Shown: positions 1-64,000 of the stretch, piece by piece | Layout of the letters: every line of letters begins with the position of its first letter | Position numbering within the stretch: the first letter of the stretch is position 1 | NCBI RefSeq assembly: GCF_000455345.1 | Contig: NZ_HG315690.1 | Coordinates: forward strand, 1,005,742 to 1,069,741 | Source of the DNA: Halopiger goleimassiliensis | GTDB taxonomy: Archaea; Halobacteriota; Halobacteria; Halobacteriales; Natrialbaceae | Reading direction: 5' to 3' | Length of the DNA stretch: 64,000 bases | Notes under the pieces: model-generated | What the model saw: only the letters and a program-made list of their open reading frames with translations | What the model was told of the DNA's origin: nothing | Databases searched by the model: none | Position numbers and translations under genes: made by a program

Positions 1-729
1 GTCGAAGACGATCCCCTGGGCCGTGGCCTCGTCAGTCAGGGCCTGCTCGAGGGACTTGTTCAACCCTTCGCCGACGAGCCGGTTCGCGTGGCGCAGGGCG
101 ATCGGCGGGCCGGAGACGACCGTCTCGACGAACTCGTCGACGCGCTCGTCGAACTCGTCTTCGGGGTAGACGTGGTTGACCAGGCCGATCTCGTTCGCCC
201 GGTCGGCCCCGAAGATTTCGCCGGTCAGGACGAGTTCCTTCGCCACGTTCTCGCCGACGATCCGGGGGAGCAGGTAGGAGGTCCCGGCGTCGACGCTCAG
301 GCCGACCCCCCGGAACACGAAGCCGAACGTCGAGCGGTCGCTCGCCAGCTGGACGTCACAGCCGATCGCGAGGTTCGCGCCCGCGCCGACCGCGGGGCCG
401 TCGATCGCCGCGACCGTCGGGACGGGGAACTCGACGAGCGTCGTCATCATCTCCTTGGTCCGCTCCTCGAGGCGGCGCGCCCGCTCGTCGGCCGGCTGGT
501 CTCCCTCGAGGGCCTCGACCATCCGCTGGACGTCGCCGCCGGCCGAGAACGCCCCGCCGGCCCCCTCGACGACGACGCAGCGAGCGTCCGTTCCCCGGAT
601 CTCCTCGAGGGCCGCGACGAACCCCTCGTGGATCTCCGCGGAGAACGCGTTGCGTCGATCCGGCTGGTTGAGGACGATGCGAGCCACGTGGTCCTCCCGC
701 TCGAGGAGGACGGCGTCTCCGAGCGCCAT
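1..729 (-). CDS. enoyl-CoA hydratase/isomerase family protein (3' end cut by window)
   Basis: The reading frame runs 243 codons from ATG at 729 to the window edge without a stop, so the C-terminus is missing. The protein shows the crotonase pattern: NQPDRRNAFS near residue 21, a GAGGAFSAGGD oxyanion-hole segment near residue 55, and a second oxyanion segment IDGPAVGAGANLAIGCD near residue 105. It should hydrate trans-2-enoyl-CoA in beta-oxidation or catalyse a related crotonase reaction; substrate cannot be read. Its ATG shares one base with the stop codon of the acyl-CoA ligase upstream, so the two are very likely co-transcribed and translationally coupled. Confidence 0.9.
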   Translation of the reverse strand, partial: MALGDAVLLEREDHVARIVLNQPDRRNAFSAEIHEGFVAALEEIRGTDARCVVVEGAGGAFSAGGDVQRMVEALEGDQPADERARRLEERTKEMMTTLVEFPVPTVAAIDGPAVGAGANLAIGCDVQLASDRSTFGFVFRGVGLSVDAGTSYLLPRIVGENVAKELVLTGEIFGADRANEIGLVNHVYPEDEFDERVDEFVETVVSGPPIALRHANRLVGEGLNKSLEQALTDEATAQGIVFD

Positions 730-2300
730 TATTCGGCTTCCGCCTCCTGCTCGCGGAGCTTGAACTTCTGGACCTTGCCGGTGGTCGTCCGTGGCAGTTC
801 GTCGACGAACTCGACCTCGCGGGGGTGTTTGTACTCCGCGAGGTTGGTCAGACAGTACTCCTTGATCTCTTCTTCGGTGACGTCGGCGTCGGGCGTCGGC
901 ACGATGAAGGCCTTGACGGTCTCACCGCGCCGTTCGTCGGGGATGCCCGCGACGGCGGCGTCGGCGACGGCCTCGTGTTCGAACAGGAGTTCCTCGACCT
1001 CGCGCGGATAGACGTTGTAGCCGCCGGTGACGATCATGTGCTTCTCGCGGTCGACGACGTAGAAGAAGCCGTCCTCGTCGTGATAGCCGAGATCGCCGGT
1101 GTGGAACCAGCGTTTGCCGCCGTCTTCGGTGAAGGCCTCCTCGTTGGCCTCGGGCAGCCCGTAGTAGCCTTTCATCACGTTCGGGCCGCTGACGACGATT
1201 TCGCCGGTAATCTCGTCCAGGTCGGCGTCGTCCTCGTCGACCGGCCCTTCCGAGACGGGATCGACCGCCTCGAAGTCGTCGGTGACGACCTTCGACTCGA
1301 CGCCGGGGACGGTCTTTCCGATGCTCCCCACCCGGCGACCCTCGATCGGGCTGTTGAAGTGGGTGATCGGACTGGTCTCGGTGAGGCCGTACCCCTCGTA
1401 GATCTTCGGCTCGTAGAGTTCCTCGAACCGCCGGAGCACCTCGACCGGGATGCCGGAGCCGCCGACGCCACAGAGCCGTAGCGAGGAGAGGTCGAACTCC
1501 TCGGCGTTGGGCTGGTTGATGACGTCGTTGTACATCGCCGGTACGCCGTGCATGATCGTCAGCTCCTCGTCTTCGATCAGCGAAACGGCGTCCTGGGCGT
1601 CCCACTCCGGCATGGGGTAGTAGGCCGCCCCGTTGAACAGCGCCGCATTCATCGTGACGGTCATCCCGTAGATGTGAAACAGCGGGAGGACGCCGAGTCC
1701 CTTGTCGTCAGGGCGGATCCCGTCGGGAATGAGCTGCGACGCCGCCTTCGCGTTCGACGCGAGGTTCTCGTGGGTGAGCTGGACGCCCTTGGGCTGTCCG
1801 GTCGTCCCCGAGGTGTAGGGCTGGACCGCCACGTCGTCGTCGGCCCGGTCGACCACGTCCGGATCGCCCGGCTCGAGGAACTCCTCGAACGGCGTCGCCC
1901 CCTCCGCGTCGCCGCCAACCGAAACGACGTGTTCGACGCTGGTCTCGTCTTCGACCTCCCGGACGAACGGAACGAGATCGGCGAGCGCGACGACCACCCT
2001 GGCCTCGCTGTCACCCAGCAGGTGGCCGATCTCGCGGGACTTGTACTGCGGATTCATCGGGACGACGGCACCGCCGGCCCGTAGCGTCCCGTGGAAGGCG
2101 ATCAGGAACGGCGGGACGTTCGGCAGGTAAAGCGCGACCCGGTCGTCCTCGCCGACGCCGCGTTCCTCGAGTGCGGTCGCGAACGCGCCGATCTGTCCCC
2201 AGAACTCCTCGTAGCTCGTCTCCGCCCCCTCGTAACTGATCGCGGTGTTTTCGCCGTGTTCCTGTACGGCTGCCGCGACGTTGGTGACAAGATTTGTCAT
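729..2300 (-). CDS. AMP-forming acyl-CoA ligase (long-chain fatty-acid CoA ligase family)
   Basis: A 523-residue adenylate-forming enzyme of usual family length. It has the P-loop YTSGTTGQPKG (about residues 162-172), the GYGLTETSP adenylate motif, the HTGDLGYHDEDGFFYVVDR hinge region and a C-terminal PRTTTGKVQKFKL segment carrying the catalytic lysine. It activates a carboxylic acid with ATP to the acyl-AMP and then the acyl-CoA. Chain length cannot be deduced. The enoyl-CoA hydratase gene follows with a one-base overlap, which points to fatty-acid or related acid degradation. ATG at 2300 gives the normal N-terminus. Confidence 0.93.
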   Translation of the reverse strand: MTNLVTNVAAAVQEHGENTAISYEGAETSYEEFWGQIGAFATALEERGVGEDDRVALYLPNVPPFLIAFHGTLRAGGAVVPMNPQYKSREIGHLLGDSEARVVVALADLVPFVREVEDETSVEHVVSVGGDAEGATPFEEFLEPGDPDVVDRADDDVAVQPYTSGTTGQPKGVQLTHENLASNAKAASQLIPDGIRPDDKGLGVLPLFHIYGMTVTMNAALFNGAAYYPMPEWDAQDAVSLIEDEELTIMHGVPAMYNDVINQPNAEEFDLSSLRLCGVGGSGIPVEVLRRFEELYEPKIYEGYGLTETSPITHFNSPIEGRRVGSIGKTVPGVESKVVTDDFEAVDPVSEGPVDEDDADLDEITGEIVVSGPNVMKGYYGLPEANEEAFTEDGGKRWFHTGDLGYHDEDGFFYVVDREKHMIVTGGYNVYPREVEELLFEHEAVADAAVAGIPDERRGETVKAFIVPTPDADVTEEEIKEYCLTNLAEYKHPREVEFVDELPRTTTGKVQKFKLREQEAEAE

Positions 2301-2497
2301 GCCTCATTCTGTCCGTCTTCGCGTGTCGTAAAAAGATTTTACATTGTTGATATCGGGGGTCCATCCAGTTAGCAATGCAACCGATCCAGCAGGAACTCCT
2401 GCGAGAGGGACGGACTCCCGGAACGGACCCCGGCTACCTTAAACGTCCCCGATATCGTGGTCGAAGGGCTATCCCCGAACGGACCGTACGTTCTTGT

Positions 2498-2653
2498 ATG
2501 GAGACGTACGAATTCACCTGCCCGGACTGTGGCGGCCGGTTCGTCGCCGACGAACCGACGCTCGAGGCGATGGTAACGAACGGGTGTCCGCTCTGTGGCG
2601 GGTCGGTGACCACGGACGATTTCGTCGGTGTGGACGACGAAGCCGTCTGTTGA
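2498..2653 (+). CDS. small zinc-ribbon protein
   Basis: A 51-residue protein starting METYEFTCPDCGG. Two CxxC pairs (CPDCG near residue 8 and CPLCG near residue 32) form a one-zinc ribbon, with an acidic tail ending in Cys. The frame is open further upstream, but the ATG at 2498 is preferred because the zinc ribbon begins at once and the upstream part looks like non-coding sequence. Such very small CPxCG proteins are common in Halobacteria and mostly have no known function. It is followed by the universal stress protein gene on the same strand. Confidence 0.75.
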   Translation: METYEFTCPDCGGRFVADEPTLEAMVTNGCPLCGGSVTTDDFVGVDDEAVC

Positions 2654-2789
2654 CAGTCCCCCGAAACGACCCCACTGGCCTAGCCGAGCGACCGGCCAGG
2701 CGGCTGACCCAGACGACAGTACTTCTCCCCGTTCCCCGTGCTCGGGACGACTCGAGGGTATTTACGTCCGTGGTCCGAACGTCGTAGCG

Positions 2790-3413
2790 ATGTATCAGGA
2801 CGTCCTCATTCCGACGGACGGCAGCGACGGGACGCGGCGCTCTATCACCCACGGCGTCACTATCGCCGACCGGTTCGACGCGACGATCCACGCCCTCTCG
2901 ATCGTCCCCGAGGGACCGCTGGGAACGCTCGAGAGCGAGACGGCGACGCCAGCGGCCGAGCGGGCCGTCGAACGCGTCGAAGCCGAAGCGACGCGGGAAG
3001 GCATCGAGACGGTGACCGCGGTCGAACACGGCGTTCCCCACGAGGAGATCCTCTCCTACGCCGAGGACAACGACGTCGACATGATCGTCATGGGGACCCA
3101 GGGCCGGACGGGGCTGGACCGCGTCCTCGTCGGGAGCGTCACCGAACGGATCGTCCGGATGGCCGAGATCCCCGTCGTCACCGTCCGCCTCACCGACGAG
3201 ATCCGGATCGAGGACCCCGACGAGGCCGAGCGGATCGCCCGTCGCGAAGCCGAACGGGACGGGTACGAGGCCGTCACGATCCTCGAGGAGCCACACCGGA
3301 CCTCCGCTTCCTGGATCGTCCGCCTCGAGACCGACGCCGGCGACCTACACGTCCACGTCGACGCCGTCTCCGGGGAGGCCCGCATCGGACGCTCGCGGTC
3401 TGACGCCGAGTAA
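2790..3413 (+). CDS. universal stress protein (UspA family) with C-terminal extension
   Basis: A 207-residue protein. Residues 1-140 are one UspA domain: MYQDVLIPTDGSD at the N-terminus, DMIVMGTQGRTGLDRVLVGS with the ATP-binding GxxGx9GS signature, and a final PVVTVRL strand. Residues 145-207 form an additional small domain (YEAVTILEEPHR onward) that reads like a PepSY-type beta module. The ATG at 2790 was chosen because the Usp fold starts exactly there and a short A/T-rich TATA-like stretch (2758-2764) lies just over 25 bases upstream. Role: cytosolic nucleotide-binding stress protein. Confidence 0.9.
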   Translation: MYQDVLIPTDGSDGTRRSITHGVTIADRFDATIHALSIVPEGPLGTLESETATPAAERAVERVEAEATREGIETVTAVEHGVPHEEILSYAEDNDVDMIVMGTQGRTGLDRVLVGSVTERIVRMAEIPVVTVRLTDEIRIEDPDEAERIARREAERDGYEAVTILEEPHRTSASWIVRLETDAGDLHVHVDAVSGEARIGRSRSDAE

Positions 3414-3812
3414 TACTGCCGGACACCACTCTTCTCGTCCGTCCGCGCACGAACGCTCCTCGCCGGGAGCGGCGAGGGATGAGACGGCCCGTTGGAAGTC
3501 ACCCCGGCCACGTACGACCCGGGCCGCGGTTGTGCCGGGAATTCGTTTCAACGGTTGGTCGGAAAACGCGCTCGGGTGGTCACTGACCGTCGTCCGGTAG
3601 CACACCGAGCGGTCGACACCCGTCACGCGTCGGATCTCGAAGGTTTCGAATCGAAACAGTTTTTCCGGCGGTTGACTAGTCGGTTAGTTAGTGACCGACG
3701 GCCACCACTCGTGCGTCGCGACCGCTCCGTCCGGGGAGTCGTCGGACTCGAGCGACGCGCGGTCGGCCGTCGAACGACGTTCGCAGAGCGTTCCCGGGGG
3801 TGTGCCGTCACG
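3414..3812 (+). other. non-coding interval upstream of MATE gene, possible operator
   Basis: The 399-base stretch has open frames but no convincing protein. At 3671-3697 there is a less GC-rich block with the palindrome GACTAGTC (3674-3681) followed by a GGTTAGTTAGTGACC-like half. Position, about 120-140 bases before the exporter start, would suit a TetR/MarR-type operator, but no regulator gene is adjacent and the symmetry is imperfect. Nothing else was recognised. Confidence 0.35.
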
Positions 3813-5297
3813 ATGAGTCGGAAACGGGACCGATCGGTGAACGTCACCGACGGTGACCTGTTCAAACCGATGATGGTGCTGTCGGCACCCATCGTCGCCT
3901 CTCAGTTACTGAACGTCGGCTACAACCTCGCGGACACGTTCTGGGTCGGCCGACTCGGCGGCGACGCCATCGCGGCGCTGTCGTACGCGTGGGCGGTCGT
4001 CTTCCTGATGATCAGCGTCGGCGGCGGCCTCACCGTCGCCGGGACCGTACTGATCGCCCAGCACAAGGGCGCGGGTAACTACCGACGGGCGAGCCACGTG
4101 GCCGGCCAGACGCTCACGTTCGTGACGATCGTCGCGCTCGCGTTCGCGGCCGTCGGCTACGTCCTGACGCCGCTGCTCATGGACCTGATCGGTGCGGAAC
4201 CCGGGTCGGACGCCTTCGCGTACGCGGTCGGCTACACACGGATCATGTTCGTCGGCATCGCGTTCATGTTCTGGTTTTTCATCTTCGACGCCCTCTCGCG
4301 GGGCTGGGGCGACACCAGGACGCCGCTGTACCTGATGGGCATCAGCGTCGCGCTCAACGTCGTCATCGACCCGTTCCTGATCCTCGGCTTTCAGGAGAAC
4401 CCGCTGTTCGCCTGGCTCGGCGCGACCGGCCTCGAGTCGTCGCTGTACGCCGCGACCGGCTTCGGCGGCTTCGGCGTCGAAGGGGCGGCGATCGCAACCA
4501 TCTTCTCCCGCGGCGTCGCCGCAGTGATCGGGCTCACGCTGCTGTTCACCGGCCGGGTCGGCCTGGAGCCGACCCTCGGCGACCTCCGCCTCGAGTTAGA
4601 CAGCGTCCGGCGGATCGTCGACATCGGCGGGCCGACCGCGACCGAACAGGGCTTTCGCGGCTTCGGGATCACCGTCCTGACCGCGGTCATCGCGCTGGCC
4701 GGCACCGAGGCGGTGGCCGCCTACGGCATCTCGACGCGGCTATCCTCCCTGTTGTTCATGCCCGCGCTGGGACTCGCCCGGGGGACCGAAACCGTCGTGG
4801 GGCAGAACCTCGGCGCGAACCAGGTCGACCGGGCGCGCCGCGCGGTCAAACTCAGTTCGATCGTCGTCGCCTCCGTCTTCGCGGTCGTCGTCGCGGCGGC
4901 CTACCCGTTCGCGGAGACCATCGCCGGCGTCTTCATCGAAGTCGGAACGGAGAACGCCGACCAGGTGATCGAGTACGCCGCCGCCTTCATCGTCATCGCC
5001 GGCCCGTCGTACGTCTTCCTCGGCGTGTTCCAGATCCTGCTGGGCGGCTTGCGCGGCAGCGGCTCGACCCGCGAGGCGATGGTCCTCGCCATCCAGGAAC
5101 TGTGGGTCTGGCGCATACCCATCAGCCTCGTCGGCATCCTCTGGCTGGGGCTGGGCGTTTACAGCGTCTGGTACGCCATCGCCATCTCCTACGTCGCCTC
5201 CGCGCTCGTGACCGCGGCCTGGTTCCTCCGGGGGACCTGGACCGAGAACGTCGTCGACGAGGGCGAGGAGGCGACGACGCCGACGGCGAGCGATTGA
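3813..5297 (+). CDS. MATE family multidrug/cation exporter
   Basis: A 494-residue membrane protein with about 12 hydrophobic segments in two halves. The first half begins MVLSAPIVASQLLNVGYNLAD, typical of the MATE family; the second begins after VRRIVDIGGPTATEQGF near residue 270. The family exports organic cations or toxic compounds by Na+ or H+ antiport across the cytoplasmic membrane. The start ATG at 3813 puts the first transmembrane segment at residue 25; the frame is open further upstream but that part has no hydrophobic or conserved character. A second MATE gene lies at 46482-47873. Confidence 0.9.
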   Translation: MSRKRDRSVNVTDGDLFKPMMVLSAPIVASQLLNVGYNLADTFWVGRLGGDAIAALSYAWAVVFLMISVGGGLTVAGTVLIAQHKGAGNYRRASHVAGQTLTFVTIVALAFAAVGYVLTPLLMDLIGAEPGSDAFAYAVGYTRIMFVGIAFMFWFFIFDALSRGWGDTRTPLYLMGISVALNVVIDPFLILGFQENPLFAWLGATGLESSLYAATGFGGFGVEGAAIATIFSRGVAAVIGLTLLFTGRVGLEPTLGDLRLELDSVRRIVDIGGPTATEQGFRGFGITVLTAVIALAGTEAVAAYGISTRLSSLLFMPALGLARGTETVVGQNLGANQVDRARRAVKLSSIVVASVFAVVVAAAYPFAETIAGVFIEVGTENADQVIEYAAAFIVIAGPSYVFLGVFQILLGGLRGSGSTREAMVLAIQELWVWRIPISLVGILWLGLGVYSVWYAIAISYVASALVTAAWFLRGTWTENVVDEGEEATTPTASD

Positions 5298-5309
5298 GCC
5301 ATCACGGGA

Positions 5310-5702
5310 TTACCGCGAACTCGCCTGCAGTGGCGATTCCGCCGTCGGTTCAGAGCCGGTGTCGTTGCCCGTCGTTGCGGCGGTATCGTCCCTCGGTTCT
5401 CCCGGCTCGGTTTCGTCGTTACCCCTGATCGGGCTATCGCCCACCGGCCAGGCGTTCGTCCCACGCTCGGGATCGGCCGCCGCAGCGGCCATCGTCTCGA
5501 GGGCCGCAGGTGCCAGTCCCTCGGTGAGCCGTCGGGCCAGCGTCGCCACCGCAGCCCGCTGGGCCGGCGTGAGCTCCGCGTCGGTCGCCTCGAGGCGCTC
5601 GAGGGCGGTCGCGACCTGCTCGCGTTCGGTCTCCCGGACCTGGTACCACCGGGCAGCGGGATCGGGCACGTTCTCCGTTCGCGAACTGGACTCGCCGGGC
5701 AT
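5310..5702 (-). CDS. orphan protein resembling the C-terminal dimerisation domain of glutamyl-tRNA reductase
   Basis: A 130-residue protein (ATG 5702; a GTG at 5729 is an alternative). Residues 15-80 form an amphipathic helical block, with EREQVATALERLEATD and LTPAQRAAVATLARRLTEG, which reads like the HemA C-terminal dimerisation domain; the catalytic and NADPH domains are absent. The last 50 residues are a Thr/Glu/Pro-rich acidic tail. The gene ends 12 bases from the stop of the convergent MATE gene. It could be a HemA-binding or regulatory protein, or the likeness could be no more than a shared helical pattern. Confidence 0.6.
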   Translation of the reverse strand: MPGESSSRTENVPDPAARWYQVRETEREQVATALERLEATDAELTPAQRAAVATLARRLTEGLAPAALETMAAAAADPERGTNAWPVGDSPIRGNDETEPGEPRDDTAATTGNDTGSEPTAESPLQASSR

Positions 5703-5794
5703 CGACCGTCGATAGCCGCGACACTGCACAAAGGCTACTCCCGAACGTCTTCGGGACGACCTACTGGGGGCTCGGCGACGTACGTTCGATCGAG

Positions 5795-6334
5795 ATGAAC
5801 CCGTTCTCCAGCGCCCGTCCAGCGACCGACGACGACGCCGAGTTCGACGACTGGGAGACGTTCGCCCCCGAAAGCGTTCCCGCTCCCGGCCCGTTCCTCC
5901 AGGGCCACGACGTGCTCGAGGGCGAGGCGCACGTCCACTTCCACGACACGACCCGCGACCTGTTCGAGGAACGCGGCGTCTACGACGCGACGTTCGGCTA
6001 CAACCTCGCCCGTCTCAACCTCGACCGTCGCCACCCCGAAGCGGGCTACCGGTACGCGGTCGAGGCCGACGACGACAGCGTCCTCCGGGCGGAGTTCACC
6101 CCGACCACCGAGTTCTGTCCGCAGGCCGACGCCCTCGTCAAGGGCTCGTTCCGCGCCTGGAACGGCCTTCGCGACCGCCACGACTACGACGTCGTCCGGG
6201 TCCGCGTCCACCCCTCGCACCACCGCCACGGCCCCCTCAACGAGACGTTGACCGAACTTGAGGAGGCGTTCCTCGAGACGGGCGAGGTGCCCGACCCGGG
6301 GACCCGCCACCCCTCCGAGGAGTCGCCGTTCTGA
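5795..6334 (+). CDS. conserved haloarchaeal protein of unknown function
   Basis: A 179-residue soluble acidic protein. It has no recognised domain. Notable parts are a His-rich stretch AHVHFHDTTRDLFEE near residues 45-60, an EFCPQADALVKGSFRAWNG segment with the only cysteine near residue 110, and a HPSHHRHGP cluster near residue 142. The His clusters plus Cys suggest metal binding, which is inference. The following membrane-protein gene starts 14 bases after its stop, so the two probably share a transcript. Confidence 0.75.
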   Translation: MNPFSSARPATDDDAEFDDWETFAPESVPAPGPFLQGHDVLEGEAHVHFHDTTRDLFEERGVYDATFGYNLARLNLDRRHPEAGYRYAVEADDDSVLRAEFTPTTEFCPQADALVKGSFRAWNGLRDRHDYDVVRVRVHPSHHRHGPLNETLTELEEAFLETGEVPDPGTRHPSEESPF

Positions 6335-6347
6335 TCGGTCGACGCCG

Positions 6348-7559
6348 ATGGCGTCTTCGAACAGTGCGCGGGTCAGCCGCTGGTCCCGGGGACTAGTCGT
6401 CGCCGGCGTCCTGTTGTTCGTCGCCTGGCAGGTCGCCGTCCTCGCCGGCCTGTCGCGGTCGGCGACCGTCGTCCTGGGCGTCCACGGCTTCGTCTTCCAC
6501 GTCGTCTTCGGGAAGGCCTACGCGCTGGTTCCCTCCTACTTCGCTCGTGAACTCGCGGTGCCGTCCGCACCGCTGGTCCACCTTCCGCTCGGGACGCTGG
6601 GGACGGTCGCCCTGTTCGCCGGAACGGCCGACCTCGCCCCCGGGGTCGTCGGCCCCGTCGGCGCGACGCTCTGGCTTGCCAGCGTGGCCGTCTTCGTCGC
6701 CGCCCTCGGCTGGACGATTCGGGACAACCCCACCGGTTCCGAGACCGGAACCGGCGCGTCGAACGCCCACCGCGAGCGGATCGACCGGTACGCGAACGCC
6801 GCCGTCCCCGTCGTGATCGCCTATCTCGTCCTCGGCGCGACCGCGAGCGCACTCGAGGCGTGGGCGTTCGAGACCTCGGCGGTCGGCGATTTCGTGCCGT
6901 TCGTCGCCGGTCCCGCGACCACGCACCTGCTCGCAGCCGGGACCGCGACGTTGCTCGTGTTCGCGATCGGCTTCCGTCTGCTGCCGCGCCTGCTGGTCGT
7001 CTCGCCGCGACGGTGGCTCGTGATTCTCGTGCTCGCGGCCGGTGCGGTCGGCCCCGCGCTGCTCGCGTTCGACTTCCACGGCGGCCGACTCTTCGCTACC
7101 GGTGGCGCGATCCAGGCGCTCGCGCTCGTCGGGTTCGCCCTGGGCTACGCGGACCTCTACCACCGGAGTGAACGGCGACGCGTCGGCGGCTGGACGATCC
7201 TCCTGGCCGCCGGCTTCGCCGTCCTCGTCGCCGTGCTCGGCCTCTCGTTCGCCCTCGGCCACGCCGACGGCGCGGCGTTCGACGCCCACTACCGACTGGC
7301 CGTCGGCGGCTTCCTCGGACTGACCATCGTCGGCGTCAGCTACCACTTCTATCCGCCAGCCATCGCCGCGCGCCGGTTCGTCGGGCCGCGCCTCGCCGCC
7401 GTCGCCGTCGTCGCCCTCGCCGCCGGACTGGCCCTCGAGGCCGGCGGCCTCCTCGCGGCTCTCGAGGCGGTCGTCGTCGCCGGTCGCCTCCTCGCGGTCG
7501 TCGGCGCAGTCGGCTACGCGACGGTGCTGGGGACGATCTTCCTCGAGCGAGCGGGGTAA
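6348..7559 (+). CDS. multi-pass membrane protein with heme-copper-oxidase-subunit-I-like histidines
   Basis: A 403-residue protein with about 12 hydrophobic segments and little outside the membrane. Conserved-looking histidines sit inside helices: VLGVHGFVFHVVFGKAY near residue 45, ATTHLLAAG near residue 190 and GVSYHFYPPAI near residue 335. This arrangement resembles the NnrS and heme-copper oxidase subunit I superfamily, but the copper ligands are not evident, so a heme- or NO-related role is only a suggestion. ATG at 6348 is chosen because the first membrane helix starts about 17 residues later. It follows the 179-residue gene by 14 bases. Confidence 0.65.
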   Translation: MASSNSARVSRWSRGLVVAGVLLFVAWQVAVLAGLSRSATVVLGVHGFVFHVVFGKAYALVPSYFARELAVPSAPLVHLPLGTLGTVALFAGTADLAPGVVGPVGATLWLASVAVFVAALGWTIRDNPTGSETGTGASNAHRERIDRYANAAVPVVIAYLVLGATASALEAWAFETSAVGDFVPFVAGPATTHLLAAGTATLLVFAIGFRLLPRLLVVSPRRWLVILVLAAGAVGPALLAFDFHGGRLFATGGAIQALALVGFALGYADLYHRSERRRVGGWTILLAAGFAVLVAVLGLSFALGHADGAAFDAHYRLAVGGFLGLTIVGVSYHFYPPAIAARRFVGPRLAAVAVVALAAGLALEAGGLLAALEAVVVAGRLLAVVGAVGYATVLGTIFLERAG

Positions 7560-7867
7560 CGGTGGTTGGTCATCCGGGAACGGGGGTCTCGCGGTCGACC
7601 GCAACCGGTCCCCAGGCGTCGATCGCGTGACCGTCACCGCCGCGCTCGAGTCGCGCTCACGGGCCGGACGTCGCGTGGGTGATTTCGATGGTCCCTGGGG
7701 CCGTCGGCGACTCCCCCGGCCGACGACCACCGCCGCGGACGAGACGGACTGCCGTCGGCTGGCCGGCACAGCCACAGGGTGGTCGCGGCTGCGCTGACAC
7801 TGGCGGCCAGCAGCCCGTCCAACTGTCGCCGCGACGCCCGGCTTGCCGCCGCGACTCGAGCGGGGGC
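7560..7867. other. interval with at most one tiny doubtful ORF
   Basis: No convincing gene. On the minus strand a GTG-initiated 47-codon frame (7800 down to 7657) contains PPCGCAGQPTAVRLVRGGG and ends ITHATSGP. It follows the 50-residue zinc-ribbon gene on the same strand by 67 bases and could be a second small protein, but codon pattern does not decide it. The rest is GC-rich spacer. Confidence 0.3.
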
Positions 7868-8020
7868 CTACTCGAGCCGCGAGGACGTGACCGATCCGGG
7901 AGCGACCCGACAGCCACAGGGGCCGGCGACGGCCTCCGTCGGCCCGACCATCGTCACGGTCGCGACCGGGCGATCGCAGCGGGGACACCTCGCGAGCGGC
8001 GTGTCGGCCTCACCGCTCAT
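7868..8020 (-). CDS. very small zinc-finger protein
   Basis: A 50-residue protein that starts MSGEADTPLARCPRCDRPVA, with a CPRC pair at residues 12-15 and a CGC group at residues 35-37 in the sequence GPCGCRVAPG. The spacing suits a single zinc site. Small Cys-pair proteins of this form are frequent in Halobacteria, usually unassigned. It is too short for normal ORF cut-offs but has an ATG, a stop and a sensible composition. Confidence 0.6.
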   Translation of the reverse strand: MSGEADTPLARCPRCDRPVATVTMVGPTEAVAGPCGCRVAPGSVTSSRLE

Positions 8021-8096
8021 GGGTGGGGGTAGCGACGGCTGGATCGGTCGGACGGGATCGTACTCGAGGCGGGCGATTCGGCGGTCGTGCGGGACG

Positions 8097-8103
8097 TTTA
8101 TAT
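8097..8103 (+). promoter_or_regulatory. TATA-like box for the 8125-8217 transcript
   Basis: TTTATAT sits 22-28 bases upstream of 8125, the normal spacing from an archaeal TATA box to a transcription start. It stands out from the GC-rich sequence on either side. Confidence 0.5.
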
Positions 8104-8124
8104 CCCGGTAGAAGCAACGTAATC

Positions 8125-8217
8125 ATGCTTGCAAACCCTCCCGGGTTTGGAAGCACAGTCTCGGGTGCTCCGACACCCGGGACGTTTGCGCGAACGTCCC
8201 CGTGGAGACCGGCTTCC
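8125..8217 (+). ncRNA. candidate structured RNA with alternative pairings
   Basis: About 90 bases behind a TATA-like box that can fold almost completely. Seen pairings: 8126-8130 with 8151-8155 enclosing 8133-8138 with 8143-8148; 8162-8167 with 8174-8179; 8180-8186 with 8193-8199; 8158-8161 with 8206-8209; 8149-8154 with 8212-8217. The first and last pairings compete for bases 8151-8154, so two folds exclude each other. A leaderless 32-codon frame starting at 8125 also exists, but its Pro/Gly/Thr-rich product looks unlike a protein. No match to tRNA, RNase P or SRP RNA was seen. No U-rich end follows directly. Confidence 0.45.
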
Positions 8218-8496
8218 ATTTAGTGTGTTGATGTGAGTTAACTTATATCTACTGTTGTGGGTGGCGGATATTAGTCTCAAAGCCCCATGCGGTTCAGCAT
8301 GGGCGTATCGGTCACGTCTGTCTCCCGTAGGCAAAGTCGGCAAGCGCTTCAACAATCAGGAGGTCGTCTTGTGATTCACGCATCATCTTGGTTGGTTCCA
8401 CTTTCGTATTTGAACCTATGGATCCTCCTAAGCTGACTCGTCAACCAATTTTGCGGTGTAAACCACGAGGGGAAATGTGGGTGTGGAACCCCAAGG
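8218..8496. other. gene-free stretch with one strong hairpin
   Basis: Moderately AT-rich, no supported gene. A perfect 7-bp hairpin with a 6-base loop lies at 8284-8303 (stem CCCATGC). Hairpins of this type occur at the right ends of haloarchaeal IS200/IS605 elements, so it may be a solo end, but no tnpA or tnpB sequence is present. On the minus strand a short frame ending at about 8323 reads MMRESQDDLLIVEALADFAY, protein-like but under 45 codons; it could be a remnant. Confidence 0.3.
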
Positions 8497-8517
8497 TATT
8501 ATACTTGACAAAGTATA
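8497..8517 (+). promoter_or_regulatory. TATA box overlapped by inverted repeat
   Basis: TATTATA (8497-8503) lies 25-31 bases before the ATG at 8528, so the transcript is probably leaderless. It overlaps a perfect 7-bp inverted repeat, 8500-8506 with 8511-8517, around a 4-base centre. A dimeric repressor bound there would block TBP; whether one exists is unknown. Confidence 0.45.
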
Positions 8518-8527
8518 AACCAGAGGC

Positions 8528-8833
8528 ATGTGGGAATACGAGAGAATAGAATTGAGTGACGAGAAGTTATCAGTTCATAACCCTTCTCCACAGCTTCAGA
8601 AATTCATCACTTGGTTTCGGAATCAGGATTTCTCCCCCTCTCGCTGGCAACGAATCGTATATGCGGCCCTATCTTTAGCTGTTGATGAGGTAACAGGGTT
8701 TGCAACAGCTGTTCTTAGAGAACTCGCTTCCTTATGTCTTGAGGAGATACAGAATCTAAATATCGCGATGTATCATAAACGGACTGCCACTACATACATG
8801 GGTCCAGTGAGTTCTTCAGCCGAAATTGTCTAA
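8528..8833 (+). CDS. AT-rich orphan protein of unknown function
   Basis: A 101-residue protein with codon use clearly less GC-rich and a less acidic composition than its neighbours. It includes a Trp/Phe-rich segment FITWFRNQDFSPSRWQRIVY (about residues 26-45) followed by an alpha-helical stretch rich in Ala, Leu and Glu. No domain is recognised. The composition, the isolated position and the nearby tRNA 3'-end duplicate suggest recent acquisition. The promoter region carries an inverted repeat over the TATA box. Confidence 0.6.
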   Translation: MWEYERIELSDEKLSVHNPSPQLQKFITWFRNQDFSPSRWQRIVYAALSLAVDEVTGFATAVLRELASLCLEEIQNLNIAMYHKRTATTYMGPVSSSAEIV

Positions 8834-9205
8834 ATCGCGAATACAAGGGCACCCCTATTTCGACTGTTTCATGTAGAATAGAGGGGCGTTTCGCACGCAG
8901 CGCGAAACCGCCCCGCAGGCGACCCGGCGCGATCGCGCCGGGAGCCCCACCCTCGAACCGAGTGAGAGAATTAAATCCGAGCGGCAACACGTACTCGAGC
9001 TTCACGAGTTTGTTCGGTGCGAGAAGTGGGCCGGCTCGGATTGTGAACCACCGGTAGACGGTCTCACTCGCTTCGCTCACGGCTTCGCCGCTCGCTTCCC
9101 GTGGCGCTACGCGCCACGCGTCGCTCGTGAGCGTGCGACTTCCGTAGTTCAAATCGAACCGGAGAACGGATTTCCGGCTCGCGAACTTGCTCGCCGGAAA
9201 ATCAG
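8834..9205. other. hairpin-rich spacer with tRNA-Ile 3'-end duplicate
   Basis: No gene is supported. The interval holds a hairpin at 8883-8915, a perfect 20-bp palindrome at 8923-8942 and low-complexity TCGCTTCGCTC-type sequence from about 9061 to 9130. Bases 9025-9042 are identical to 9204-9221, the complement of the tRNA-Ile 3' end, on the same strand and followed by a nearly matching continuation. This looks like an old attachment-site copy rather than a second tRNA, because the 5' two-thirds of a tRNA are missing. Confidence 0.55.
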
Positions 9206-9279
9206 TGGGCCGGCTCGGATTTGAACCGAGAACCTCCACCTTATCAGAGTGGCGCTCAACCTAATTGAGCTACCGGCCC
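9206..9279 (-). tRNA. tRNA-Ile (anticodon GAT)
   Basis: A 74-base cloverleaf on the minus strand. The acceptor stem is GGGCCGG paired with CCGGCCC, the discriminator is A, and the T-arm is CTCGG-TTCAAAT-CCGAG. The anticodon stem CCACT/GGTGG encloses the loop CTGATAA, giving anticodon GAT for isoleucine ATC/ATT codons. CCA is not encoded. The anticodon loop shows no intron. A short T-run follows the 3' end at about 9198-9201 in the minus direction. Confidence 0.95.
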
Positions 9280-9347
9280 GCGTTCGCATCCTGTAGTTGC
9301 CGGGTGGTACGTTTAAGCGTTTCTTTCCGTCGGAGGAGTGAGAACCG

Positions 9348-9950
9348 CTACCGAGCGCGGGGGTCGTCGGGATCGTCCTCGCTCGAGCGATCCGCGGTGC
9401 GTTCGTCGCCGAGGTCGATCGAGTAGGAGGCGGAGTTCTCGGTGTCGACGTCGTAGGCGTCGGCCCCGAGGTCGTAGGTTCCGGGGTCCTCGCCTCCCCA
9501 GGTGGCTCCCTGGGACGACTCGTCGTCGGGGAAGCCGGACGTCCAGACCGCTCCGGTGGCGAAGCCGCCGGTCTTCTCGTCGAGTTTGGGGACGATGACC
9601 CAGCGTTTGAGGGCGGCACGGATCGGAATGCGAGTGAGCGGGATCACGAGCAGGAAGCCGATCACGTCGGTCACCAGCCCGGGCGTGAGCAGGAAGGCAC
9701 CGGAGGCGATCAGCAGGCCGCCGTCGAGCAGTTCGTTCGTCGGGGGTTCGCCCCGGGCGAGCGACCGTTGCATCTTCCGGATCGTCCGCCGGCCCTCGGC
9801 CCGGACGAGCAGCATGCCGACCAGACCCGTGAGAACGACGATGAGCACCATCGCAGCCCAACCCAGCGCCTCGACCTGGGTGACCAAAACGACCAGCAAC
9901 AGGGCGTCGAGAAACGGGATGAACAGCAACGCCAGGATCCACCGGAGCAT
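9348..9950 (-). CDS. fxsA: FxsA family membrane protein
   Basis: A 200-residue protein. Residues 1-120 match the FxsA pattern: a first helix MLRWILALLFIPFLDALLLV, a second helix near residues 30-50, the polar turn VRAEGRRTIRKMQRSLARGE and the segment LLTPGLVTDVIGFLLVIPLTR. Residues 125-200 are a haloarchaea-style acidic tail. In E. coli FxsA relieves phage T7 exclusion by F plasmid; the archaeal role is unknown. ATG at 9950 is followed directly by the membrane helix. Confidence 0.85.
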   Translation of the reverse strand: MLRWILALLFIPFLDALLLVVLVTQVEALGWAAMVLIVVLTGLVGMLLVRAEGRRTIRKMQRSLARGEPPTNELLDGGLLIASGAFLLTPGLVTDVIGFLLVIPLTRIPIRAALKRWVIVPKLDEKTGGFATGAVWTSGFPDDESSQGATWGGEDPGTYDLGADAYDVDTENSASYSIDLGDERTADRSSEDDPDDPRAR

Positions 9951-10057
9951 GCTCCGATATTACCAGCGAAGCGTGAAAACACTTTACTCTCGGTTCACCG
10001 AGGGGTTCTGGCGCGTGGGAACGAAGGGCTTACCCTCGAGACAGGCTACCGTCCGGT

Positions 10058-11701
10058 ATGGACGATCAAACGCGCGTCGAGTGGCGCGAGTGGGGGCAGG
10101 CGGCCTTCGACGAGGCCGCCGAGGCCGACCGGCCGGTCTTGCTCTCGCTGACCGCGACGTGGTGTGACCACTGTCACGAGATGGACGCCGAGACCTACGC
10201 GGAACCGCGGATCGCGGCCAACGTCAACGACAGTTTCGTGCCGGTCCGGGTCGACGTCGACCGCCATCCCCGCGTGCGGGACCGGTACAACATGGGCGGC
10301 TTTCCCTCGACCGTCTTCCTCGCCCCCGACGGGAACGTCCTCACGGGCGCGGGCTACCTCGGTCCCGACGGGATGCGCCAGGTCCTCGACAGCGTCCGCA
10401 CGATGTGGCAGACCAAGGGCAGCGGCGCGGCGCGGGTCCCCCGCCCGTTGCGGGAGGACAACCCCCCGGCCGGCGAGTTGACCGAGGACGTCGAGGCGGC
10501 GATGCTCGGGCAACTCACCGAGACCTACGACGAGGTCGCGGGCGGCTGGGGTCAGGGCGCGAAGTTCCCGCTGCCCGACGCCCTCGAGTTCGCGCTGAAA
10601 CGCGACCGTGAGATGGCGCTGCGGTCGTACGACGCCGTCGGCGCGAACCTGCTGGACGAGTACGAGGGCGGCTTCTACCGGTTCGCGAGCGAACCCGACT
10701 GGTCGGGACTCCAGCACGAGAAGTTGCTCGACTCCAACGGGGCACTCGTCCGGGCGTTCGCGAACGCCTATCTGGTGAGCGGGAAAGACGAGTACCGCGA
10801 ACCGGCCGAACGCACCGTCGAGTTCCTGACGACGACGCTGTGGAACGACGCGGTCGACGCCTTCGCCAACAGCCAGGCCCCCGGCGAGACCGACGCGCAC
10901 AGCATCGACGCCACCGATCGCGCGGCCGCCGACGAGCCGCCCGTCGACGACGGCGTCTTCGCCGGCCCGAACGCCCTCGCCATCGAGGGGCTGTTGACCT
11001 ACGCCGCCTACACCGATGACGAGCGCGCGCGTCGCTACGCCGAACGCGCCCTCGAGACGCTCCGCGAGGACCTGCTCGTCGATGGCGTCGTGGTCCACCA
11101 GCACGGCGAGACCCTCGGCGACGGCGACGACCCGACGCCGCTGTTGACGAACCAGGCCCGGGCGCTCGCCGCGCTGACGACCGCCGCCAGCACCGTCGAT
11201 CCCGACGCACTCGAGGACGCCCGGGCAGTCGCGGACGCGACGATCGACGCGCTGTACGACGAGGATTCCTTCCTCGACGGCCCAGCCGAGGGCCCCGGGT
11301 TGCTCGATCGGACGCTACGACCGCTCGACGCCAACGTGGCGTTTGCCGACGCCGCGCTCGATCTGGCCGAACTCACCGGCGACGACGAGTACCGGGCCTC
11401 CGCCCGGGAGACGCTCGAGGCGTTCGCCGGCGCGAGCGAGCGCTTCGGCGTCCAGATCGCCCGCTACGCCACGGCCGTCTCCCGGCTGCTCGAGGGGCCG
11501 CTGGTGATCCGGGTCGGCGGCGATCCGGGGACGGAACTCCACCGCGCCGCGTGGCGACTCGCCGATCACGAGAAGGTGGTCGTTCCCGCGGCCGAGGACC
11601 TCGAACCCGGAACGGCCCGGATCGAACGCGGCGAGCACGTGTCAGCCGTCGTCGAAACTCCGGAACAGTTGAGCGACGCGCTCGAGACCGTCTACGAGTG
11701 A
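10058..11701 (+). CDS. DUF255 thioredoxin-fold / six-hairpin glycosidase-like protein (YyaL type)
   Basis: A 547-residue protein. Residues 1-110 are a DUF255 thioredoxin-like domain: VEWREWGQAAFDEAAEADRP, then ATWCDHCHEM with the CxxC pair at Cys36 and Cys39, then GGFPSTVFLAPDG. The rest is an alpha-helical barrel region like that of six-hairpin glycosidases, with WGQGAKFPLPDALEF near residue 163. It is shorter than many bacterial relatives (about 650-720 residues). The family is related to human SPATA20 and has no firm reaction; a redox-linked carbohydrate or protein role is plausible. Confidence 0.85.
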   Translation: MDDQTRVEWREWGQAAFDEAAEADRPVLLSLTATWCDHCHEMDAETYAEPRIAANVNDSFVPVRVDVDRHPRVRDRYNMGGFPSTVFLAPDGNVLTGAGYLGPDGMRQVLDSVRTMWQTKGSGAARVPRPLREDNPPAGELTEDVEAAMLGQLTETYDEVAGGWGQGAKFPLPDALEFALKRDREMALRSYDAVGANLLDEYEGGFYRFASEPDWSGLQHEKLLDSNGALVRAFANAYLVSGKDEYREPAERTVEFLTTTLWNDAVDAFANSQAPGETDAHSIDATDRAAADEPPVDDGVFAGPNALAIEGLLTYAAYTDDERARRYAERALETLREDLLVDGVVVHQHGETLGDGDDPTPLLTNQARALAALTTAASTVDPDALEDARAVADATIDALYDEDSFLDGPAEGPGLLDRTLRPLDANVAFADAALDLAELTGDDEYRASARETLEAFAGASERFGVQIARYATAVSRLLEGPLVIRVGGDPGTELHRAAWRLADHEKVVVPAAEDLEPGTARIERGEHVSAVVETPEQLSDALETVYE

Positions 11702-11783
11702 CACCACAGCCGTTGAACCGGGAGATCGGGAGCGGTGGCAAACTACCACAGTGTTTATGTTTCTTCGGGAGTCATAGCCCGAC

Positions 11784-12587
11784 ATGGCCAGTCTGAGGGA
11801 TCTCGGGCTCTCGGAGTACGAAGCTCGAGCCTACCGCGCGCTGCTGAACACCGGTCCCACAACAGCCAAGGAGTTGTCCCGGGCGAGCGACGTCCCGATG
11901 GGCCGGATCTACGACGTCCTCAACAGCATCGAGCAGTACAACCTCGTGCGCAGCCAGACCGCGAGCCGGCCGAAGAAGTACGTCGCCGTCGAGCCCGCCA
12001 CGGCGCTGGATCGACTCCTCGAGGACAAGAAACGCGAACTCGAGGAGAAGGTCGACCAGTACGAGTCGATCGTCGACGAACTCTCGGACGAACTCGACGC
12101 CGCGGATCCGGTCGAGGAGCAGTTCTGGACCGCCGCCGTCGGCCCCGAGGAGACGGTCGATCTCCTGCTGGAACGGCTGGCAGCCGCGGACGACCACATC
12201 GTCATGGTGGCGGCCGATCCGACGCCGGGGCGGGACGTCCAGGCGTTGAGCGAGGACGTGACGGCCCAGATCGAGGACGCGCTGGAGCGAGGCGTCTCCG
12301 TCGACGTGTTGATGACCCGCGACATGGTCGGTGCTCTCTCGGAGCGGGTCGGCGAACGCTACCGAACCACCCTCCAGAAGCGCGACCACTTCGACGTCCG
12401 TACCGACGACGCCGTGACGGGATCGTTCAACATCATCGACGGCGTCGAGGTCTGTATCCAGGTCCCGAACCCGCTCTCCTCGGGCGAGGCCTTCGGCATG
12501 ATCGACCTCAAAGACCCCGAGTTCGCCGCCAGCGTCCACGAGGAGTTCGCCCCCCGCTGGGAGCAGGCCGAACCGCTCGAGTTCTGA
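11784..12587 (+). CDS. TrmB family transcriptional regulator
   Basis: A 267-residue protein. Residues 1-75 are a TrmB winged helix (LGLSEYEARAYRALLNTGP, then ELSRASDVPMGRIYDVLNSI). Residues 80-105 are a coiled coil (KKRELEEKVDQYESIV). Residues 110-267 form the sugar-sensor-like effector region, ending in the SFNIIDGVEVCIQVPNP strand pair. Family members repress or activate sugar and central-metabolism genes in response to sugars. A TTTATG TATA-like element at 11753-11758 lies 26-31 bases upstream. No obvious target gene adjoins, so it probably acts at a distance. Confidence 0.9.
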   Translation: MASLRDLGLSEYEARAYRALLNTGPTTAKELSRASDVPMGRIYDVLNSIEQYNLVRSQTASRPKKYVAVEPATALDRLLEDKKRELEEKVDQYESIVDELSDELDAADPVEEQFWTAAVGPEETVDLLLERLAAADDHIVMVAADPTPGRDVQALSEDVTAQIEDALERGVSVDVLMTRDMVGALSERVGERYRTTLQKRDHFDVRTDDAVTGSFNIIDGVEVCIQVPNPLSSGEAFGMIDLKDPEFAASVHEEFAPRWEQAEPLEF

Positions 12588-12639
12588 TCGGCTCGATCGT
12601 CCCCGCCGACCCGACGCTCGGTTTCCGACCTCGCTGGGG

Positions 12640-14577
12640 TTACTGCGCCTCGTCGTCCGCCGCGGGAAGCGAGATCGAGAACGTCGATCCCTCGCCCGGT
12701 TCGGACTCCACCCAGATCTCGCCGTCGTGGCGCTCGAGAATCCGTTTGCACAGCGCGAGCCCGATCCCCGTCCCGTCGTACTCCTCGCGGCTGTGGAGCC
12801 GATCGAAGACGGTGAAGACGCGGTCCTGATCCGCGGGGTCGATGCCGATGCCGTCGTCGTGGACCGACACGACCCACTCCGTGCCGCGCCGGTCGGCGTC
12901 GACGCGAACCGTCGGCGGCTCGTCGCCGCTGTAAGTGATCGCGTTGGTGATCAGGTTCTGGAGCACCTGTCGGAGCTGGCTGGCGTCGCCTCGCACCTGC
13001 GGGAGCGGTTTCGTCGTGACCGTGGCGTCGGTCTCCTCGATCTGGAGCTGCAAGTCGTTGAGGACGTCGCCGAGGACCCGATCCAGGTCGACCGGCTCGA
13101 ACGGCTCCCCCTGGGTTTCGACGCGGGAGTACTCGAGTAACGCGTCGATCATCTCGCGCATCCGCTGAGCGCCGTCGACGGCGAACGCGAGGAACTCCTC
13201 GCCCTCCTCGTCGAAGCCGTCGCCGTACCGGTTCTCGAGCAACTGGAGGTAGCTCGTCACCATGCGCAGCGGCTCCTGGAGGTCGTGACTGGCGGCGTAG
13301 GCGAACTGCTCGAGCCGTTCGTTCGACTCGCGGAGCTGGCGCTCGTGCTGGCGCTGCTCGAGTTCGTACTTGAGCCACTGGCCCATCAGGTGGTGGAACG
13401 TCCGGTCGGCGTCCGAGAACGATCGCTCGCGCGGCTCCGAGGAGACGAAGAAGAACGTCCGATCGGGACCGTTCTCGAGCCTGATCCGCGTGCCGAGATA
13501 CGACTGGACGCCGAACTCCTCGTACGCGAGGGTGCCTTCGAACCCGCCGGTTTCGGGATCGGTCACGTCCGCAGTCTCCTCGGCTGCGACCGTCGCCCGA
13601 CAGTACGTCTCCGAGAGCGGCGCTTCGGCACCTGGCTGGAGGTGTTCGTGCTCGCCGCTGACCGCTTCGACCTCGAAGCTGTCCTGGGCCGGATCCACCG
13701 CCGCCAGCCCACCGAGTTCGAGATCGAACCGGTCACAGCCCAGTTCGAACAGCGCCTGGAGCTTCTCGTCGAACGACCGGTCGGAGTCGGCCGCGATTTC
13801 GATCTGGTGCTCGAGGTGTTGCTGGTGATCGCGCAGTTCGACGCGGGCCCTGGTGCGGTCGAGCAGGGTCCCCATCATGCGATCGATCTCGCGTTCCGGC
13901 TGGTCGCGTCCGAAGAACTCCTCGGGCGGCGTGTAGTAGAAGTTCTGACAGACGGTATCGTCGTAGATCAGGTGTGGGTGCGTCTTGATGATGTCCCGGA
14001 GGATCTCGGGGGAGAACCGCTCGCGGTTGTACTGACAGAGCGCGATCCCGTTGGCGTCGGGCAGGAGGTCGTTGAGTTTGCCCTCGTACTCGACGAGTTC
14101 CTCGAGCGGCGGGTCGTCGCCGAAGACCCACGTCATCTCGCCGGTGATGCGGACGCCCTCGTACTCCTCGGTGCCCGCTTCGATCACGTCGGAGACGAAC
14201 GCGATCATCTCGTCGGGATCGAACGACCCGTTTCGGAGGTACGAATCCTGTGCGGTGTACATGACGAGCGCGCCGGAGTCCAGCGCCGCGTCGACGTCGA
14301 CCCCGCGGTCCGCGAGCGCGTCGCGGATCTCCGTCGTCTCGTTCTCGTCGGCGATGTAGACGCAGCGCTCACCGCGCTCGAGACCGTGTTCGATGAAGGG
14401 GATCGCCGTCGCGAACTGCTCGGCCCGTGACTCGTAGATGAACGCGAGGTGGTCGTAGGACTCGTGTTCGGCGACCGGTTCGACCAGCCCGTCGAACGCC
14501 GAACTGTTCTGGAGGGCCTCGAGACCGGTGTCGAGTCCGAGGAGGTCGTCGGTCGCGGTGTGTGCCGTTTGACTCAT
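12640..14577 (-). CDS. sensor histidine kinase with MEDS and GAF domains
   Basis: A 645-residue soluble kinase. Residues 38-225 form a MEDS domain (HLAFIYESRAEQFATAIPFI, later ALCQYNRERFSPEILRDIIK). Residues 265-405 are a GAF domain. Residues 420-485 are HisKA with the phospho-acceptor His431 in AASHDLQEPLRM. The end is a HATPase domain with NLITNAITYSG, DDGIGIDP and GTGIGLALCKRI boxes. There is no membrane helix and no adjacent response regulator. ATG at 14577 is preferred over upstream in-frame starts because the preceding 60 codons encode Arg-rich, unlikely protein. Confidence 0.9.
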   Translation of the reverse strand: MSQTAHTATDDLLGLDTGLEALQNSSAFDGLVEPVAEHESYDHLAFIYESRAEQFATAIPFIEHGLERGERCVYIADENETTEIRDALADRGVDVDAALDSGALVMYTAQDSYLRNGSFDPDEMIAFVSDVIEAGTEEYEGVRITGEMTWVFGDDPPLEELVEYEGKLNDLLPDANGIALCQYNRERFSPEILRDIIKTHPHLIYDDTVCQNFYYTPPEEFFGRDQPEREIDRMMGTLLDRTRARVELRDHQQHLEHQIEIAADSDRSFDEKLQALFELGCDRFDLELGGLAAVDPAQDSFEVEAVSGEHEHLQPGAEAPLSETYCRATVAAEETADVTDPETGGFEGTLAYEEFGVQSYLGTRIRLENGPDRTFFFVSSEPRERSFSDADRTFHHLMGQWLKYELEQRQHERQLRESNERLEQFAYAASHDLQEPLRMVTSYLQLLENRYGDGFDEEGEEFLAFAVDGAQRMREMIDALLEYSRVETQGEPFEPVDLDRVLGDVLNDLQLQIEETDATVTTKPLPQVRGDASQLRQVLQNLITNAITYSGDEPPTVRVDADRRGTEWVVSVHDDGIGIDPADQDRVFTVFDRLHSREEYDGTGIGLALCKRILERHDGEIWVESEPGEGSTFSISLPAADDEAQ

Positions 14578-14790
14578 GGTGGTGGGAAATCGCAGCGAAC
14601 GTCGAAGACAGCGGATGATCGGCGAGCGGGGCGTCGTCCGGAGACCGTAATGATCGGTTGAAGCGCTTACACGGTCCGTACGGATAAAGAGCGCGGTCGT
14701 TCCGGTTCCGGTCGGACCCACGGCTCGAGACCGTCGTAACCGTCGGATACCGGCCACAAAAGAGGGTTTCGCCGTCGAGGCGTCTCCCGG

Positions 14791-15723
14791 TTACGCGTCG
14801 CCGTCGACCTCCTCGCGCAGCGTCGCCATCTCGACGACGCGCTCGGCGTGGGCGTTGTGCTGGTGGATCGACTCGTCGTTGGACTGTTTCATCGTGATGA
14901 CCGCATCGTCCGCGAGGTGATCGAACTCCTCGACGACGCCCTCGGCCATGGAGCGCACGCAGTCCTCGACGAACTTCGCGTCGGCGTGGGCCGCGTAGGT
15001 CATGTGGTCCTCGTCGGGTCGCTTCGCGAGGTTGTAGATCCGCGCGCTCATCGCGTCGCGAGCGACGTCGATGACGTCGTTGAGGTCGACCTCCGGGTCG
15101 CCGTTCGCTTCGATGGTCAGCGTCGCGTGGCCACGCTGGGAGTGACCGGGCTGGGGGACCTCCTCGAGGAACTCGGTGATCGTCTCCTCGTCGACGCCCA
15201 AGTCCTCGAGCGTCTCCTTCGCTCGTGCGGCGGACATCCCCTGCGAGCAGGGACAGACGGTCATTCCGGTGACCTGTGCGCCGATCTCCTCGCGGGTACC
15301 CTCCTCCGTCGCGGTTGCGGAGGCGATCACGTTCACCGTGTGCTGGGTCTCGCGGTCCGTCGCGGGCGTCTTCTCCCGGCGCATGAACTCGGCCTCCATC
15401 GAGACCTCGGCCCGGGAAGTGTACTCGTGTTTCCCGAGGAGTCGTTCGGCGACTTCGCCACAGACCTCCTCGACGCGGTAGGCTTCCTCGCGGGTGGCGT
15501 CCTCGAGGATCTCGTCGATGACCTCCATGTTGCGGCTCATGTCAGCGCCCTTGCGCCAGGCGGGGAGGTCGACGAACACCTCGAACTCGGCGGTGAACAC
15601 GAGCGGCCGTTGCTCCTCGCGGGCGATCTTGACGAGTTTCTCGACGCCGGTGACGCCGACCTGCCCCAGGCCGACTGTCACGTCGGGCGACGACGCCTGC
15701 ACGTCCGGCAGCTGATGACTCAT
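14791..15723 (-). CDS. mptA: GTP cyclohydrolase MptA (type IB, FolE2 family)
   Basis: A 310-residue enzyme that opens the GTP ring to 7,8-dihydro-D-neopterin 2',3'-cyclic phosphate, the first step of tetrahydromethanopterin/folate pterin synthesis in archaea. Diagnostic features are the [10 protein letters not shown] segment with Cys157 and Cys159 (metal/catalytic), [13 protein letters not shown] near residue 192 and the [11 protein letters not shown]-like opening region ([10 protein letters not shown]). ATG at 15723 gives MSHQLPDVQ; an in-frame ATG three codons earlier is possible. The gene is divergent from the cation exchanger. Confidence 0.93.
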
Positions 15724-15929
15724 TGTCCGCATTCGGGACAGCGCGCGAATAGGGGTTTCGGAACCTGCATATCGTGGGTCCGATTCCGGTCGCTGGCCGT
15801 CCGGCGCGCGACGATCATCCCTCGATCACGGTCCGGTACCCTCCGTCACACCGCTACACGAGCGGCCGAATTGCCCAGCGGCCGCGACGTTCCGCGTCGT
15901 TTATCCGGCCCTCCCGAATAGCCCACCCT

Positions 15930-16874
15930 ATGCTGTCGGGTACCGCGTTTTCGTTGCTCCTGCTCGCGGGCGGCGTCGTCGCCCTCTACGGCGGGGCGGA
16001 ACTGCTGGTCGCCGGCGCGGGTCGACTCGCGATGGGGTTCGGCCTGCGGGCGGCGACCGTCGGCGTCACCGTGATCGCGTTCGCGACGACCGCCCCGGAG
16101 CTGTTCGTCGCCGTGATCGGGGCGTTGACCGTCGGCACCGATACCGGCCTCGGGACGATCATCGGGTCGAACGTCGCGAACATCGGGCTGGTCCTCGGGC
16201 TTTCGGCGATCGTCAAACCGCTGACCGTCAGCGAAACCGTCATGCGCCGCCACGTCCCGTTCATGGTCTTCGCCGCCGTCCTGCTGGTCGTCCTCGGCGC
16301 GAACGGCACCATCGGCCGGCTCGAGGGCGCGATCCTCCTGCTGACCCTCGCGGCCTTCACCGGCTACCTGCTGTACTACGTCAACGCCGATCCGGCACCG
16401 GTCACCGACGACCCGGACGGGGCCGAGGGGGTCTCACTGAAGGACGTCGCGCTGGTGCTGGCCGGGCTGGTCGCGCTGGTCGTCGGCTCCCGGTGGCTCG
16501 TCGAGGGCGGCTCGAGCCTGCTGCTGGCCTTCGGCTTCCCGGAACTGTTCGTCGGTCTCACCGTGTTGGCGCTCGGGACCTCGCTGCCGGAACTGGCCGC
16601 CTCGGTCGTCGGCGCGATCCGCGGCGAGACCGAGTTCGCCATCGGCAACGTCGTCGGCTCGAACATCTACAACGTGGTCGCCGTCCTCGGGTTCGTCGGG
16701 ATTATCACGCCGATTTCGGTCTCGAGCGCGACGCTGCGGTTCGAACTCCCCGTCCTCGTCGTCTTCACGGTCGTGCTGGTCGCGATGATGGGCTACGGCC
16801 GGCGGCTCACCCGGCTCGACGGGGTGGCACTGGTCGCGGGCTACGTCACGTTCATCTACCTGCTGGTTCCCTAG
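15930..16874 (+). CDS. calcium/cation antiporter (CaCA family, YrbG-like)
   Basis: A 314-residue membrane protein with about ten helices and two inverted alpha repeats. The first repeat has TTAPELFVAVIGAL then GTIIGSNVANIGLVLG (residues 55-95); the second has GTSLPELAASVVGAI then IGNVVGSNIYNVVAVLG (about residues 213-255). The paired acidic residues in the PEL motifs bind Ca2+ or Na+. It should exchange Ca2+ for Na+ or H+ across the cytoplasmic membrane. ATG at 15930 leads straight into the first helix. Confidence 0.93.
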   Translation: MLSGTAFSLLLLAGGVVALYGGAELLVAGAGRLAMGFGLRAATVGVTVIAFATTAPELFVAVIGALTVGTDTGLGTIIGSNVANIGLVLGLSAIVKPLTVSETVMRRHVPFMVFAAVLLVVLGANGTIGRLEGAILLLTLAAFTGYLLYYVNADPAPVTDDPDGAEGVSLKDVALVLAGLVALVVGSRWLVEGGSSLLLAFGFPELFVGLTVLALGTSLPELAASVVGAIRGETEFAIGNVVGSNIYNVVAVLGFVGIITPISVSSATLRFELPVLVVFTVVLVAMMGYGRRLTRLDGVALVAGYVTFIYLLVP

Positions 16875-17171
16875 TCGTCGACTCGAGTCCGACGACCGCG
16901 GACCTCCGAACCGTCGACGGATTGCCAACCGATTTTTTATTCGCCAGGTGTGAGATGGCTGACGCGTATTCGCCCTCCATCCATGCTAGCCAGCCGAACG
17001 CGCCGTCGCGTCCTCGCGACGCTCTCGATTAGCGACCCCATCACTATTATTAGGCATCCGACCTAGCACCAAATATAAAATATAAGATATATACATTCAG
17101 GCTAGAAAACACTTTTTAACTATAGCCGATAGATATAGCATATGGTGAAAACCATTGGAGAGATGTAGTTG
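16875..17171. other. transition from GC-rich to AT-rich island
   Basis: From about 17035 the sequence changes abruptly to AT-rich, with AAATATAAAATATAAG-type runs and likely TATA elements for the protease gene at 17117-17142. The GC-rich part holds a short remnant reading frame at 16983-17066 (listed separately). No other gene is visible. Confidence 0.6.
16983..17066 (+). pseudogene. truncated start of a Tat-lipoprotein-type gene
   Basis: ATG at 16983 opens a 27-codon frame beginning MLASRTRRRVLATLS and ending at TAG 17064-17066. The 31 bases at about 16998-17028 match the signal-peptide coding region at about 18631-18661 of the lipoprotein gene at 18605 with two mismatches. After the match the frame runs into AT-rich sequence. 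It could be the broken 5' end of a lipoprotein gene displaced when the AT-rich island arrived. Alternatively it is an independent signal-peptide remnant, since this Tat motif is common in haloarchaea. Confidence 0.4.
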
Positions 17172-18437
17172 ATGGGACGGCGACGCTTCCTGAATACAGT
17201 TGCTGGACTTGGCGCTTCCGCTGGTGCAGTGGCAGGGATGAGTCAGTCAGTAATGGCAGATCTGATTGACGATCCCAAACGTGAGGTGCCACGCGTGCAT
17301 TCGTACGTCCATACGAATCACGAAGCAGTGAAAGATGGTGCATCACCGGAGAGAGAACCAATTTATTACAAGATTCCACGAAGCCAATGGCGACGTGTTG
17401 AGAGCGCCCACGACGCCCGTAAACAGATCGAAGACAAACTGAAAGATCGACCTGAACCGACCGCAGTCTGGGTCACGACGAATTCAAACGATGAAAAACA
17501 AATCGAGGTCAGCGTCTACGATTCAGGAGATATAAAACAGAGCACGGTCCGAGAACTCGAGGATACACTTCCCTCTACTGTAACTGGCGTTGCTGGACGA
17601 GATACGATGATGGAAGATACAGTCCAGGACATCCCTATTTCAGTCGATCAGATTTCAATTAATACAGCAACTCCGAGGCCACAAGGCGATGAACCTGAAT
17701 ATTTTTGGCATGAGTGGGACGAAATACCAGGAGGAAGCGGATTTGTTGGAGATATTTATGATGGGTCGGACCACATAACTGATGCATGGTGGACATCATG
17801 TACACCAGTTGATGATAATGGTACGACAAAGATGGTAACTGCTGGACACAATATTACAGTACCACCGCTATCAGGAGAAACACGTCTCATTTATGGCAGG
17901 CCACCAACAACTGGGGTTGATTTCATTCCAGAAGAGGAGGTTGTTGACTTCCCCATTGATGAACCATCGGGTCCAGAGACGTTTGATGCGGCAATTTTAG
18001 ATCCTGCGACAGATACAGAAGTCACATATGAGCTGGCACGAGGTAACGGCATGACTGGAAATGATATTTTAGGAGTTGTTGCAGAGGATAATTTGAAAGA
18101 TATAGAAGAGAATGGTACAATGGACGGTGAATCCTTCCAACGGCAGGGTTCTAGAACAGGTACAAGTCTTGGATTCGGAATTGAAAAACTTGGGAGCGAA
18201 GCATATGTGACAACTCTAGATGAGGACGAAACGGATACCGGAGATTCTGGCGGACCGTATCATCTCGCAACTTCGCCCTCAGAAGCAACTCGCCTTGTTA
18301 TGCCAGACGAGATTATGAGTTATCCAGAACCAATCAGTGAAATTGCAGGGGTTCATCATGGGAACGCATCTGAACACCCGTATACCATAGCAACATCAAT
18401 GTACAGGGTTGAAGAGAAGTTTGGAGTCACTATTTAA
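17172..18437 (+). CDS. Tat-exported trypsin-like serine protease
   Basis: A 421-residue secreted protein. The N-terminus MGRRRFLNTVAGLGASAGAV is a twin-arginine signal. The catalytic triad of an S1-type protease is visible: His226 in VTAGHNI, Asp272 in FDAAILD and Ser359 in DTGDSGGPYH. Residues 35-185 form a pro- or accessory region without a recognised domain. The gene is clearly AT-rich and uses A/T-ending codons, unlike its neighbours, which suggests transfer from a less GC-rich source. It is flanked by AT-rich non-coding sequence. ATG at 17172 gives the signal directly; a TTG precedes it by one codon. Confidence 0.88.
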   Translation: MGRRRFLNTVAGLGASAGAVAGMSQSVMADLIDDPKREVPRVHSYVHTNHEAVKDGASPEREPIYYKIPRSQWRRVESAHDARKQIEDKLKDRPEPTAVWVTTNSNDEKQIEVSVYDSGDIKQSTVRELEDTLPSTVTGVAGRDTMMEDTVQDIPISVDQISINTATPRPQGDEPEYFWHEWDEIPGGSGFVGDIYDGSDHITDAWWTSCTPVDDNGTTKMVTAGHNITVPPLSGETRLIYGRPPTTGVDFIPEEEVVDFPIDEPSGPETFDAAILDPATDTEVTYELARGNGMTGNDILGVVAEDNLKDIEENGTMDGESFQRQGSRTGTSLGFGIEKLGSEAYVTTLDEDETDTGDSGGPYHLATSPSEATRLVMPDEIMSYPEPISEIAGVHHGNASEHPYTIATSMYRVEEKFGVTI

Positions 18438-18604
18438 ACAATAGAGAATAGATCAAACATTGACCGTTTTGTTGGACAATATAGCCCCATCTATTATAGA
18501 AGTGATTTTCCACTCATTATCCAATATCCATTGAACATTGTCTGTTCCTAATGGGAAAGAATATATGCATCCAAAATATAATAAGTTATTGGTGCCCTCC
18601 ACTA

Positions 18605-19918
18605 ATGGTATCAGAATCTTTCTCGAAAAAGACGCGCCGCCGCGTCCTCGCAACGCTCTCGAGCGCCGGCCTGGCCGCCGTCGCCGGCTGCTCGAGTGAC
18701 GAAACCGATCCTGACGAGTCGAGCGATCCGCAAACCGAACCGTGGGACGGCCCCGAACTATCGGGAGCCGTCACGTTCGCGGACGATCCGAACTGGCGAC
18801 TGCTCGGCCACGATACGGGGAACACGTTTACGAACCCGCATGCCGAGGGACCGAGCGACGACCCGTCGGTCCAGTGGACTCTCGAGCGGACGGCCTCGCC
18901 GATCGTCGACTGGTATCAGCACCACCAGCCGTTGATCGTCGACGGAACCGTGTACGCGACCGTCGAGGAGCCGGCCGACGACGAACACAACGGGCCACGG
19001 TCGGTCGTTACCATCGACGCCGAGACCGGCGAGACGGAATCGCTGTTCAGCACGGACGAACGCATCCGGTGGCGACCGACCATTGTCGACGACACGCTGT
19101 ACGTCTCCGTCGGGCGAACGATTCGTGCGTACGACCTTCCCGGTGGAACCGAACAGTGGCGTTCGGAGAGCCGTTCGTTCTGGACATCGGCCATCCGAGT
19201 GGTCGACGACGTCGTCCTCGCGACCAACAATACGATATGGGGAGAACCGGATGGACAGTACTGGCCGCAGATACGCGCCCTCGACGTCGAGACCGGTGAC
19301 GAACGCTGGGATGGCGAGCGGGCGTACGGGGGCACGAGGCCACTGTTGCCAGTGATCGCGGACGGGACCGTCCTTCACCACGGTGCGAGCCCACTCAGGG
19401 ATCTCGAGTCGGGCGAGTCGCTGGCATCGGTGCCGTTCGAACCGCTGTATCCGGTACTCGATGACGGGGAACTCTATGCATATATCGATCAGAGCGACGA
19501 ACCAGGCGAACACGACCCCCTGCTCGTCGCCTACGGCTGGGCGTCGATGACCGAGCGCTGGACGTACGAACCGGACGGACGTGTCGGGTGGGGGTGGGTC
19601 GTCGCTATCGACGACGTGATCGTGGCCCACGACTATTCGAACGGAGTCGTCGGAATCGACCGCGAGACCGGCGATCAACGCTGGCAGACCGACCCCTGGG
19701 ACGACGGCCTCCGCTCGCGGTTTCGGGTCGCGACCGACGATACCGTCTACGCCGTCTACGGTAACGGCGCAGTCGCCGCGCTCGAGCCGACCGACGGCTC
19801 CCTCGAGTGGACGCTCCGGACCGACGCGATGGAGGGCCGGGCGATCGCCGGCTGTGCGCTGGCCGACGACCTGTTAGTTACCGTCGGGGCGAACGGCACC
19901 CTGTTCGGGATCTCGTGA
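18605..19918 (+). CDS. PQQ-like beta-propeller lipoprotein
   Basis: A 437-residue surface protein. The signal KKTRRRVLATLSSAGLAAV followed by AGCSS is a Tat lipoprotein signal with the lipobox Cys near residue 28, followed by an acidic linker. The body has repeated propeller blades with WTLER, DAETGETES, ALDVETGDERWD, IDRETGDQRWQ and LEPTDGSLEWTL, the PQQ-repeat/WD-like pattern. It probably acts as an extracytoplasmic scaffold or binding protein, as no enzyme motif is seen. ATG at 18605 is chosen, 18 codons inside a longer frame, because it places the signal correctly. The gene begins where the AT-rich island ends. Confidence 0.83.
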   Translation: MVSESFSKKTRRRVLATLSSAGLAAVAGCSSDETDPDESSDPQTEPWDGPELSGAVTFADDPNWRLLGHDTGNTFTNPHAEGPSDDPSVQWTLERTASPIVDWYQHHQPLIVDGTVYATVEEPADDEHNGPRSVVTIDAETGETESLFSTDERIRWRPTIVDDTLYVSVGRTIRAYDLPGGTEQWRSESRSFWTSAIRVVDDVVLATNNTIWGEPDGQYWPQIRALDVETGDERWDGERAYGGTRPLLPVIADGTVLHHGASPLRDLESGESLASVPFEPLYPVLDDGELYAYIDQSDEPGEHDPLLVAYGWASMTERWTYEPDGRVGWGWVVAIDDVIVAHDYSNGVVGIDRETGDQRWQTDPWDDGLRSRFRVATDDTVYAVYGNGAVAALEPTDGSLEWTLRTDAMEGRAIAGCALADDLLVTVGANGTLFGIS

Positions 19919-19995
19919 ACCGTTCGCCCGTCGGAAAGCCGGGGCGAGGAAGTGAGCGACCGGATACCGAATCCGGGGACGATGGCCGACCCGAA

Positions 19996-21276
19996 TCACA
20001 TCGGCAGCGCCGTCGTGCCGTCCGTTCGCCCGCCGTCGTCCCGTTCGCGCTCGAGGCGATCCAGTCGCGGGCCGACGTGTTCGCGGACGAGCGACACGAG
20101 GGCGTTCTGCGATCCCGATCCGGTGATGGCGGTGACGTCCGGAACGTCGCGCTGGGCGGTCTCGTCGATCGATACGAGCATGACCCGCTCTCGGTCCGAG
20201 AAGACCATCCGGCCGTGCTCGAGGTGGTCGACGGGGAGGTTGAGCCAGTCGAACCGGGGTTCACAGATCGTCGCGTCCGGAATCGTCTCGCGGACCCGCT
20301 CGCGAACCGCGGGGGACCGCGAGCCGACGTAGAGGTCGACGCCCCGTTCGACGGCCGCGTGCCAGCGCTCGAGACAGCGGTGCTGAATCAGTCCGTCGTC
20401 GGGGACGGTGACGAACAGTTCGTCGTCGGTCAGATCGGCGAGTTGCTGTCCCCGCGCGATGACGCGTTCGGCACCGTCGATCGTCCAGCAGCCGACCGAC
20501 CGGTCCGACTCCGTCGCGGTGCCGTCGGTGCCAGCCGGGGCGGACCGCCCGGCCGGTTCGAGCCGCTCGACGACCGACTCGAGTGGCCCCTCGGCCAGCC
20601 AGGCGGCGCGCCACTGGGGCGCGTCGAGCGAGATCGCTGCCGTCCGGTCGTCGCGATCGAAGCGGACGAGGCCGGCGTCCGCCAGCGCCGGCAGGTGACC
20701 GTGGACGAGTTCGATCGCCGTCCGCTCGGCGTCCGACGCGGAGACGTCGACGATCCTCACCTCGTCTTCCTCGGCGACGACCATCGTCGCGAGGTCGGTG
20801 ACCGGGACGCGACCGCGCCGTCGCGCGAGGACGGCACAGACGGTGTGTCGACGGGGGGTCTGCAGCGCCTCGAGCGTCCGATCGAGGACGCGTTCGTCGT
20901 CGATCACTCCGCCGGACGGATCGTCGAGCAGGGTACGGACCCACTCGTGCTCGAGGACGGGATGGTCTTCCGTGGAGACGACTCTGGAACCCTCGCGTTC
21001 CTCGCAGGTGACGATCCCGGCGGACTCGAGGTGGGGGAGGTGTCGGTGGACGAGTTCGACCCGCACACGGGCGACTTGCTCGTCGGTGACGATCGGGTGG
21101 CTGTGCACCAGACTCGCGACGTCCCTCGCGAGCACGTCGACCGACACGGCCTCCACGGACGCCAGGTCGTCGCCGGGATCGGCAGCCTCGAGGAGCCGAG
21201 AGAGGAGATATCGGCGGGTCGAATCGCCGAGAACGTGGAACGGGGTCGACGGATCGTCTGGCGAGCGAACTGTCAT
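19996..21276 (-). CDS. regulator with two winged-helix domains and a TrmB-like C-terminal domain
   Basis: A 426-residue protein. Residues 10-130 and 135-235 are two related winged-helix modules of the haloarchaeal DUF7344 type (FHVLGDSTRRYLLSRLLEA, then VRVELVHRHLPHLESAGIV; and a second TAIELVHGHLPALADAGLV). Residues 265-400 form an effector-like domain with CLERWHAAVERGVDLYVGSR and LPVDHLEHGRMVFSDRERVM, resembling the sensor half of TrmB-type regulators. ATG at 21276 begins the first winged helix. It probably binds DNA through the paired wings; the targets are unknown. The neighbouring Bat-type regulator is on the same strand. Confidence 0.75.
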   Translation of the reverse strand: MTVRSPDDPSTPFHVLGDSTRRYLLSRLLEAADPGDDLASVEAVSVDVLARDVASLVHSHPIVTDEQVARVRVELVHRHLPHLESAGIVTCEEREGSRVVSTEDHPVLEHEWVRTLLDDPSGGVIDDERVLDRTLEALQTPRRHTVCAVLARRRGRVPVTDLATMVVAEEDEVRIVDVSASDAERTAIELVHGHLPALADAGLVRFDRDDRTAAISLDAPQWRAAWLAEGPLESVVERLEPAGRSAPAGTDGTATESDRSVGCWTIDGAERVIARGQQLADLTDDELFVTVPDDGLIQHRCLERWHAAVERGVDLYVGSRSPAVRERVRETIPDATICEPRFDWLNLPVDHLEHGRMVFSDRERVMLVSIDETAQRDVPDVTAITGSGSQNALVSLVREHVGPRLDRLERERDDGGRTDGTTALPM

Positions 21277-21369
21277 TGGTCGAGGAAGGCGATCACGACG
21301 GGTAAGGGCCATACCAGCGCTATCTGGTATTCGCCGTGGTACCGCCGAGGAATATCGAGCGCATCCCCG

Positions 21370-23739
21370 TCAGGTACCGCCCTCGAAGTACGCCGTGAGC
21401 AGCTTCTCCAGCGCCACACGGAGGTGCTGGTGGAACGTCTGTCGGGCGATGTCGAGTCGGTCCGCCAGTTCCCCGGCGTCGGCCGATCGCGTCGGCCACT
21501 CGAAGTAGCCGCCGTAGTAGGCCGCCTCGAGCGCCAGCCGCTGTTTGTCGGTCAACGCGTCCGCGACCGTCCGCCGAAAGTCCGCGTGGGTCTCGATCGG
21601 TCGGTCGACGCTGCGTTTGGATTGCAGCGTGGTGTCGGGATACCGGTCGGTGACGGCGTTCACGAGGCTCCGGATGTCGACGTCGGGACTCACCTGAATC
21701 ACGGCCTCGGCGAGACCGTCCTCGACGGTCAGCGAATCGATGCGCGCCCCGTAGTCGGCGACTACGCCCGCGAGGGTCGGCGAGGTGACGACGAGTTCCC
21801 AGTGACTCTCGGCGTCGGCGTCGATGCGCCGACACTCTGTGACGGCCGGATGCTCCCCGGCGAGGTCGCCGAATCGATCCGCGTCGACGTCCGAGACGGT
21901 AAGGTAGAAGACGAACCCCTCGTCGGTCAGCGGCGACAGGTGATCCAGCGTCAGCCGGCAGCCAGCGCGGGCCGAGAGATCGACGAGCGTCTGCCCCTGG
22001 TCGGTCGACTCGAACTCGAGTTCGACGACGGCGTCCAGATAGAGCAGGCGTCTGACCGACACCGCGTTGATCGCGTGGCCGACCGTCCCGCCGAACTCCT
22101 GGAGGACCTCCCGCTCGCGGTCGGAGAAGGCGTCTCCGTCCGAAGCCCCGAGGATCAACGCGCCGAACGCGCGCCCGCCGGCCGCGATGGGGACGACCGC
22201 GACGGCACCGTAGCCGCAGTCGCGGGCATGGGTCCGCCACGGACCGACGTCGCTGTCCTCGAGGTGCCGGAACGAGCGGACGGTTCGGTTCTCGAGCGGT
22301 GACGCGTCCGGGGCCTCCGGAGGCGGATCGACGTACGACGAGACGACGGTCTCGAGCGCCGACTCCTCGAGTCCCTCCCAGTGGCGCGGCTCCCAGGTTC
22401 GGTGAGTGCCCGTGACGTCGGAATCGACCCGCCCGATGACCGCGAACGGGTAGGCCGCCGCCGACGCGAACGTCTCGACGATGGCGCGTTCGATCTCCTC
22501 GCGCGTCTCGGCCGCGACCATCGTCTCGTCGATCGTTCGGACGATGCCGTTCAGTCGCTCGAGGCGCTCGAGTTCGCGCTCGCGGGCCTTCCGGTCGCTG
22601 ACGTCCCGGCCGACGCCGGTAAAGCCGAGCACGGTCCCGTCGTCGTCGGTGATCGGCGCGCTGTTGAACTCGTAGGGGACGCGGCTCCCGTCCGCGGCGA
22701 CGACGCGTCCCTCCGCCGTGACGTGGTCGCCTTCCTCGAGGATCCGGTCGATCGCTGCCCGGAGGTGTGGCCGGTCCTCCGGAGCGATGAACTGGAGCGG
22801 TTCCACGTCCTCGAGTTCGTCTTCGTCGGCCCCTGTCAGTTCCCGAAACCGGTCGTTCCACGCCATGAGCGTCCCGTCGACGTCGTACGCGTACAGCAGG
22901 TCCGGCTGGGCCGCGAAGATGCTCTCGGTGAGGGCTTTTTCCTCGCGGAGTTCCCGTTCGCGGGCCTTCCGGTCGCTGACGTCCCGGCCGACGCCGGTAA
23001 AGCCGAGCACGGTCCCGTCGTCGTCGGTGATGGGCGCGCTGTTGAACTCGTAGGGGATCCGATCCCCATCGCTCGTAAGCAGGGCGGTCTCGACGGTAAC
23101 CTGTCGCTCCTCGTTCAGCACCCGTTCGATAGCGTCGGCGACCCGGGACCGGTCTTCCGGAGCCACGAACTCGAGCGGTCCCATCTCGGCGAGTTCGCCG
23201 TCCGAGTAGCCGGTCACCTCCGGAACCCGATCGTTCCAGGCGAGATAGTTGCCGTCGGCGTCGAACGCGTACAGCACGTCCGGCTGGGCCGCGAAGATCC
23301 CCTCCGAGAGCGCTTGCTCGCGCCGGAGGTCCAGTTCGCGTTCGCGTTCCTCGGTCCGATCGTGAATGACCCAGCCGAAACAGCCCTCGTCTGTGGCGTC
23401 GTCCCCGGCGGCCTCCGGGCCGACCTCGCCCGCGGAACCGATCCGGACGAACAGTTCGGACGCCCAGAACGCCGATCCGTCGGCCCGAACCCGCCATCCG
23501 CGATCCGTTGCGTAGCCCGTCTCGCGTGCACGCTCGAACGCCGTCTCCGGCTGGTCGTCCTGATCGGCCGGCAACACCTCCCGGTAGTGTGCGTCGAGTG
23601 CGTCCGTACGATCGTATCCGGTTAGCTGTGCGACCCCGTCGTTCCAGTCCGTGACGTGGCCCGCTGCGTCGAGTGCCACCGCTGCGTAATCGGGAACGAG
23701 TTCGAGGACGTCGCGAACGTCCAGGCTGCAGTCTGACAT
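21370..23739 (-). CDS. Bat-type multi-PAS/GAF HTH-10 regulator
   Basis: A 789-residue soluble sensor-regulator. It has three PAS domains (about residues 8-125, 140-260, 265-390), a GAF domain (about 405-545), a bacterio-opsin-activator (BAT) domain (about 560-720) and a C-terminal HTH-10 domain (LTDKQRLALEAAYYGGYFEW, then ADRLDIARQTFHQHLRVALE). Similar proteins sense redox or light and control transcription directly. ATG at 23739 leaves out a 47-residue upstream extension that is not PAS-like. PAS2 and PAS3 end in nearly identical sequence encoded by a 99-bp DNA repeat. Confidence 0.9.
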   Translation of the reverse strand: MSDCSLDVRDVLELVPDYAAVALDAAGHVTDWNDGVAQLTGYDRTDALDAHYREVLPADQDDQPETAFERARETGYATDRGWRVRADGSAFWASELFVRIGSAGEVGPEAAGDDATDEGCFGWVIHDRTEERERELDLRREQALSEGIFAAQPDVLYAFDADGNYLAWNDRVPEVTGYSDGELAEMGPLEFVAPEDRSRVADAIERVLNEERQVTVETALLTSDGDRIPYEFNSAPITDDDGTVLGFTGVGRDVSDRKARERELREEKALTESIFAAQPDLLYAYDVDGTLMAWNDRFRELTGADEDELEDVEPLQFIAPEDRPHLRAAIDRILEEGDHVTAEGRVVAADGSRVPYEFNSAPITDDDGTVLGFTGVGRDVSDRKARERELERLERLNGIVRTIDETMVAAETREEIERAIVETFASAAAYPFAVIGRVDSDVTGTHRTWEPRHWEGLEESALETVVSSYVDPPPEAPDASPLENRTVRSFRHLEDSDVGPWRTHARDCGYGAVAVVPIAAGGRAFGALILGASDGDAFSDREREVLQEFGGTVGHAINAVSVRRLLYLDAVVELEFESTDQGQTLVDLSARAGCRLTLDHLSPLTDEGFVFYLTVSDVDADRFGDLAGEHPAVTECRRIDADAESHWELVVTSPTLAGVVADYGARIDSLTVEDGLAEAVIQVSPDVDIRSLVNAVTDRYPDTTLQSKRSVDRPIETHADFRRTVADALTDKQRLALEAAYYGGYFEWPTRSADAGELADRLDIARQTFHQHLRVALEKLLTAYFEGGT
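22581..22679 (-). repeat. 99-bp direct repeat, copy 1 (in PAS3-end coding region)
   Basis: Bases 22581-22679 and 22958-23056 are the same apart from one position (98 of 99). Both encode the end of a PAS domain and the start of the next linker (FNSAPITDDDGTVLGFTGVG and following). The DNA identity is far above that of the rest of the PAS domains, so the copies were recently duplicated or homogenised. Confidence 0.9.
22958..23056 (-). repeat. 99-bp direct repeat, copy 2 (in PAS2-end coding region)
   Basis: Partner of the repeat at 22581-22679, in the same orientation, 377 bases apart start to start. Recombination between the copies would delete one PAS domain in frame. Confidence 0.9.
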
Positions 23740-23996
23740 GCTGACCTCTATCGGATAGCAGCGCAGTCCCTCACCAGTGCCAGGTCCTGCGGACACCGGT
23801 CGATACTGGCCCGTTGGACGGTACCGGTATGCGTTACTCGCTACCACACTGAATCCAATAAAGCGTTGGCCCGTTCTCACCTAGCGGTCAGCACCCGCCA
23901 GCGAGTCGGGTGCCCATCCACCTCCCCCGGTTGTATCCGACCGGAGGGAACGGACGAAACCGGCGAGTTAACGGACACCGACGCACGAGGGCGAGT

Positions 23997-25331
23997 ATGA
24001 GCGAGTTGGCCATCGTCGAGAGCCGGGCGGACCGCGCGTCGGTCCACATCTGCGATCACCTGCGGGACCTCCACCCCTGGGAGGAGCGCGAGGACGACGA
24101 CCGCCCCGACGCCGCCGGCGGCGGCACCTACTACCGGGGCGAAGGAATCGAACTCCGCTCGTTCGACCAGCTCCACATCGAACTCGAGCGGCCCGTCGAG
24201 GCGTTCGACTGCGACCCCGACCTGCTCGTGTTCGCCTCCCGACACTCCGGCGACACGGGACCGCTCCTGACCGGCCACTTCACGGGGAACGTCGGTCCCG
24301 CCGAGTTCGGCGGCGCGGACCACGCCGTCGCGGCCGCCGCACCGAACGCCCTGGCGACCCTCCTCGAGGCGTTCGACGCGTACGCACCCGACGGCTACGA
24401 CGTGGGCATGGAGTGTACCCACCACGGGCCGACCGACGTCGGCCGTCCGTCGCTGTTCGCGGAACTGGGCAGCGGTGACGAACAGTGGGACGACCCGGCC
24501 GGTGCTGAGGCCGTCGCCCGTGCCATCCTCGAGTTGCGCGACGTCGCCCCCCACCGCGAGCGGACCGTCGTCGGCGTCGGCGGCAACCACTACGCCCCGC
24601 GGTTCGAGCGCATCGTCCGCGAGACGCCGTGGGCGGTCGGCCACGTCGCTTCCGACTGGGCGCTCGAGGACCTGGGCCATCCCGACGCCCACGGCGAGGT
24701 GCTCGAGGGGCTCTTCGAGGCCAGCGGCACCGACCTCGCGGTCGTCGACGGCGAGTGGCCGGTCGTCGAGGAGACCCTCGCCGAGCGCGGCTACCGGGTC
24801 GTCAGCGAGACGTGGGTTCGGGAGGTCGGCGACCGACCGCTCGAGGTCGTCGAGACGGTCGAAGCCGAACTCGGGCGCATCGACGACGGCGTCCGCTTCG
24901 GCGACCGAACGGCGTCGTCGATCGCCGTCGAGAAACTACCAACTGAGTTGGTCGACATCGCGGAGGGGATCGACCCGGAACGGGTTCGGTCCGCGGTCGC
25001 GGCCAACAGCGTCGCGTTCGAGACCGACAACGGCGGCACCCGCGTCGGTTCGCGGGCCGCACTGCCAGCGGATTCGGCTGAAGCGCGCACCGATGCGATC
25101 GTCGAGACCCTCGCGACCGTACTCGAGGAGAAGTACGAGACGGTTGCAGTCGAAGCCGACCGCGTGGTCGCCGAGACGACCGCCTTCGATCCCGCCCTGG
25201 CCCGCGAAGCCGGTGTCCCGGAAGGGCCGGCGTTCGGCCGTCTCGCCGACGGCGAACCGGTCACCGTCGAGGGCGAGGAGATCGATCCCGAGGCGGTTCA
25301 CGTCGATCGGACTGACGTATTCGAAATCTGA
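23997..25331 (+). CDS. dtdA: D-aminoacyl-tRNA deacylase (DtdA, archaeal type)
   Basis: A 444-residue enzyme that hydrolyses D-amino acids from mis-charged tRNAs. It has the archaeal DTD2 signature: LLVFASRHSGDTGPLLTGHF near residue 78, AAPNALATLLEAF, MECTHHGPTDVGRPSLFAEL near residue 140 and VVGVGGNHYAPRF near residue 197. Residues 290-444 are the haloarchaeal C-terminal extension. ATG at 23997 is chosen because the conserved MSELAIVESRADRAS opening starts there, although the frame continues upstream. It points toward ftsZ1 on the same strand, with a 158-base gap. Confidence 0.92.
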   Translation: MSELAIVESRADRASVHICDHLRDLHPWEEREDDDRPDAAGGGTYYRGEGIELRSFDQLHIELERPVEAFDCDPDLLVFASRHSGDTGPLLTGHFTGNVGPAEFGGADHAVAAAAPNALATLLEAFDAYAPDGYDVGMECTHHGPTDVGRPSLFAELGSGDEQWDDPAGAEAVARAILELRDVAPHRERTVVGVGGNHYAPRFERIVRETPWAVGHVASDWALEDLGHPDAHGEVLEGLFEASGTDLAVVDGEWPVVEETLAERGYRVVSETWVREVGDRPLEVVETVEAELGRIDDGVRFGDRTASSIAVEKLPTELVDIAEGIDPERVRSAVAANSVAFETDNGGTRVGSRAALPADSAEARTDAIVETLATVLEEKYETVAVEADRVVAETTAFDPALAREAGVPEGPAFGRLADGEPVTVEGEEIDPEAVHVDRTDVFEI

Positions 25332-25431
25332 CTGCTCGTACGACCGCCAATAATCAGCGATTACCTGCGTCCGTTATGGCGTCGTATAACGTCTACAATA
25401 GGACAGGTAACGACCACGTAATATGTCCGAC

Positions 25432-25446
25432 GTTCGTCAGACGAAC
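25432..25446. promoter_or_regulatory. palindrome upstream of ftsZ1
   Basis: A perfect 7-bp inverted repeat, GTTCGTC with GACGAAC around one A, lies 44-58 bases before the ftsZ1 start. It could be an operator for the cell-division gene, or a chance feature of the spacer. Confidence 0.3.
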
Positions 25447-25489
25447 AGGGGAAAGGTAATTACGCTCCGCCCTATAGAAAGGGCCAAGA

Positions 25490-26632
25490 ATGGACTCACT
25501 CATCGACGACGCCATCGACGAGGCCGAGGACGGGGAGCCGGTGGCCCCGGACGACGGCCAGGCGCCCGACGAGTCATCGAGTAGTCGCGATTCGGGGACG
25601 ATGACCGACGAGGAGCTACAGGACGTTCTCGAGGACCTCCAGACCGACATCACGGTCGTCGGCTGCGGCGGTGCCGGCGGGAACACCATCAACCGCATGC
25701 ACGAGGAGGGCATCCACGGTGCCAAACTCGTCGCCGCCAACACCGACGTCCAGCACCTCGTGGAGATCGACGCCGACACCAAGATCCTGATGGGCGAGGA
25801 GAAGACCGGCGGCCGCGGTGCCGGCTCCCTGCCCCAGGTGGGTGAAGAGGCCGCCCTCGAGAGCCAGAGCGACATCTACGAGGCCATCGAGGGCTCTGAC
25901 ATGGTGTTCGTCACCGCGGGACTGGGCGGCGGCACCGGCACCGGCTCCGCGCCCGTCGTCGCCAAGGCCGCCCGCGAGGCCGGCGCGCTGACGATCTCGA
26001 TCGTCACGACGCCCTTCACGGCGGAGGGAGAGGTCCGCCGGACGAACGCCGAAGCGGGCCTCGAGCGCCTGCGCGACGTGAGCGACACCGTGATCGTCGT
26101 CCCGAACGACCGCCTGCTCGACTCCGTCGGCAAGCTGCCCGTCCGACAGGCGTTCAAGGTCAGCGACGAGGTGCTGATGCGCTCGGTCAAGGGCATCACG
26201 GAACTCATCACCAAGCCCGGTCTCGTCAACCTGGACTTCGCCGACGTCCGCACCGTCATGGAGCGGGGTGGCGTCGCCATGATCGGCCTCGGCGAGGCCG
26301 ACTCCGAAGCGAAGGCCGAGGACTCGGTCAAGACCGCCCTCCGATCGCCGCTGTTGGACGTCGACATCTCCGGGGCCAACTCCGCGCTGGTCAACGTCAC
26401 CGGCGGCAACGACATGTCCATCGAGGAGGCCGAGGGCGTCGTCGAGGAGATCTACGACCGGATCGACCCCGACGCCCGCATCATCTGGGGGACCTCGATC
26501 GACGAGACCCTCGAGGGCAGCATGCGGACGATGATCGTCGTCACCGGCGTCGAGTCGCCCCAGATCTACGGCCGCCCCGAGGGCGAGGCCGTCCAGCCCG
26601 AGATGGGCGACGACATCGACTTCGTCGACTAG
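25490..26632 (+). CDS. ftsZ1: cell division protein FtsZ1
   Basis: A 380-residue tubulin-family GTPase that assembles the division ring scaffold. Seen: [13 protein letters not shown] at residues 58-70, the G-box [11 protein letters not shown] at 145-155, the synergy loop NLDFAD at 247-252 and a C-terminal acidic tail without the bacterial CTP motif. The N-terminus of about 50 acidic residues with repeated Ser is typical of the haloarchaeal FtsZ1 group, where FtsZ1 and FtsZ2 have separate tasks. ATG at 25490 is followed by the [13 protein letters not shown] helix. Confidence 0.95.
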
Positions 26633-27323
26633 TACGGCCAGTTGTCCCGGACGTTGTCGGTGGATGGTTCGTACTCTCTTTGCTACGAGCGCTCGATGAG
26701 CGGTCAGTATACGGTGAGAGACTGGCTGGGTGTTAGCCATCTATCGATGGCAGGCCACCGATTGCGCCGTATCTGAAATCGAGTAGCACCAACGCCCCGA
26801 AAGCCCCCGGCGTGCTCGAGTCGGGAGGCTCGCTGCGCGCCTCACTTCGCTCGGTGCTTGCACCGCCTGCCTTCCTCGAGCACGCCGGCCCCTTTCAGTC
26901 CCGCCCAGAGCCTCACCCTCCCCAACCGACTCGTTCGCTCCCGGTGGTCGCTCACTCGTCCCTCGCGTCTCGCCGAACCGTCCTCGCTGTGCTCACGGCT
27001 CGCTTCGCTCACCGTTCGCTTTCCGAGGACGGTTCGCCAGCGCGCCATGGGTCGACAACGCGTCTCTGCACACTCACTCACAAAGTCGGCTGATACGGGG
27101 ACGGGCAGGCCGCCTCTTGACGAACTGAAGGGCGAGGCGTGTTTGATCGGGCCGACGCATGGAGCCAGGTATCCTCAGCAACTCGAGGCGTTAACGTGTG
27201 CCGGGGACAGAGATCCGCTGTCTGATCAGTCACCAACGGATCACTCGAGAACAGACACCACCATCCACAGCGACCGCCATCCACAGACGGGACCCTTTTC
27301 CGCTCGCATCGCCGACCACCGGT
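26633..27323. other. gene-free interval with long inverted repeats
   Basis: No supported gene in 691 bases; several open frames exist on both strands but their products are Arg/Ser-rich artefacts. Two long perfect inverted repeats are present: 26807-26820 with 26875-26888 (14 bp, 54-base loop) and 26974-26986 with 27024-27036 (13 bp, 37-base loop). The loops carry TCGCTTCGCTC-like low-complexity sequence. The pair may form terminators for ftsZ1 or a mobile hairpin-type spacer. Confidence 0.55.
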
Positions 27324-28073
27324 ATGGCCACAGACGACCCGAACCCGACGCCGGAGGGCCCGATTCCCGGCGGGCGGGTTCGCCACGGCACGGGCGTCGA
27401 CGCGACGCGAGCGTTCCCGACGAACGCCTATCCCGACCACCTCGATCCCTTCGTCCTCTTCGAGCGCTTCTACATCGATCCCGACGCGGGGTTCCCGATG
27501 CATCCCCACCGCGGATTCGAGATCGTCACCTACATGCTCGAGGGCGGGATGGACCACGAGGACTCGCTGGGCGTCTCGAACACGGCGAGGGCCGGCGACG
27601 CGATGCACATCACGACCGGGGAGGGGATCCGCCACTCGGAGTTTCCCGCCGACGGCGCGGCCTGTAGCGGCCTCCAGCTGTGGGTCAACCTTCCCCGGAG
27701 CGAGAAAGACGCCGACCCGGACTACGCGGACGCGGCCGCCGCCGAGTTACCGACCGCCGAATACGAGGGGGCAACCGTCACGACCGTCGTCGGCGAGGGA
27801 TCGCCGCTCGAGACCCACACGCCGCTGACGTATCGCGACGTCGAACTGACCGACGGGTGGACCTGGACGATCCCCGACGGGTGGACGGGGTTCTGTTTCG
27901 GCGTCTCGGGATCGGGTACCGTCGACGGCCGGGAGTTCGAGACCGGCGACGTGCGTGCGGTTTCGGACGCCGCGTCTGTCGACCTTCGAACGGACGATGA
28001 GTTGCGCGTCGTCGCCGTCGCCGGTCGGCCCCACGGCGACCCGATCGAGCAACGCGGCCCGGTCGTCTTCTAA
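27324..28073 (+). CDS. pirin family protein
   Basis: A 249-residue bicupin. The metal ligands of pirins are present: His60 and His62 in FPMHPHRGFEIVTYMLEG, His104 and Glu106 in GEGIRHSEFP. The second cupin (residues 150-249) is degenerate, as usual. Some pirins oxidise quercetin, others bind transcription factors; the archaeal role is unknown. ATG at 27324 is used because the frame upstream encodes no cupin sequence. Confidence 0.9.
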   Translation: MATDDPNPTPEGPIPGGRVRHGTGVDATRAFPTNAYPDHLDPFVLFERFYIDPDAGFPMHPHRGFEIVTYMLEGGMDHEDSLGVSNTARAGDAMHITTGEGIRHSEFPADGAACSGLQLWVNLPRSEKDADPDYADAAAAELPTAEYEGATVTTVVGEGSPLETHTPLTYRDVELTDGWTWTIPDGWTGFCFGVSGSGTVDGREFETGDVRAVSDAASVDLRTDDELRVVAVAGRPHGDPIEQRGPVVF

Positions 28074-28108
28074 CCTCGCGACGCCGACTCCAGTAGCGTA
28101 TAGAACAG

Positions 28109-28444
28109 TTAGTCGTCGGCCGCAGCACCGGTCGCGGAATCGCCACCCTCGAGGTCGGCCTCGATGCTGGGCGGGTACTTCCCGCGCTCGAGTTTCAGAT
28201 CCGACTGGGGACGGGCCATACAGGTCAGCGCGTAGTTTTCGGCCTCCTCCTCGGTCAGCCCGCGAGCGGCGGGCTGGGTGACCTCGCCCTCGACGATCTC
28301 CGCGGAACAGGCCAGACACATCCCGACCCGACAGGAGTATTCCTGGGCGATGCCCTCCTCGAGACAGCGGCTGAGGATCGTCTCCTTCTCCGAGCAGGTG
28401 ATCGTCTCGCCCGTCCCGACGAATTCGATAGTGTACTCCGCCAT
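28109..28444 (-). CDS. 2Fe-2S ferredoxin
   Basis: A 111-residue plant-type ferredoxin. The cluster ligands are Cys38, Cys43, Cys46 (CRVGMCLAC) and Cys75 (LTCMARP), the CX4CX2CX28C arrangement. The 25-residue acidic insertion near the N-terminus of the main halophilic ferredoxin is absent, so this is one of the shorter accessory ferredoxins. It carries single electrons for oxidoreductases; the partner is unknown. ATG at 28444 gives MAEYTIEFVGTGE. It is convergent with the pirin gene. Confidence 0.92.
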   Translation of the reverse strand: MAEYTIEFVGTGETITCSEKETILSRCLEEGIAQEYSCRVGMCLACSAEIVEGEVTQPAARGLTEEEAENYALTCMARPQSDLKLERGKYPPSIEADLEGGDSATGAAADD

Positions 28445-28650
28445 ACGCGTCGGTACGGCCGACCCCGTCAAAATTCTTTATTACGGATTTGTCGCCGCTG
28501 GGACGACGAAACCCCTGTGCCGTGAACGTGTTCGGACGTTCTTGCTGGCATCGACCCCACTCGAGCGCCGGAAGACGGCGAAATGTGGCGGTTCGACGGC
28601 GACACAACGACTATAAAACGTTTTCTTGCCTGGGTGTCCATACTGTTGGT

Positions 28651-30057
28651 ATGAGTACGCAGGAAGGGTCGGCCGCCGACGCGACGCCGCGGTCTCACTC
28701 CCCGGACGTCGTCGTCGTCGGTGCCGGGACCGCGGGCTGTTACGCCGCCGCGACGATCGCTCACGAGGGGTACGACGTCGTCGTCGTCGAGCGCAAGTCC
28801 GAGGAGAACGCCGGACACATCGCCTGTGGCGACGCGCTCAAAGGTGCGGACGCGTTCCCGGACTCGATCCCGAAGTCCCAGATCGAACCCGCCTTCACGA
28901 ACACCGGCGTCGACCACGGCCGCTTCGAGATCCCGCAGGAGGACACCGTCCTCGAGATCCCGATCCCGGGCGAACTGGCCGTCATCGACCGCTGGGACTA
29001 CGGCCAGCGACTGATCGAGGGAGCGATCGAGGCCGGCGTCGAGATCCACTACGATACGGTGGTCCAGACGGTTCGCCAGAACGACGACGGCCGCGTGACG
29101 GGCGTCGAGGCGACGTCTCAGGGCGAGCCAGTCAGCTACGACGCCGAGTTCGTCGTCGACGCCGCCGGCGCGCTCTCGATCCTGCAGGACGAGGTCGATT
29201 TCTCCGAGTCGACGTTCGACACCAACGTCAACTACACGCACTTCTGTTCGGCGTACCGCGAGATCGTTCACGTCGAGGAACCGGTCGAGTGGCACGACGC
29301 GCTCGTCTTCAAACCCACCGATCGGGCCGCGGGCTACCTCTGGTACTTCCCGCGGACCGAGACGGAGATCAACGCCGGCCTCGGCTTCCAGATGACCGAG
29401 GAGCCGATGACGTTGGTCGACGACCTGAAACGGGACCTCCGGAACCGCGCCGAGTTCCAGGGTGCGGAAGTCGATAACAAACTCGGTGCCGCCCTTCCCA
29501 CGCGCCGTCCGTACGACTCGGCGGTCCACCCCGGCTACGTCGCCGTCGGCGACGCCGCCGGCCACGTCAACCCCACCACCGGCGGCGGCATCGCCGGCGC
29601 GGCCTACGCCGGCAAGTACGCGGCCGAGGCCATCGTCGACGGCCTCGAGAGCGGCGAGTACGGCGAAGCGGCCCTCTGGGAGTACAACGAGCGCGTGATG
29701 GACCACTTCGGGGCTCGCTACGCCGCGCTGGACGTCTACAACGTCCTCGCGACGGCCGCCGACGTCGACGAGCTGATGGGGTTGCTCGCCACGCTCCCCG
29801 GCGAGAGCCTCGCCGAAGCGCTCTACTCGGGCAGCACCAGCATCGGCCCGAAACTCGCCCTCGAGTGTCTCGTCAAGAGCCGCGGTCACTGGGGCACCAT
29901 CTGGAACCTCTTCCAGACCAAACGCCGGGCGGACGAACTGCTCGAGCACTACGAGCACTATCCCGACCACCCCGACGCGCTCGCACACTGGCAATCGCGT
30001 CGCGACGCCCTGATGGAGGACGTCTACGAGACGACCGGTGCCGATCCGAAGTACTAG
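28651..30057 (+). CDS. geranylgeranyl reductase family FAD protein (archaeal lipid saturation)
   Basis: A 468-residue flavoprotein. It has a dinucleotide-binding N-terminus VVVVGAGTAGCYAAATIA (residues 20-37), the GAGHIACGDALKG-like motif (NAGHIACGDALKG) and the second FAD motif VGDAAGHVNPTTGGGIAGA near residue 305. The family reduces the double bonds of geranylgeranyl chains in ether lipids or other isoprenoids. The C-terminal 120 residues are helical. A family member with digeranylgeranylglycerophospholipid activity is likely but other substrates are possible. A short AT-rich element (28609-28625) lies before the ATG at 28651. Confidence 0.9.
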   Translation: MSTQEGSAADATPRSHSPDVVVVGAGTAGCYAAATIAHEGYDVVVVERKSEENAGHIACGDALKGADAFPDSIPKSQIEPAFTNTGVDHGRFEIPQEDTVLEIPIPGELAVIDRWDYGQRLIEGAIEAGVEIHYDTVVQTVRQNDDGRVTGVEATSQGEPVSYDAEFVVDAAGALSILQDEVDFSESTFDTNVNYTHFCSAYREIVHVEEPVEWHDALVFKPTDRAAGYLWYFPRTETEINAGLGFQMTEEPMTLVDDLKRDLRNRAEFQGAEVDNKLGAALPTRRPYDSAVHPGYVAVGDAAGHVNPTTGGGIAGAAYAGKYAAEAIVDGLESGEYGEAALWEYNERVMDHFGARYAALDVYNVLATAADVDELMGLLATLPGESLAEALYSGSTSIGPKLALECLVKSRGHWGTIWNLFQTKRRADELLEHYEHYPDHPDALAHWQSRRDALMEDVYETTGADPKY

Positions 30058-30415
30058 AAACGAACTTTTTCTCTGCGTGCGGTCGCTTCGCGACCGCACT
30101 CGGACAAATCTCGAGAGAGCGCATAGCGCTCTCGCGGACCTCGCGGGAGCTTTGCTCCCGCTTAGCTTCGATGAAAAGCACTCCTCCTTCCCCGCCAGCC
30201 GCGCGTCGCGCGGCTTCTCGGCCAGTCGTCGGCCCGCGCTCCCTGTCGTTCGAAAGGCGCGAAGCGTCTTTCGTGATGACGAGAGAGCAAAGCTCTCTCG
30301 AACCACGGTCGCTCGCGGTGACTACGCTGGCTACAGCCTGCCCTCCCCCGAGTCGCGGGCTTCTCACGGTGCTCGAAGCCCGCTCCCGGCCAGCGGGGTT
30401 CGTGGAACGGCGAAA
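30058..30415. repeat. array of perfect short hairpins with three-base loops
   Basis: No gene. Within 30077-30299 six hairpins follow one another: 30077-30099 (10-bp stem), 30115-30133 (8 bp), 30143-30161 (8 bp), 30198-30214 (7 bp), 30252-30272 (9 bp, one mismatch) and 30281-30299 (8 bp). All have loops of three bases (TTC, ATA, TTT, GTC, GAA, AAA). A seventh, 30355-30383, has a 9-bp stem and a longer loop. Stem sequences differ, so it is the form, not the sequence, that recurs. Confidence 0.75.
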
Positions 30416-32083
30416 TTACGCTCGAGCGCGCAGCCGCTCGATCCGCGTTTCGGTCGCCGGGTGGGTCCCGAACACCGTTCGGGAGACGAACCGTTTCGTC
30501 CGGTCGAAAAACCGGTGCTCCTCCCACGGCGGCGGGACGATGGAAAACGCCGTCGCGAGGTCGCCGGTCCGAAGATCGGTCCGCGGTCGGCGCTCGAGGT
30601 CGTCGTCGAGGGTCTCGAGGGCGGCCGCCAGGGCCGCCGCGTCGCCGGTGATCGCGACGGCACCGTCGTCGGCGGCGTACTCACGCCCGCGGGCGACGAA
30701 GGCGACGTACCAGCGACTGACCCCGCGGACGAGCCTCGCGATCGGTTCGACGACCGGATTGAAGCCGTACCGACCCCGCGAGAGCGCGGCGACGGCACCG
30801 GGCACCGACAGCGCGGTCAACACCGCCGCGTCACGGTTTTTGACGTGGGCGAGTTCGTGGGCCAGGACGGCCTCGAGTTCACGACCGTCGAGCGTCTCGA
30901 CGAGGCCCCGCGAGACGACGACGGTGGACGACGACGGGCGGTAGCCCACCGTAAGCGCCGTCGGGGTTGCCCGATCGAGGACGCGGACCTCGGGGGCGGG
31001 GACGTCGGCCTGTCCCGCCAGCCGCGTGATCGTCGCCTCGAGCGAGGCGCGTGTTTCGGGATCGAGCGGGCCGTCACCGTCGGCGGCGTCCTCGAGCGAT
31101 TCGAGGTCGAAGCGCGTCTCGAGGTCGCGGACGACCGCGCTGTCGCCGGCGAACTCGTCGCGGACGGCACCGCCGACGTGACGGCCGACGAGAGCGACGC
31201 TCGAGGCGGCGGCGAAGCCGAGCGCGAGCGCGTCGCTCGAGACGATCGTCGTCGCCCAGCCAGCGGCGAGCGCGACCGCGAGCACCGTGATCGCCGGAAG
31301 GAGCAACGGCGGGCCGGGGGTCCCCTCGAGGCGTGTGAGGTGTCGTCGGGTTTCGTCGGTAATCCCGTAGACGGCGTCGGGGTCTACCGGTTCGGTCTCC
31401 TCGGCCGCGGCGGCGCGTCGCTCGACGTACTCGCGCACGCGGTCGACGTGGCCGGGAGCGACGGCCGAACCGACGAGGAGCCAGACCAGCGCGGCCGGCA
31501 CGAGGGCCGCGAAACCGGGCCACACCGCGCCCGCGAGGTAGGCGACGACGAAGATGCCCAGGACGAGCCAGTCGCCACCCGACGTCCGTTCGGCGGGCAC
31601 GTCGTCGTTGCGCGAGCGGAGCCACTGGTAGGCCGTCCAGACGTACGCGACCGTCAGGAGATAGCCGAGTCCGAGGAGGACGAGCAACGCGAACACGGGT
31701 GTCGGCAACACCGACCGCAGGGGAGCGACGGCAACCACCGCGACGAGCACCGACGAGAGCAGGAGGGCGTACGAGCCCAGTTGGACGGCCCCTTGCGCGA
31801 GCGCGCCGGCGGGTGCCGAACGGTCTCGAGCCTCCCGCAGGGTTCGCAACGACAGTTCGACGGCGATCAGGGAGACGGCCGTTACCGTGACGATTACGCC
31901 CGCGGCGACGGGCGTGGAGACGAGCGGCTCGAGCGCCTCGATACCGTACGACAGCGCGCCGAAGACCGGCAGTCCGACCAGCAGCAGGGCGGCGACGACG
32001 ACCACCGCCGACAGGGCCAGACAGCAAACGCCCGCGACGGCCAACCGCAGCCAGAGGGGAAGTCGCGTTCGACTCGGGGCCAT
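30416..32083 (-). CDS. membrane M48 zinc metalloprotease (HtpX/Ste24-like)
   Basis: A 555-residue protease. The zinc site is HELAH at residues 409-413 in VLAHELAHVKNRDAAV, with the third ligand Glu468 in GREYAADDGAV. The N-terminal 210 residues carry about six membrane helices; a further pair at about 260-300 precedes the protease domain (340-540). It should degrade misfolded membrane proteins on the cytoplasmic side. A TATA-like TTTATT on the minus strand at about 32175-32180 suggests a leader of some 70 bases. Confidence 0.9.
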   Translation of the reverse strand: MAPSRTRLPLWLRLAVAGVCCLALSAVVVVAALLLVGLPVFGALSYGIEALEPLVSTPVAAGVIVTVTAVSLIAVELSLRTLREARDRSAPAGALAQGAVQLGSYALLLSSVLVAVVAVAPLRSVLPTPVFALLVLLGLGYLLTVAYVWTAYQWLRSRNDDVPAERTSGGDWLVLGIFVVAYLAGAVWPGFAALVPAALVWLLVGSAVAPGHVDRVREYVERRAAAAEETEPVDPDAVYGITDETRRHLTRLEGTPGPPLLLPAITVLAVALAAGWATTIVSSDALALGFAAASSVALVGRHVGGAVRDEFAGDSAVVRDLETRFDLESLEDAADGDGPLDPETRASLEATITRLAGQADVPAPEVRVLDRATPTALTVGYRPSSSTVVVSRGLVETLDGRELEAVLAHELAHVKNRDAAVLTALSVPGAVAALSRGRYGFNPVVEPIARLVRGVSRWYVAFVARGREYAADDGAVAITGDAAALAAALETLDDDLERRPRTDLRTGDLATAFSIVPPPWEEHRFFDRTKRFVSRTVFGTHPATETRIERLRARA

Positions 32084-32279
32084 GGTTTGATCACCTCCGC
32101 GTCGAGCCCGCGTTGGGCGTTCCGTAGGTTACGGGGCAGGACGCATCGATCGTTCGAACGTTGGGTCCGAACGCAAATAAATGTTGGTTTAAGAACAGGA
32201 TTCGGACACGGACGCGAACCGGGACTCAAGCACGAGGCGCGGTCAGTGATACGGTAGCGAAGTCGTGGTCGAGCCGGCG

Positions 32280-33551
32280 TCAGGGACGCTCGAGGGCGAT
32301 CCGCTCGATCGCACCCGCGAGGACGTCCACGCCGTGACCGATGCTCGGTTCGTCCACGTCGAACGTGGACGTGTGGTGGCCGCCGGGGTGGTCGGTACCG
32401 ACGCCGACGTAGGCGGCCTGGCCGCCGTCGTCCTGGACCGCCTTCATCAGGTAGGTCGCGTCCTCGCTACCGCCGAGTTCGTCGCGCTCGAGGACCGAGT
32501 CGATACCGTCGGTTGCACCTGCGACGTCGGCGACGATCGAGACGAGGTCCTCGTCGCTGGTCGCGCTCGGGGCCTCGGCACCCGTCTCGAAGGAGACCTC
32601 GCAGTCGTGCATCTCCGCCGCGTTGCGGATGACGCGTTTGGCGTTCGAGCGCATGTACTCCATCAGTTCGGTGGTCTCGCCCCGTATCTCGGCGACGATC
32701 CGTGCGTACTCGGGGATGATGTTCGCCGCGCTGCCGCCCTCGACGACGCCCGCGTTGATCCGCGTCGCGCCGTCGTCGTGGCGGGGGATAGCATAGAGGT
32801 TCTGGACGGCGGTCGCCATCGCCTGGACGGCGTTTCGCCCCTGTTCGGGGTGGCCGCCGGCGTGGGCCGGTTCGCCCGTGAACTCGGCCTCGAGGTGGGC
32901 CACCGCGAGGAAGCCGTCGATGCCGGCGACGATCTCGCCGGTCGGATGATCGAGGCCGATGTGGGTCGCGAGCAGGTAGTCGACGTCCTCGACGTGTTCG
33001 CTTTTGGCCATCGACTTCCCGCCGCCGATGACCTCCTCGGCCGGCTGGAAGAACACCTTGAACGTGCCCGAGAAATCGCTCTCGGCGATCCGCTCGAGGA
33101 CGCCGATCCCGATCGTCGCGTGGGCGTCGTGGCCGCAAGCGTGCATCGCGCCGGTCTCCGAGCGGAACCCCTCGGCGGCGGGGACGTGATCGGGATCGTC
33201 GCTCTCTTCGCGGGGGAGGCCGTCGATGTCGACGCGCAGGCCGACCGTCGGCCCCTCGCCCTTCTCGAGGACGGCGACCGCACCAGTGTAGCCGCCCTCG
33301 AGACGCTCGAGGATCGCCTCGTCCGTGCCGTTCTCGCGGGCGCGCTCGTACCAGGCCTCGAGTTCCCCGTCCTCGGGGACCGCGAGGCGATGGTCGGGGG
33401 CAATCGCGTCCGGTCCAACGTGGAGTTCGTCGCAGTCGACGCGTGACTCGAGTTCCTCGACGATGCGTGCGGTGGTGTAAAACTCCCGCCAGGCGGGTTC
33501 GGGTCGTCGGTGAAGCTCCCGTCGCAACGAAACCAGGTCGTCGGCTGTCAT
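32280..33551 (-). CDS. M20D family amidohydrolase
   Basis: A 423-residue metal hydrolase. Seen: VGLRVDIDGLP near residue 103, MHACGHDAHATIGIGV near residue 135 with the metal-binding Cys-Gly-His-Asp, FFQPAEEVIGGGK near residue 166 with the catalytic Glu pair, and GVGTDHPGGHHTSTFDVDE near residue 385 with the last His ligand. Relatives cleave N-acyl amino acids, indole-acetyl amino acids or p-aminobenzoyl-glutamate; the last would fit pab genes elsewhere in the window, but the sequence does not settle the substrate. Confidence 0.9.
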   Translation of the reverse strand: MTADDLVSLRRELHRRPEPAWREFYTTARIVEELESRVDCDELHVGPDAIAPDHRLAVPEDGELEAWYERARENGTDEAILERLEGGYTGAVAVLEKGEGPTVGLRVDIDGLPREESDDPDHVPAAEGFRSETGAMHACGHDAHATIGIGVLERIAESDFSGTFKVFFQPAEEVIGGGKSMAKSEHVEDVDYLLATHIGLDHPTGEIVAGIDGFLAVAHLEAEFTGEPAHAGGHPEQGRNAVQAMATAVQNLYAIPRHDDGATRINAGVVEGGSAANIIPEYARIVAEIRGETTELMEYMRSNAKRVIRNAAEMHDCEVSFETGAEAPSATSDEDLVSIVADVAGATDGIDSVLERDELGGSEDATYLMKAVQDDGGQAAYVGVGTDHPGGHHTSTFDVDEPSIGHGVDVLAGAIERIALERP

Positions 33552-33659
33552 ATCCGTATCTTGTCGGGGAGCGTAAAAAGTGCTGTAGCTCCGGACGCGT
33601 GGGCAGCCCGCACGCGTTCGGGGGAAATCGAAGATCCGCGGGACCTCGCTCTCGCTCGA

Positions 33660-34253
33660 TTACCCGTCAGCGCCCGCTCCCCCCGACGCCACGGCGGCCG
33701 CGAGGTCGGCAAGCGCCTCCTCGACACCCGTGAGTTGCTCGTCGACGCCCTCGAGGTCGTGGCGGGCGGCGAGGTGATCGGGATCGTTGTACGTGACGTA
33801 GCCGTCGCCGTCGGCCGCCCAGACGAGCAGCTTCTGGGGCAGATCGATGGCGGTCGATCGACTCGCCTGCATCAGCGGCGTTCCGACCGCCGGGTTCCCG
33901 AACAGGAACAGCATCGTCGGCGGAAGGTCCTCGTCGACCGTCGTAGCGTTCGCCGCGTGATCGACCGTCGCAACGAGCGTCAAGCCGCGTTCCTCGAGCG
34001 CCGGCCCGACCCTGGAGACAGTCGTCTCGAAATCGGCGTCGCTCTCGAGGGTCACGAGGCCCGAATCCGAGTGGGTCGACGGCCGTTCGGCGTCGTCGTG
34101 ATCGGTTTCAGCCTGGGTTTCATCACGTTCGTAGCCGTCTCGATCGCGGTCGTCGGCCGCGGCCGTCGACGACGTGCCGACACCGAGCGCCGCTCCGGCA
34201 CCGAGCAGCTGGACGAACCGTCGTCGTGCAGTCGCGTCTGGATCCGATGGCAT
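33660..34253 (-). CDS. Tat-exported DUF302 domain protein
   Basis: A 197-residue protein with the N-terminus ATARRRFVQLLGAGAALG, a Tat signal, then an acidic linker and, from residue 60, a DUF302 domain (ESDADFETTVSRVGPALEER, VDHAANAT, LFLFGNPAVGTPLMQASRST, DLPQKLLVW). DUF302 proteins bind small ligands or act as extracytoplasmic modules of unknown role. ATG at 34253 is used as it places the Arg pair right after the start; a further ATG lies four codons upstream. Confidence 0.85.
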   Translation of the reverse strand: MPSDPDATARRRFVQLLGAGAALGVGTSSTAAADDRDRDGYERDETQAETDHDDAERPSTHSDSGLVTLESDADFETTVSRVGPALEERGLTLVATVDHAANATTVDEDLPPTMLFLFGNPAVGTPLMQASRSTAIDLPQKLLVWAADGDGYVTYNDPDHLAARHDLEGVDEQLTGVEEALADLAAAVASGGAGADG

Positions 34254-34383
34254 ACGCCCGAGCACCGCTCCCGGCGTCCGTAACGGTGGGGAATCGATCG
34301 GGCCGATAACGTATCGTTTGGCCGTGAAACGATAGAAAGGGAGAGGAAACCGAGCGTCGTGTGTCGATAGCCCGCGTAGACTA

Positions 34384-34719
34384 TCAGTTCCCGCGACCCG
34401 CGCCGTGGATCTGTTCGACCTCGGCCTCGACGTGGACGGAGTCGGGGAACTCGCGGGCGGCGATCCGGCGGGCGAGGTCGTCGTGGCCGTGGATCTCGAG
34501 TTCGCGGGTGAAGACGGTGTACTCCCAGGAGCTAAACCGGCGGTCGTCGTCTGCGTGAAGCCGACAGCGCTGGGGCACCGTGAGCTTCTCCGGGGGGTGG
34601 GTGTGTGGCCCCTTCAGCGCGGCCCCCTTCCGTTCCGCGGTCGATTTGATGTCCTCGACGATGCCGTCGAGCGCGGCGCGATCGCCGCTCTGGAGCGTGA
34701 GACGGGTGACGAAGGTCAT
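34384..34719 (-). CDS. uS10-like ribosomal protein paralogue
   Basis: A 111-residue protein with the uS10 fold pattern: MTFVTRLTLQSGDRAALDGI, then IKSTAERKGAALKGPHTHPP with the long hairpin Pro cluster, KLTVPQRCRL and a final DSVHVEAEVEQI strand. It differs from the canonical S10, which is shorter and lies next to EF-1alpha in haloarchaea. It may be an alternative or auxiliary small-subunit protein. ATG at 34719 is chosen over an upstream in-frame ATG because the fold starts here. It diverges from the Nudix gene with about 200 bases between. Confidence 0.82.
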   Translation of the reverse strand: MTFVTRLTLQSGDRAALDGIVEDIKSTAERKGAALKGPHTHPPEKLTVPQRCRLHADDDRRFSSWEYTVFTRELEIHGHDDLARRIAAREFPDSVHVEAEVEQIHGAGRGN

Positions 34720-34918
34720 GGCTGCGTTGTCACACCGTCCACGGTCGGCGCGTAAAAACCTGCTGAGATCGACCCCGATCACGAGGGCACCCCCCGAACG
34801 GACGAGTCGATGCCCAGCGCGGCCGGACGGCCCCGAGCGGACGAGTCGGGTGTCCAACCGCCATACACGTCGCGAGCAGTCCGATATTCTCTTAACGACG
34901 TATCTATTAGTTCAGGTA

Positions 34919-35350
34919 ATGGCAGTCGAAGCTACGAGCGCAGGCGCGATCCTCTTCCGCGATACGCGGGGCCGGCGCGAGTATCTTCTACTCAAGAGCC
35001 GCCCGGGTGACTGGGAGTTTCCGAAGGGCGGCGTCGAAGGGGACGAAGAGCTACAACAGACGGCGATCCGAGAAGTACAGGAAGAGGCCGGTATCGAAGA
35101 TTTCCGGCTCATCGACGGCTTTCGCGAGGACTACGACTACGTCTTCGAGGCGAACGGCAAGACGATCCACAAGACCGTCCACCTCTTCATCGCGAAGTCC
35201 TACGAGGCCAGCGCGGAACTCTCGAACGAGCATCGCGACCTGCAGTGGCGCGATTACGAACAGGCCGTAAACACCGTCACCCAGGACGGTCCACGCGAGA
35301 TTCTCGAGCAGGCCCACGAGTTCCTCGACGAGCGCGAGGAGGAGATGTAG
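34919..35350 (+). CDS. Nudix hydrolase (diadenosine tetraphosphatase type)
   Basis: A 143-residue enzyme with a complete Nudix box at residues 37-59 (GX5EX7REUXEEXGU, including REVQEEAGI). The opening EATSAGAILFRD and the KSRPGDWEFPKG segment are typical of the bis(5'-nucleosyl)-tetraphosphatase subgroup, which degrades Ap4A and related signal or waste nucleotides. ATG at 34919 is the obvious start, with a TATCTATTAG TATA-like stretch just upstream. Confidence 0.9.
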   Translation: MAVEATSAGAILFRDTRGRREYLLLKSRPGDWEFPKGGVEGDEELQQTAIREVQEEAGIEDFRLIDGFREDYDYVFEANGKTIHKTVHLFIAKSYEASAELSNEHRDLQWRDYEQAVNTVTQDGPREILEQAHEFLDEREEEM

Positions 35351-35486
35351 GCCGTCGGTCGACCTCGATCTCGAATCGGTCGCTCTCACGACCACCGACG
35401 GCCTCGGCCACCCGACGGAGTCGAAAGATCGAATCGGAGGCGGCGGCTCCGGTACAGTTACTACCAGTTACAGGTTCGTCATAACA

Positions 35487-36056
35487 GTGACTCGGAACGA
35501 GCCCGAAATCGGAGCAGAGATCGGAACCGGAACCGGCTCCGGATCGTCCGCCGCGGACGCGCTCGAGGACGACACGCCGCTCGTCCGCCCCAAGGGCTAC
35601 GTGGCCGACGAGCCGATCATCCGCCGGATCGGCGATCGGGAACTGTTTCTCGGGAACGAGCACGCCGCCGATCCGACTCGCCACGACCGAGCGTTCGAAT
35701 TCGTCGTGTCGGTCAGTAGCGAGTCACAGCCGCTTACAACCCATCATCGACCGCTTACGGATGGTCCCGGAACCGAGTGGAGCGCCTTCGAAACCGCGGT
35801 CGACACCGCCCGGCAGTGCTATCGCCGGAACGGGGCGACGCTGATTCACTGCGCGGCCGGTATCTCGCGAAGCAGTACGCTCGTTGCGACGACGATCGCC
35901 GCCGAAGAGGGGGTGTCGTTCCGCGAAGCGCTCGAGCACGTTCACGACGCGCGCCCGCTCGCGTTCCCGAACCCCGCTCTTCACGAACTCGCCGTGGTGT
36001 ATCTCGCCGCGACCGCCGATACCGATCGGCCGATCCGACGGTCGAACCGCGACTGA
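35487..36056 (+). CDS. dual-specificity protein phosphatase family protein
   Basis: A 189-residue protein. Residues 44-180 form a dual-specificity phosphatase domain with the catalytic HCAAGISRSS loop (Cys122, Arg128) and a possible general acid Asp92. The N-terminal 30 residues are Gly/Thr/Ser-rich and acidic. It should remove phosphate from Ser/Thr or Tyr residues; substrates are unknown. GTG at 35487 is used because no ATG precedes the phosphatase domain in frame. Confidence 0.85.
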   Translation: MTRNEPEIGAEIGTGTGSGSSAADALEDDTPLVRPKGYVADEPIIRRIGDRELFLGNEHAADPTRHDRAFEFVVSVSSESQPLTTHHRPLTDGPGTEWSAFETAVDTARQCYRRNGATLIHCAAGISRSSTLVATTIAAEEGVSFREALEHVHDARPLAFPNPALHELAVVYLAATADTDRPIRRSNRD

Positions 36057-36122
36057 GCACGCCGAACTGACGCCAGTCGACCGAGCAGCCTTTCGTCTCC
36101 CGGTTCCAAACACGAGGAAGAC

Positions 36123-37184
36123 GTGGCCGCACACACCGCCGAGTCCGAGTTCGCCTTCGAACTGCGAACCTGTCGGTGGGCCGAACGGACCTGGCCCCCC
36201 GACGGCGACGACGCTCCCATCCCGATCGTCGCCCGCCAGCTCGGCACGAAGCGCCGCCGCTGGGACACTATCGTCCTCGAGTGCGATCCCGACGCCCTCG
36301 AGCAACGCGCGAACTTCGGCCCGGAACGGCTCGACGGCGACCTGCTGCACGTCGTCCGGAACGCGCCCGCGGAGTGGGCCTACTACCGCGACGCGCTGCC
36401 GTATCCCGGCTACCCGTGGCGGTACGTCCGGGAGGCGATCCACCGGGCCGACGACCGGGGGATCCTCGAAACGCGCAAGAACGGCAATCGCATCGAGATC
36501 CGCCGCAAGTGGGCCTACCCCGACTGGGTCGACCGGATCGTCGCTATCGAGAACAAGCCCGATTTGGACGCCAGCGCCGCCCGCGTCCTGGCCGACCAGC
36601 TCGAGTACGACGTCGGGATGGCGCTGGCCGACGAGGTCTGGGTCGCGACGGAAGCGACCGGCGATCGAATCGAACCCGTCCTCCTCGAGGACCTGCCGGT
36701 CGAGGCGGGCGTCCTCGCGCTCGAGCCCGAGACGCTCGCCGCGACCGTCGAGTGGTTCCCCCGGTCGCTGGCCGTCGACGACCCGGGAACGCGCATCCTC
36801 GAGCGAGCGAGCGGCGACGGTCGGGACGCGTCGGCGGCCCGCTTCGAGTACGTCGATCCCGAGGAGAAGGCCCGAACCCGTCTCGAGATCGCCGAACGGG
36901 CTTACGAACGCGGCTGGCGCTCGTTCCTCGACACGATGCGCCCCGACTGTCGCCACTTCGAGGCGCGGGCCGCGGACGGACTGCAGGCGCTGCCGTACTG
37001 TCGCGCCAAGGGACGGTGCCAGACGGCCGCGGAGTGTGCCGGCTCCTGTCCGTCGTTCGAACCGGAGCCCCCCGCCTGGCGGTCGCGAGAGTGGCCCATC
37101 GAGGGCGGCCCCGGGAAGACGATCCGACGTGTACTCGAGGGCCGGCGTCGGCGGCGGCGACCCGGACAGGACGCGAATCGATAA
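36123..37184 (+). CDS. nuclease-like protein with C-terminal cysteine cluster (DUF5787-like)
   Basis: A 353-residue protein starting with GTG at 36123. Residues 130-180 contain a PD-(D/E)XK-like pattern: Asp137 in PDWVDRIV, then AIENK with Glu143 and Lys145, then QLEYD with Gln159. Residues 276-309 contain five cysteines (276, 293, 299, 305, 309), which could hold a metal or Fe-S cluster. I recall the family as DUF5787, unchecked. An RNA- or DNA-processing nuclease is inferred from the motif; no partner gene is adjacent. Confidence 0.6.
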   Translation: MAAHTAESEFAFELRTCRWAERTWPPDGDDAPIPIVARQLGTKRRRWDTIVLECDPDALEQRANFGPERLDGDLLHVVRNAPAEWAYYRDALPYPGYPWRYVREAIHRADDRGILETRKNGNRIEIRRKWAYPDWVDRIVAIENKPDLDASAARVLADQLEYDVGMALADEVWVATEATGDRIEPVLLEDLPVEAGVLALEPETLAATVEWFPRSLAVDDPGTRILERASGDGRDASAARFEYVDPEEKARTRLEIAERAYERGWRSFLDTMRPDCRHFEARAADGLQALPYCRAKGRCQTAAECAGSCPSFEPEPPAWRSREWPIEGGPGKTIRRVLEGRRRRRRPGQDANR

Positions 37185-37241
37185 CGGATCGAAAGACGAG
37201 TACCACGGTAGGACGCTGGAGGTCGATCCCGCACGAGACAG

Positions 37242-38498
37242 TTACCCGACGATACCAGCCACCTCCTCGAAGCGTACGGTCCGAGTCTCGCCGTCGCGGC
37301 TCTCGAGTTCGACGGCTCCGGTCTTGCGGTATCGGTTCCCGAGAACCACCTTCCAGGGAACGCCGAGCAGGTCGCTCTCGGCGAATCGCTCGCCGATCGT
37401 TCGATCGGGGTCGTCGAACAGAAGCGTATCGGTTCCGAGTTCCTCGTACAGTCGATCGGCAATCGTCTGCAAGTCGCCGTCGTACTCGAGGGGAACGATG
37501 GAGACGTCGAAGGGTGCGAGAGAGCCGACGTCCGCCCCAGCGTCGGGCCAGCGACAGCCGTTCTCGTCGCCGTGTTGCTCGACGAGGACGTGGAGAAGCC
37601 GGTCGATACCGATCCCGTAGCTTCCCATCACCACGTCGCGTTCGCCGCCGTCGACCGTGTCGATCGTCAGCCCCATGGGCTCGGCGTAGCGCGTCCCGAG
37701 TTCGAAGACGTGGCCGATCTCGATCCCGTCGCCGGCCTCGAGTCGACTGCCGCAGTTGGGACAGGCGTCGCCGGCCGACAGATCGTTCCGGGGTGACTCG
37801 TCGGTGACGCCGAACCGGCAGTCCCTCGCGGGACAGCTGCGAAGCGACACCGTTCCCTCGTCGGCGAGCGCGACGAACTCCTCGGACCTCGAGCCGCCCA
37901 TGACGCTGTTGTCGGCCAGCACGATGGCGAACTCGAGGTCGAGCGCGTCGAAGATCCGGACGTAGGCCTCGCGAACTCGTTCATACCACCTCGAGAGGGA
38001 ATCCTGGCTCGCGTGCAAACTGTAGGCGTCTTTCATCGTGAACTCCTTCGTCCGAACGAGACCGTTTCGCGCGTGGTCGTCGCGGTACTTCGACTCGACC
38101 TGGTACAGCAGAAGGGGAAGGTCGTCGTAGGAACGGACGACGCCGTCGACGAGGTGTGCGACGCCCTCCTCGTGGGAGGGGGCCAGACAGAGCCGTTTCC
38201 CGTCGCGGTTCTCGAGGGTGAACATCTCGCCCTCGAAACTCTCCCAGCGACCGCTCCGTCGCCAGATGCCGCTGTCGTTCAGCGAGGGGAGGCTGATTCG
38301 CTGGCCACCGATGGCGTCCATCTCCCGTTCGACGACCGATATTACGTTCTCTCGGACGCGGTAGCCCGTGGGCGTAAAGCCGTATCGTCCACTGGCGAAC
38401 TGTCGGACCAAGCCAGCCCGTAACGTCCGGGCGACGGTCTCGTTCTCGTGACCGTCAGCCTCCCGGCTCGTGAACAGGAGCGTCTCGCTACGCCGCAT
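37242..38498 (-). CDS. proS: bacterial-type prolyl-tRNA synthetase with reduced insertion domain
   Basis: A 418-residue class II synthetase. The opening MRRSETLLFTSREA, motif 2 region YQVESKYRDD and RTKEFTMKDAYSLH, motif 3 MGSYGIGIDRLLHVLVEQHG with DENGCRWP, and the C-terminal anticodon domain (GVPWKVVLGNRYRKTGAVEL) are those of bacterial ProRS. The large bacterial editing insertion is absent and replaced by a short linker with Cys222, Cys227, Cys246 and Cys249, a likely zinc site. Haloarchaea normally use the archaeal/eukaryotic ProRS type, so this is probably an additional enzyme acquired from bacteria. ATG at 38498; the upstream frame is not conserved-looking. Confidence 0.88.
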   Translation of the reverse strand: MRRSETLLFTSREADGHENETVARTLRAGLVRQFASGRYGFTPTGYRVRENVISVVEREMDAIGGQRISLPSLNDSGIWRRSGRWESFEGEMFTLENRDGKRLCLAPSHEEGVAHLVDGVVRSYDDLPLLLYQVESKYRDDHARNGLVRTKEFTMKDAYSLHASQDSLSRWYERVREAYVRIFDALDLEFAIVLADNSVMGGSRSEEFVALADEGTVSLRSCPARDCRFGVTDESPRNDLSAGDACPNCGSRLEAGDGIEIGHVFELGTRYAEPMGLTIDTVDGGERDVVMGSYGIGIDRLLHVLVEQHGDENGCRWPDAGADVGSLAPFDVSIVPLEYDGDLQTIADRLYEELGTDTLLFDDPDRTIGERFAESDLLGVPWKVVLGNRYRKTGAVELESRDGETRTVRFEEVAGIVG

Positions 38499-38766
38499 CG
38501 CGATCACCCCCGGTGTGAGCGGTGTCCCAGCGAGTCGCTCGCTCGAGTCCGTCGAAACTGAATCGATCGAAGGAATCACAGCCGTCGCTACGACGCTTTG
38601 TGACCAGTCGTTCGTCTACGTGAGTAGAACCAGCGGTGTCGCTACGACCGTCGCGGAACCCAGCCGTGGGCCGCGCCGGACCCACGGTTGCTGAGTCGTG
38701 CAGTTCGAGACATACAACTGTCGTGTTGGAACGCGGATATAAATAGATTCGGATTGGCGGTGAGGG

Positions 38767-39270
38767 TCAGTCCGCTTCCTCGACCTCGATCTCGTTGCGT
38801 TCGACGGCCAATCGGAACGTTGGGACGGTGCGGTACTCGACCTCGACGACGTCCTTTCGGCGGAGGCTCTGCAGGCCCGAGCGGACGTCCTCGGCCTCGG
38901 GATCGACGTCGAAGGCGTCCCGGAGTTTGTGTAACACCGAGACGACGCTCTCGGATTCCTCGTCGGGACCGGCCAGTACCTCGACGATCTGGACCTGCAG
39001 TCGGGGGACGCGAATCCGGGACGGAGCGCCTTCGTCGTCGGGATCGCTCTCGATCCCCGGTTCGACGTCGACGAGGTCGGCGGCTTCGTCGGTCGCGCGG
39101 ATCAGGCTGTTGTCGTCCCGGTAGTAGTAGTCGCCCAGTTCGTTCTCGAGGTACTGGTGAACCTCGCTGCCGCTGTCCATGCCCCACCGTTCCTGGAGTT
39201 CGGCGTTCTTCGTCGGCTGTAGCTCCACCACGTCCCCCAACCGTTCTCTGGCCTCCTCCGAAAGCGTCAT
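38767..39270 (-). CDS. conserved haloarchaeal winged-helix-like protein (DUF5797-like)
   Basis: A 167-residue acidic protein. The N-terminus TLSEEARERLGDVVELQPTK followed by NAELQERWGMDSGSEVHQYL suggests a helix-turn-helix, and residues 100-145 a second helical module (VSVLHKLRDAFDVDPEAEDV). I recall this family as DUF5797, unchecked. No enzyme motif is seen; a DNA-binding role is inferred. ATG at 39270 gives the natural start. Confidence 0.75.
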   Translation of the reverse strand: MTLSEEARERLGDVVELQPTKNAELQERWGMDSGSEVHQYLENELGDYYYRDDNSLIRATDEAADLVDVEPGIESDPDDEGAPSRIRVPRLQVQIVEVLAGPDEESESVVSVLHKLRDAFDVDPEAEDVRSGLQSLRRKDVVEVEYRTVPTFRLAVERNEIEVEEAD

Positions 39271-39328
39271 CGTCGATACGTATGGGGATCCGGTACTTTT
39301 GCGTTGCGTCCCCGCGGGGCGGCGCGGC

Positions 39329-40657
39329 TCAATCGCCGCCCACGAGCGGCACCGGGAGCGAGGCGGTTCGCTCGAGCGTCTCCTCGATCTGCGTGTAGAC
39401 CAACAGCGCGCCGGCGGCGGCGAGGACGGTCCCGAAGATGAAGGGCACCGCGAAGCCGTAGCCGACCAGCCCACCCGAAAGCAGCGGACCGAGGGCGATG
39501 CCGAAGCCGAAGGCCATCGTGAGGATCGAGAGCTTCGATCCCGACTCACCCTCGCCCGCGAGGTCGCCTGCCAGTGCGAGCGACGGTGCGAAGACCATCG
39601 CGCCGGCGATGCCCTGCACGAGGCGGGCGAGGAACATCGTCTCCGAGGTGGTGACGAACCCCTGGGCGAGCGTCGACGGGATCAACAGCACCATCCCGAA
39701 GAGGATGAACGGCCGCCGGCCGTAGCGATCACAGGCCCGTCCGACCGGCGTCTGCAGCAGGACCTGGGCGATCACGAACGCCGCGAACTGGAGACCGAAC
39801 CAGGTCTCGCCCTGCGAGAGGCGCTCGTTGACCTGGGGCTGGATGGTCGCGAGCAAGGCGATCGAGGCGGCCATGAACAGCGACGCGACCCCGAGCGTGA
39901 AGATCGGATCGAGCAGGTGCCGTCCCGTCGGATCCCGGATCGAGATCGAGAGATCGGCCCCCGCGTTGGCCTTCGTCGACTCGGGGTCGGTGATCAACAC
40001 CGTCACGAGCAGGTAGCTGATCGCCGCGGCGACCGCCGCGACGTAGAAGGCGGCGTCGAAGCCGGTGATCGTGATCCCACCGGGGAGCGAGAACGGCCCG
40101 AGGGTGACGACCGTCCCCGCGGCGATCGGACCCGCACCGAAGCCGAGCAGCCGGAACGTGTTGTAGACGCCCATGTTCCCGCCGCGGTCCCCGGTCGTCG
40201 CGAGTTCGTTCACGAGCGCGACCGACGCCGGGACGATGAACGAGACGCTGATGCCCTGCAGGCCGCGAACGACCAGCAGCGACGCGTAGGAGTCCGCGAG
40301 CAGGTAGGCGAGGTTCGTCACCGTCAGCCCGCCGAGTCCGATCAGCAGAAACGGTTTTCGTCGGCCGTAGCGGTCCGAAAGCCGGCCGGTGAACGGCTGG
40401 AAGCTGCTGTTGAGAAAGCCGTACAGCGAGAGGATGATCCCGATGACCATCGACTCCGCGAGACCGAACGTCGCTCCGCCGACGGCGGGGCTCGCGACGT
40501 ACAGCGGGATCACGATGACGAGAAACGAGTTCCCGATGCCGTCGGCCATCCGGGCGAACGCCAGCGCCAGCACCCGACGGTCGACGACGAACTGCGCGAC
40601 GATCCCCCTCGCGAGGGTCGCCACCATCGCGACGAATCGATCCACCAGCCGTCGCAT
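39329..40657 (-). CDS. MFS transporter
   Basis: A 442-residue membrane protein with 12 helices in two halves. Motif A is seen twice: GRLSDRYGRRKPFLL near residue 91 and a second GRACDRYGRRPFILF near residue 305. The architecture is that of drug/solute efflux or uptake members of the major facilitator superfamily; the substrate cannot be read. ATG at 40657 is a sensible start with a short Arg-rich leader before the first helix. Confidence 0.9.
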   Translation of the reverse strand: MRRLVDRFVAMVATLARGIVAQFVVDRRVLALAFARMADGIGNSFLVIVIPLYVASPAVGGATFGLAESMVIGIILSLYGFLNSSFQPFTGRLSDRYGRRKPFLLIGLGGLTVTNLAYLLADSYASLLVVRGLQGISVSFIVPASVALVNELATTGDRGGNMGVYNTFRLLGFGAGPIAAGTVVTLGPFSLPGGITITGFDAAFYVAAVAAAISYLLVTVLITDPESTKANAGADLSISIRDPTGRHLLDPIFTLGVASLFMAASIALLATIQPQVNERLSQGETWFGLQFAAFVIAQVLLQTPVGRACDRYGRRPFILFGMVLLIPSTLAQGFVTTSETMFLARLVQGIAGAMVFAPSLALAGDLAGEGESGSKLSILTMAFGFGIALGPLLSGGLVGYGFAVPFIFGTVLAAAGALLVYTQIEETLERTASLPVPLVGGD

Positions 40658-40772
40658 CGAGCGTAGGTCCGTCCTCCCGACCGATTATAGTTTCGAATCG
40701 AAATGTCCGGTCGCGGGAGTGTCACGCTCGAGTGCGCGGAGTTACAAGCGCCTGGCAGTCGTCGGCCCCGAT

Positions 40773-41030
40773 ATGGCCCGCGAGTTCAAACTCAACGAAC
40801 TGGACGCGGCGTTGGCCGACCTCGAGTATCCCGTCACCCCCGACGAGGCGGCCGCCGAGTTCGACGACGCGACCCTGTTGCTCGCCGACGGAGAACGCAA
40901 CCTCGGCTCGCTCCTCGAGCGTAGCGACGCCGAGCGATTCGAGTCGGTCGACGATGTCGAGTCCGAACTCCAGAACCTCCTGCCGCGGGAAGCCGTCGGG
41001 GAGCCGTACCAGTCGGAAGGCGAAGGGTGA
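40773..41030 (+). CDS. small conserved haloarchaeal protein (DUF5789-like)
   Basis: An 85-residue acidic protein, REFKLNELDAALADLEYPVT at the start and DVESELQNLLPREAVGEPYQ near the end. I recall a family DUF5789 of this kind, unchecked. It precedes the transcription factor S gene by 64 bases on the same strand and may be co-transcribed. ATG at 40773 is within a much longer frame whose earlier part is antisense to the MFS gene and not a protein. Confidence 0.75.
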   Translation: MAREFKLNELDAALADLEYPVTPDEAAAEFDDATLLLADGERNLGSLLERSDAERFESVDDVESELQNLLPREAVGEPYQSEGEG

Positions 41031-41094
41031 GCGACCGCCGGGTACAGCCCAAACGGGTCGCTTAAGTCGCTCGGCCAACGTATCCCGGACAACG

Positions 41095-41403
41095 ATGGAA
41101 TTCTGCGACGAATGCGGCTCGATGATGAAAGCCGACGACGGCCTCTGGAAGTGCGGTAGCTGCGGCTACACGGAGCCGAAGGGCGACGCCGACGAGTACG
41201 TCGTCACGGACAGCCAGGAAGCCAGCGAGATCATCGAATCCTCCGAGGAGACCTCCCTGCCCGAGACCGACGCCCACTGTCCCGAGTGTGGCAACGACCG
41301 GGCCTACTGGTACATGCAACAGATCCGCTCGGCCGACGAGTCCGAGACGCGCTTTTTCATCTGTACCGAGTGCGAGCACAAGTGGCGCGAGGACGACAAC
41401 TGA
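41095..41403 (+). CDS. tfs: transcription factor S (TFS, RNA polymerase cleavage factor)
   Basis: A 102-residue protein with two zinc ribbons: CDECG/CGSCG at residues 4-23 and CPECG/CTECE near residues 62 and 91. The C-terminal ribbon has the catalytic acidic loop RSADESETRFFICTEC. TFS inserts into the RNA polymerase secondary channel and stimulates cleavage of backtracked RNA, like eukaryotic TFIIS. ATG at 41095 is unambiguous. Confidence 0.95.
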   Translation: MEFCDECGSMMKADDGLWKCGSCGYTEPKGDADEYVVTDSQEASEIIESSEETSLPETDAHCPECGNDRAYWYMQQIRSADESETRFFICTECEHKWREDDN

Positions 41404-41439
41404 CGCGCCACGAGGTCGATCTCCTCGCTCGAGCCCGAC

Positions 41440-41727
41440 TCAGATCTCGTCGACGACGTTCGAGAAGTCGTCGGTGTCGACGATCCGCATCGTCTGGGCC
41501 TCGAGCCCGTGCCGGCGAAGCGTCAGCGCACACTTGAAGCCGGCCTCGTTGTCCTCGGCCTCGAAGATCGCGAGGAAGTCGTGTGGACCCATGACGGCGT
41601 AGGAGTGCTCGAGCGAGGCGTTGTGCTGCTCGAACTCGGTTCGGATCTCGCCCCAGATGGAGGCCATCTCCTGGGCGTTCTGGACGTCCCGATCGTCCAA
41701 CTCGATGAGCGAGGCGTAGGTCGGCAT
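41440..41727 (-). CDS. GYD domain protein
   Basis: A 95-residue protein of the GYD type: YASLIELDDRDVQNAQEMAS, then SYAVMGPHDFLAIFEAEDNE and RIVDTDDFSNVVDEI at the end. Family function is unknown; the ferredoxin-like fold often dimerises. It is convergent with the TFS gene. Confidence 0.85.
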   Translation of the reverse strand: MPTYASLIELDDRDVQNAQEMASIWGEIRTEFEQHNASLEHSYAVMGPHDFLAIFEAEDNEAGFKCALTLRRHGLEAQTMRIVDTDDFSNVVDEI

Positions 41728-41922
41728 ACCCGGGCGAACGATAGGACCGGGGAAAACGGTTGCCGTGGCAGTCGACGGCCGAATTCCCGCTACCGTGACC
41801 CTCGCGGGCCGTCTCCGGCGTCGGTACCGTCTCCGAGAGCGACGGTCACCTCCTCCGCGAAGTCGAACTCGGATCCGAGTAACTCACGCACCTTTTTGGG
41901 GACGGTCGCGGTATCTCGAGCC

Positions 41923-43746
41923 ATGCGAAACGCGAAGATCGTCTGTACGCTGGGGCCGGCCTCGAACGACCGGCCGACGATCCGTGACCTCGCCGACGCC
42001 GGGATGTCCGTGGCCCGGTTGAACGCGAGCCACGGGAGCCGCGAGGGGCGCGCCGAGTTGATCGATCGGGTCCGGGCCGTCGACGAGGCCCGCGACGACC
42101 CCGTGGCCGTCATGCTGGACATGCAGGGGCCGGAGATCCGAACCGCGCCGCTACCCGACGGGGAGACCGTGACCCTCGAGACGGGGTCGGAGATCCGGTT
42201 CGTCGAGGGCGACGAGGTCTCACCCGACACCGTCGGTCTCTCGTTGCCGATCGAGGCCGTCGAACCGGGTGATCGGATCCTGCTCGACGATGGCCTGATC
42301 GAGACGACCGTGCTCGAGCGCGAGGATGGACGTTCCTCGGAGTCTTCGAGCGGTGAGGAGCCGCGAGAGCGCGACGAGAACGCTGTGCGGGCCCGCGTCG
42401 ACACCGGCGGCGAACTGGCGGGTCGCAAGGGCGTCAACGTCCCTGGCGTCGACCTCGACCTCGAGATCGTGACCGAGGAGGACCGCAAGGACCTCGAACT
42501 GGCCGCCGAGAAGGAGGTCGACTTCGTCGCGGCGAGTTTCGTCCGGGACGCCGAGGACGTCTACGAGGTCAACGAGGTACTCGAGGAGCAGGGTGCGGAG
42601 ATTCCGATCGTCGCGAAGATCGAACGCGCCGGCGCAGTCGAGAACCTCGAGGAGATCATCGAGGCCGCCGACGGGATCATGGTCGCCCGTGGCGACCTGG
42701 GCGTCGAGTGTCCGATGGAGGAGGTACCGATGATCCAGAAGCGGATCATCCGCGAGTGCCGCGAGGCGGGCCTGCCCGTCATCACGGCCACGGAGATGCT
42801 CGACTCGATGGTCGAGGCCCGGCGGCCGACCCGCGCGGAGGCTTCCGACGTCGCGAACGCCGTCCTCGACGGTACCGACGCCGTCATGTTGTCGGCCGAG
42901 ACCGCCGTCGGCGACCACCCCGTCGACGTGGTCGACGCGATGGACAGCATCATCCGCGAGGTCGAGCGCTCGGGCGAGTACGCCGAACTGCTCGAGCAGC
43001 GAGTCCCCCCGGCGGGCGAAGCGCGGACGGACGCGCTGGCCCGCTCGGCGCGGTTTCTCGCCCGCGACATCGACGCCGACGCGGTCGTGGCCGCGACCGA
43101 GTCCGGCTACACCGCGTTGAAGACCGCGAAGTACCGTCCCGGCGTGCCGGTCGTCGCCTCGACGCCGAGCCACGAGGTGCGACGGCGACTCGCGCTCTCG
43201 TGGGGCGTGACGCCCCTCTATGCGGAAGTGTCGGATCAGGGGGCCGACGCCGTCGTCGAGCGGGCCGTCCAGGCCGCCCTCGAGGCCGGCGTCGCCGAGA
43301 GCGGCGACACCGTGGTCGTCCTCTGTGGGATGATGACCGAACTCGAGGGGGCAAACACCACGAACATGCTGAAGGTCCACGTCGCCGCCGAGGCACTGAC
43401 CACCGGTCGGGTGGTCGTCGAAGGGCGCGCGACCGGGCCGCTGTACCGCGTCGAAGACGGCGACCTCTCCGAAGTTCCGGGGGGAGCGATCCTCGCGCTC
43501 CCCGCCGAGTTCGAAGGCGAGTTCGCGGGCGACGTCTCCCGGATCGGCGGGATCGTCTACGGCCGCCGGGGGATGACGGGTTATCCCGCCCTCGTCGCCC
43601 GCGAGATGGGGATCCCGATGATCAGCGGCGCGGACGTCGACGCCGCCGCCGACGGGACCACCGTCACGATCGACGCCGAACGCGGCGTCCTCTACGAGGG
43701 GGAGATCGGCGACGACTCCGATCGAACGGCCGGCCGAGGGCGCTGA
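41923..43746 (+). CDS. pyk: pyruvate kinase with C-terminal PEP-utiliser domain
   Basis: A 607-residue enzyme that makes pyruvate and ATP from phosphoenolpyruvate. Seen: NAKIVCTLGPAS, LNASHGSREG, the active-site IVAKIERAGAVENLEEI near residue 225, VARGDLGVE and TATEMLDSM. Residues 345-470 are the C-terminal alpha/beta domain. Residues 500-590 add a PEP-utiliser swivelling-domain copy (GGIVYGRRGMTGYPALVARE) in which the phosphohistidine of the usual TSHxA motif is missing. ATG at 41923 matches the conserved N-terminus. The family is usually about 470-585 residues. Confidence 0.93.
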   Translation: MRNAKIVCTLGPASNDRPTIRDLADAGMSVARLNASHGSREGRAELIDRVRAVDEARDDPVAVMLDMQGPEIRTAPLPDGETVTLETGSEIRFVEGDEVSPDTVGLSLPIEAVEPGDRILLDDGLIETTVLEREDGRSSESSSGEEPRERDENAVRARVDTGGELAGRKGVNVPGVDLDLEIVTEEDRKDLELAAEKEVDFVAASFVRDAEDVYEVNEVLEEQGAEIPIVAKIERAGAVENLEEIIEAADGIMVARGDLGVECPMEEVPMIQKRIIRECREAGLPVITATEMLDSMVEARRPTRAEASDVANAVLDGTDAVMLSAETAVGDHPVDVVDAMDSIIREVERSGEYAELLEQRVPPAGEARTDALARSARFLARDIDADAVVAATESGYTALKTAKYRPGVPVVASTPSHEVRRRLALSWGVTPLYAEVSDQGADAVVERAVQAALEAGVAESGDTVVVLCGMMTELEGANTTNMLKVHVAAEALTTGRVVVEGRATGPLYRVEDGDLSEVPGGAILALPAEFEGEFAGDVSRIGGIVYGRRGMTGYPALVAREMGIPMISGADVDAAADGTTVTIDAERGVLYEGEIGDDSDRTAGRGR

Positions 43747-43831
43747 ACCTCCCGTCGGCGGTTCGGTCCCGTGCAACCGAACGCCGAACGGGAACCCACA
43801 GTATAAGAGCGACAGTGCCGTTTCCCTCCCC

Positions 43832-44122
43832 ATGCGCGAGGCCGACGAAACGATCCGGCAGCGACTCGCGAACGCCCTCCGGGAGCGTGCGGCGACGCCG
43901 AGCGAACTCGCGACTCACCTCGACGTGACGCCCCACGCGGTCGTCTCCCACGTCGAACACGTCGCTCGCTCGCTCGAGGATACGGACGAGCAACTGCTGG
44001 TCGCGCCGCCGACCTGTCGCGACTGTGGCTTCGACGGCTTCGACGAACCGGCGAACCTCCCGTCGCGCTGTCCCGAGTGCAAGAGCGAGTCGATCGAGGA
44101 GCCGACGTTCACGATCGAGTGA
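43832..44122 (+). CDS. small HTH plus zinc-ribbon regulator
   Basis: A 96-residue protein. Residues 5-55 are a winged helix-turn-helix (RQRLANALRERAATPSELAT, VTPHAVVSHVEHVARSL). Residues 62-85 are a zinc ribbon with CRDCGFDGF and CPECKSE. Small archaeal predicted transcription regulators have this layout. ATG at 43832 is preceded by a short AT-rich GTATAAGAG at 43801-43809, a good TATA box for a near-leaderless start. Confidence 0.85.
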   Translation: MREADETIRQRLANALRERAATPSELATHLDVTPHAVVSHVEHVARSLEDTDEQLLVAPPTCRDCGFDGFDEPANLPSRCPECKSESIEEPTFTIE

Positions 44123-44310
44123 CCGCCGGATCGCCACGTCCGACGTTCAAGGGTGTGTGACGATCACGATCGACAGACGGCATCGGTGAGATCCGACACC
44201 CATATTTACCGGGCCGGCGAGGGATCGACACGAACCTTCGAGCGCGACACCCCGAACCGGTCCCATCGGATCGCGGCCACGTCAGCGCGACTCGAAGGGC
44301 GAGCCCACCC

Positions 44311-44676
44311 ATGAGTCCAACGTCTCACACCGAGTTCGATGCCGCCGAGTTCGTTTCGGCGATCCTCGACTGGCTCGATAGCCGCGAGGACTCCCCCGAA
44401 TCGGTCGACGAGACGCTCGAACTCCTCGCCAACAGCCGCCGGCGGCGCTTCCTCGAGGTGATGCGAACCTACGACGAACAGCTCACCTTGCCCGACGCCG
44501 CCGAGGAGGTCGCCGTCCGGGAAGCCGGCCAGTCCGTGCGGGACCTCTCTGCCGAACGCGTCAGGGACGTCTACATCTCGCTGTATCACGACCACCTACC
44601 ACGGCTGGTGGACGCCGGCCTGCTCGAGTACGATCAGGAACGCGATCTGGTCGCGCCCCGATCGATCTCCCGGTGA
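44311..44676 (+). CDS. DUF7344-like winged-helix protein
   Basis: A 121-residue protein with a single winged-helix module: DETLELLANSRRRRFLEVM, LPDAAEEVAVREAGQSV, and VYISLYHDHLPRLVDAGLLE. The same module appears twice in the protein at 19996-21276. It is probably a DNA-binding regulator. A TATTTACC TATA-like element at 44203-44210 lies about 100 bases upstream of the ATG. Confidence 0.82.
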   Translation: MSPTSHTEFDAAEFVSAILDWLDSREDSPESVDETLELLANSRRRRFLEVMRTYDEQLTLPDAAEEVAVREAGQSVRDLSAERVRDVYISLYHDHLPRLVDAGLLEYDQERDLVAPRSISR

Positions 44677-44734
44677 GCGATCCGACGGTGCCACTGACGC
44701 CGTGCGAACCTCCGATCCGATACCTGCGGTTGGA

Positions 44735-44749
44735 AACTCACGGTGAGTT
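44735..44749. promoter_or_regulatory. 15-base palindrome between two genes
   Basis: AACTCAC and GTGAGTT around one G, between the DUF7344 and Rieske genes, which converge. It may help end transcription or bind a dimeric protein. There is no T-run next to it. Confidence 0.3.
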
Positions 44750-44826
44750 CGAACGAAGGACGTCGAACTGAAGCGTCCTGCTCTCGTGGACGCGAGGAAC
44801 TAACCGGCCCGTTCTGGCCGGGAGCT

Positions 44827-45270
44827 TCAAAATTCGACGTTCGAGGACGAAGTGAGATCGGTCTCGTCGTCCTCGATGGGGCCGTCGCCGAGGTAGTCGT
44901 AGTCGTCGTCGGTGAGGTAGACGTCGCCGTCCTCGACCGTCACGTCGACCGCGGGCAGCGTCGCGCCCTCGCAGGGGCCGAACGTGCACAGGCCCGAGTC
45001 GACCTCGAAGTACGCGCCGTGGTTCTCGCAGACGATCTCGCCGTTTCGCATCGCCGCGCCCGAGCCCTTGTCCAGGTTGATGTGCGTGAAGTGCTGGCAG
45101 TAGTTGAGCCAGCAGGCGACGGCCGGCGCATCGTCACCGTCGCCGTCACCGTCCTCGCCGCGAACCAGAATCGCTTCCTTTTCGTCGCCGTCGGCGTTCT
45201 CGACGCGGAAGAGGTACGACGACTCCGCTGGTACCGCAGAGAGCGCGGTGATCCGTCGATTCCCGTCCAT
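44827..45270 (-). CDS. stand-alone Rieske 2Fe-2S protein
   Basis: A 147-residue acidic soluble protein with the Rieske ligands Cys58 and His60 (NYCQHFTH), Cys81 and His84 (VCENHGAYF). Later FGPCEGATLPAVDV matches the third Rieske loop. There is no membrane anchor or oxygenase domain, so it is likely an electron carrier or ferredoxin subunit for an unknown oxidoreductase. A Gly/Asp insert lies at residues 38-50. ATG at 45270. The next gene diverges. Confidence 0.9.
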   Translation of the reverse strand: MDGNRRITALSAVPAESSYLFRVENADGDEKEAILVRGEDGDGDGDDAPAVACWLNYCQHFTHINLDKGSGAAMRNGEIVCENHGAYFEVDSGLCTFGPCEGATLPAVDVTVEDGDVYLTDDDYDYLGDGPIEDDETDLTSSSNVEF

Positions 45271-45362
45271 CGGGACCGGGTTTTCAGTCGGTCGTAGTGA
45301 ACGTTTCGGAGCAGCCGTCCGTCTGACGAAGTTTTACTTCCCCGTAGCCGACAGGGAGGGGT

Positions 45363-46457
45363 ATGGATTCCCTCCTCGTCTACGGCGCTTACGGCTACAC
45401 CGGCCGGTTGATCGCCCGCGAAGCCGTCGCTCGAGGAGGATCGCCGATCGCCGCCGGACGGGACGCCCGTCGGGTGGCCGACCAGGCCGAGAGCCTCGAC
45501 GTGGAGGGACGCGTCTTCGACCTCGAATCGGACGACGTCGCCGCCCACCTCGCGGACGTCGACGCCGTGGTGAACTGCGCGGGGCCGTTCACGGAGACCG
45601 CCGAGCCGATGCTCGAGGCCTGTCTCGCGAGCGGAACGAACTACCTCGACATCACGGGCGAGTTCACGGTGTTCGACCGGCTCAGCCGGCGCGACCAGCA
45701 GGCGGCCGCAGCCGACGTGACGGTCCTGCCGGGCGTCGGCTTCGAGGTCGTTCCCTCCGACTGTCTGGCCGCGTTCCTCGCGTCGCAACTCCCGGCAGCC
45801 GACGAACTCGCGCTCGCGGTCCGGGCGAGTCCGACGGTCTCCCACGGCACTGCGCGAACGATCCTCGACCTTGCCGGCACCGGCGTCGTCCGTCGCAACG
45901 GCCGACTACTCCAGGTGCCGACGGCGTACCAGCACCGTGAGATCGACTTCGGCGACGGGCCGACGCCCGCGGTCACGGCCCCGTGGGGCGACGTCGTCAC
46001 CGCCGCCCACAGCACGGGTATCGAGACCATCGAGGTGTACGTCGGCCTCCCGCCGGCCGCCCGTCCGGCCCTGCCGCTGGCCGGTCCGCTCGCCTGGATG
46101 GCCGATCGCGGTCCCGTCGCAGCACTGCTCGAGCGCGCGCTCGAGGCCGTCGACGGCCCCGACGAGCGGCAACTGGCGACCGGCGAGGCGGTCGTCTGGG
46201 GCGAGGCCACGGACTCCGCGACCGGCCGAACGGTCCGCGCTCGGGTGCGGACGCCGAACCCGTACGCCCTGACCGCCGAGACCGCCGTCACGGCGGCCGA
46301 ACGCGTCCTGGCGGGTGACGTCGATGCGGGCTTCCAGACGCCGGCGACGGCCTTCGGTTCCGAGTTCGTCCTCGAGTGTGCCGGAACCGAACGCGAACGG
46401 CTCGTCGCGCCGCCGGACCCGGAGGCCGTCGACCGCTCGCTCGAGGCGGACGACTGA
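45363..46457 (+). CDS. saccharopine dehydrogenase-like / trans-acting enoyl reductase family protein
   Basis: A 364-residue NAD(P)-binding protein. The N-terminus DSLLVYGAYGYTGRLIAREA is a Rossmann dinucleotide site, and CAGPFTETAEPMLEACLASG and NYLDITGE near residue 85 are typical of saccharopine dehydrogenase-like proteins and of the trans-acting enoyl reductases. The substrate is unknown. ATG at 45363 is unambiguous. Confidence 0.88.
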   Translation: MDSLLVYGAYGYTGRLIAREAVARGGSPIAAGRDARRVADQAESLDVEGRVFDLESDDVAAHLADVDAVVNCAGPFTETAEPMLEACLASGTNYLDITGEFTVFDRLSRRDQQAAAADVTVLPGVGFEVVPSDCLAAFLASQLPAADELALAVRASPTVSHGTARTILDLAGTGVVRRNGRLLQVPTAYQHREIDFGDGPTPAVTAPWGDVVTAAHSTGIETIEVYVGLPPAARPALPLAGPLAWMADRGPVAALLERALEAVDGPDERQLATGEAVVWGEATDSATGRTVRARVRTPNPYALTAETAVTAAERVLAGDVDAGFQTPATAFGSEFVLECAGTERERLVAPPDPEAVDRSLEADD

Positions 46458-46481
46458 TTCCGGCTCCGACGATCGATCGGC

Positions 46482-47873
46482 TCAATCCTCGCTCGGCGTA
46501 CTCCCGCGTTCGTCCATCATCGTCTGTGTTCGCTCGACCCAGTCGCCCCGGTAGAAGCCGACGGCGACGTAGATCGTCGCCCAGACGTAGTAGACGACGA
46601 TAGAGGCGTAGACGGCTGGAACGCCGTACCCCAGGCCGATCCCGGCGACGGCCGAGACGCCGAGCATCCCGACGAGCATGCCGCTGACGCGGGCGATAAA
46701 CGGCGTCGTCGTGTCGCTGCCGGCCGTGAGCGCCCCCGATAGGACGATGTACAGCGCGGTGACCGGGGCGGCCACCGCGTACGCGCGGGCGAAGCCGCTC
46801 GCGTAGGACAGCGTCTCCGGATCGTCGGTGAAGAAGGCGACCAGGGGGTCCGCGGACACGAACAGTACTGCGCCGAGCGAGCCGATGGTCCCGACCGCGA
46901 GCGCGGCGGCGGCCCAGCCGTTGTACCGCGCGCCGGCCGGGTCGCCGTCCCCGAGCATCTGGCCGACGACGATGCTCGTCCCGGTCCGGTAGCCGCGGGA
47001 GAGCGGCCCGGTGAGTTGCTGGTAGACGCGACGACCGACCTGGTAGGCGGCGTTGACCTCGGTCCCGAAGTACAGCAGGATGGAGTTGAAGGGGAACTCG
47101 ATGGCGGTCGTCACCAGCCCCTCCGCGATCCGCGGGGCGCTGATCGCCAGCAGTTGTTTCGTGATCGTCCACTGGTACGGCCGGGTGAACCCCGCAGGCG
47201 TCCAGGGGCTGTAGATAGCCGCGACGAGCGCGAGCGCGGAGAAGACGTTACCGAAGGCGGTGGCGATACCGACGCCGACGATGGCGAGCGCGGGAAACGG
47301 TCCGAGGCCGAGGCCGAGGACGACGGTGCCGACGATGTTCAGCGCGTTCGAGACGCCGTTAACGTACATCGGCGTCCGGGTGTCGCCGGCCCCCTGGATC
47401 GACCGCGCGGCGACCAGCGCGACGTGGCGCGCCGGCGTCGTCGCGAAGATGATCGCCAGGTAGAGCCCGCCCATCCTGGCGGTCTCGGGTTCCGCACCCA
47501 GAACGCCGATCGCCCACTCGCCGAGCAGGTAGCCGAACAACATGAACGGGATCCCGGAGACTGCACCGATCAGGACCGCCTGCGTGATCGCCTCGTCGCG
47601 GTTGGCCGTCGCGCCGCTGCCCGTATCTTGGCTCGAGAGCGCGATGACGCCGCTGCCAAGGCCCAGCCCGATCCGCAGGGGCAGGCGCGCGTAGAGGTCC
47701 GCCAGGCCGACGGCCGTGATCGCCGCGGGCGAGAACAGGCCGGTGACGACGATGTCGGTCGTCCGCATCAGCGTCCGCAGGAACTGCTCGACCATCACCG
47801 GCCACGAGAGATCGAACACTCGCCGCCAGACGTCGACCAGCCGTCCTCGGGCCTCGAGACGCACGCTACGCAC
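46482..47873 (-). CDS. MATE family transporter (second copy)
   Basis: A 463-residue protein with 12 membrane segments; the first, DLSWPVMVEQFLRTLMRTTD, is the family signature. It differs clearly from the MATE gene at 3813-5297. Export of cations or drugs is likely. No ATG precedes the first helix, so GTG at 47873 is used as start. The gene converges with the saccharopine dehydrogenase-like gene. Confidence 0.87.
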   Translation of the reverse strand: MRSVRLEARGRLVDVWRRVFDLSWPVMVEQFLRTLMRTTDIVVTGLFSPAAITAVGLADLYARLPLRIGLGLGSGVIALSSQDTGSGATANRDEAITQAVLIGAVSGIPFMLFGYLLGEWAIGVLGAEPETARMGGLYLAIIFATTPARHVALVAARSIQGAGDTRTPMYVNGVSNALNIVGTVVLGLGLGPFPALAIVGVGIATAFGNVFSALALVAAIYSPWTPAGFTRPYQWTITKQLLAISAPRIAEGLVTTAIEFPFNSILLYFGTEVNAAYQVGRRVYQQLTGPLSRGYRTGTSIVVGQMLGDGDPAGARYNGWAAAALAVGTIGSLGAVLFVSADPLVAFFTDDPETLSYASGFARAYAVAAPVTALYIVLSGALTAGSDTTTPFIARVSGMLVGMLGVSAVAGIGLGYGVPAVYASIVVYYVWATIYVAVGFYRGDWVERTQTMMDERGSTPSED

Positions 47874-47983
47874 TCGCGTTGTGTCGGGCTTGAAACTGTT
47901 GAAGCCGGCATTCGGGACGCCGGGTGCTGACCCGCGGCGACACGGAAGAGGACGACCGGCGAGAAACCGGCTCCGCCGCGTTC

Positions 47984-49012
47984 TCAGGCCGACTCGAGGC
48001 CGACGCCCTCGGCGAGCAGTTCGTGGGAACGAAGCGCTGTCTCGTGGTCGGCGACGGCGTGCTGGATCATGACCTCGTCGACCCCGACGCGGTCAGCGAG
48101 TTGCTCGAGCAGGCTGGCCAGCGTCTCCGGGCTCCCGGAGATGGCCCGCGGCCACTCGTCGGCCGGCAGCGGGTCCGGCGTCGGCTCCGGAACGCCGCCC
48201 AGTTCGTCGATGGCTTCCTCGATGGACGGTCGCGTGCCGGCCTCGCCACGCTGGAGCCGCTGGAACGACGCCTCGGCGACCGCACGCTGGCGCGCCGCCT
48301 CCTCGTCGGTCTCCGCGCAGACGGCGTTGACCGCGACCATCCCCTCCGGTTCGTCGATTCCGCCGGGCAGCGACGACGGCCGGAACTCCTCGCGGTAGGT
48401 CTCGAACGACCGCTCGGCGAGGGTCGGACGGATGAACGCGGCGAAACAGTACCGGAGGCCGAGGTTCGCCGCGATGGCCGCGCTCGAGGGGCTCGATCCC
48501 AGCACCCAGGGGACCGGCGGCTCGGCGGCCGAACGGGGGATCTCGAGGTCGCTGTAGGCGTGGCCCCCGGGGAAGTCGTCGTAGAGGTGGCTGACGACGG
48601 CTTCGATCTTGGCCTCGTGGTTCTCGTCGGGGTTCTCGACGCGGCGCTCGGTGCCGAGCGCGTGGTCGGCGGCTGGCGAGCCGTTCGCGCGCCCGAGTCC
48701 GGCGTCGATGCGCCCCGGCGCGAGCGCGTCCAGCGCGCCGAAGGCCTCGGCGACCTTGAACGGGCTGTAGTGGTTGAGCAGAACGGCCCCGGAGCCGAGG
48801 CGGATCGAGTCGGTCTCGGCGGCGAGGTGGCCGAGCAACACCTCGGGCGTCGTCCCCGCGATGGTGTCGGCCATCCCGTGGTGTTCGGCCACCCAGAACC
48901 GCTCGAACCCGAGTCGTTCGGCCTGTCTGGCGGCTTCGACCGTGTTCGCGTAGGCCTCGGTCGCGGTGCCGTCCTCGGGCACCGGCGAGAGGTCGACGGC
49001 GGAGAGTTTCAT
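47984..49012 (-). CDS. LLM-class flavin-dependent oxidoreductase (luciferase-like)
   Basis: A 342-residue protein. It has RFWVAEHHGMADTIAGTTPE near residue 42, IRLGSGAVLLNHYSPFKVAE near residue 73, GRIDAGLGRANGSP near residue 102 and WVLGSSPSSAAIAANLG near residue 170, the pattern of the bacterial luciferase-like MsnO8/LLM group. It probably uses FMN or F420. ATG at 49012 is preferred; the long upstream frame is low-complexity sequence. Confidence 0.9.
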   Translation of the reverse strand: MKLSAVDLSPVPEDGTATEAYANTVEAARQAERLGFERFWVAEHHGMADTIAGTTPEVLLGHLAAETDSIRLGSGAVLLNHYSPFKVAEAFGALDALAPGRIDAGLGRANGSPAADHALGTERRVENPDENHEAKIEAVVSHLYDDFPGGHAYSDLEIPRSAAEPPVPWVLGSSPSSAAIAANLGLRYCFAAFIRPTLAERSFETYREEFRPSSLPGGIDEPEGMVAVNAVCAETDEEAARQRAVAEASFQRLQRGEAGTRPSIEEAIDELGGVPEPTPDPLPADEWPRAISGSPETLASLLEQLADRVGVDEVMIQHAVADHETALRSHELLAEGVGLESA

Positions 49013-49285
49013 ACCGGTCGTCGGGACCTGTCGAGGATAACGGTTCGGATCGCGGAACGTATCTGAGCCGGCCACACGCCAAGGCGCGCGCTGTCGACTG
49101 GCCGAGCAACAGCGAGGCCAGTCGATGAAGGCGCGCGAGGGATGAGTGAGGGAACGACGTGACCGAACGAATCGGCTGGGGAGGGCGTGGCAACTCCTCG
49201 TGTCCACGATAGCAGGACGCTGCTCCGTATTCCCATTTTCACCGCGCCGCATTTTCACCGCGCATATCACGCGAGCACCGACCGG
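49013..49285. other. spacer with hairpin and short repeat
   Basis: No gene. An inverted repeat CGACTGGCC at about 49095-49103 pairs with 49117-49125 around a short loop. At 49235-49262 ATTTTCACCGCGC occurs twice in tandem. This may be a terminator zone for the pabC-like gene upstream on the minus strand. Confidence 0.4.
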
Positions 49286-50167
49286 CTACTCGTAACAGCA
49301 CGCCTCGACGCGCTCGTCGTACCGCCGGGCGAGATCGTCGGTGATCGGTCCGCCGCCGATCGGCTCGCCGTCGAGGCGGTTGATCGGCCGCAGTTCCCAG
49401 GTCCGGTTCGTCAGGAACGCCTCGTCGGCCGCACAGACCTCCTCAAGGGCGTATCGGCCCTCGCGGGTCGGGAGTCCGGCTTCCTCGGCGAGTTCGAGGG
49501 CGATCTCGCGCGTGATCCCCGGCAGGACTGGCCCCTCCGTCGAGGGCGTGTGGAGAACGCCGTCGCGAACGAAGAAGAGGTTGCTCACCGCCCCCTCGGC
49601 GACGAATCCCTCGAGGTCGCGGACGAGCGCCTCGTCGGCGTCGGGATCGGCGTCCGCGAGCTCCGTCCGCGCGAGGATCCCCCAGAGGTAGTTGTGGGTC
49701 TTCGCGCCCGCGGGGACCGCGGCGTCGGGGACGCGCCGGCGCTCGACCGCGTGGACGGTTGCAGGGTCGTCCCAGACCCGCTCGCCCTCGAGACCACCCC
49801 GGGGAAGCGGCTTCACGTAGATCACCACCGTCGGATCGACCTCCGGTTGGGGCGTCAGCGTCCCGGGCTGGACGCCCCGAGTGATCGACAGTCGGACGTA
49901 GGCGTCCGCGAGGTCGTTCGCCGCGAGCGTCTCGTCGATGCGGTCGCGAAGAGCCGCGTACTCGAGGCCGTGCTCGAGCGAGAGCGCCTCGCAGGTCCGC
50001 TCGAGGCGTGCGCGGTGGCGGTCCCAGGCGAAGATCGTGCCGCCGTAGGCGCGCATGGTCTCGAAGGCGGCGTCGCCGTACCGGAAGCCGCGATCGTCGA
50101 CGCTGACGGTCGCCTCGCTCGCCGGCACGAGGTCGCCGTCGACGTGGTACAGGCGGTCGTCTGTCAT
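49286..50167 (-). CDS. pabC: class IV aminotransferase (aminodeoxychorismate lyase, PabC-like)
   Basis: A 293-residue fold-type IV PLP enzyme. The PLP lysine is Lys156 in PAGAKTHNYLWGILA. Also seen are VSVDDRGFRYGDAAFETMRA at residues 21-40, EGAVSNLFFVRDG near residue 198 and VLPGITREIALELA near residue 220. The family includes branched-chain aminotransferases; location beyond pabA/pabB in the same orientation supports aminodeoxychorismate lyase, the step that yields p-aminobenzoate. It is separated from pabA by about 3.1 kb of unrelated sequence. Confidence 0.82.
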   Translation of the reverse strand: MTDDRLYHVDGDLVPASEATVSVDDRGFRYGDAAFETMRAYGGTIFAWDRHRARLERTCEALSLEHGLEYAALRDRIDETLAANDLADAYVRLSITRGVQPGTLTPQPEVDPTVVIYVKPLPRGGLEGERVWDDPATVHAVERRRVPDAAVPAGAKTHNYLWGILARTELADADPDADEALVRDLEGFVAEGAVSNLFFVRDGVLHTPSTEGPVLPGITREIALELAEEAGLPTREGRYALEEVCAADEAFLTNRTWELRPINRLDGEPIGGGPITDDLARRYDERVEACCYE

Positions 50168-50397
50168 GGCGTGCGATCCCCATCGCGTTCGTTCCGTCGT
50201 CGCGCTCGGAGCACTATGAACCCACCGTCCGACTGATCGTGAACACGCCGCTACTCCGGGAGGGACTCGGTCACCCGGTACTATGTGGGGATATCAGACT
50301 CCCGTGTTCCACGGTGGGGATTGGTGTGGAGTGCTCGATGAGTGACGCTGGTACACCACGGTCTCGAGGCGATGGGTCTCTAATTCAGTAGAAGCGA
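50168..50397. other. non-coding sequence between pabC and a regulator pseudogene
   Basis: Short stretch of moderate GC content, no gene recognised. The HTH-10 pseudogene ends at its edge. Any original pabA-pabC junction would have been here. Confidence 0.5.
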
Positions 50398-51085
50398 TCA
50401 ATGGTTGAGACCACGAGATCTCTTCTCTGACGAAATAAACGCTTCAACGAGTCGAGTTTGAGCTCGACGAAGCCGTTCCGAGAGCGCCGGAGCAAAGCTA
50501 TCCAACTTGTGTGAGACTTCGTTGAGGGAAGTGGCCCGCGGAATCTCGAAGTAACCCATTTGTACGTGGTCTGTATGGCCTTACGTTGACTTGGGATTGG
50601 TCCATCGTTCGCATATCGGCTCTCGGTATGCGAGAGCCGATGGAGGGTGACCGAGTCGATTTCATCTCGCCAGAAGGTGCAGAATGCGTCGAAAATCGTG
50701 CGATCGGCGAACCAGCCGTTTGAGTCCTGCCAGTTGGTGTGACCCGAATCCGATCGATGATGGAGTCAGCGCTAGCGAGTTCGCGTACCTCCGCGATGGT
50801 ATCGACACGATCGCCGAGCCACGTTTCCATCCCGAATGCCGGCAGAACCTGACAGCTTTGTGTCCCGGCGACTTCGCCGATCCGCGTATCTTCCTCCACA
50901 ACCGCCGCTGACTCGATGGCGTGCTCGATCACGTCACGTTCTACGTCCACCAGACGGGTGAGAACGGATTAGCCTGCCGCACTAGCCACCAAATCGACCT
51001 CGAGCGTCGCTTCCGGCACAGCCGCTGCGACCTCAACGAGTGGCAGATGGGGACAGCCGAGACGATATTCTGCGACGAGTACCAT
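50398..51085 (-). pseudogene. frameshifted HTH-10 (Bat-type) DNA-binding regulator
   Basis: The minus strand encodes, in pieces in three frames, a recognisable HTH-10 family regulator. Piece 1 (51085-50969) starts MVLVAEYRLGCPHLPLVEVA and meets TAA. Piece 2 (about 50950-50735) reads DTRIGEVAGTQSCQVLPAFG. Piece 3 (about 50735-50560) reads WQDSNGWFADRTIFDAFCTF. Piece 4 (about 50560-50398) reads MGYFEIPRATSLNEV and later LSERLRRAQTRLVEAFI, then TGA. Joined, the length (about 225 residues) fits the intact family. Three frameshifts make it non-functional. It lies just beyond the orphan RNA polymerase gene. Confidence 0.85.
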
Positions 51086-51174
51086 TCTTCTTTGCTACCT
51101 GCTTAATATGCACGCCGGTAAGCGGACCGACGAACCGCTGTCGTGCAGTTAATTCAACGGTACTGTCAGAACAA

Positions 51175-53001
51175 TCAAACCGCGTCGTCGAGTTCCAATC
51201 GTGGGGCGATACCCAGCGCCTTCATCTCGTCAAGTAGGAGTTTGAATGCGTAACTGGTTTCGATCTCGTGAATGTCAGTCTCCTCACCACAGTTCGGACA
51301 GTGAACCCGGTCCTGCGTAACGTTCTCAAAAGCGGTCATCCCACAGTTCCCACAGATGGGCACGTCTTCGCGATCGGACTCGTCGAGCAACCGTTCCTTG
51401 AGGGCCATTGCAGCACCGTGGCCGATGAAGACGTCACGTTCCATGTGCCCCACACGCAGGCCACCTTCGCGAGCACGGCCCTCGGTCGGTTGCCGAGTGA
51501 GTACCTGAACAGGCCCGCGCGAGCGGGCGTGCATCTTGTTCGAGACCATGTGGTAGAGCTTCTGATACAGGATCGTCCCCACGAAGATCTCAGCCTCAAT
51601 CTTCTCGCCAGAGATACCCGAGTACATGACTTCCTTCCCGGAGGAATCGAAGCCACACTCCTCCATCGCATCACGGAGGTCTTCCCGGTCCTCTCCGGTG
51701 AAAGGGGTCCCGTCGACGCGGCGACCCTCGAGCGAGCCGACCTTACCACCGATCATCTCGAGGATATGCCCGACAGTCATCCGCGATGGGAGGGCATGCG
51801 GATTCAGTATGAGATCCGGGACGACACCGTCCCCAGTGAACGGCAGATCTTCGTGGGGTGCGAGGCGACCGACGACGCCCTTCTGCCCATGTCGCGACGC
51901 GAATTTGTCCCCAATTTCGGGAATCCGCTCGTCGCGTACCTTTATTTTCGATAGTTTCGAACCGTCCTCACCTTCCATCAGTGTCACGGTGTCGACGATA
52001 CCGGACTCACCGGAGCGCATGGTGACGGAGGTTTCGCGGCGCTTCTGGGGAGAGAGACCGCCCACGTCGTCTGGTTCTTCGAGAAATCGCGGCGGGGAGG
52101 TCTTGCCCAGCAGGACGGAGTTCTCGTCGACCTCCGTCTCCGGATTAACGAGACCGTCCTCGTCGAGGTGGGTATACGCGTCCTCACCGCGGGCACCGCG
52201 GACATCTTGGCTTGGAACCTCGAAACGATCTTCCTGACCCCCGGGGTACCGTCGCTCCTCACCATCGTAGGTGCGAAAGAAGTGCGAGCGAGCCAAACCG
52301 CGCTCGACACTAGCCCTGTTCAGGACCAGCGCATCCTCGATATTGAACCCCTCGTAGCTCATAACGGCGACAACGAAGTTCTGTCCGGCAGGTCGCTCGT
52401 CGTATCCAATCTGCTCGGTCGTTTGCGTCTTGACCATCGAGAGCTGCGGGTAGTGGAGCAAGTGCTGACGCGTATCCGGTCGGATCCGGTAGTTTGCCGA
52501 CGGCAGCCCGAGCGACTGTTTCATCATTCCGGATCCCATCGTGATACGAGGTGAGGCGTTGTGCTCCGGGTAGGGAATCATCCCCGCGCCAATTCCGAAG
52601 AGTAACTGCGGATCCAGTTCGAGGTGCGTGTGCTCCTCAGTGAGCTCATCCTCGTCGACGGCTACAAGGATATCCTCCTCCTCCTCGGCATCGATGAACT
52701 CGATGTAGCCGCTATCAACGAGGTCCTCGAACTCGAGGTCACCCTCCTTCAGCGCCTCGATCTCAGCTTCGGAAACACGAGGTTCGCCCCCCTCGACGAC
52801 CAGCAAGGGACGTCGCGCACGGCCCGCGTCGGCATTGATGATGACCTCGTTGGTTCGCTCTTTCACCGAGACGTTGACCGTCTCGCTCACGTCACCGATA
52901 CGGCGTGCTTCACGGATTTGGTCTGCGAGCTGTTCCGGATGGGGGTGGGTCCCAACTAAACTGCCATTGACGTACACGTTGGCTTCTGACTCCTCATTCA
53001 T
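51175..53001 (-). CDS. rpoB1: orphan RNA polymerase subunit B' (Rpo2 C-terminal half)
   Basis: A 608-residue protein, full length for the haloarchaeal B' subunit. Preserved: [17 protein letters not shown] (residues 215-231, with the Glu-Asp pair at the catalytic site), [14 protein letters not shown] (365-378), [16 protein letters not shown] (490-505), a zinc site CGNCG and CPNCG (550-572). The usual GEMERD motif reads GHMERD (518-523). The gene stands alone between pab genes instead of beside rpoB2 and rpoA. Neighbours are GC-richer and more biased in codon use. A paralogue of the main subunit is inferred; the canonical operon is not in this window. Confidence 0.93.
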
Positions 53002-53102
53002 GGTCTGTTATTCAAATAGCAAGGTCAGTGTCCAGTCCACGGTCGATCTGGAACCACATCTTCGGGAGGGAGTCGCGTAAGAGATTCTATAATTGATTAG
53101 GG

Positions 53103-53114
53103 CTTTTATATACG
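53103..53114 (-). promoter_or_regulatory. strong TATA-box promoter for rpoB1
   Basis: On the minus strand this reads CGTATATAAAAG, a near-perfect archaeal TATA box and the best-looking one in the window. A start about 25 bases downstream would give an 80-base leader before the ATG at 53001. It shows the B' gene is meant to be transcribed by itself and not from the pab promoter. Confidence 0.65.
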
Positions 53115-53267
53115 AGACGCCAGGAAGACTCTCCTCCGTATGTTGAATGTACGTCAGCAACCGTCGCGTCGGAGCATCGTCACCGGCTAAACAGTTAGTC
53201 TTCGTTCTGTTCCGACGCAACACATATCGGACGGGTCAGTTAGGCACCGAGCGCCCTTTCGGCCCGT

Positions 53268-53921
53268 TCACTCGCCGACTCGAGCGGCGAACCGGCAGAA
53301 GTTCTCGATCATTCGTTTGCCCACGCGCAGCGAGATGCCGTCGCCGCTCGCGGCGTCGTCGTGGCCCCGCGTGAGGATGCTCTCGGGATGGAACTGGACG
53401 CCGACGTGGGGCTGCTCGCGGTGGCGGACGGCCATCAACACGCCGCGTTCGTCGGTCGTTCGGGCGGTCTCCTCGAGTTCGTCCGGGAGGTCCACGCGGT
53501 CGACGGCCAGCGAGTGGTAGCGACCGACCTGGAACGTCTCCGGAAGGCCCGCGAAGACCCCTGCGCCGTCGTGGGAGACCGTCGAGGGCTTCCCGTGGAC
53601 GACCTCGGGGGCGTGAACGACCGGCGTGCCGTTCGCGGCACACAACGCCTGGTGGCCAAGGCAGACTCCCAGAATCGGGTACTCGGTCTCAGCGAACAGC
53701 GGGATCGAGATCCCCGCCTCCTCGGGCGTCCCGGGTCCCGGCGAGACGACGATGCCCGTCGGCTCGAGGTCGCGCACGCCCGCGAGGTCGATCTCGTCGT
53801 TGCGACGGACGACCACCTCGTCGGCGACCTCCCCGACGTACTGGACGAGGTTGAACGCGAAGGAGTCGTAGTTGTCGACGACGAGGATCCGCGTCTCCTC
53901 ACTCGGCACGGCCTCACTCAT
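53268..53921 (-). CDS. pabA: glutamine amidotransferase subunit (PabA/TrpG type)
   Basis: A 217-residue class I glutaminase that supplies ammonia to the chorismate-aminating subunit. Seen: [30 protein letters not shown], the nucleophile Cys in [11 protein letters not shown] and [13 protein letters not shown] with the catalytic His and Glu. ATG at 53921 overlaps the end of pabB by 8 bases, indicating coupled translation. PabA and TrpG cannot be told apart by sequence alone. Confidence 0.9.
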
Positions 53922-55551
53922 CGGGATCACCGCCGCCGCGGCCGTCGAGCGACGTCGGGTCCCCCGCGGCGTCCGTCTCGGCACCCTCGATCGGGTCGCC
54001 GTCGGCGGCCTCGAGCGTCATCCTCGCTCGCTCCCCGAGCGCCTCGTCGACCGCCGTGATGAGCGCGCGGGCCTTGTCCAGCGTCTCGTCGTACTCGCGG
54101 AAGGGGTCGGAGTCGTGGACGATTCCCGCACCCACCCGGAGGTGGTACTCGTCGGCGTGGCGGACCAGCGTCCGGATGACGATGTTGAGCGTTGCCCGCC
54201 CGTCGAAGCCGAAGAGCCCGACGCTGCCCGTGTACGGGCCGCGGCGGGTCGCCTCGAGTTCGTCGATGATCCCCATCGTCCGGGGTTTTGGCGCGCCGGT
54301 GATGGTCCCGCCGGGGAACACCGCCGCGACGGCGTTGGCCAGCGTCTCGTCCTCGCGTAGCCGACCCGTAACGTTCGAGACGAGGTGCATCACCTCCGCG
54401 TAGCGGTCGATCCGCCGGTACTCCTCGACCGCGACGGAGCCGTACGCACAGACCTTCCCGAGGTCGTTGCGCTCTAAGTCGACCAGCATGGCGTGTTCGG
54501 CCCGTTCCTTCTCGTCCGACCGGAGGTCCGCCTCGAGCGTCGCGTCCTCCTCGGGCGTCTCGCCGCGCGGCCGGGTGCCCGCGATCGGTTCGGTCCGGAC
54601 GAAGTCGTCGTCGCCGTTCGTCCCCCGCTCGAGCAGCAGTTCGGGACTCGCGCTCACCAGATCCGCGGCGCGGAACTCGAGCAAGCACGAATAGGGGGCG
54701 GGGTTCACCCGCCGGAGCGCGTCGTAGGCCGCGACGGGGTGGACCGCGGCGGGCGCGACCAGCCGCTGGGAGACGTTCGTCTGGAAGGTGTCGCCGTCGC
54801 GGACGTACTCCTTGACCCGGCGGACGCGCTCGGCGAACGCCTCGCGCCCGCAGTCGCTCTCGAAGGTCGCTTCGCTCGCCTCGACGGGTGGCTCCCCCAC
54901 CTCGGGGTCGCCCTCCCGGACGGCGCGAGCCAACTCGAGCGCGCGTTCGCGGCCACGCTCGTAGGCTTCCTCGAAGCGGTCGGCCTCGAGGTCGGCCGTC
55001 CCTACTCGGGGACACGCCGTCACCCGCAACGTCACCGTCTTCCCCTCGACCGGTGCCTCCCAGGCGGCGAACCGGTCGTAGACGGCGACCTCGAGTCGTG
55101 GCAGGCCGCGGTCGTCGACGGCCGACTCGGGTAATTCCTCGAGTTCGCGGGCGACGTCGTAGGAGAGCCAGCCCACGGCACCGCAGGGGTAGGGAACCGC
55201 ACAGTCGCCGCGAGCGAGGGCGTCCGTCTCGAGCAGCCCTTCCAGCGCTGCCAGCGTCGGGGACTCGACGCCCGCGTCGGGTCGGACGACGGCATCGCTC
55301 GAGACCGTCAGCCGGTCGATCGGGTCGACCCCGAAGTAGCCCCAGCCGGGCTGGCCGCCGGTCGTCTCGAGGAAGGCGTCGCCGTCGCCCTCGCGGGCGC
55401 GACGGTAGGCGAGAAAGGGGTCCGCGACGTCGACGCGGACCTCGATCGGAATCCTGACGCCGCGCGTCGACGACTCGGGGCCGGCGGCGGAGACTCCCCG
55501 TGCGCGGCTGCGAAACGTATCGAGCGACGTCACGACGCGCGGATCGCTCAT
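53914..55551 (-). CDS. pabB: chorismate-aminating subunit (PabB/TrpE family)
   Basis: A 545-residue enzyme. The catalytic domain (from about residue 225) has [73 protein letters not shown] and [15 protein letters not shown]. The position that is lysine in E. coli PabB (PIKGT) is alanine here (PIAGT), as in anthranilate synthase TrpE. The gene neighbourhood favours p-aminobenzoate, the motif favours anthranilate. Residues 505-545 are an acidic tail. It overlaps pabA by 8 bases. Confidence 0.82.
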
Positions 55552-55645
55552 GTGCCTCGAGAGGGGATGCTGGGCTAATCGTCTTGTGGTTTGGACGGTC
55601 GATCCCGCTCGAGAGAGCGATCGGGAAGAATCGAGAGTCGACGGG

Positions 55646-56338
55646 TTACCGAACTTCCGCGCGGTCGATCCAGCCCTGGATGCGTTTCTCCGAGATGTCG
55701 GTCTGCTCGGCGAGTTCGGCAGCGTCCGCGTCGGCGAGTTCGGCCACGTTCTCGACGCCGGCGTCAGCCAGCCTGTCGGCGTAGGCCGGACCGATGCCCT
55801 TGATCTCGGTGACCGGTTCGCCCGGCTCCTCCGCCGTCTCCTCGGACTCTTCGGCCTGTTCGATGACCTCCTCGGTCGTCGGCTCGTCGGCGGCCGCGTC
55901 CTCGTCGCCCGGTTCGTCAGCCGTCGATTCCTCGGCGGCGTCGTCCGCCGCAGTCGCGTCTTCCTCGGCCGGTTCGTCCTCGACCGCCTCGTCTTCGGTC
56001 GCGTCGTCCTCGTCGACCGACGGTACCTCGTCGGTCTCGTCGGCCGTGACCGGCTCCTCGGGCGCGGCCGTCTTCTCCTCGGTCGGTGCCGCGTCCGTCT
56101 CCGTCGGCCCGGTCGCTTCCGCCGGTTCGGCGGCTTCCTCGGGGTCGTCGGTCGGTTCGGTCATCGAGCCGGTCGACGCAGAGGCGGGAGCCCCGGGCGC
56201 TGCCGTCTCGTCGGCCCGACCGGTCTCGTCCGCCGAGCGTTCCCGTTCGACCGTGACGCCGACGTCCCGGTCCTCCCCGCGGTGCGAGTTCGCGTCTTCC
56301 AGCCCCAACAGCGACTTCAGCTTTTGGAGGATTGCCAT
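55646..56338 (-). CDS. acidic helix-hairpin-helix protein
   Basis: A 230-residue protein. Residues 1-15 are a basic/hydrophobic helix ([18 protein letters not shown]), residues 20-175 a very long Glu/Asp/Ala/Thr-rich disordered region, and residues 177-230 a helix-hairpin-helix domain ([40 protein letters not shown]) of the type found in DNA polymerase and ligase tails. It may tether the HhH to DNA or a partner. It sits between aroE and pabB on the same strand. Confidence 0.85.
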
Positions 56339-56411
56339 TGCGCCGATATTGTCGTCACCATCACTTAAATTCGGTTGATGGGGACGGTGTTCCCTGCGAA
56401 CTCGCCGTCGA

Positions 56412-57212
56412 TCAGAGCCGCGACCGCAGCGCCTCGTTCATCGCAGCCACGGGGGCCTCCCGTCCCGTCCACAGTTCGAAGGCCTCGACGCCCTGGTAGA
56501 GCAGCATCCACGCGCCGTCGACCGTCGTCGCGCCCGCGTCGGCCGCGTCCCGCAGGAGTCGCGTCTCGAGCGGCCGGTAGACTGCGTCGAGCACGGCCAG
56601 ATCGCCGTGGAGTGCGTCGGCGGGAACCGGCGTCGCGTCCTCCTCCATCCCGACGCTCGTGGCGTTGACCAGCACGTCCGCGTCGGCGAGCAAGGAGTCG
56701 AGGTCGTCGAGACCGTGGCCCGTCGCGTCGGGCACCTCGCTCGCGAGGTCGTGGGCCGACGACTCGGTCCGGTTGGCGACGGCGACCGTCGCGCCGGCAT
56801 CGGCGAGGCCGAACGAGACCGCTCGGCCCGCGCCGCCGGCACCGACGACGACCGCGTCGCCCCCCTCGAGCGTCACGTCGTGCTCCCGGAGCGCGCGGAT
56901 CGCGCCCGCGGCGTCGGTGTTGTGGCCCGTCGGCTCCGCACCCGTGAAGTCGATCGTGTTGACCGCGCCGATCCGCTCGGCCATCGCGTCGGGCGCGACC
57001 ACCTCGAGGACGTCCCGCTTGAACGGGATCGTCACGTTCAGTCCCGTGATCCCGAGCGATTCGGCCCCGCGGATCGCGGCCGCGATCTCGTCGGGTGCAG
57101 GTTCGAAGGTGACGTAGCGGGCCTCGAGACCGCATTCGTCGTAGGCCGCCTCGTGCATCGGCGGCGAGAGCGAGTGTCCGACCGGGTTGCCGACCAGTCC
57201 GAAGACGTCCAT
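56412..57212 (-). CDS. aroE: shikimate dehydrogenase
   Basis: A 266-residue enzyme reducing 3-dehydroshikimate to shikimate with NADPH. Seen: [32 protein letters not shown] with the catalytic Lys, [11 protein letters not shown] with the catalytic Asp, [20 protein letters not shown] (NADP site) and [21 protein letters not shown] at 57212 gives MDVFGLVG; another ATG two codons upstream is possible. It provides the shikimate route leading to the chorismate consumed by the neighbouring pab genes. Confidence 0.95.
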
Positions 57213-57334
57213 CGTCATGGTGGTCGCTCCGGGCGGGCTCCCTATAATGGGTGTGCTTCGCCGGGCACCGGCCGTCGCGGCGTTTCGCACGACGGCCGAA
57301 GGGCTTAGGGAGTCGACGGCGTCGCGGCAGGTGT

Positions 57335-57805
57335 ATGATCGAGAGCGAGCGCGACCTCTTCGTCGAGCAACTCCGGGAGCTGTACCACATCGAGCGCGAA
57401 CTCGAGGAGCTCCAGGCGGAACTCGCCGAGTCGGCCACCCGGGAGGAACTCGAGGAGTTCTACATGGCCCACGGCGAAACCACGACCGACCAGATCGGCC
57501 GGCTCGAGCCGATCTTCGACGCCATCGAGGCCGAAGTCGAACCCGGCACGATCGACAACACGGCCCTCGAGGGGCTGCGAGCCGAACGCGAGGAACTGAT
57601 CGACGAGTTCGAAGATCCGACGCTCGCCGACCTGACCGACGCGGAACTCGGGCGCGCGATCGAACGCCTCGAGATCACGAAACTCGAAACCCTGCTGACC
57701 CTCGCGGATCGGCTGAACCTGCCCGAGGAGGTCGTCGACCCGCTCGAACGAACTCGCGACGAAGCCGCGGACGGGCTCGAGCGGTTGCAGGGCGTCGTCC
57801 AGTAG
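57335..57805 (+). CDS. DUF892 (YciE-like) ferritin-like protein
   Basis: A 156-residue all-helical protein: [60 protein letters not shown]. This is the pattern of DUF892, a ferritin-like diiron family linked to stress in bacteria. Carboxylate and His residues suited to a diiron centre occur at the expected helices, though the set looks incomplete. ATG at 57335 follows a GTGT leader. Confidence 0.75.
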
Positions 57806-57849
57806 CAGCGGCCGCCATACAGCAGTAAAACCCGGCTCCGGCGTGCCCG

Positions 57850-58572
57850 TCACAGCAGCTGGGGCTGCTGGGTAGCGATCGCCGCGTCCCGGTCCTCGGG
57901 ATCGGTGTGGGTCCACCACGCGATCCGATCTAGCTCGAGCGGGCGGAAGTCGGTGACCAGCGAGAGCCACTCGCAGGAAGCGATCGTCCGCCGCGACGTC
58001 GACGCGTCGATCGGCACTGGCTCGTCCGGAAGCCGATCGGCGAGATCCGCGGCGACCGCCTCGACGAACTCGACGACCGTCGGATCCGGCCGGACCGTAT
58101 CGACGCCGGCCAGCTGGCGGAGGTACTGGAAGCTCCCCGGACCGACGCCCGTGATCTCCCCGATGGGATCCTCGTCGTACCGGTAGTGGTCAGCTTCGGC
58201 GGCCCACCCCCGGAGGGACGCGACGTCGTCGCCCTCGGGACGGTCGGCGAGAACCGACGCGACCTCGAGCAACACGTGACGTTTCCGCTGTGCACCGAAC
58301 GCTTCGACCAGCGCGTCGTCCTCGAGGTCGAGCGCCGCCAGGTCGGAAAGCGAGTCGACGCGACCGCTCTCGACGAACGCCGCCCGGAACCGCGAGACGG
58401 CCGGCTCGATCCCGCCGACGAAGCTCTGTCCCGTCGTGGAGGCAGCCGCTTCGGCGACGAGCAACCGGGGGTCGTCACCGGTCCAGCGGTCGAAGTCGAG
58501 AAACCCGCGGGCGAGGTCCTCCGCGGGGACGCCCTCCGCGTACGTCTCGAGGACGGTCTGGACCGAACGCAT
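57850..58572 (-). CDS. helix-hairpin-helix glycosylase-like protein of unknown function
   Basis: A 240-residue protein. The block GEITGVGPGSFQYLRQLAGV (about residues 145-164) followed by DTVRPDPTVVEFVEAVA resembles the helix-hairpin-helix and catalytic-Asp region of HhH-GPD DNA glycosylases. The usual iron-sulfur cysteines and glycosylase Lys are not seen. A DNA-binding repair-like role is inferred. ATG at 58572. Confidence 0.7.
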   Translation of the reverse strand: MRSVQTVLETYAEGVPAEDLARGFLDFDRWTGDDPRLLVAEAAASTTGQSFVGGIEPAVSRFRAAFVESGRVDSLSDLAALDLEDDALVEAFGAQRKRHVLLEVASVLADRPEGDDVASLRGWAAEADHYRYDEDPIGEITGVGPGSFQYLRQLAGVDTVRPDPTVVEFVEAVAADLADRLPDEPVPIDASTSRRTIASCEWLSLVTDFRPLELDRIAWWTHTDPEDRDAAIATQQPQLL

Positions 58573-58626
58573 CGTTCGTCCCAACGTCACACGGGGGCCG
58601 TATAGCTGTGTCGCTCGAATCGGGTA

Positions 58627-59097
58627 TCACAGCGGGATCGAGACGACCCGAGCGATCAACGCGAGCATGACGAGCGCACCGAGGAGTACGAACAGGACGT
58701 TCTCGAGCGATGGATCGCCGGCCTCGATCGGCGCGTCGTTGGGCTCGGGAGCGTACTCGTCCTCGTCGGCATCCTCGTTCTCCTCCTCGTTCTCGCCCTC
58801 CGATTCGTCTCGCGAGAGGTCGATTGGAATGCGATCTCGAGCAGCCCGTCCGTCGTGTTCCTCGTGTTCGTCGCGTTCGTCGATCCAGCCGTGGTTCCAG
58901 CCGGCGGCCTCGGAGTCCCGATCGGTCTCCCGTTCGCGACGCGGTTCCTCGTCGGAGAGCGGCCGGTGAGACGGGTTCCAGTCGCCGCCGTCGAACGGCG
59001 AGTCGTCCGGCTCCGAGCGGCGATCGGTCGGGGCCGACGACTGGTGTCGCTGGTCGTCGGTATCGTCGCGGTCCTCCCCGGACGCCTCGTCTGCCAT
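58627..59097 (-). CDS. acidic protein with C-terminal membrane anchor
   Basis: A 156-residue protein: residues 1-125 very rich in Asp, Glu and Arg without a fold, then NVLFVLLGALVMLALIARVV, one transmembrane helix close to the C-terminus. A tail-anchored cytoplasmic protein of unknown function. ATG at 59097 is chosen over an upstream ATG because of better composition. Confidence 0.7.
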   Translation of the reverse strand: MADEASGEDRDDTDDQRHQSSAPTDRRSEPDDSPFDGGDWNPSHRPLSDEEPRRERETDRDSEAAGWNHGWIDERDEHEEHDGRAARDRIPIDLSRDESEGENEEENEDADEDEYAPEPNDAPIEAGDPSLENVLFVLLGALVMLALIARVVSIPL

Positions 59098-59287
59098 AGC
59101 CGGTCGTAGGTGGTCGCGCGCCAAAAACCCGTGGTCCGCGGCCGCGGTCACGAGGAGTCAGCGAAGCGACCGACCGGGTCCGATAGCGAGCAGCCGGTCG
59201 GACGGCACACGAGGACGCATCGGCCGATCGAACCGCGCATCGAGACGAGGGATAAAGGTCTTACCGCGCGGCGAAGAACGCGAGAGC

Positions 59288-60259
59288 ATGAAAGCTGTCG
59301 TCCTCGCGGGCGGTTACGCGACCCGGCTGTGGCCGATCACGAAGTATCGGCCCAAGATGTTCCTTCCGATCGGCGACTCGACGGTCATCGACCGCATCTT
59401 CGCCGAACTCGAGGCGGACGACCGGATCGAGGAGGTTTACGTCAGCACGAACGAACGGTTCGCCGCCGACTTCGAAGCCCACCTCGCCGACAGCGAGTTC
59501 GAGAAGCCCCGGCTGTCGGTCGAGGAGACGACCGACGAGGACGAGAAGTTCGGCGTCGTCGGCGCGCTCGCCCAGCTCATCGAGCGCGAGGGGATCGACG
59601 ACGACCTGCTCGTGATCGCCGGCGACAACCTCATCAGCTTCGACGTCGCCGATTTCGTCGACTACTTCCAGGAGCGCGAGGCACCGACGCTGGCCGCCTA
59701 CGACGTCGGCTCCCGCGAGAAGGCCAAATCATACGGCCTGGTCGATCTCGAGGACGACCGGGTCGTCGACTTCCAGGAGAAGCCCGAGGATCCGAACTCC
59801 ACGCTGGTCTCCATCGCCTGCTACGCGTTCCCCCAGCAATCGCTGTCGCTCCTGTCGACCTACCTTGAGGGCGGCAACAACCCCGACGAACCCGGCTGGT
59901 TCGTCCAGTGGCTCCAGAACCGCGAACCGACCTACGCCTACACCTTCGAGGGAGCCTGGTTCGACATCGGCACGCCCGAGAGCTACCTCGATGCCGTCGC
60001 CTGGCACCTCGACGGCGAGTCGCTGGTCGCCGACACCGCGACCCTCGAGGACACGACGATCGGCGAGAACGTCCACGTGATGGGCGACGTCACTCTCGAG
60101 GGAGCCCACCTCGACCACGCGGTCGTCTTCCCGGACGCAACCATCCGTAGCGCGGACGTCCGTCGGTCGATCATCGACGAAGGGACCCACCTCGAGGAAC
60201 TCGACCTCGCGGGCGCGCTCATCGGTGCCCACACGACGATCACGAACGGGTCGTCGTAG
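59288..60259 (+). CDS. sugar-phosphate nucleotidyltransferase
   Basis: A 323-residue enzyme making NDP-sugars, perhaps for glycan or S-layer glycosylation. Residues 1-240 are the nucleotidyltransferase domain with LAGGYATRLWPITKYRPKMF (a GGxxTR signature) and VIAGDNLISFDVADF (Mg site). Residues 243-320 form a left-handed beta helix (TTIGENVHVMGDVTLEG, LIGAHTTI). The nucleotide and sugar cannot be read; glucose-1-phosphate uridylyl or thymidylyl transfer is typical. ATG at 59288. Confidence 0.9.
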   Translation: MKAVVLAGGYATRLWPITKYRPKMFLPIGDSTVIDRIFAELEADDRIEEVYVSTNERFAADFEAHLADSEFEKPRLSVEETTDEDEKFGVVGALAQLIEREGIDDDLLVIAGDNLISFDVADFVDYFQEREAPTLAAYDVGSREKAKSYGLVDLEDDRVVDFQEKPEDPNSTLVSIACYAFPQQSLSLLSTYLEGGNNPDEPGWFVQWLQNREPTYAYTFEGAWFDIGTPESYLDAVAWHLDGESLVADTATLEDTTIGENVHVMGDVTLEGAHLDHAVVFPDATIRSADVRRSIIDEGTHLEELDLAGALIGAHTTITNGSS

Positions 60260-60406
60260 CCGCCCGATTCGACGGGCGGTGTATCGAAGAACGTAGATTG
60301 GCCACGCAAGCCCTGGAGGCGGCCTGTTCGGCGGAAGAACCGTTCGACAGTCGAAATGTCGATCGCGCGGTAAACATTTAATCGGGGAGAGCCCAAACGA
60401 CAAGAT

Positions 60407-61024
60407 ATGCTCGACGCCCTCTTCGGGAACGTCCCACTCTTGTTGCTGTCCGCAGGGCTCGTCTTGATGCTCCTCGAGGCCATCTCGCCGGGAGCCCACC
60501 TCATCGTGATCGGCGTCGCGCTGGTCGGTGCCGGCCTGCTCGGCGTGTTCTTCCCGATCTCCAGCCCGTTCATTCTGGCCGGGATCACCCTCCTCATCGG
60601 CCTCGCGGCGACGTACGTCTACCACGAGTTCGACTTCTACGGCGGGAAGGGGACTGCCCAGACTAAAGACTCGAACTCGCTGTCGGGCGCGACCGGCTAC
60701 GCGACCGAACGGATCACGACCCGTGACGGCGAGGTCAAACTCGACGAGGGCGGCTTCGCCCCTTACTACAGCGCGCGGACGACCAGCGGTACGATCGAAG
60801 AAGGCGAGGAGATCATCGTCCTCGATCCGGGTGGCGGCAACGTGCTGACGGTCGAATCGATGGAGAGCATCGCCGAAGACGAGATCGATCGCGAACTCGC
60901 GAAAGGTGCCGCGAACGACCCAGCAGACGCCGACCCGGACGCGGAGGCCGGGGATTTGGTCGAGGATCCGACAAACACGGAGCCCGAGCGGGAAACCGAA
61001 ACTGAAACCGAAAACTCGAGTTAA
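60407..61024 (+). CDS. NfeD family membrane protein
   Basis: A 205-residue protein. Three helices lie at residues 7-85, then an OB-fold region from residue 95 (LSGATGYATERITTRDGEVK) and an acidic tail. NfeD proteins work with stomatin-like SPFH proteins in membrane quality control; here the stomatin gene follows after an SNF transporter. AACATTTA at 60373-60380 is a TATA-like box 27-34 bases before the ATG, so a nearly leaderless start. Confidence 0.85.
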   Translation: MLDALFGNVPLLLLSAGLVLMLLEAISPGAHLIVIGVALVGAGLLGVFFPISSPFILAGITLLIGLAATYVYHEFDFYGGKGTAQTKDSNSLSGATGYATERITTRDGEVKLDEGGFAPYYSARTTSGTIEEGEEIIVLDPGGGNVLTVESMESIAEDEIDRELAKGAANDPADADPDAEAGDLVEDPTNTEPERETETETENSS

Positions 61025-61163
61025 CGCCGCGTAGCCGTCGGTGTTCGGGATCGAACCGGTCGGTCGGACTCGCCCGGGCGGGAACCCGCCGATCGCGTTC
61101 AGCCAGGACAGAACGATCGAATCAACACCGATTTCTCACCCCAACCCCCACACCTGTGCAGCA

Positions 61164-62597
61164 ATGGCTACTCGTGACTCGTGGGTTTCGAACGTCGGAT
61201 TCGTTCTCGCCGCGATCGGCAGCGCGGCCGGTCTGGGGAATATCTGGCGGTTTCCGTGGCTGACTGCCGGTAACGGCGGCAGTGCGTTTCTCGTCGTATA
61301 CCTGCTCATCGTCGTCGGCGTCGGCGTCCCGGGACTGCTCGCCGAGTTCGTCCTCGGACGGCTGGGCCGACAGACACCGATCGGGGCGCTTCGCTCGCTC
61401 ACCGGCTCCCGGTGGGGATCGGCACTGGGCGTGTTCAACGTCGCTACGGCACTCGTACTCCTCTCGTTTTACTCGGTGGTCGGCGGATGGACCCTCCGGT
61501 ACGTACTCGCCTCGCCGTCCGGGGCGTACTTCGACCAGCCCCAGCAGTACTTCGGGGCGGCGAGCCACGGCCTCGAGGCGGTCGGGTTCCACCTGCTCTT
61601 TCTCGGCATCGTCGCCGCCATCGTCCTTTTCGGCGTGAGCCGCGGCATCGAGCGCGCCTCGAAGGTGATGCTTCCCGCGGTCGTCCTGTTGCTGGTCGGC
61701 CTCGCGGGGTGGACGGCGATGCAGCCCGGAACCGACGCCGGCTACGCGTTCTACCTCGGTTTCGACGCCGAGTACCTCGCCGCGAACGTCACGAACGTCG
61801 TCGGCCCGGCGGCGGGACAGGCGCTGTTTACTCTCTCGCTCGGCACCGGGGCGATGCTGACCTACGCCTCCTACCTCGACGAGGACGTTTCCCTCCCACG
61901 GGACACGCTCGTCATCGCCATCTCGAACACGTTCATCGGCGTCCTCGCCGGACTGGTCGTCATCCCGCTGTTGTTCTCCCAGGGTATCGATCCCGGGCAG
62001 GGTGGACCGGGTACGCTGTTCGTCGCGCTTGCGACGGCGTTCGCGTCGCTGCCCGGCGGCTCCGTCCTCGCGACGTCGTTCTTCGGGGCCGTCCTGCTGG
62101 CCGCGGTAACCAGCGGGATCAACTTGCTCGAGACGCCGGTGGGGACGCTCGTCGACCGCCTCGACGTATCGCGGCGTCGGGCGACGGTGCTGACGACGCT
62201 TCTCGTTGCGGTGACCGGGACCGGGCTATCGCTCGCCGGGTCGGCCTTTCAGTTCGTCTCCGGCACCCTCGCGGACCTGCTGTTGAGCGTCGGCCTGTTC
62301 GGGTTCCTCGCGATCGTCGGCTGGCTGCTACGCGGGGAAGCGATCGCGGAGTTCCGCGCCGGTGCCGGTCGGTTCGCCCCTCTGGCCGAACCGTGGCTGC
62401 TGACGGTCGGCTGGGTGTTACCGGTCGTCGTCCTGTTCTCGCTGACGAACACGCTCGCGTCGCTCGCCGGCGTCTCGCTGGGCCTGGGCGTCCGGGCGAT
62501 CGTCGCCGTCGTGGGCACTACCTGCTGTCGGCTAGCGGTCACGACCCGAACTGACGACCTACGAGATCTACAGCGCAGTCTCCGAAGCCTGCGGTAA
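61164..62597 (+). CDS. SNF-family sodium-dependent transporter
   Basis: A 477-residue membrane protein with about 12 helices. The Na+ site and unwound helix 1 are visible in IGSAAGLGNIWRFPWLTAGN, followed by GSAFLVVYLLIVVGVGVPGL. It belongs to the neurotransmitter:sodium symporter family; bacterial relatives move amino acids such as leucine or tyrosine. Substrate unknown. ATG at 61164 is used; the longer upstream frame has no conserved feature. The gene lies between the NfeD and stomatin genes. Confidence 0.93.
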   Translation: MATRDSWVSNVGFVLAAIGSAAGLGNIWRFPWLTAGNGGSAFLVVYLLIVVGVGVPGLLAEFVLGRLGRQTPIGALRSLTGSRWGSALGVFNVATALVLLSFYSVVGGWTLRYVLASPSGAYFDQPQQYFGAASHGLEAVGFHLLFLGIVAAIVLFGVSRGIERASKVMLPAVVLLLVGLAGWTAMQPGTDAGYAFYLGFDAEYLAANVTNVVGPAAGQALFTLSLGTGAMLTYASYLDEDVSLPRDTLVIAISNTFIGVLAGLVVIPLLFSQGIDPGQGGPGTLFVALATAFASLPGGSVLATSFFGAVLLAAVTSGINLLETPVGTLVDRLDVSRRRATVLTTLLVAVTGTGLSLAGSAFQFVSGTLADLLLSVGLFGFLAIVGWLLRGEAIAEFRAGAGRFAPLAEPWLLTVGWVLPVVVLFSLTNTLASLAGVSLGLGVRAIVAVVGTTCCRLAVTTRTDDLRDLQRSLRSLR

Positions 62598-62768
62598 GCG
62601 TCCGCTCTACCAGTTTCGCGTACTTGCCCAACAGTTACGTTCGCTCGCGTCCGATTCGAGCACCACGAACGGAGAGTCGACCTTCCCTCCGCTCGCACAC
62701 ACATCCCCAGTCGGACATGTCGTCGGGACAAGGGAATGTTTTTCACCTCACCGGCATAAGTCCGGAAC

Positions 62769-63956
62769 ATGGTCGTAGACCTACTCCCACTGCAGGCGTC
62801 GCCGGGCGGGGCACTCCTGTTTATCGGTGCCCTCGTCCTCGTCGTCGTCATCGCCGCGTTACTCAGCGCGATCGAAATCGTCGACGCGTACGAGAAACGC
62901 GCGTTGACGGTCTTCGGCGAGTACCGTAAACTGCTCGAGCCGGGGATCAACTTCGTGCCGCCGTTCGTCTCGAACACCTACCGGTTCGACATGCGTACCC
63001 AGACCCTGGACGTGCCGCGGCAGGAAGCGATCACCCGGGACAACTCGCCCGTCACCGCAGACGCCGTCGTCTACATCAAGGTCATGGACGCCAAGAAGGC
63101 CTTCCTCGAGGTCGACGACTACAAGAAGGCCGTCTCCAACCTGGCCCAGACCACCCTCCGGGCGGTGCTGGGGGACATGGAACTCGACGACACGCTCAAC
63201 AAGCGCCAGGAGATCAACGCGAAGATCCGCCAGGAACTGGACGAGCCCACCGACGAGTGGGGGATCCGCGTCGAGTCGGTCGAAGTGCGTGAGGTCAACC
63301 CCTCGAAGGACGTCCAGCGCGCGATGGAACAACAGACCTCCGCAGAGCGCAAACGGCGTGCCATGATCCTCGAGGCCCAGGGTGAACGCCGCAGCGCCGT
63401 CGAGAAGGCCGAAGGTGACAAGCAGTCCGAGATCATCCGCGCCCAGGGTGAGAAGCAGAGCCAGATCCTGGAAGCCCAGGGTGACGCCATCTCGACCGTC
63501 CTGCGCGCCCGCTCCGCCGAAGCAATGGGCGAGCGCGCGGTCATCGACAAGGGGATGGAGACGCTCGAGCAGATCGGTCAAAGTGAGTCGACGACGTTCG
63601 TCATGCCCCAGGAGCTGACCTCGATGGTCGGCCGCTACGGCAAACACCTCTCGGGCAGCGACGTCAAGGAAGACGGTGCAGAACTCGAGAGCCTCGAGTT
63701 CGACGAGGAGACTCGCGAACTGATCGGCCTGGACGACATCAGCGAGATCATCGGCGAGATCGACGAGGAAGCCGAGATGGACGTCGAAGCCATGGAACAG
63801 GAAGCCCAGGCGATCAAGGAAGGCGAGGACCCGTCGAACATCAGCGATCCCGAGCAGGTGATCGAGGAGATGGACCAGGACTTCCAGCAGACCGACGGCG
63901 GCACCGAGACCGACGTCTCGATGCCCGAGTCGGGCGAGAACCGCCAGGACGACTGA
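62769..63956 (+). CDS. stomatin/prohibitin (SPFH) family protein
   Basis: A 395-residue protein. One membrane helix (residues 17-34) is followed by an SPFH domain (about 37-215: RALTVFGEYRKLLEPGINFV, DNSPVTADAVVYIKVMDAKK), then a coiled coil with EKAEGDKQSEIIRAQGEKQS-type repeats (about 195-240) and an acidic, Glu-rich tail. It forms membrane-bound oligomers and works with NfeD. ATG at 62769; the window ends 44 bases after the stop. Confidence 0.93.
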   Translation: MVVDLLPLQASPGGALLFIGALVLVVVIAALLSAIEIVDAYEKRALTVFGEYRKLLEPGINFVPPFVSNTYRFDMRTQTLDVPRQEAITRDNSPVTADAVVYIKVMDAKKAFLEVDDYKKAVSNLAQTTLRAVLGDMELDDTLNKRQEINAKIRQELDEPTDEWGIRVESVEVREVNPSKDVQRAMEQQTSAERKRRAMILEAQGERRSAVEKAEGDKQSEIIRAQGEKQSQILEAQGDAISTVLRARSAEAMGERAVIDKGMETLEQIGQSESTTFVMPQELTSMVGRYGKHLSGSDVKEDGAELESLEFDEETRELIGLDDISEIIGEIDEEAEMDVEAMEQEAQAIKEGEDPSNISDPEQVIEEMDQDFQQTDGGTETDVSMPESGENRQDD

Positions 63957-64000
63957 TCGCTGCCGGCGAGTCGACGTTCGCTTTTCCTGTCCGTCGTCCG

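Follow-up and report, generated by a model that had tools for sequence, protein, structure and literature searches.

A compact bacterial-type prolyl-tRNA synthetase in a haloarchaeon

The window analysed here, a 64,000-nt stretch of the Halopiger goleimassiliensis genome, carries on its reverse strand a gene for a compact prolyl-tRNA synthetase (ProRS), which we call proS2. The ORF starts with ATG at 38498, ends at 37242 and encodes 418 aa followed by a stop codon. The features of the coding region are as follows.

37242..38498 (-): proS2, compact bacterial-type prolyl-tRNA synthetase of 418 aa, no INS editing domain
37752..37835 (-): codons 222-249 with Cys222/227/246/249, a putative zinc site; the pairs flank INS in several full-length bacterial ProRS
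38046..38084 (-): motif 2 loop, where the family alignment places His at E. coli R144 and a deletion of the preceding residue

Its neighbours in the window (35487-36056, 36123-37184, 38767-39261 and 39329-40657) are a dual-specificity-phosphatase-like protein, DUF5787, DUF5797 and an MFS transporter. The order of DUF5787, DUF5797 and the MFS gene around ProRS2 is kept solely in close relatives, and a conserved gene neighbourhood was rejected on this ground.

The assignment to the bacterial ProRS class, made in the original prediction from the sequence motifs, was confirmed. ProRS2 passes the bacterial-type model TIGR00409 (proS_fam_II) with 357 bits against a cut-off of 306.7, while the archaeal-type TIGR00408 yields just 101 bits against a cut-off of 437; the score to PRK12325, 334.5, is under its cut-off of 550. 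Pfam recognizes the class II core and the anticodon domain. Class II motifs 1-3, the TxE-type proline pocket and the anticodon domain are retained, with T109 of the pocket conservatively changed to Ser in 36/39 haloarchaeal ProRS2. An AlphaFold2 model (pLDDT 82.6, pTM 0.84) matched best to bacterial ProRS 2j3l (Z 35.7, rmsd 3.4, 385 residues aligned), followed by 5znk, 8w8j, 5ucm and 2i4l, whereas archaeal ProRS reached Z values only near 26-27. Bacterial ProRS are thus the closest solved structures by sequence as well as by fold. Compared with bacterial-type ProRS, including the INS-less alphaproteobacterial enzymes (2I4L, PRK12325), the predicted protein has the same motifs, proline pocket, anticodon domain and fold (Z 33-36), but differs in the missing INS between its Cys pairs, in the change of R144 to His together with a one-residue deletion, and in the change of E142 to Asp. 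Judged by sequence and predicted fold, ProRS2 is a new member of the bacterial-type ProRS with altered tRNA contacts. We found neither this ProRS nor its leader described in the open-access literature, and an earlier description elsewhere is possible.

The INS editing domain is missing from between two cysteine pairs

Alignment with ten INS-containing bacterial ProRS confirmed that ProRS2 lacks the editing insertion, as had been predicted. Each of Cys222, 227, 246 and 249 is kept in 38-39 of the 39 haloarchaeal ProRS2, and matching CxxC...CxxC pairs stand on both sides of INS in the ProRS of Paenibacillus, Collinsella and Streptomyces. The four cysteines had originally been read as a mini-insertion in place of the editing domain. 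The cysteines themselves are real and conserved, but they do not replace INS: since the pairs bracket INS in full-length bacterial enzymes, the stretch is what remains where INS is absent between two knuckles. On this alignment ProRS2 is a bacterial ProRS with INS gone from between two putative zinc knuckles, whose Cys pairs would bind zinc.

INS is found in most but not all bacterial-type ProRS and is absent from the alphaproteobacterial members; it is therefore not strictly defining for the type. In a compact Parcubacteria ProRS (L025 4907-6025) of similar length the four cysteines are likewise joined directly with no INS, and loss of INS between the knuckles may have occurred more than once. 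Unlike haloarchaeal ProRS2, to which it is 36% identical, the Parcubacteria enzyme retains R144.

The tRNA-reading elements are altered

R144, with which the RPR motif of motif 2 begins, is His in 36/39 haloarchaeal ProRS2, the residue preceding it is deleted in 39/39, and E142 has become Asp. According to PMC12152171, which cites Burke et al. 2000 and others, R144 is essential in bacterial ProRS, where its mutation lowers kcat/KM by more than 1000-fold, and acceptor-stem G72 is a major identity element. Host tRNA-Pro carries G1:C72, and the bacterial RPR motif with R144, used on G72 tRNA-Pro, is absent from ProRS2. The motif 2 changes look like a re-adaptation of the acceptor-stem reader to archaeal tRNA-Pro. 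In the anticodon domain, the DDR-motif Arg (E. coli R512; codon 364 in the window, 37407-37409) is found in 10/11 bacterial references, yet 36/39 haloarchaeal ProRS2 lack it, among them the proteins that serve as the sole ProRS of their genome.

A freestanding tRNA_edit (PF04073) protein is encoded in 9/10 genomes checked, Halopiger goleimassiliensis included; in G052, a ProRS2 carrier, no freestanding PF04073 editing protein was detected. PF04073 is the family to which ProXp-ala and YbaK belong.

The ProRS2 family replaces the archaeal enzyme in one genus

We searched 292 genomes of Halobacteria, each at least 90% complete. The bacterial-type ProRS2 family occurs in 27/292 (E below 1e-120); the next matches, with about 28% identity and E values of 4e-20 or weaker, lie mostly in ORFs of about 650 residues or more. 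Archaeal-type ProRS is present in 290/292, and in the genome that carries the window it lies at C1:1766396-1766626. The prediction of a second, compact bacterial-class ProRS beside an archaeal-type one therefore holds, and ProRS2 is neither the only ProRS of its genome nor the widespread main form of the class. In a sample of the phylum, no ProRS2 match at E<=1e-60 was found beyond class Halobacteria.

The two genomes without archaeal-type ProRS, G001 and G007, each have a member of the ProRS2 family. They come from one genus in the family of Halobacterium, are 2.1-2.2 Mb in size and are 99% complete. Their tRNA-Pro genes have the anticodons CGG, GGG and TGG, with G1:C72 and A73, as in relatives. 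Lacking the archaeal type yet keeping the standard tRNA-Pro set, these organisms must charge archaeal tRNA-Pro with the ProRS2-family member. Genome content thus indicates that the family can evidently sustain protein synthesis, and by inference that ProRS2 charges archaeal tRNA-Pro with proline.

The original prediction had also suggested a special task, on a modified tRNA or another acceptor. Streptomyces ProRSx, which pairs with a tRNA-Pro bearing an Ala anticodon, would be an example of a task outside normal proline coding; the remodelled motif 2 loop and the missing DDR Arg would suit such a task, but this is very improbable, since G001 and G007 live on the family alone with the same substitutions and ordinary tRNA-Pro of normal anticodons (as in relatives), no tRNA-Pro with an Ala anticodon occurs among the tRNAs read (part of the tRNA complement), and the CCG-linked regulation of ProRS2 itself, described below, points to tRNA-Pro.

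A phylogeny, one of the checks suggested with the original prediction, placed the 39 haloarchaeal ProRS2 in a single clade (100/100) separate from the bacterial references. The Parcubacteria ProRS falls among these references, outside the haloarchaeal clade and on a long branch, so that direct descent from it is not shown. Within the haloarchaeal clade, a small group (G001, G007 and MAG QS_1_68_20) is sister to all others. A mobile plasmid origin was rejected, the plasmid matches being ordinary bacterial proS with <42% identity. The ratio dN/dS is 0.024 in the G001/G007 pair, reliant on ProRS2 alone, 0.03-0.06 in Halovenus pairs without the leader described below, and 0.12-0.33 in most leader-type pairs (one near-identical pair, with very few changes, gives 0.77). 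Archaeal proS gives 0.02-0.21; leader-type ProRS2 is thus under constraint, though a weaker one than in a housekeeping gene.

A conserved leader with an upstream ORF and a hairpin precedes proS2

The region upstream of proS2, which the original prediction had not noted, proved the more informative part. We identified the following features there, all on the same strand.

38738..38746 (-): TATA-like box CTATTTATA, ~25 nt before the ATG of the uORF, the spacing seen in leaderless transcripts
38642..38713 (-): uORF encoding MSRTARLSNRGSGAAHGWVPRRS followed by a stop, its start codon in frame with GTTCCG
38664..38687 (-): 9-bp hairpin CCGTGGGTC-CGGCGC-GGCCCACGG within the uORF, with compensatory changes
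38654..38659 (-): invariant GTT-CCG, the proposed site of the +1 shift, with Val GTT as slippery and Pro CCG as hungry codon
38488..38658 (-): ORF in the +1 frame from the shift site; its stop TAG (38488-38490) overlaps proS2 codons 3-4
38502..38511 (-): Shine-Dalgarno (SD)-like GGGGGTGATC within the +1 ORF and immediately upstream of the proS2 start (proposed coupling)

This leader is conserved upstream of 24/27 ProRS2 genes in the 292-genome sample, and almost every ProRS2 gene that shares its genome with the archaeal-type enzyme has it. A CM of the leader (R1) gave 26 strong matches (>=43 bits) in these genomes, 24 before ProRS2 genes and 2 before deletion remnants of them; all other matches scored <=33.7 bits. 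No family of Rfam 15 matches the leader over its gathering score. Across leaders, the TATA-like box stands ~25-30 nt before a uORF of 18-25 codons, a distance that fits leaderless haloarchaeal transcripts (PMC3986360). In 30/30 leaders the uORF start shares its frame with GTTCCG, at distances varying by multiples of three; two leaders have GTG as this start instead of ATG. What follows is less fixed: the codon after GTT-CCG is not CGA in about a third of leaders, and the position of the uORF stop ranges from +9 to +27.

The hairpin is supported by covariation, with 97.3% of cells paired, 18 two-sided changes and 0/500 shuffles doing as well, against 31-45% paired in slid controls. Some of the pair-keeping changes alter the uORF peptide (Gly to Glu, Arg to His), which argues that RNA, not peptide, is what this region keeps.

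An always-open +1 frame connects the uORF to the proS2 start codon

GTT-CCG and the ProRS2 start are separated by a spacer of 62-179 nt, with a length of 2 mod 3 in 29/30 leaders. Read in the +1 frame relative to the uORF, no leader contains a stop, whereas the other two frames contain 27 and 68 over ~955 codons; the two stops that a fixed-phase tally gives for the +1 frame both come from the one leader whose spacer phase differs (L032). The end of the +1 ORF relative to the ProRS2 start, which lies beside a Shine-Dalgarno motif, is likewise confined to +8 (24 leaders), +11 (5) or -2 (1), accounting for 30/30. The +8 stop is a TAG within CGT AGC of ProRS2 codons 3-4, and L032 compensates for its spacer phase by ending the +1 ORF through TAATG (-2). 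This TAG is absent from the nine ProRS2 genes without leader. In shuffled spacers of 15 representatives, the arrangement arose by chance in 7-22% each, with a product of ~1e-13.6 that overstates independence because the leaders and genes are related. We saw no amino-acid-level constraint on the +1 peptide, for which few differences were available. A -1 frameshift into the ProRS2 frame (open frame RLGSAI...) was considered and rejected: that frame contains 27 stops and the +1 frame none once the L032 phase is allowed for.

How ribosomes would enter the +1 frame can be judged from its start codons. In L002 the +1 frame offers no start codon beyond its last stop, so entry there needs a shift, and in L029 the sole such start codon is TTG. 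Most leaders have a GTG in the +1 frame upstream, at differing positions, and independent initiation is therefore possible in some. The simplest entry, on this sequence comparison, would be a shift from the uORF. GTT is invariant at the proposed shift site although it makes up just 78/1091 Val codons in these genes. GTT would be read by wobble by tRNA-Val(GAC), and a +1 slip to TTC would pair G-C at the third position. The leader thus has the hallmarks by which a programmed +1 frameshift element is recognized, namely a conserved shift site, a nearby 0-frame stop and an open +1 frame.

Leader-type proS2 genes avoid the sensor codon

We then compared proline codon usage in ProRS2 genes with and without the leader, in the archaeal proS of the same genomes and in 79 flanking ORFs.

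Leader-type ProRS2: CCT 20, CCC 361, CCA 5, CCG 10 (CCG 10/396)
Leaderless ProRS2: CCT 5, CCC 65, CCA 18, CCG 56 (CCG 56/144)
Archaeal proS: CCT 8, CCC 308, CCA 16, CCG 276 (CCG 276/608)
Flanking ORFs: CCT 58, CCC 471, CCA 162, CCG 759 (CCG 759/1450)

CCG accounts for 39-52% in the controls. Fisher tests gave p values of 2e-35 against leaderless ProRS2 and 3e-116 against flanking genes, which are indicative only because the sequences are related. Pro is the outlier amino acid in codon use (Cramer V 0.50, next Ser 0.27), and GCG, ACG and TCG are used normally. The two other reading frames of these genes are rich in CCG (748 and 481, vs 10 in frame); the avoidance is therefore one of codon choice and not of a DNA motif. 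ProRS2 genes without leader use CCG normally, except for L005 (none) and L015 (less). Selective-charging theory predicts a sensitive codon in the leader and a robust codon in the regulated gene (PMC1183508), and the selective codon choice characteristic of attenuators is what we observed, CCG being invariant in the leaders and rare in the genes.

The second strongest bias in leader-type ProRS2 (V=0.27) is a shift of Ser codons to AGC/AGT.

A starvation-switched +1 frameshift as the probable control of proS2

We consider it quite likely that proS2 is an auxiliary, conditionally expressed gene switched on by starvation through a +1 frameshift. With enough prolyl-tRNA(CGG), the ribosome would read CCG and stop a few codons on, ~50-170 nt before proS2, which would then scarcely be translated. 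If prolyl-tRNA(CGG) runs short, CCG in the A site would stay empty and the P-site tRNA-Val on its weakly paired GTT could slip +1; the slipped ribosome would translate the +1 ORF, terminate on the proS2 start codon and reinitiate there, aided by the internal SD-like motif. The hairpin, re-forming behind the ribosome, may, speculatively, favour forward slippage. As proS2 is almost free of CCG, it would stay translatable under the shortage. Hungry codons in the A site are known to drive +1 frameshifting (PMC5009743), and in H. volcanii SD motifs seem to serve within operons but not in 5' UTRs (PMC3986360). In E. coli, extra ProRS relieves poor tRNA-Pro charging (PMC8384417), so the output of the model fits its input. 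Whereas the enzyme family, the replacement of the native enzyme in one genus, the hairpin, GTT-CCG, the +1 ORF and the CCG avoidance come directly from genome comparison, we infer from them the slippage itself, uncharged tRNA-Pro(CGG) as the signal and the induction of proS2. Several observations speak against the model. It has a single Pro codon as sensor, while classical attenuators use several (PMC1183508), and L005 has no leader yet lacks CCG. The GTG codons in the +1 frame, the variable sequence after GTT-CCG, the two uORFs that start with GTG and the lack of visible constraint on the +1 peptide, all described above, weigh against it too.

The shortage itself may arise from an inhibitor of the archaeal-type enzyme (ProRS1), from proline limitation or from m1G37 deficiency. 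In the first case ProRS2 would be an inhibitor-resistant copy, much as the original prediction had suggested with an antibiotic-resistant one: a natural compound blocks ProRS1, prolyl-tRNA falls and ProRS2 takes over. As this reading supplies a reason for the regulation and not another mechanism, it is compatible with the frameshift model, and we regard it as plausible, though somewhat doubtful. Second aminoacyl-tRNA synthetase (aaRS) genes often serve resistance (PMC9437257), and the two ProRS here differ in class; ProRS of the archaeal/eukaryotic type bind halofuginone (e.g. 6mn8). Induction by tRNA shortage would suit a resistant copy. On the other hand, there is no biosynthesis or conserved resistance neighbourhood, the flanking genes in the window being common only to close relatives. 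We know of no ProRS inhibitor in these habitats, which also counts against this reading.

Alternatively, the signal might be under-methylation of tRNA-Pro (m1G37) and not a shortage of proline or ProRS1. Loss of m1G37 in E. coli lowers tRNA-Pro charging and stalls ribosomes that have a Pro codon in the A site, an effect relieved by extra ProRS (PMC8384417). That effect, however, hits all three tRNA-Pro isoacceptors, whereas only CCG and CCA are avoided here, and we consider this signal unlikely.

Still less likely is classical attenuation without a frameshift, in which a CCG-stalled ribosome would activate proS2 by altering the fold of the RNA or by preventing factor-dependent transcription termination. 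The sensor codon, the hairpin and the CCG avoidance would suit any codon-starvation sensor, and many leaders have a short U-containing motif (CTGTTTCT-like) after the uORF. Yet RNAalifold gave no common downstream RNA fold, and attenuation would leave unexplained why the +1 frame is always open and ends on the start codon. Predicted SD accessibility averaged 0.37 free and 0.37 stalled, rising in 16/29 leaders; SD sequestration relieved by CCG stalling was accordingly rejected, as it had no effect in the folding predictions.

Taking the frameshift model together with the origin of the enzyme, we propose, with a probability of roughly 0.7, that a conserved regulatory +1 shift in cellular archaea senses uncharged tRNA-Pro(CGG) at one hungry codon and, by translational coupling, switches on a spare, horizontally acquired ProRS with a CCG-purged mRNA; in one genus a family member free of this control would have replaced the native enzyme.

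Relation to known regulatory systems

The proposed regulation joins two known kinds, regulatory +1 frameshifting and codon-starvation attenuation, in an arrangement that we did not find described in the open-access literature. Like the programmed +1 frameshifts of the bacterial RF2 gene, antizyme and Ty1 (CUU_AGG_C), the ProRS2 leader has an in-frame stop soon after the shift site, and in each a slow A-site event would sense the need for the product. Unlike them, the leader is archaeal, its signal would be a sense codon for the enzyme's own tRNA, and the shifted product would be a mere leader peptide coupling translation to a separate gene. With ribosome-mediated attenuation and selective charging (PMC1183508) it shares a sensitive codon in the leader that is avoided in the gene, but it differs in its single Pro codon, its haloarchaeal leaderless uORF and a proposed output by change of frame instead of RNA fold. 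For archaea, a 2021 review of recoding reports one cellular -1 frameshift case and presumed frameshifting in magnesium chelatase genes, and lists +1 frameshifting only for a haloarchaeal virus, with no regulatory cellular case (PMC8211752).

If the model is true, it adds a new control device for an aaRS, a regulatory +1 shift as sensor of tRNA charging, and provides a clear natural case of selective-charging theory, with a sensor codon in the leader and immune codons in the gene. The enzyme would in addition exemplify a bacterial-type ProRS adapted to archaeal tRNA-Pro which in one genus has replaced the native enzyme. Firmicutes control spare aaRS by T-boxes. Like the induced auxiliary enzymes among duplicated aaRS (PMC9437257), ProRS2 would be a spare synthetase answering a shortage of charged tRNA, with a different regulatory device.

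Loss of ProRS2 and further ProRS matches

ProRS2 has also been lost: G179 and G003 retain the leader before deletion remnants of the gene. In both (L221, G179:C47:131917-131964; L227, G003:C1:2649448-2649495) the leader is intact before an internally deleted ProRS2, and the +1 ORF has gained a stop in L221 and is still open in L227. The ProRS2 of Haladaptatus halobius (L020 5001-6247) has a one-base frame break near codon 51, reflecting either a pseudogene or a sequencing error. Three genomes, G106 (C11:59390-61322), G059 and G257, contain two matches each to the archaeal ProRS C-terminal domain, those of G106 lying in tandem with one in a short frame.
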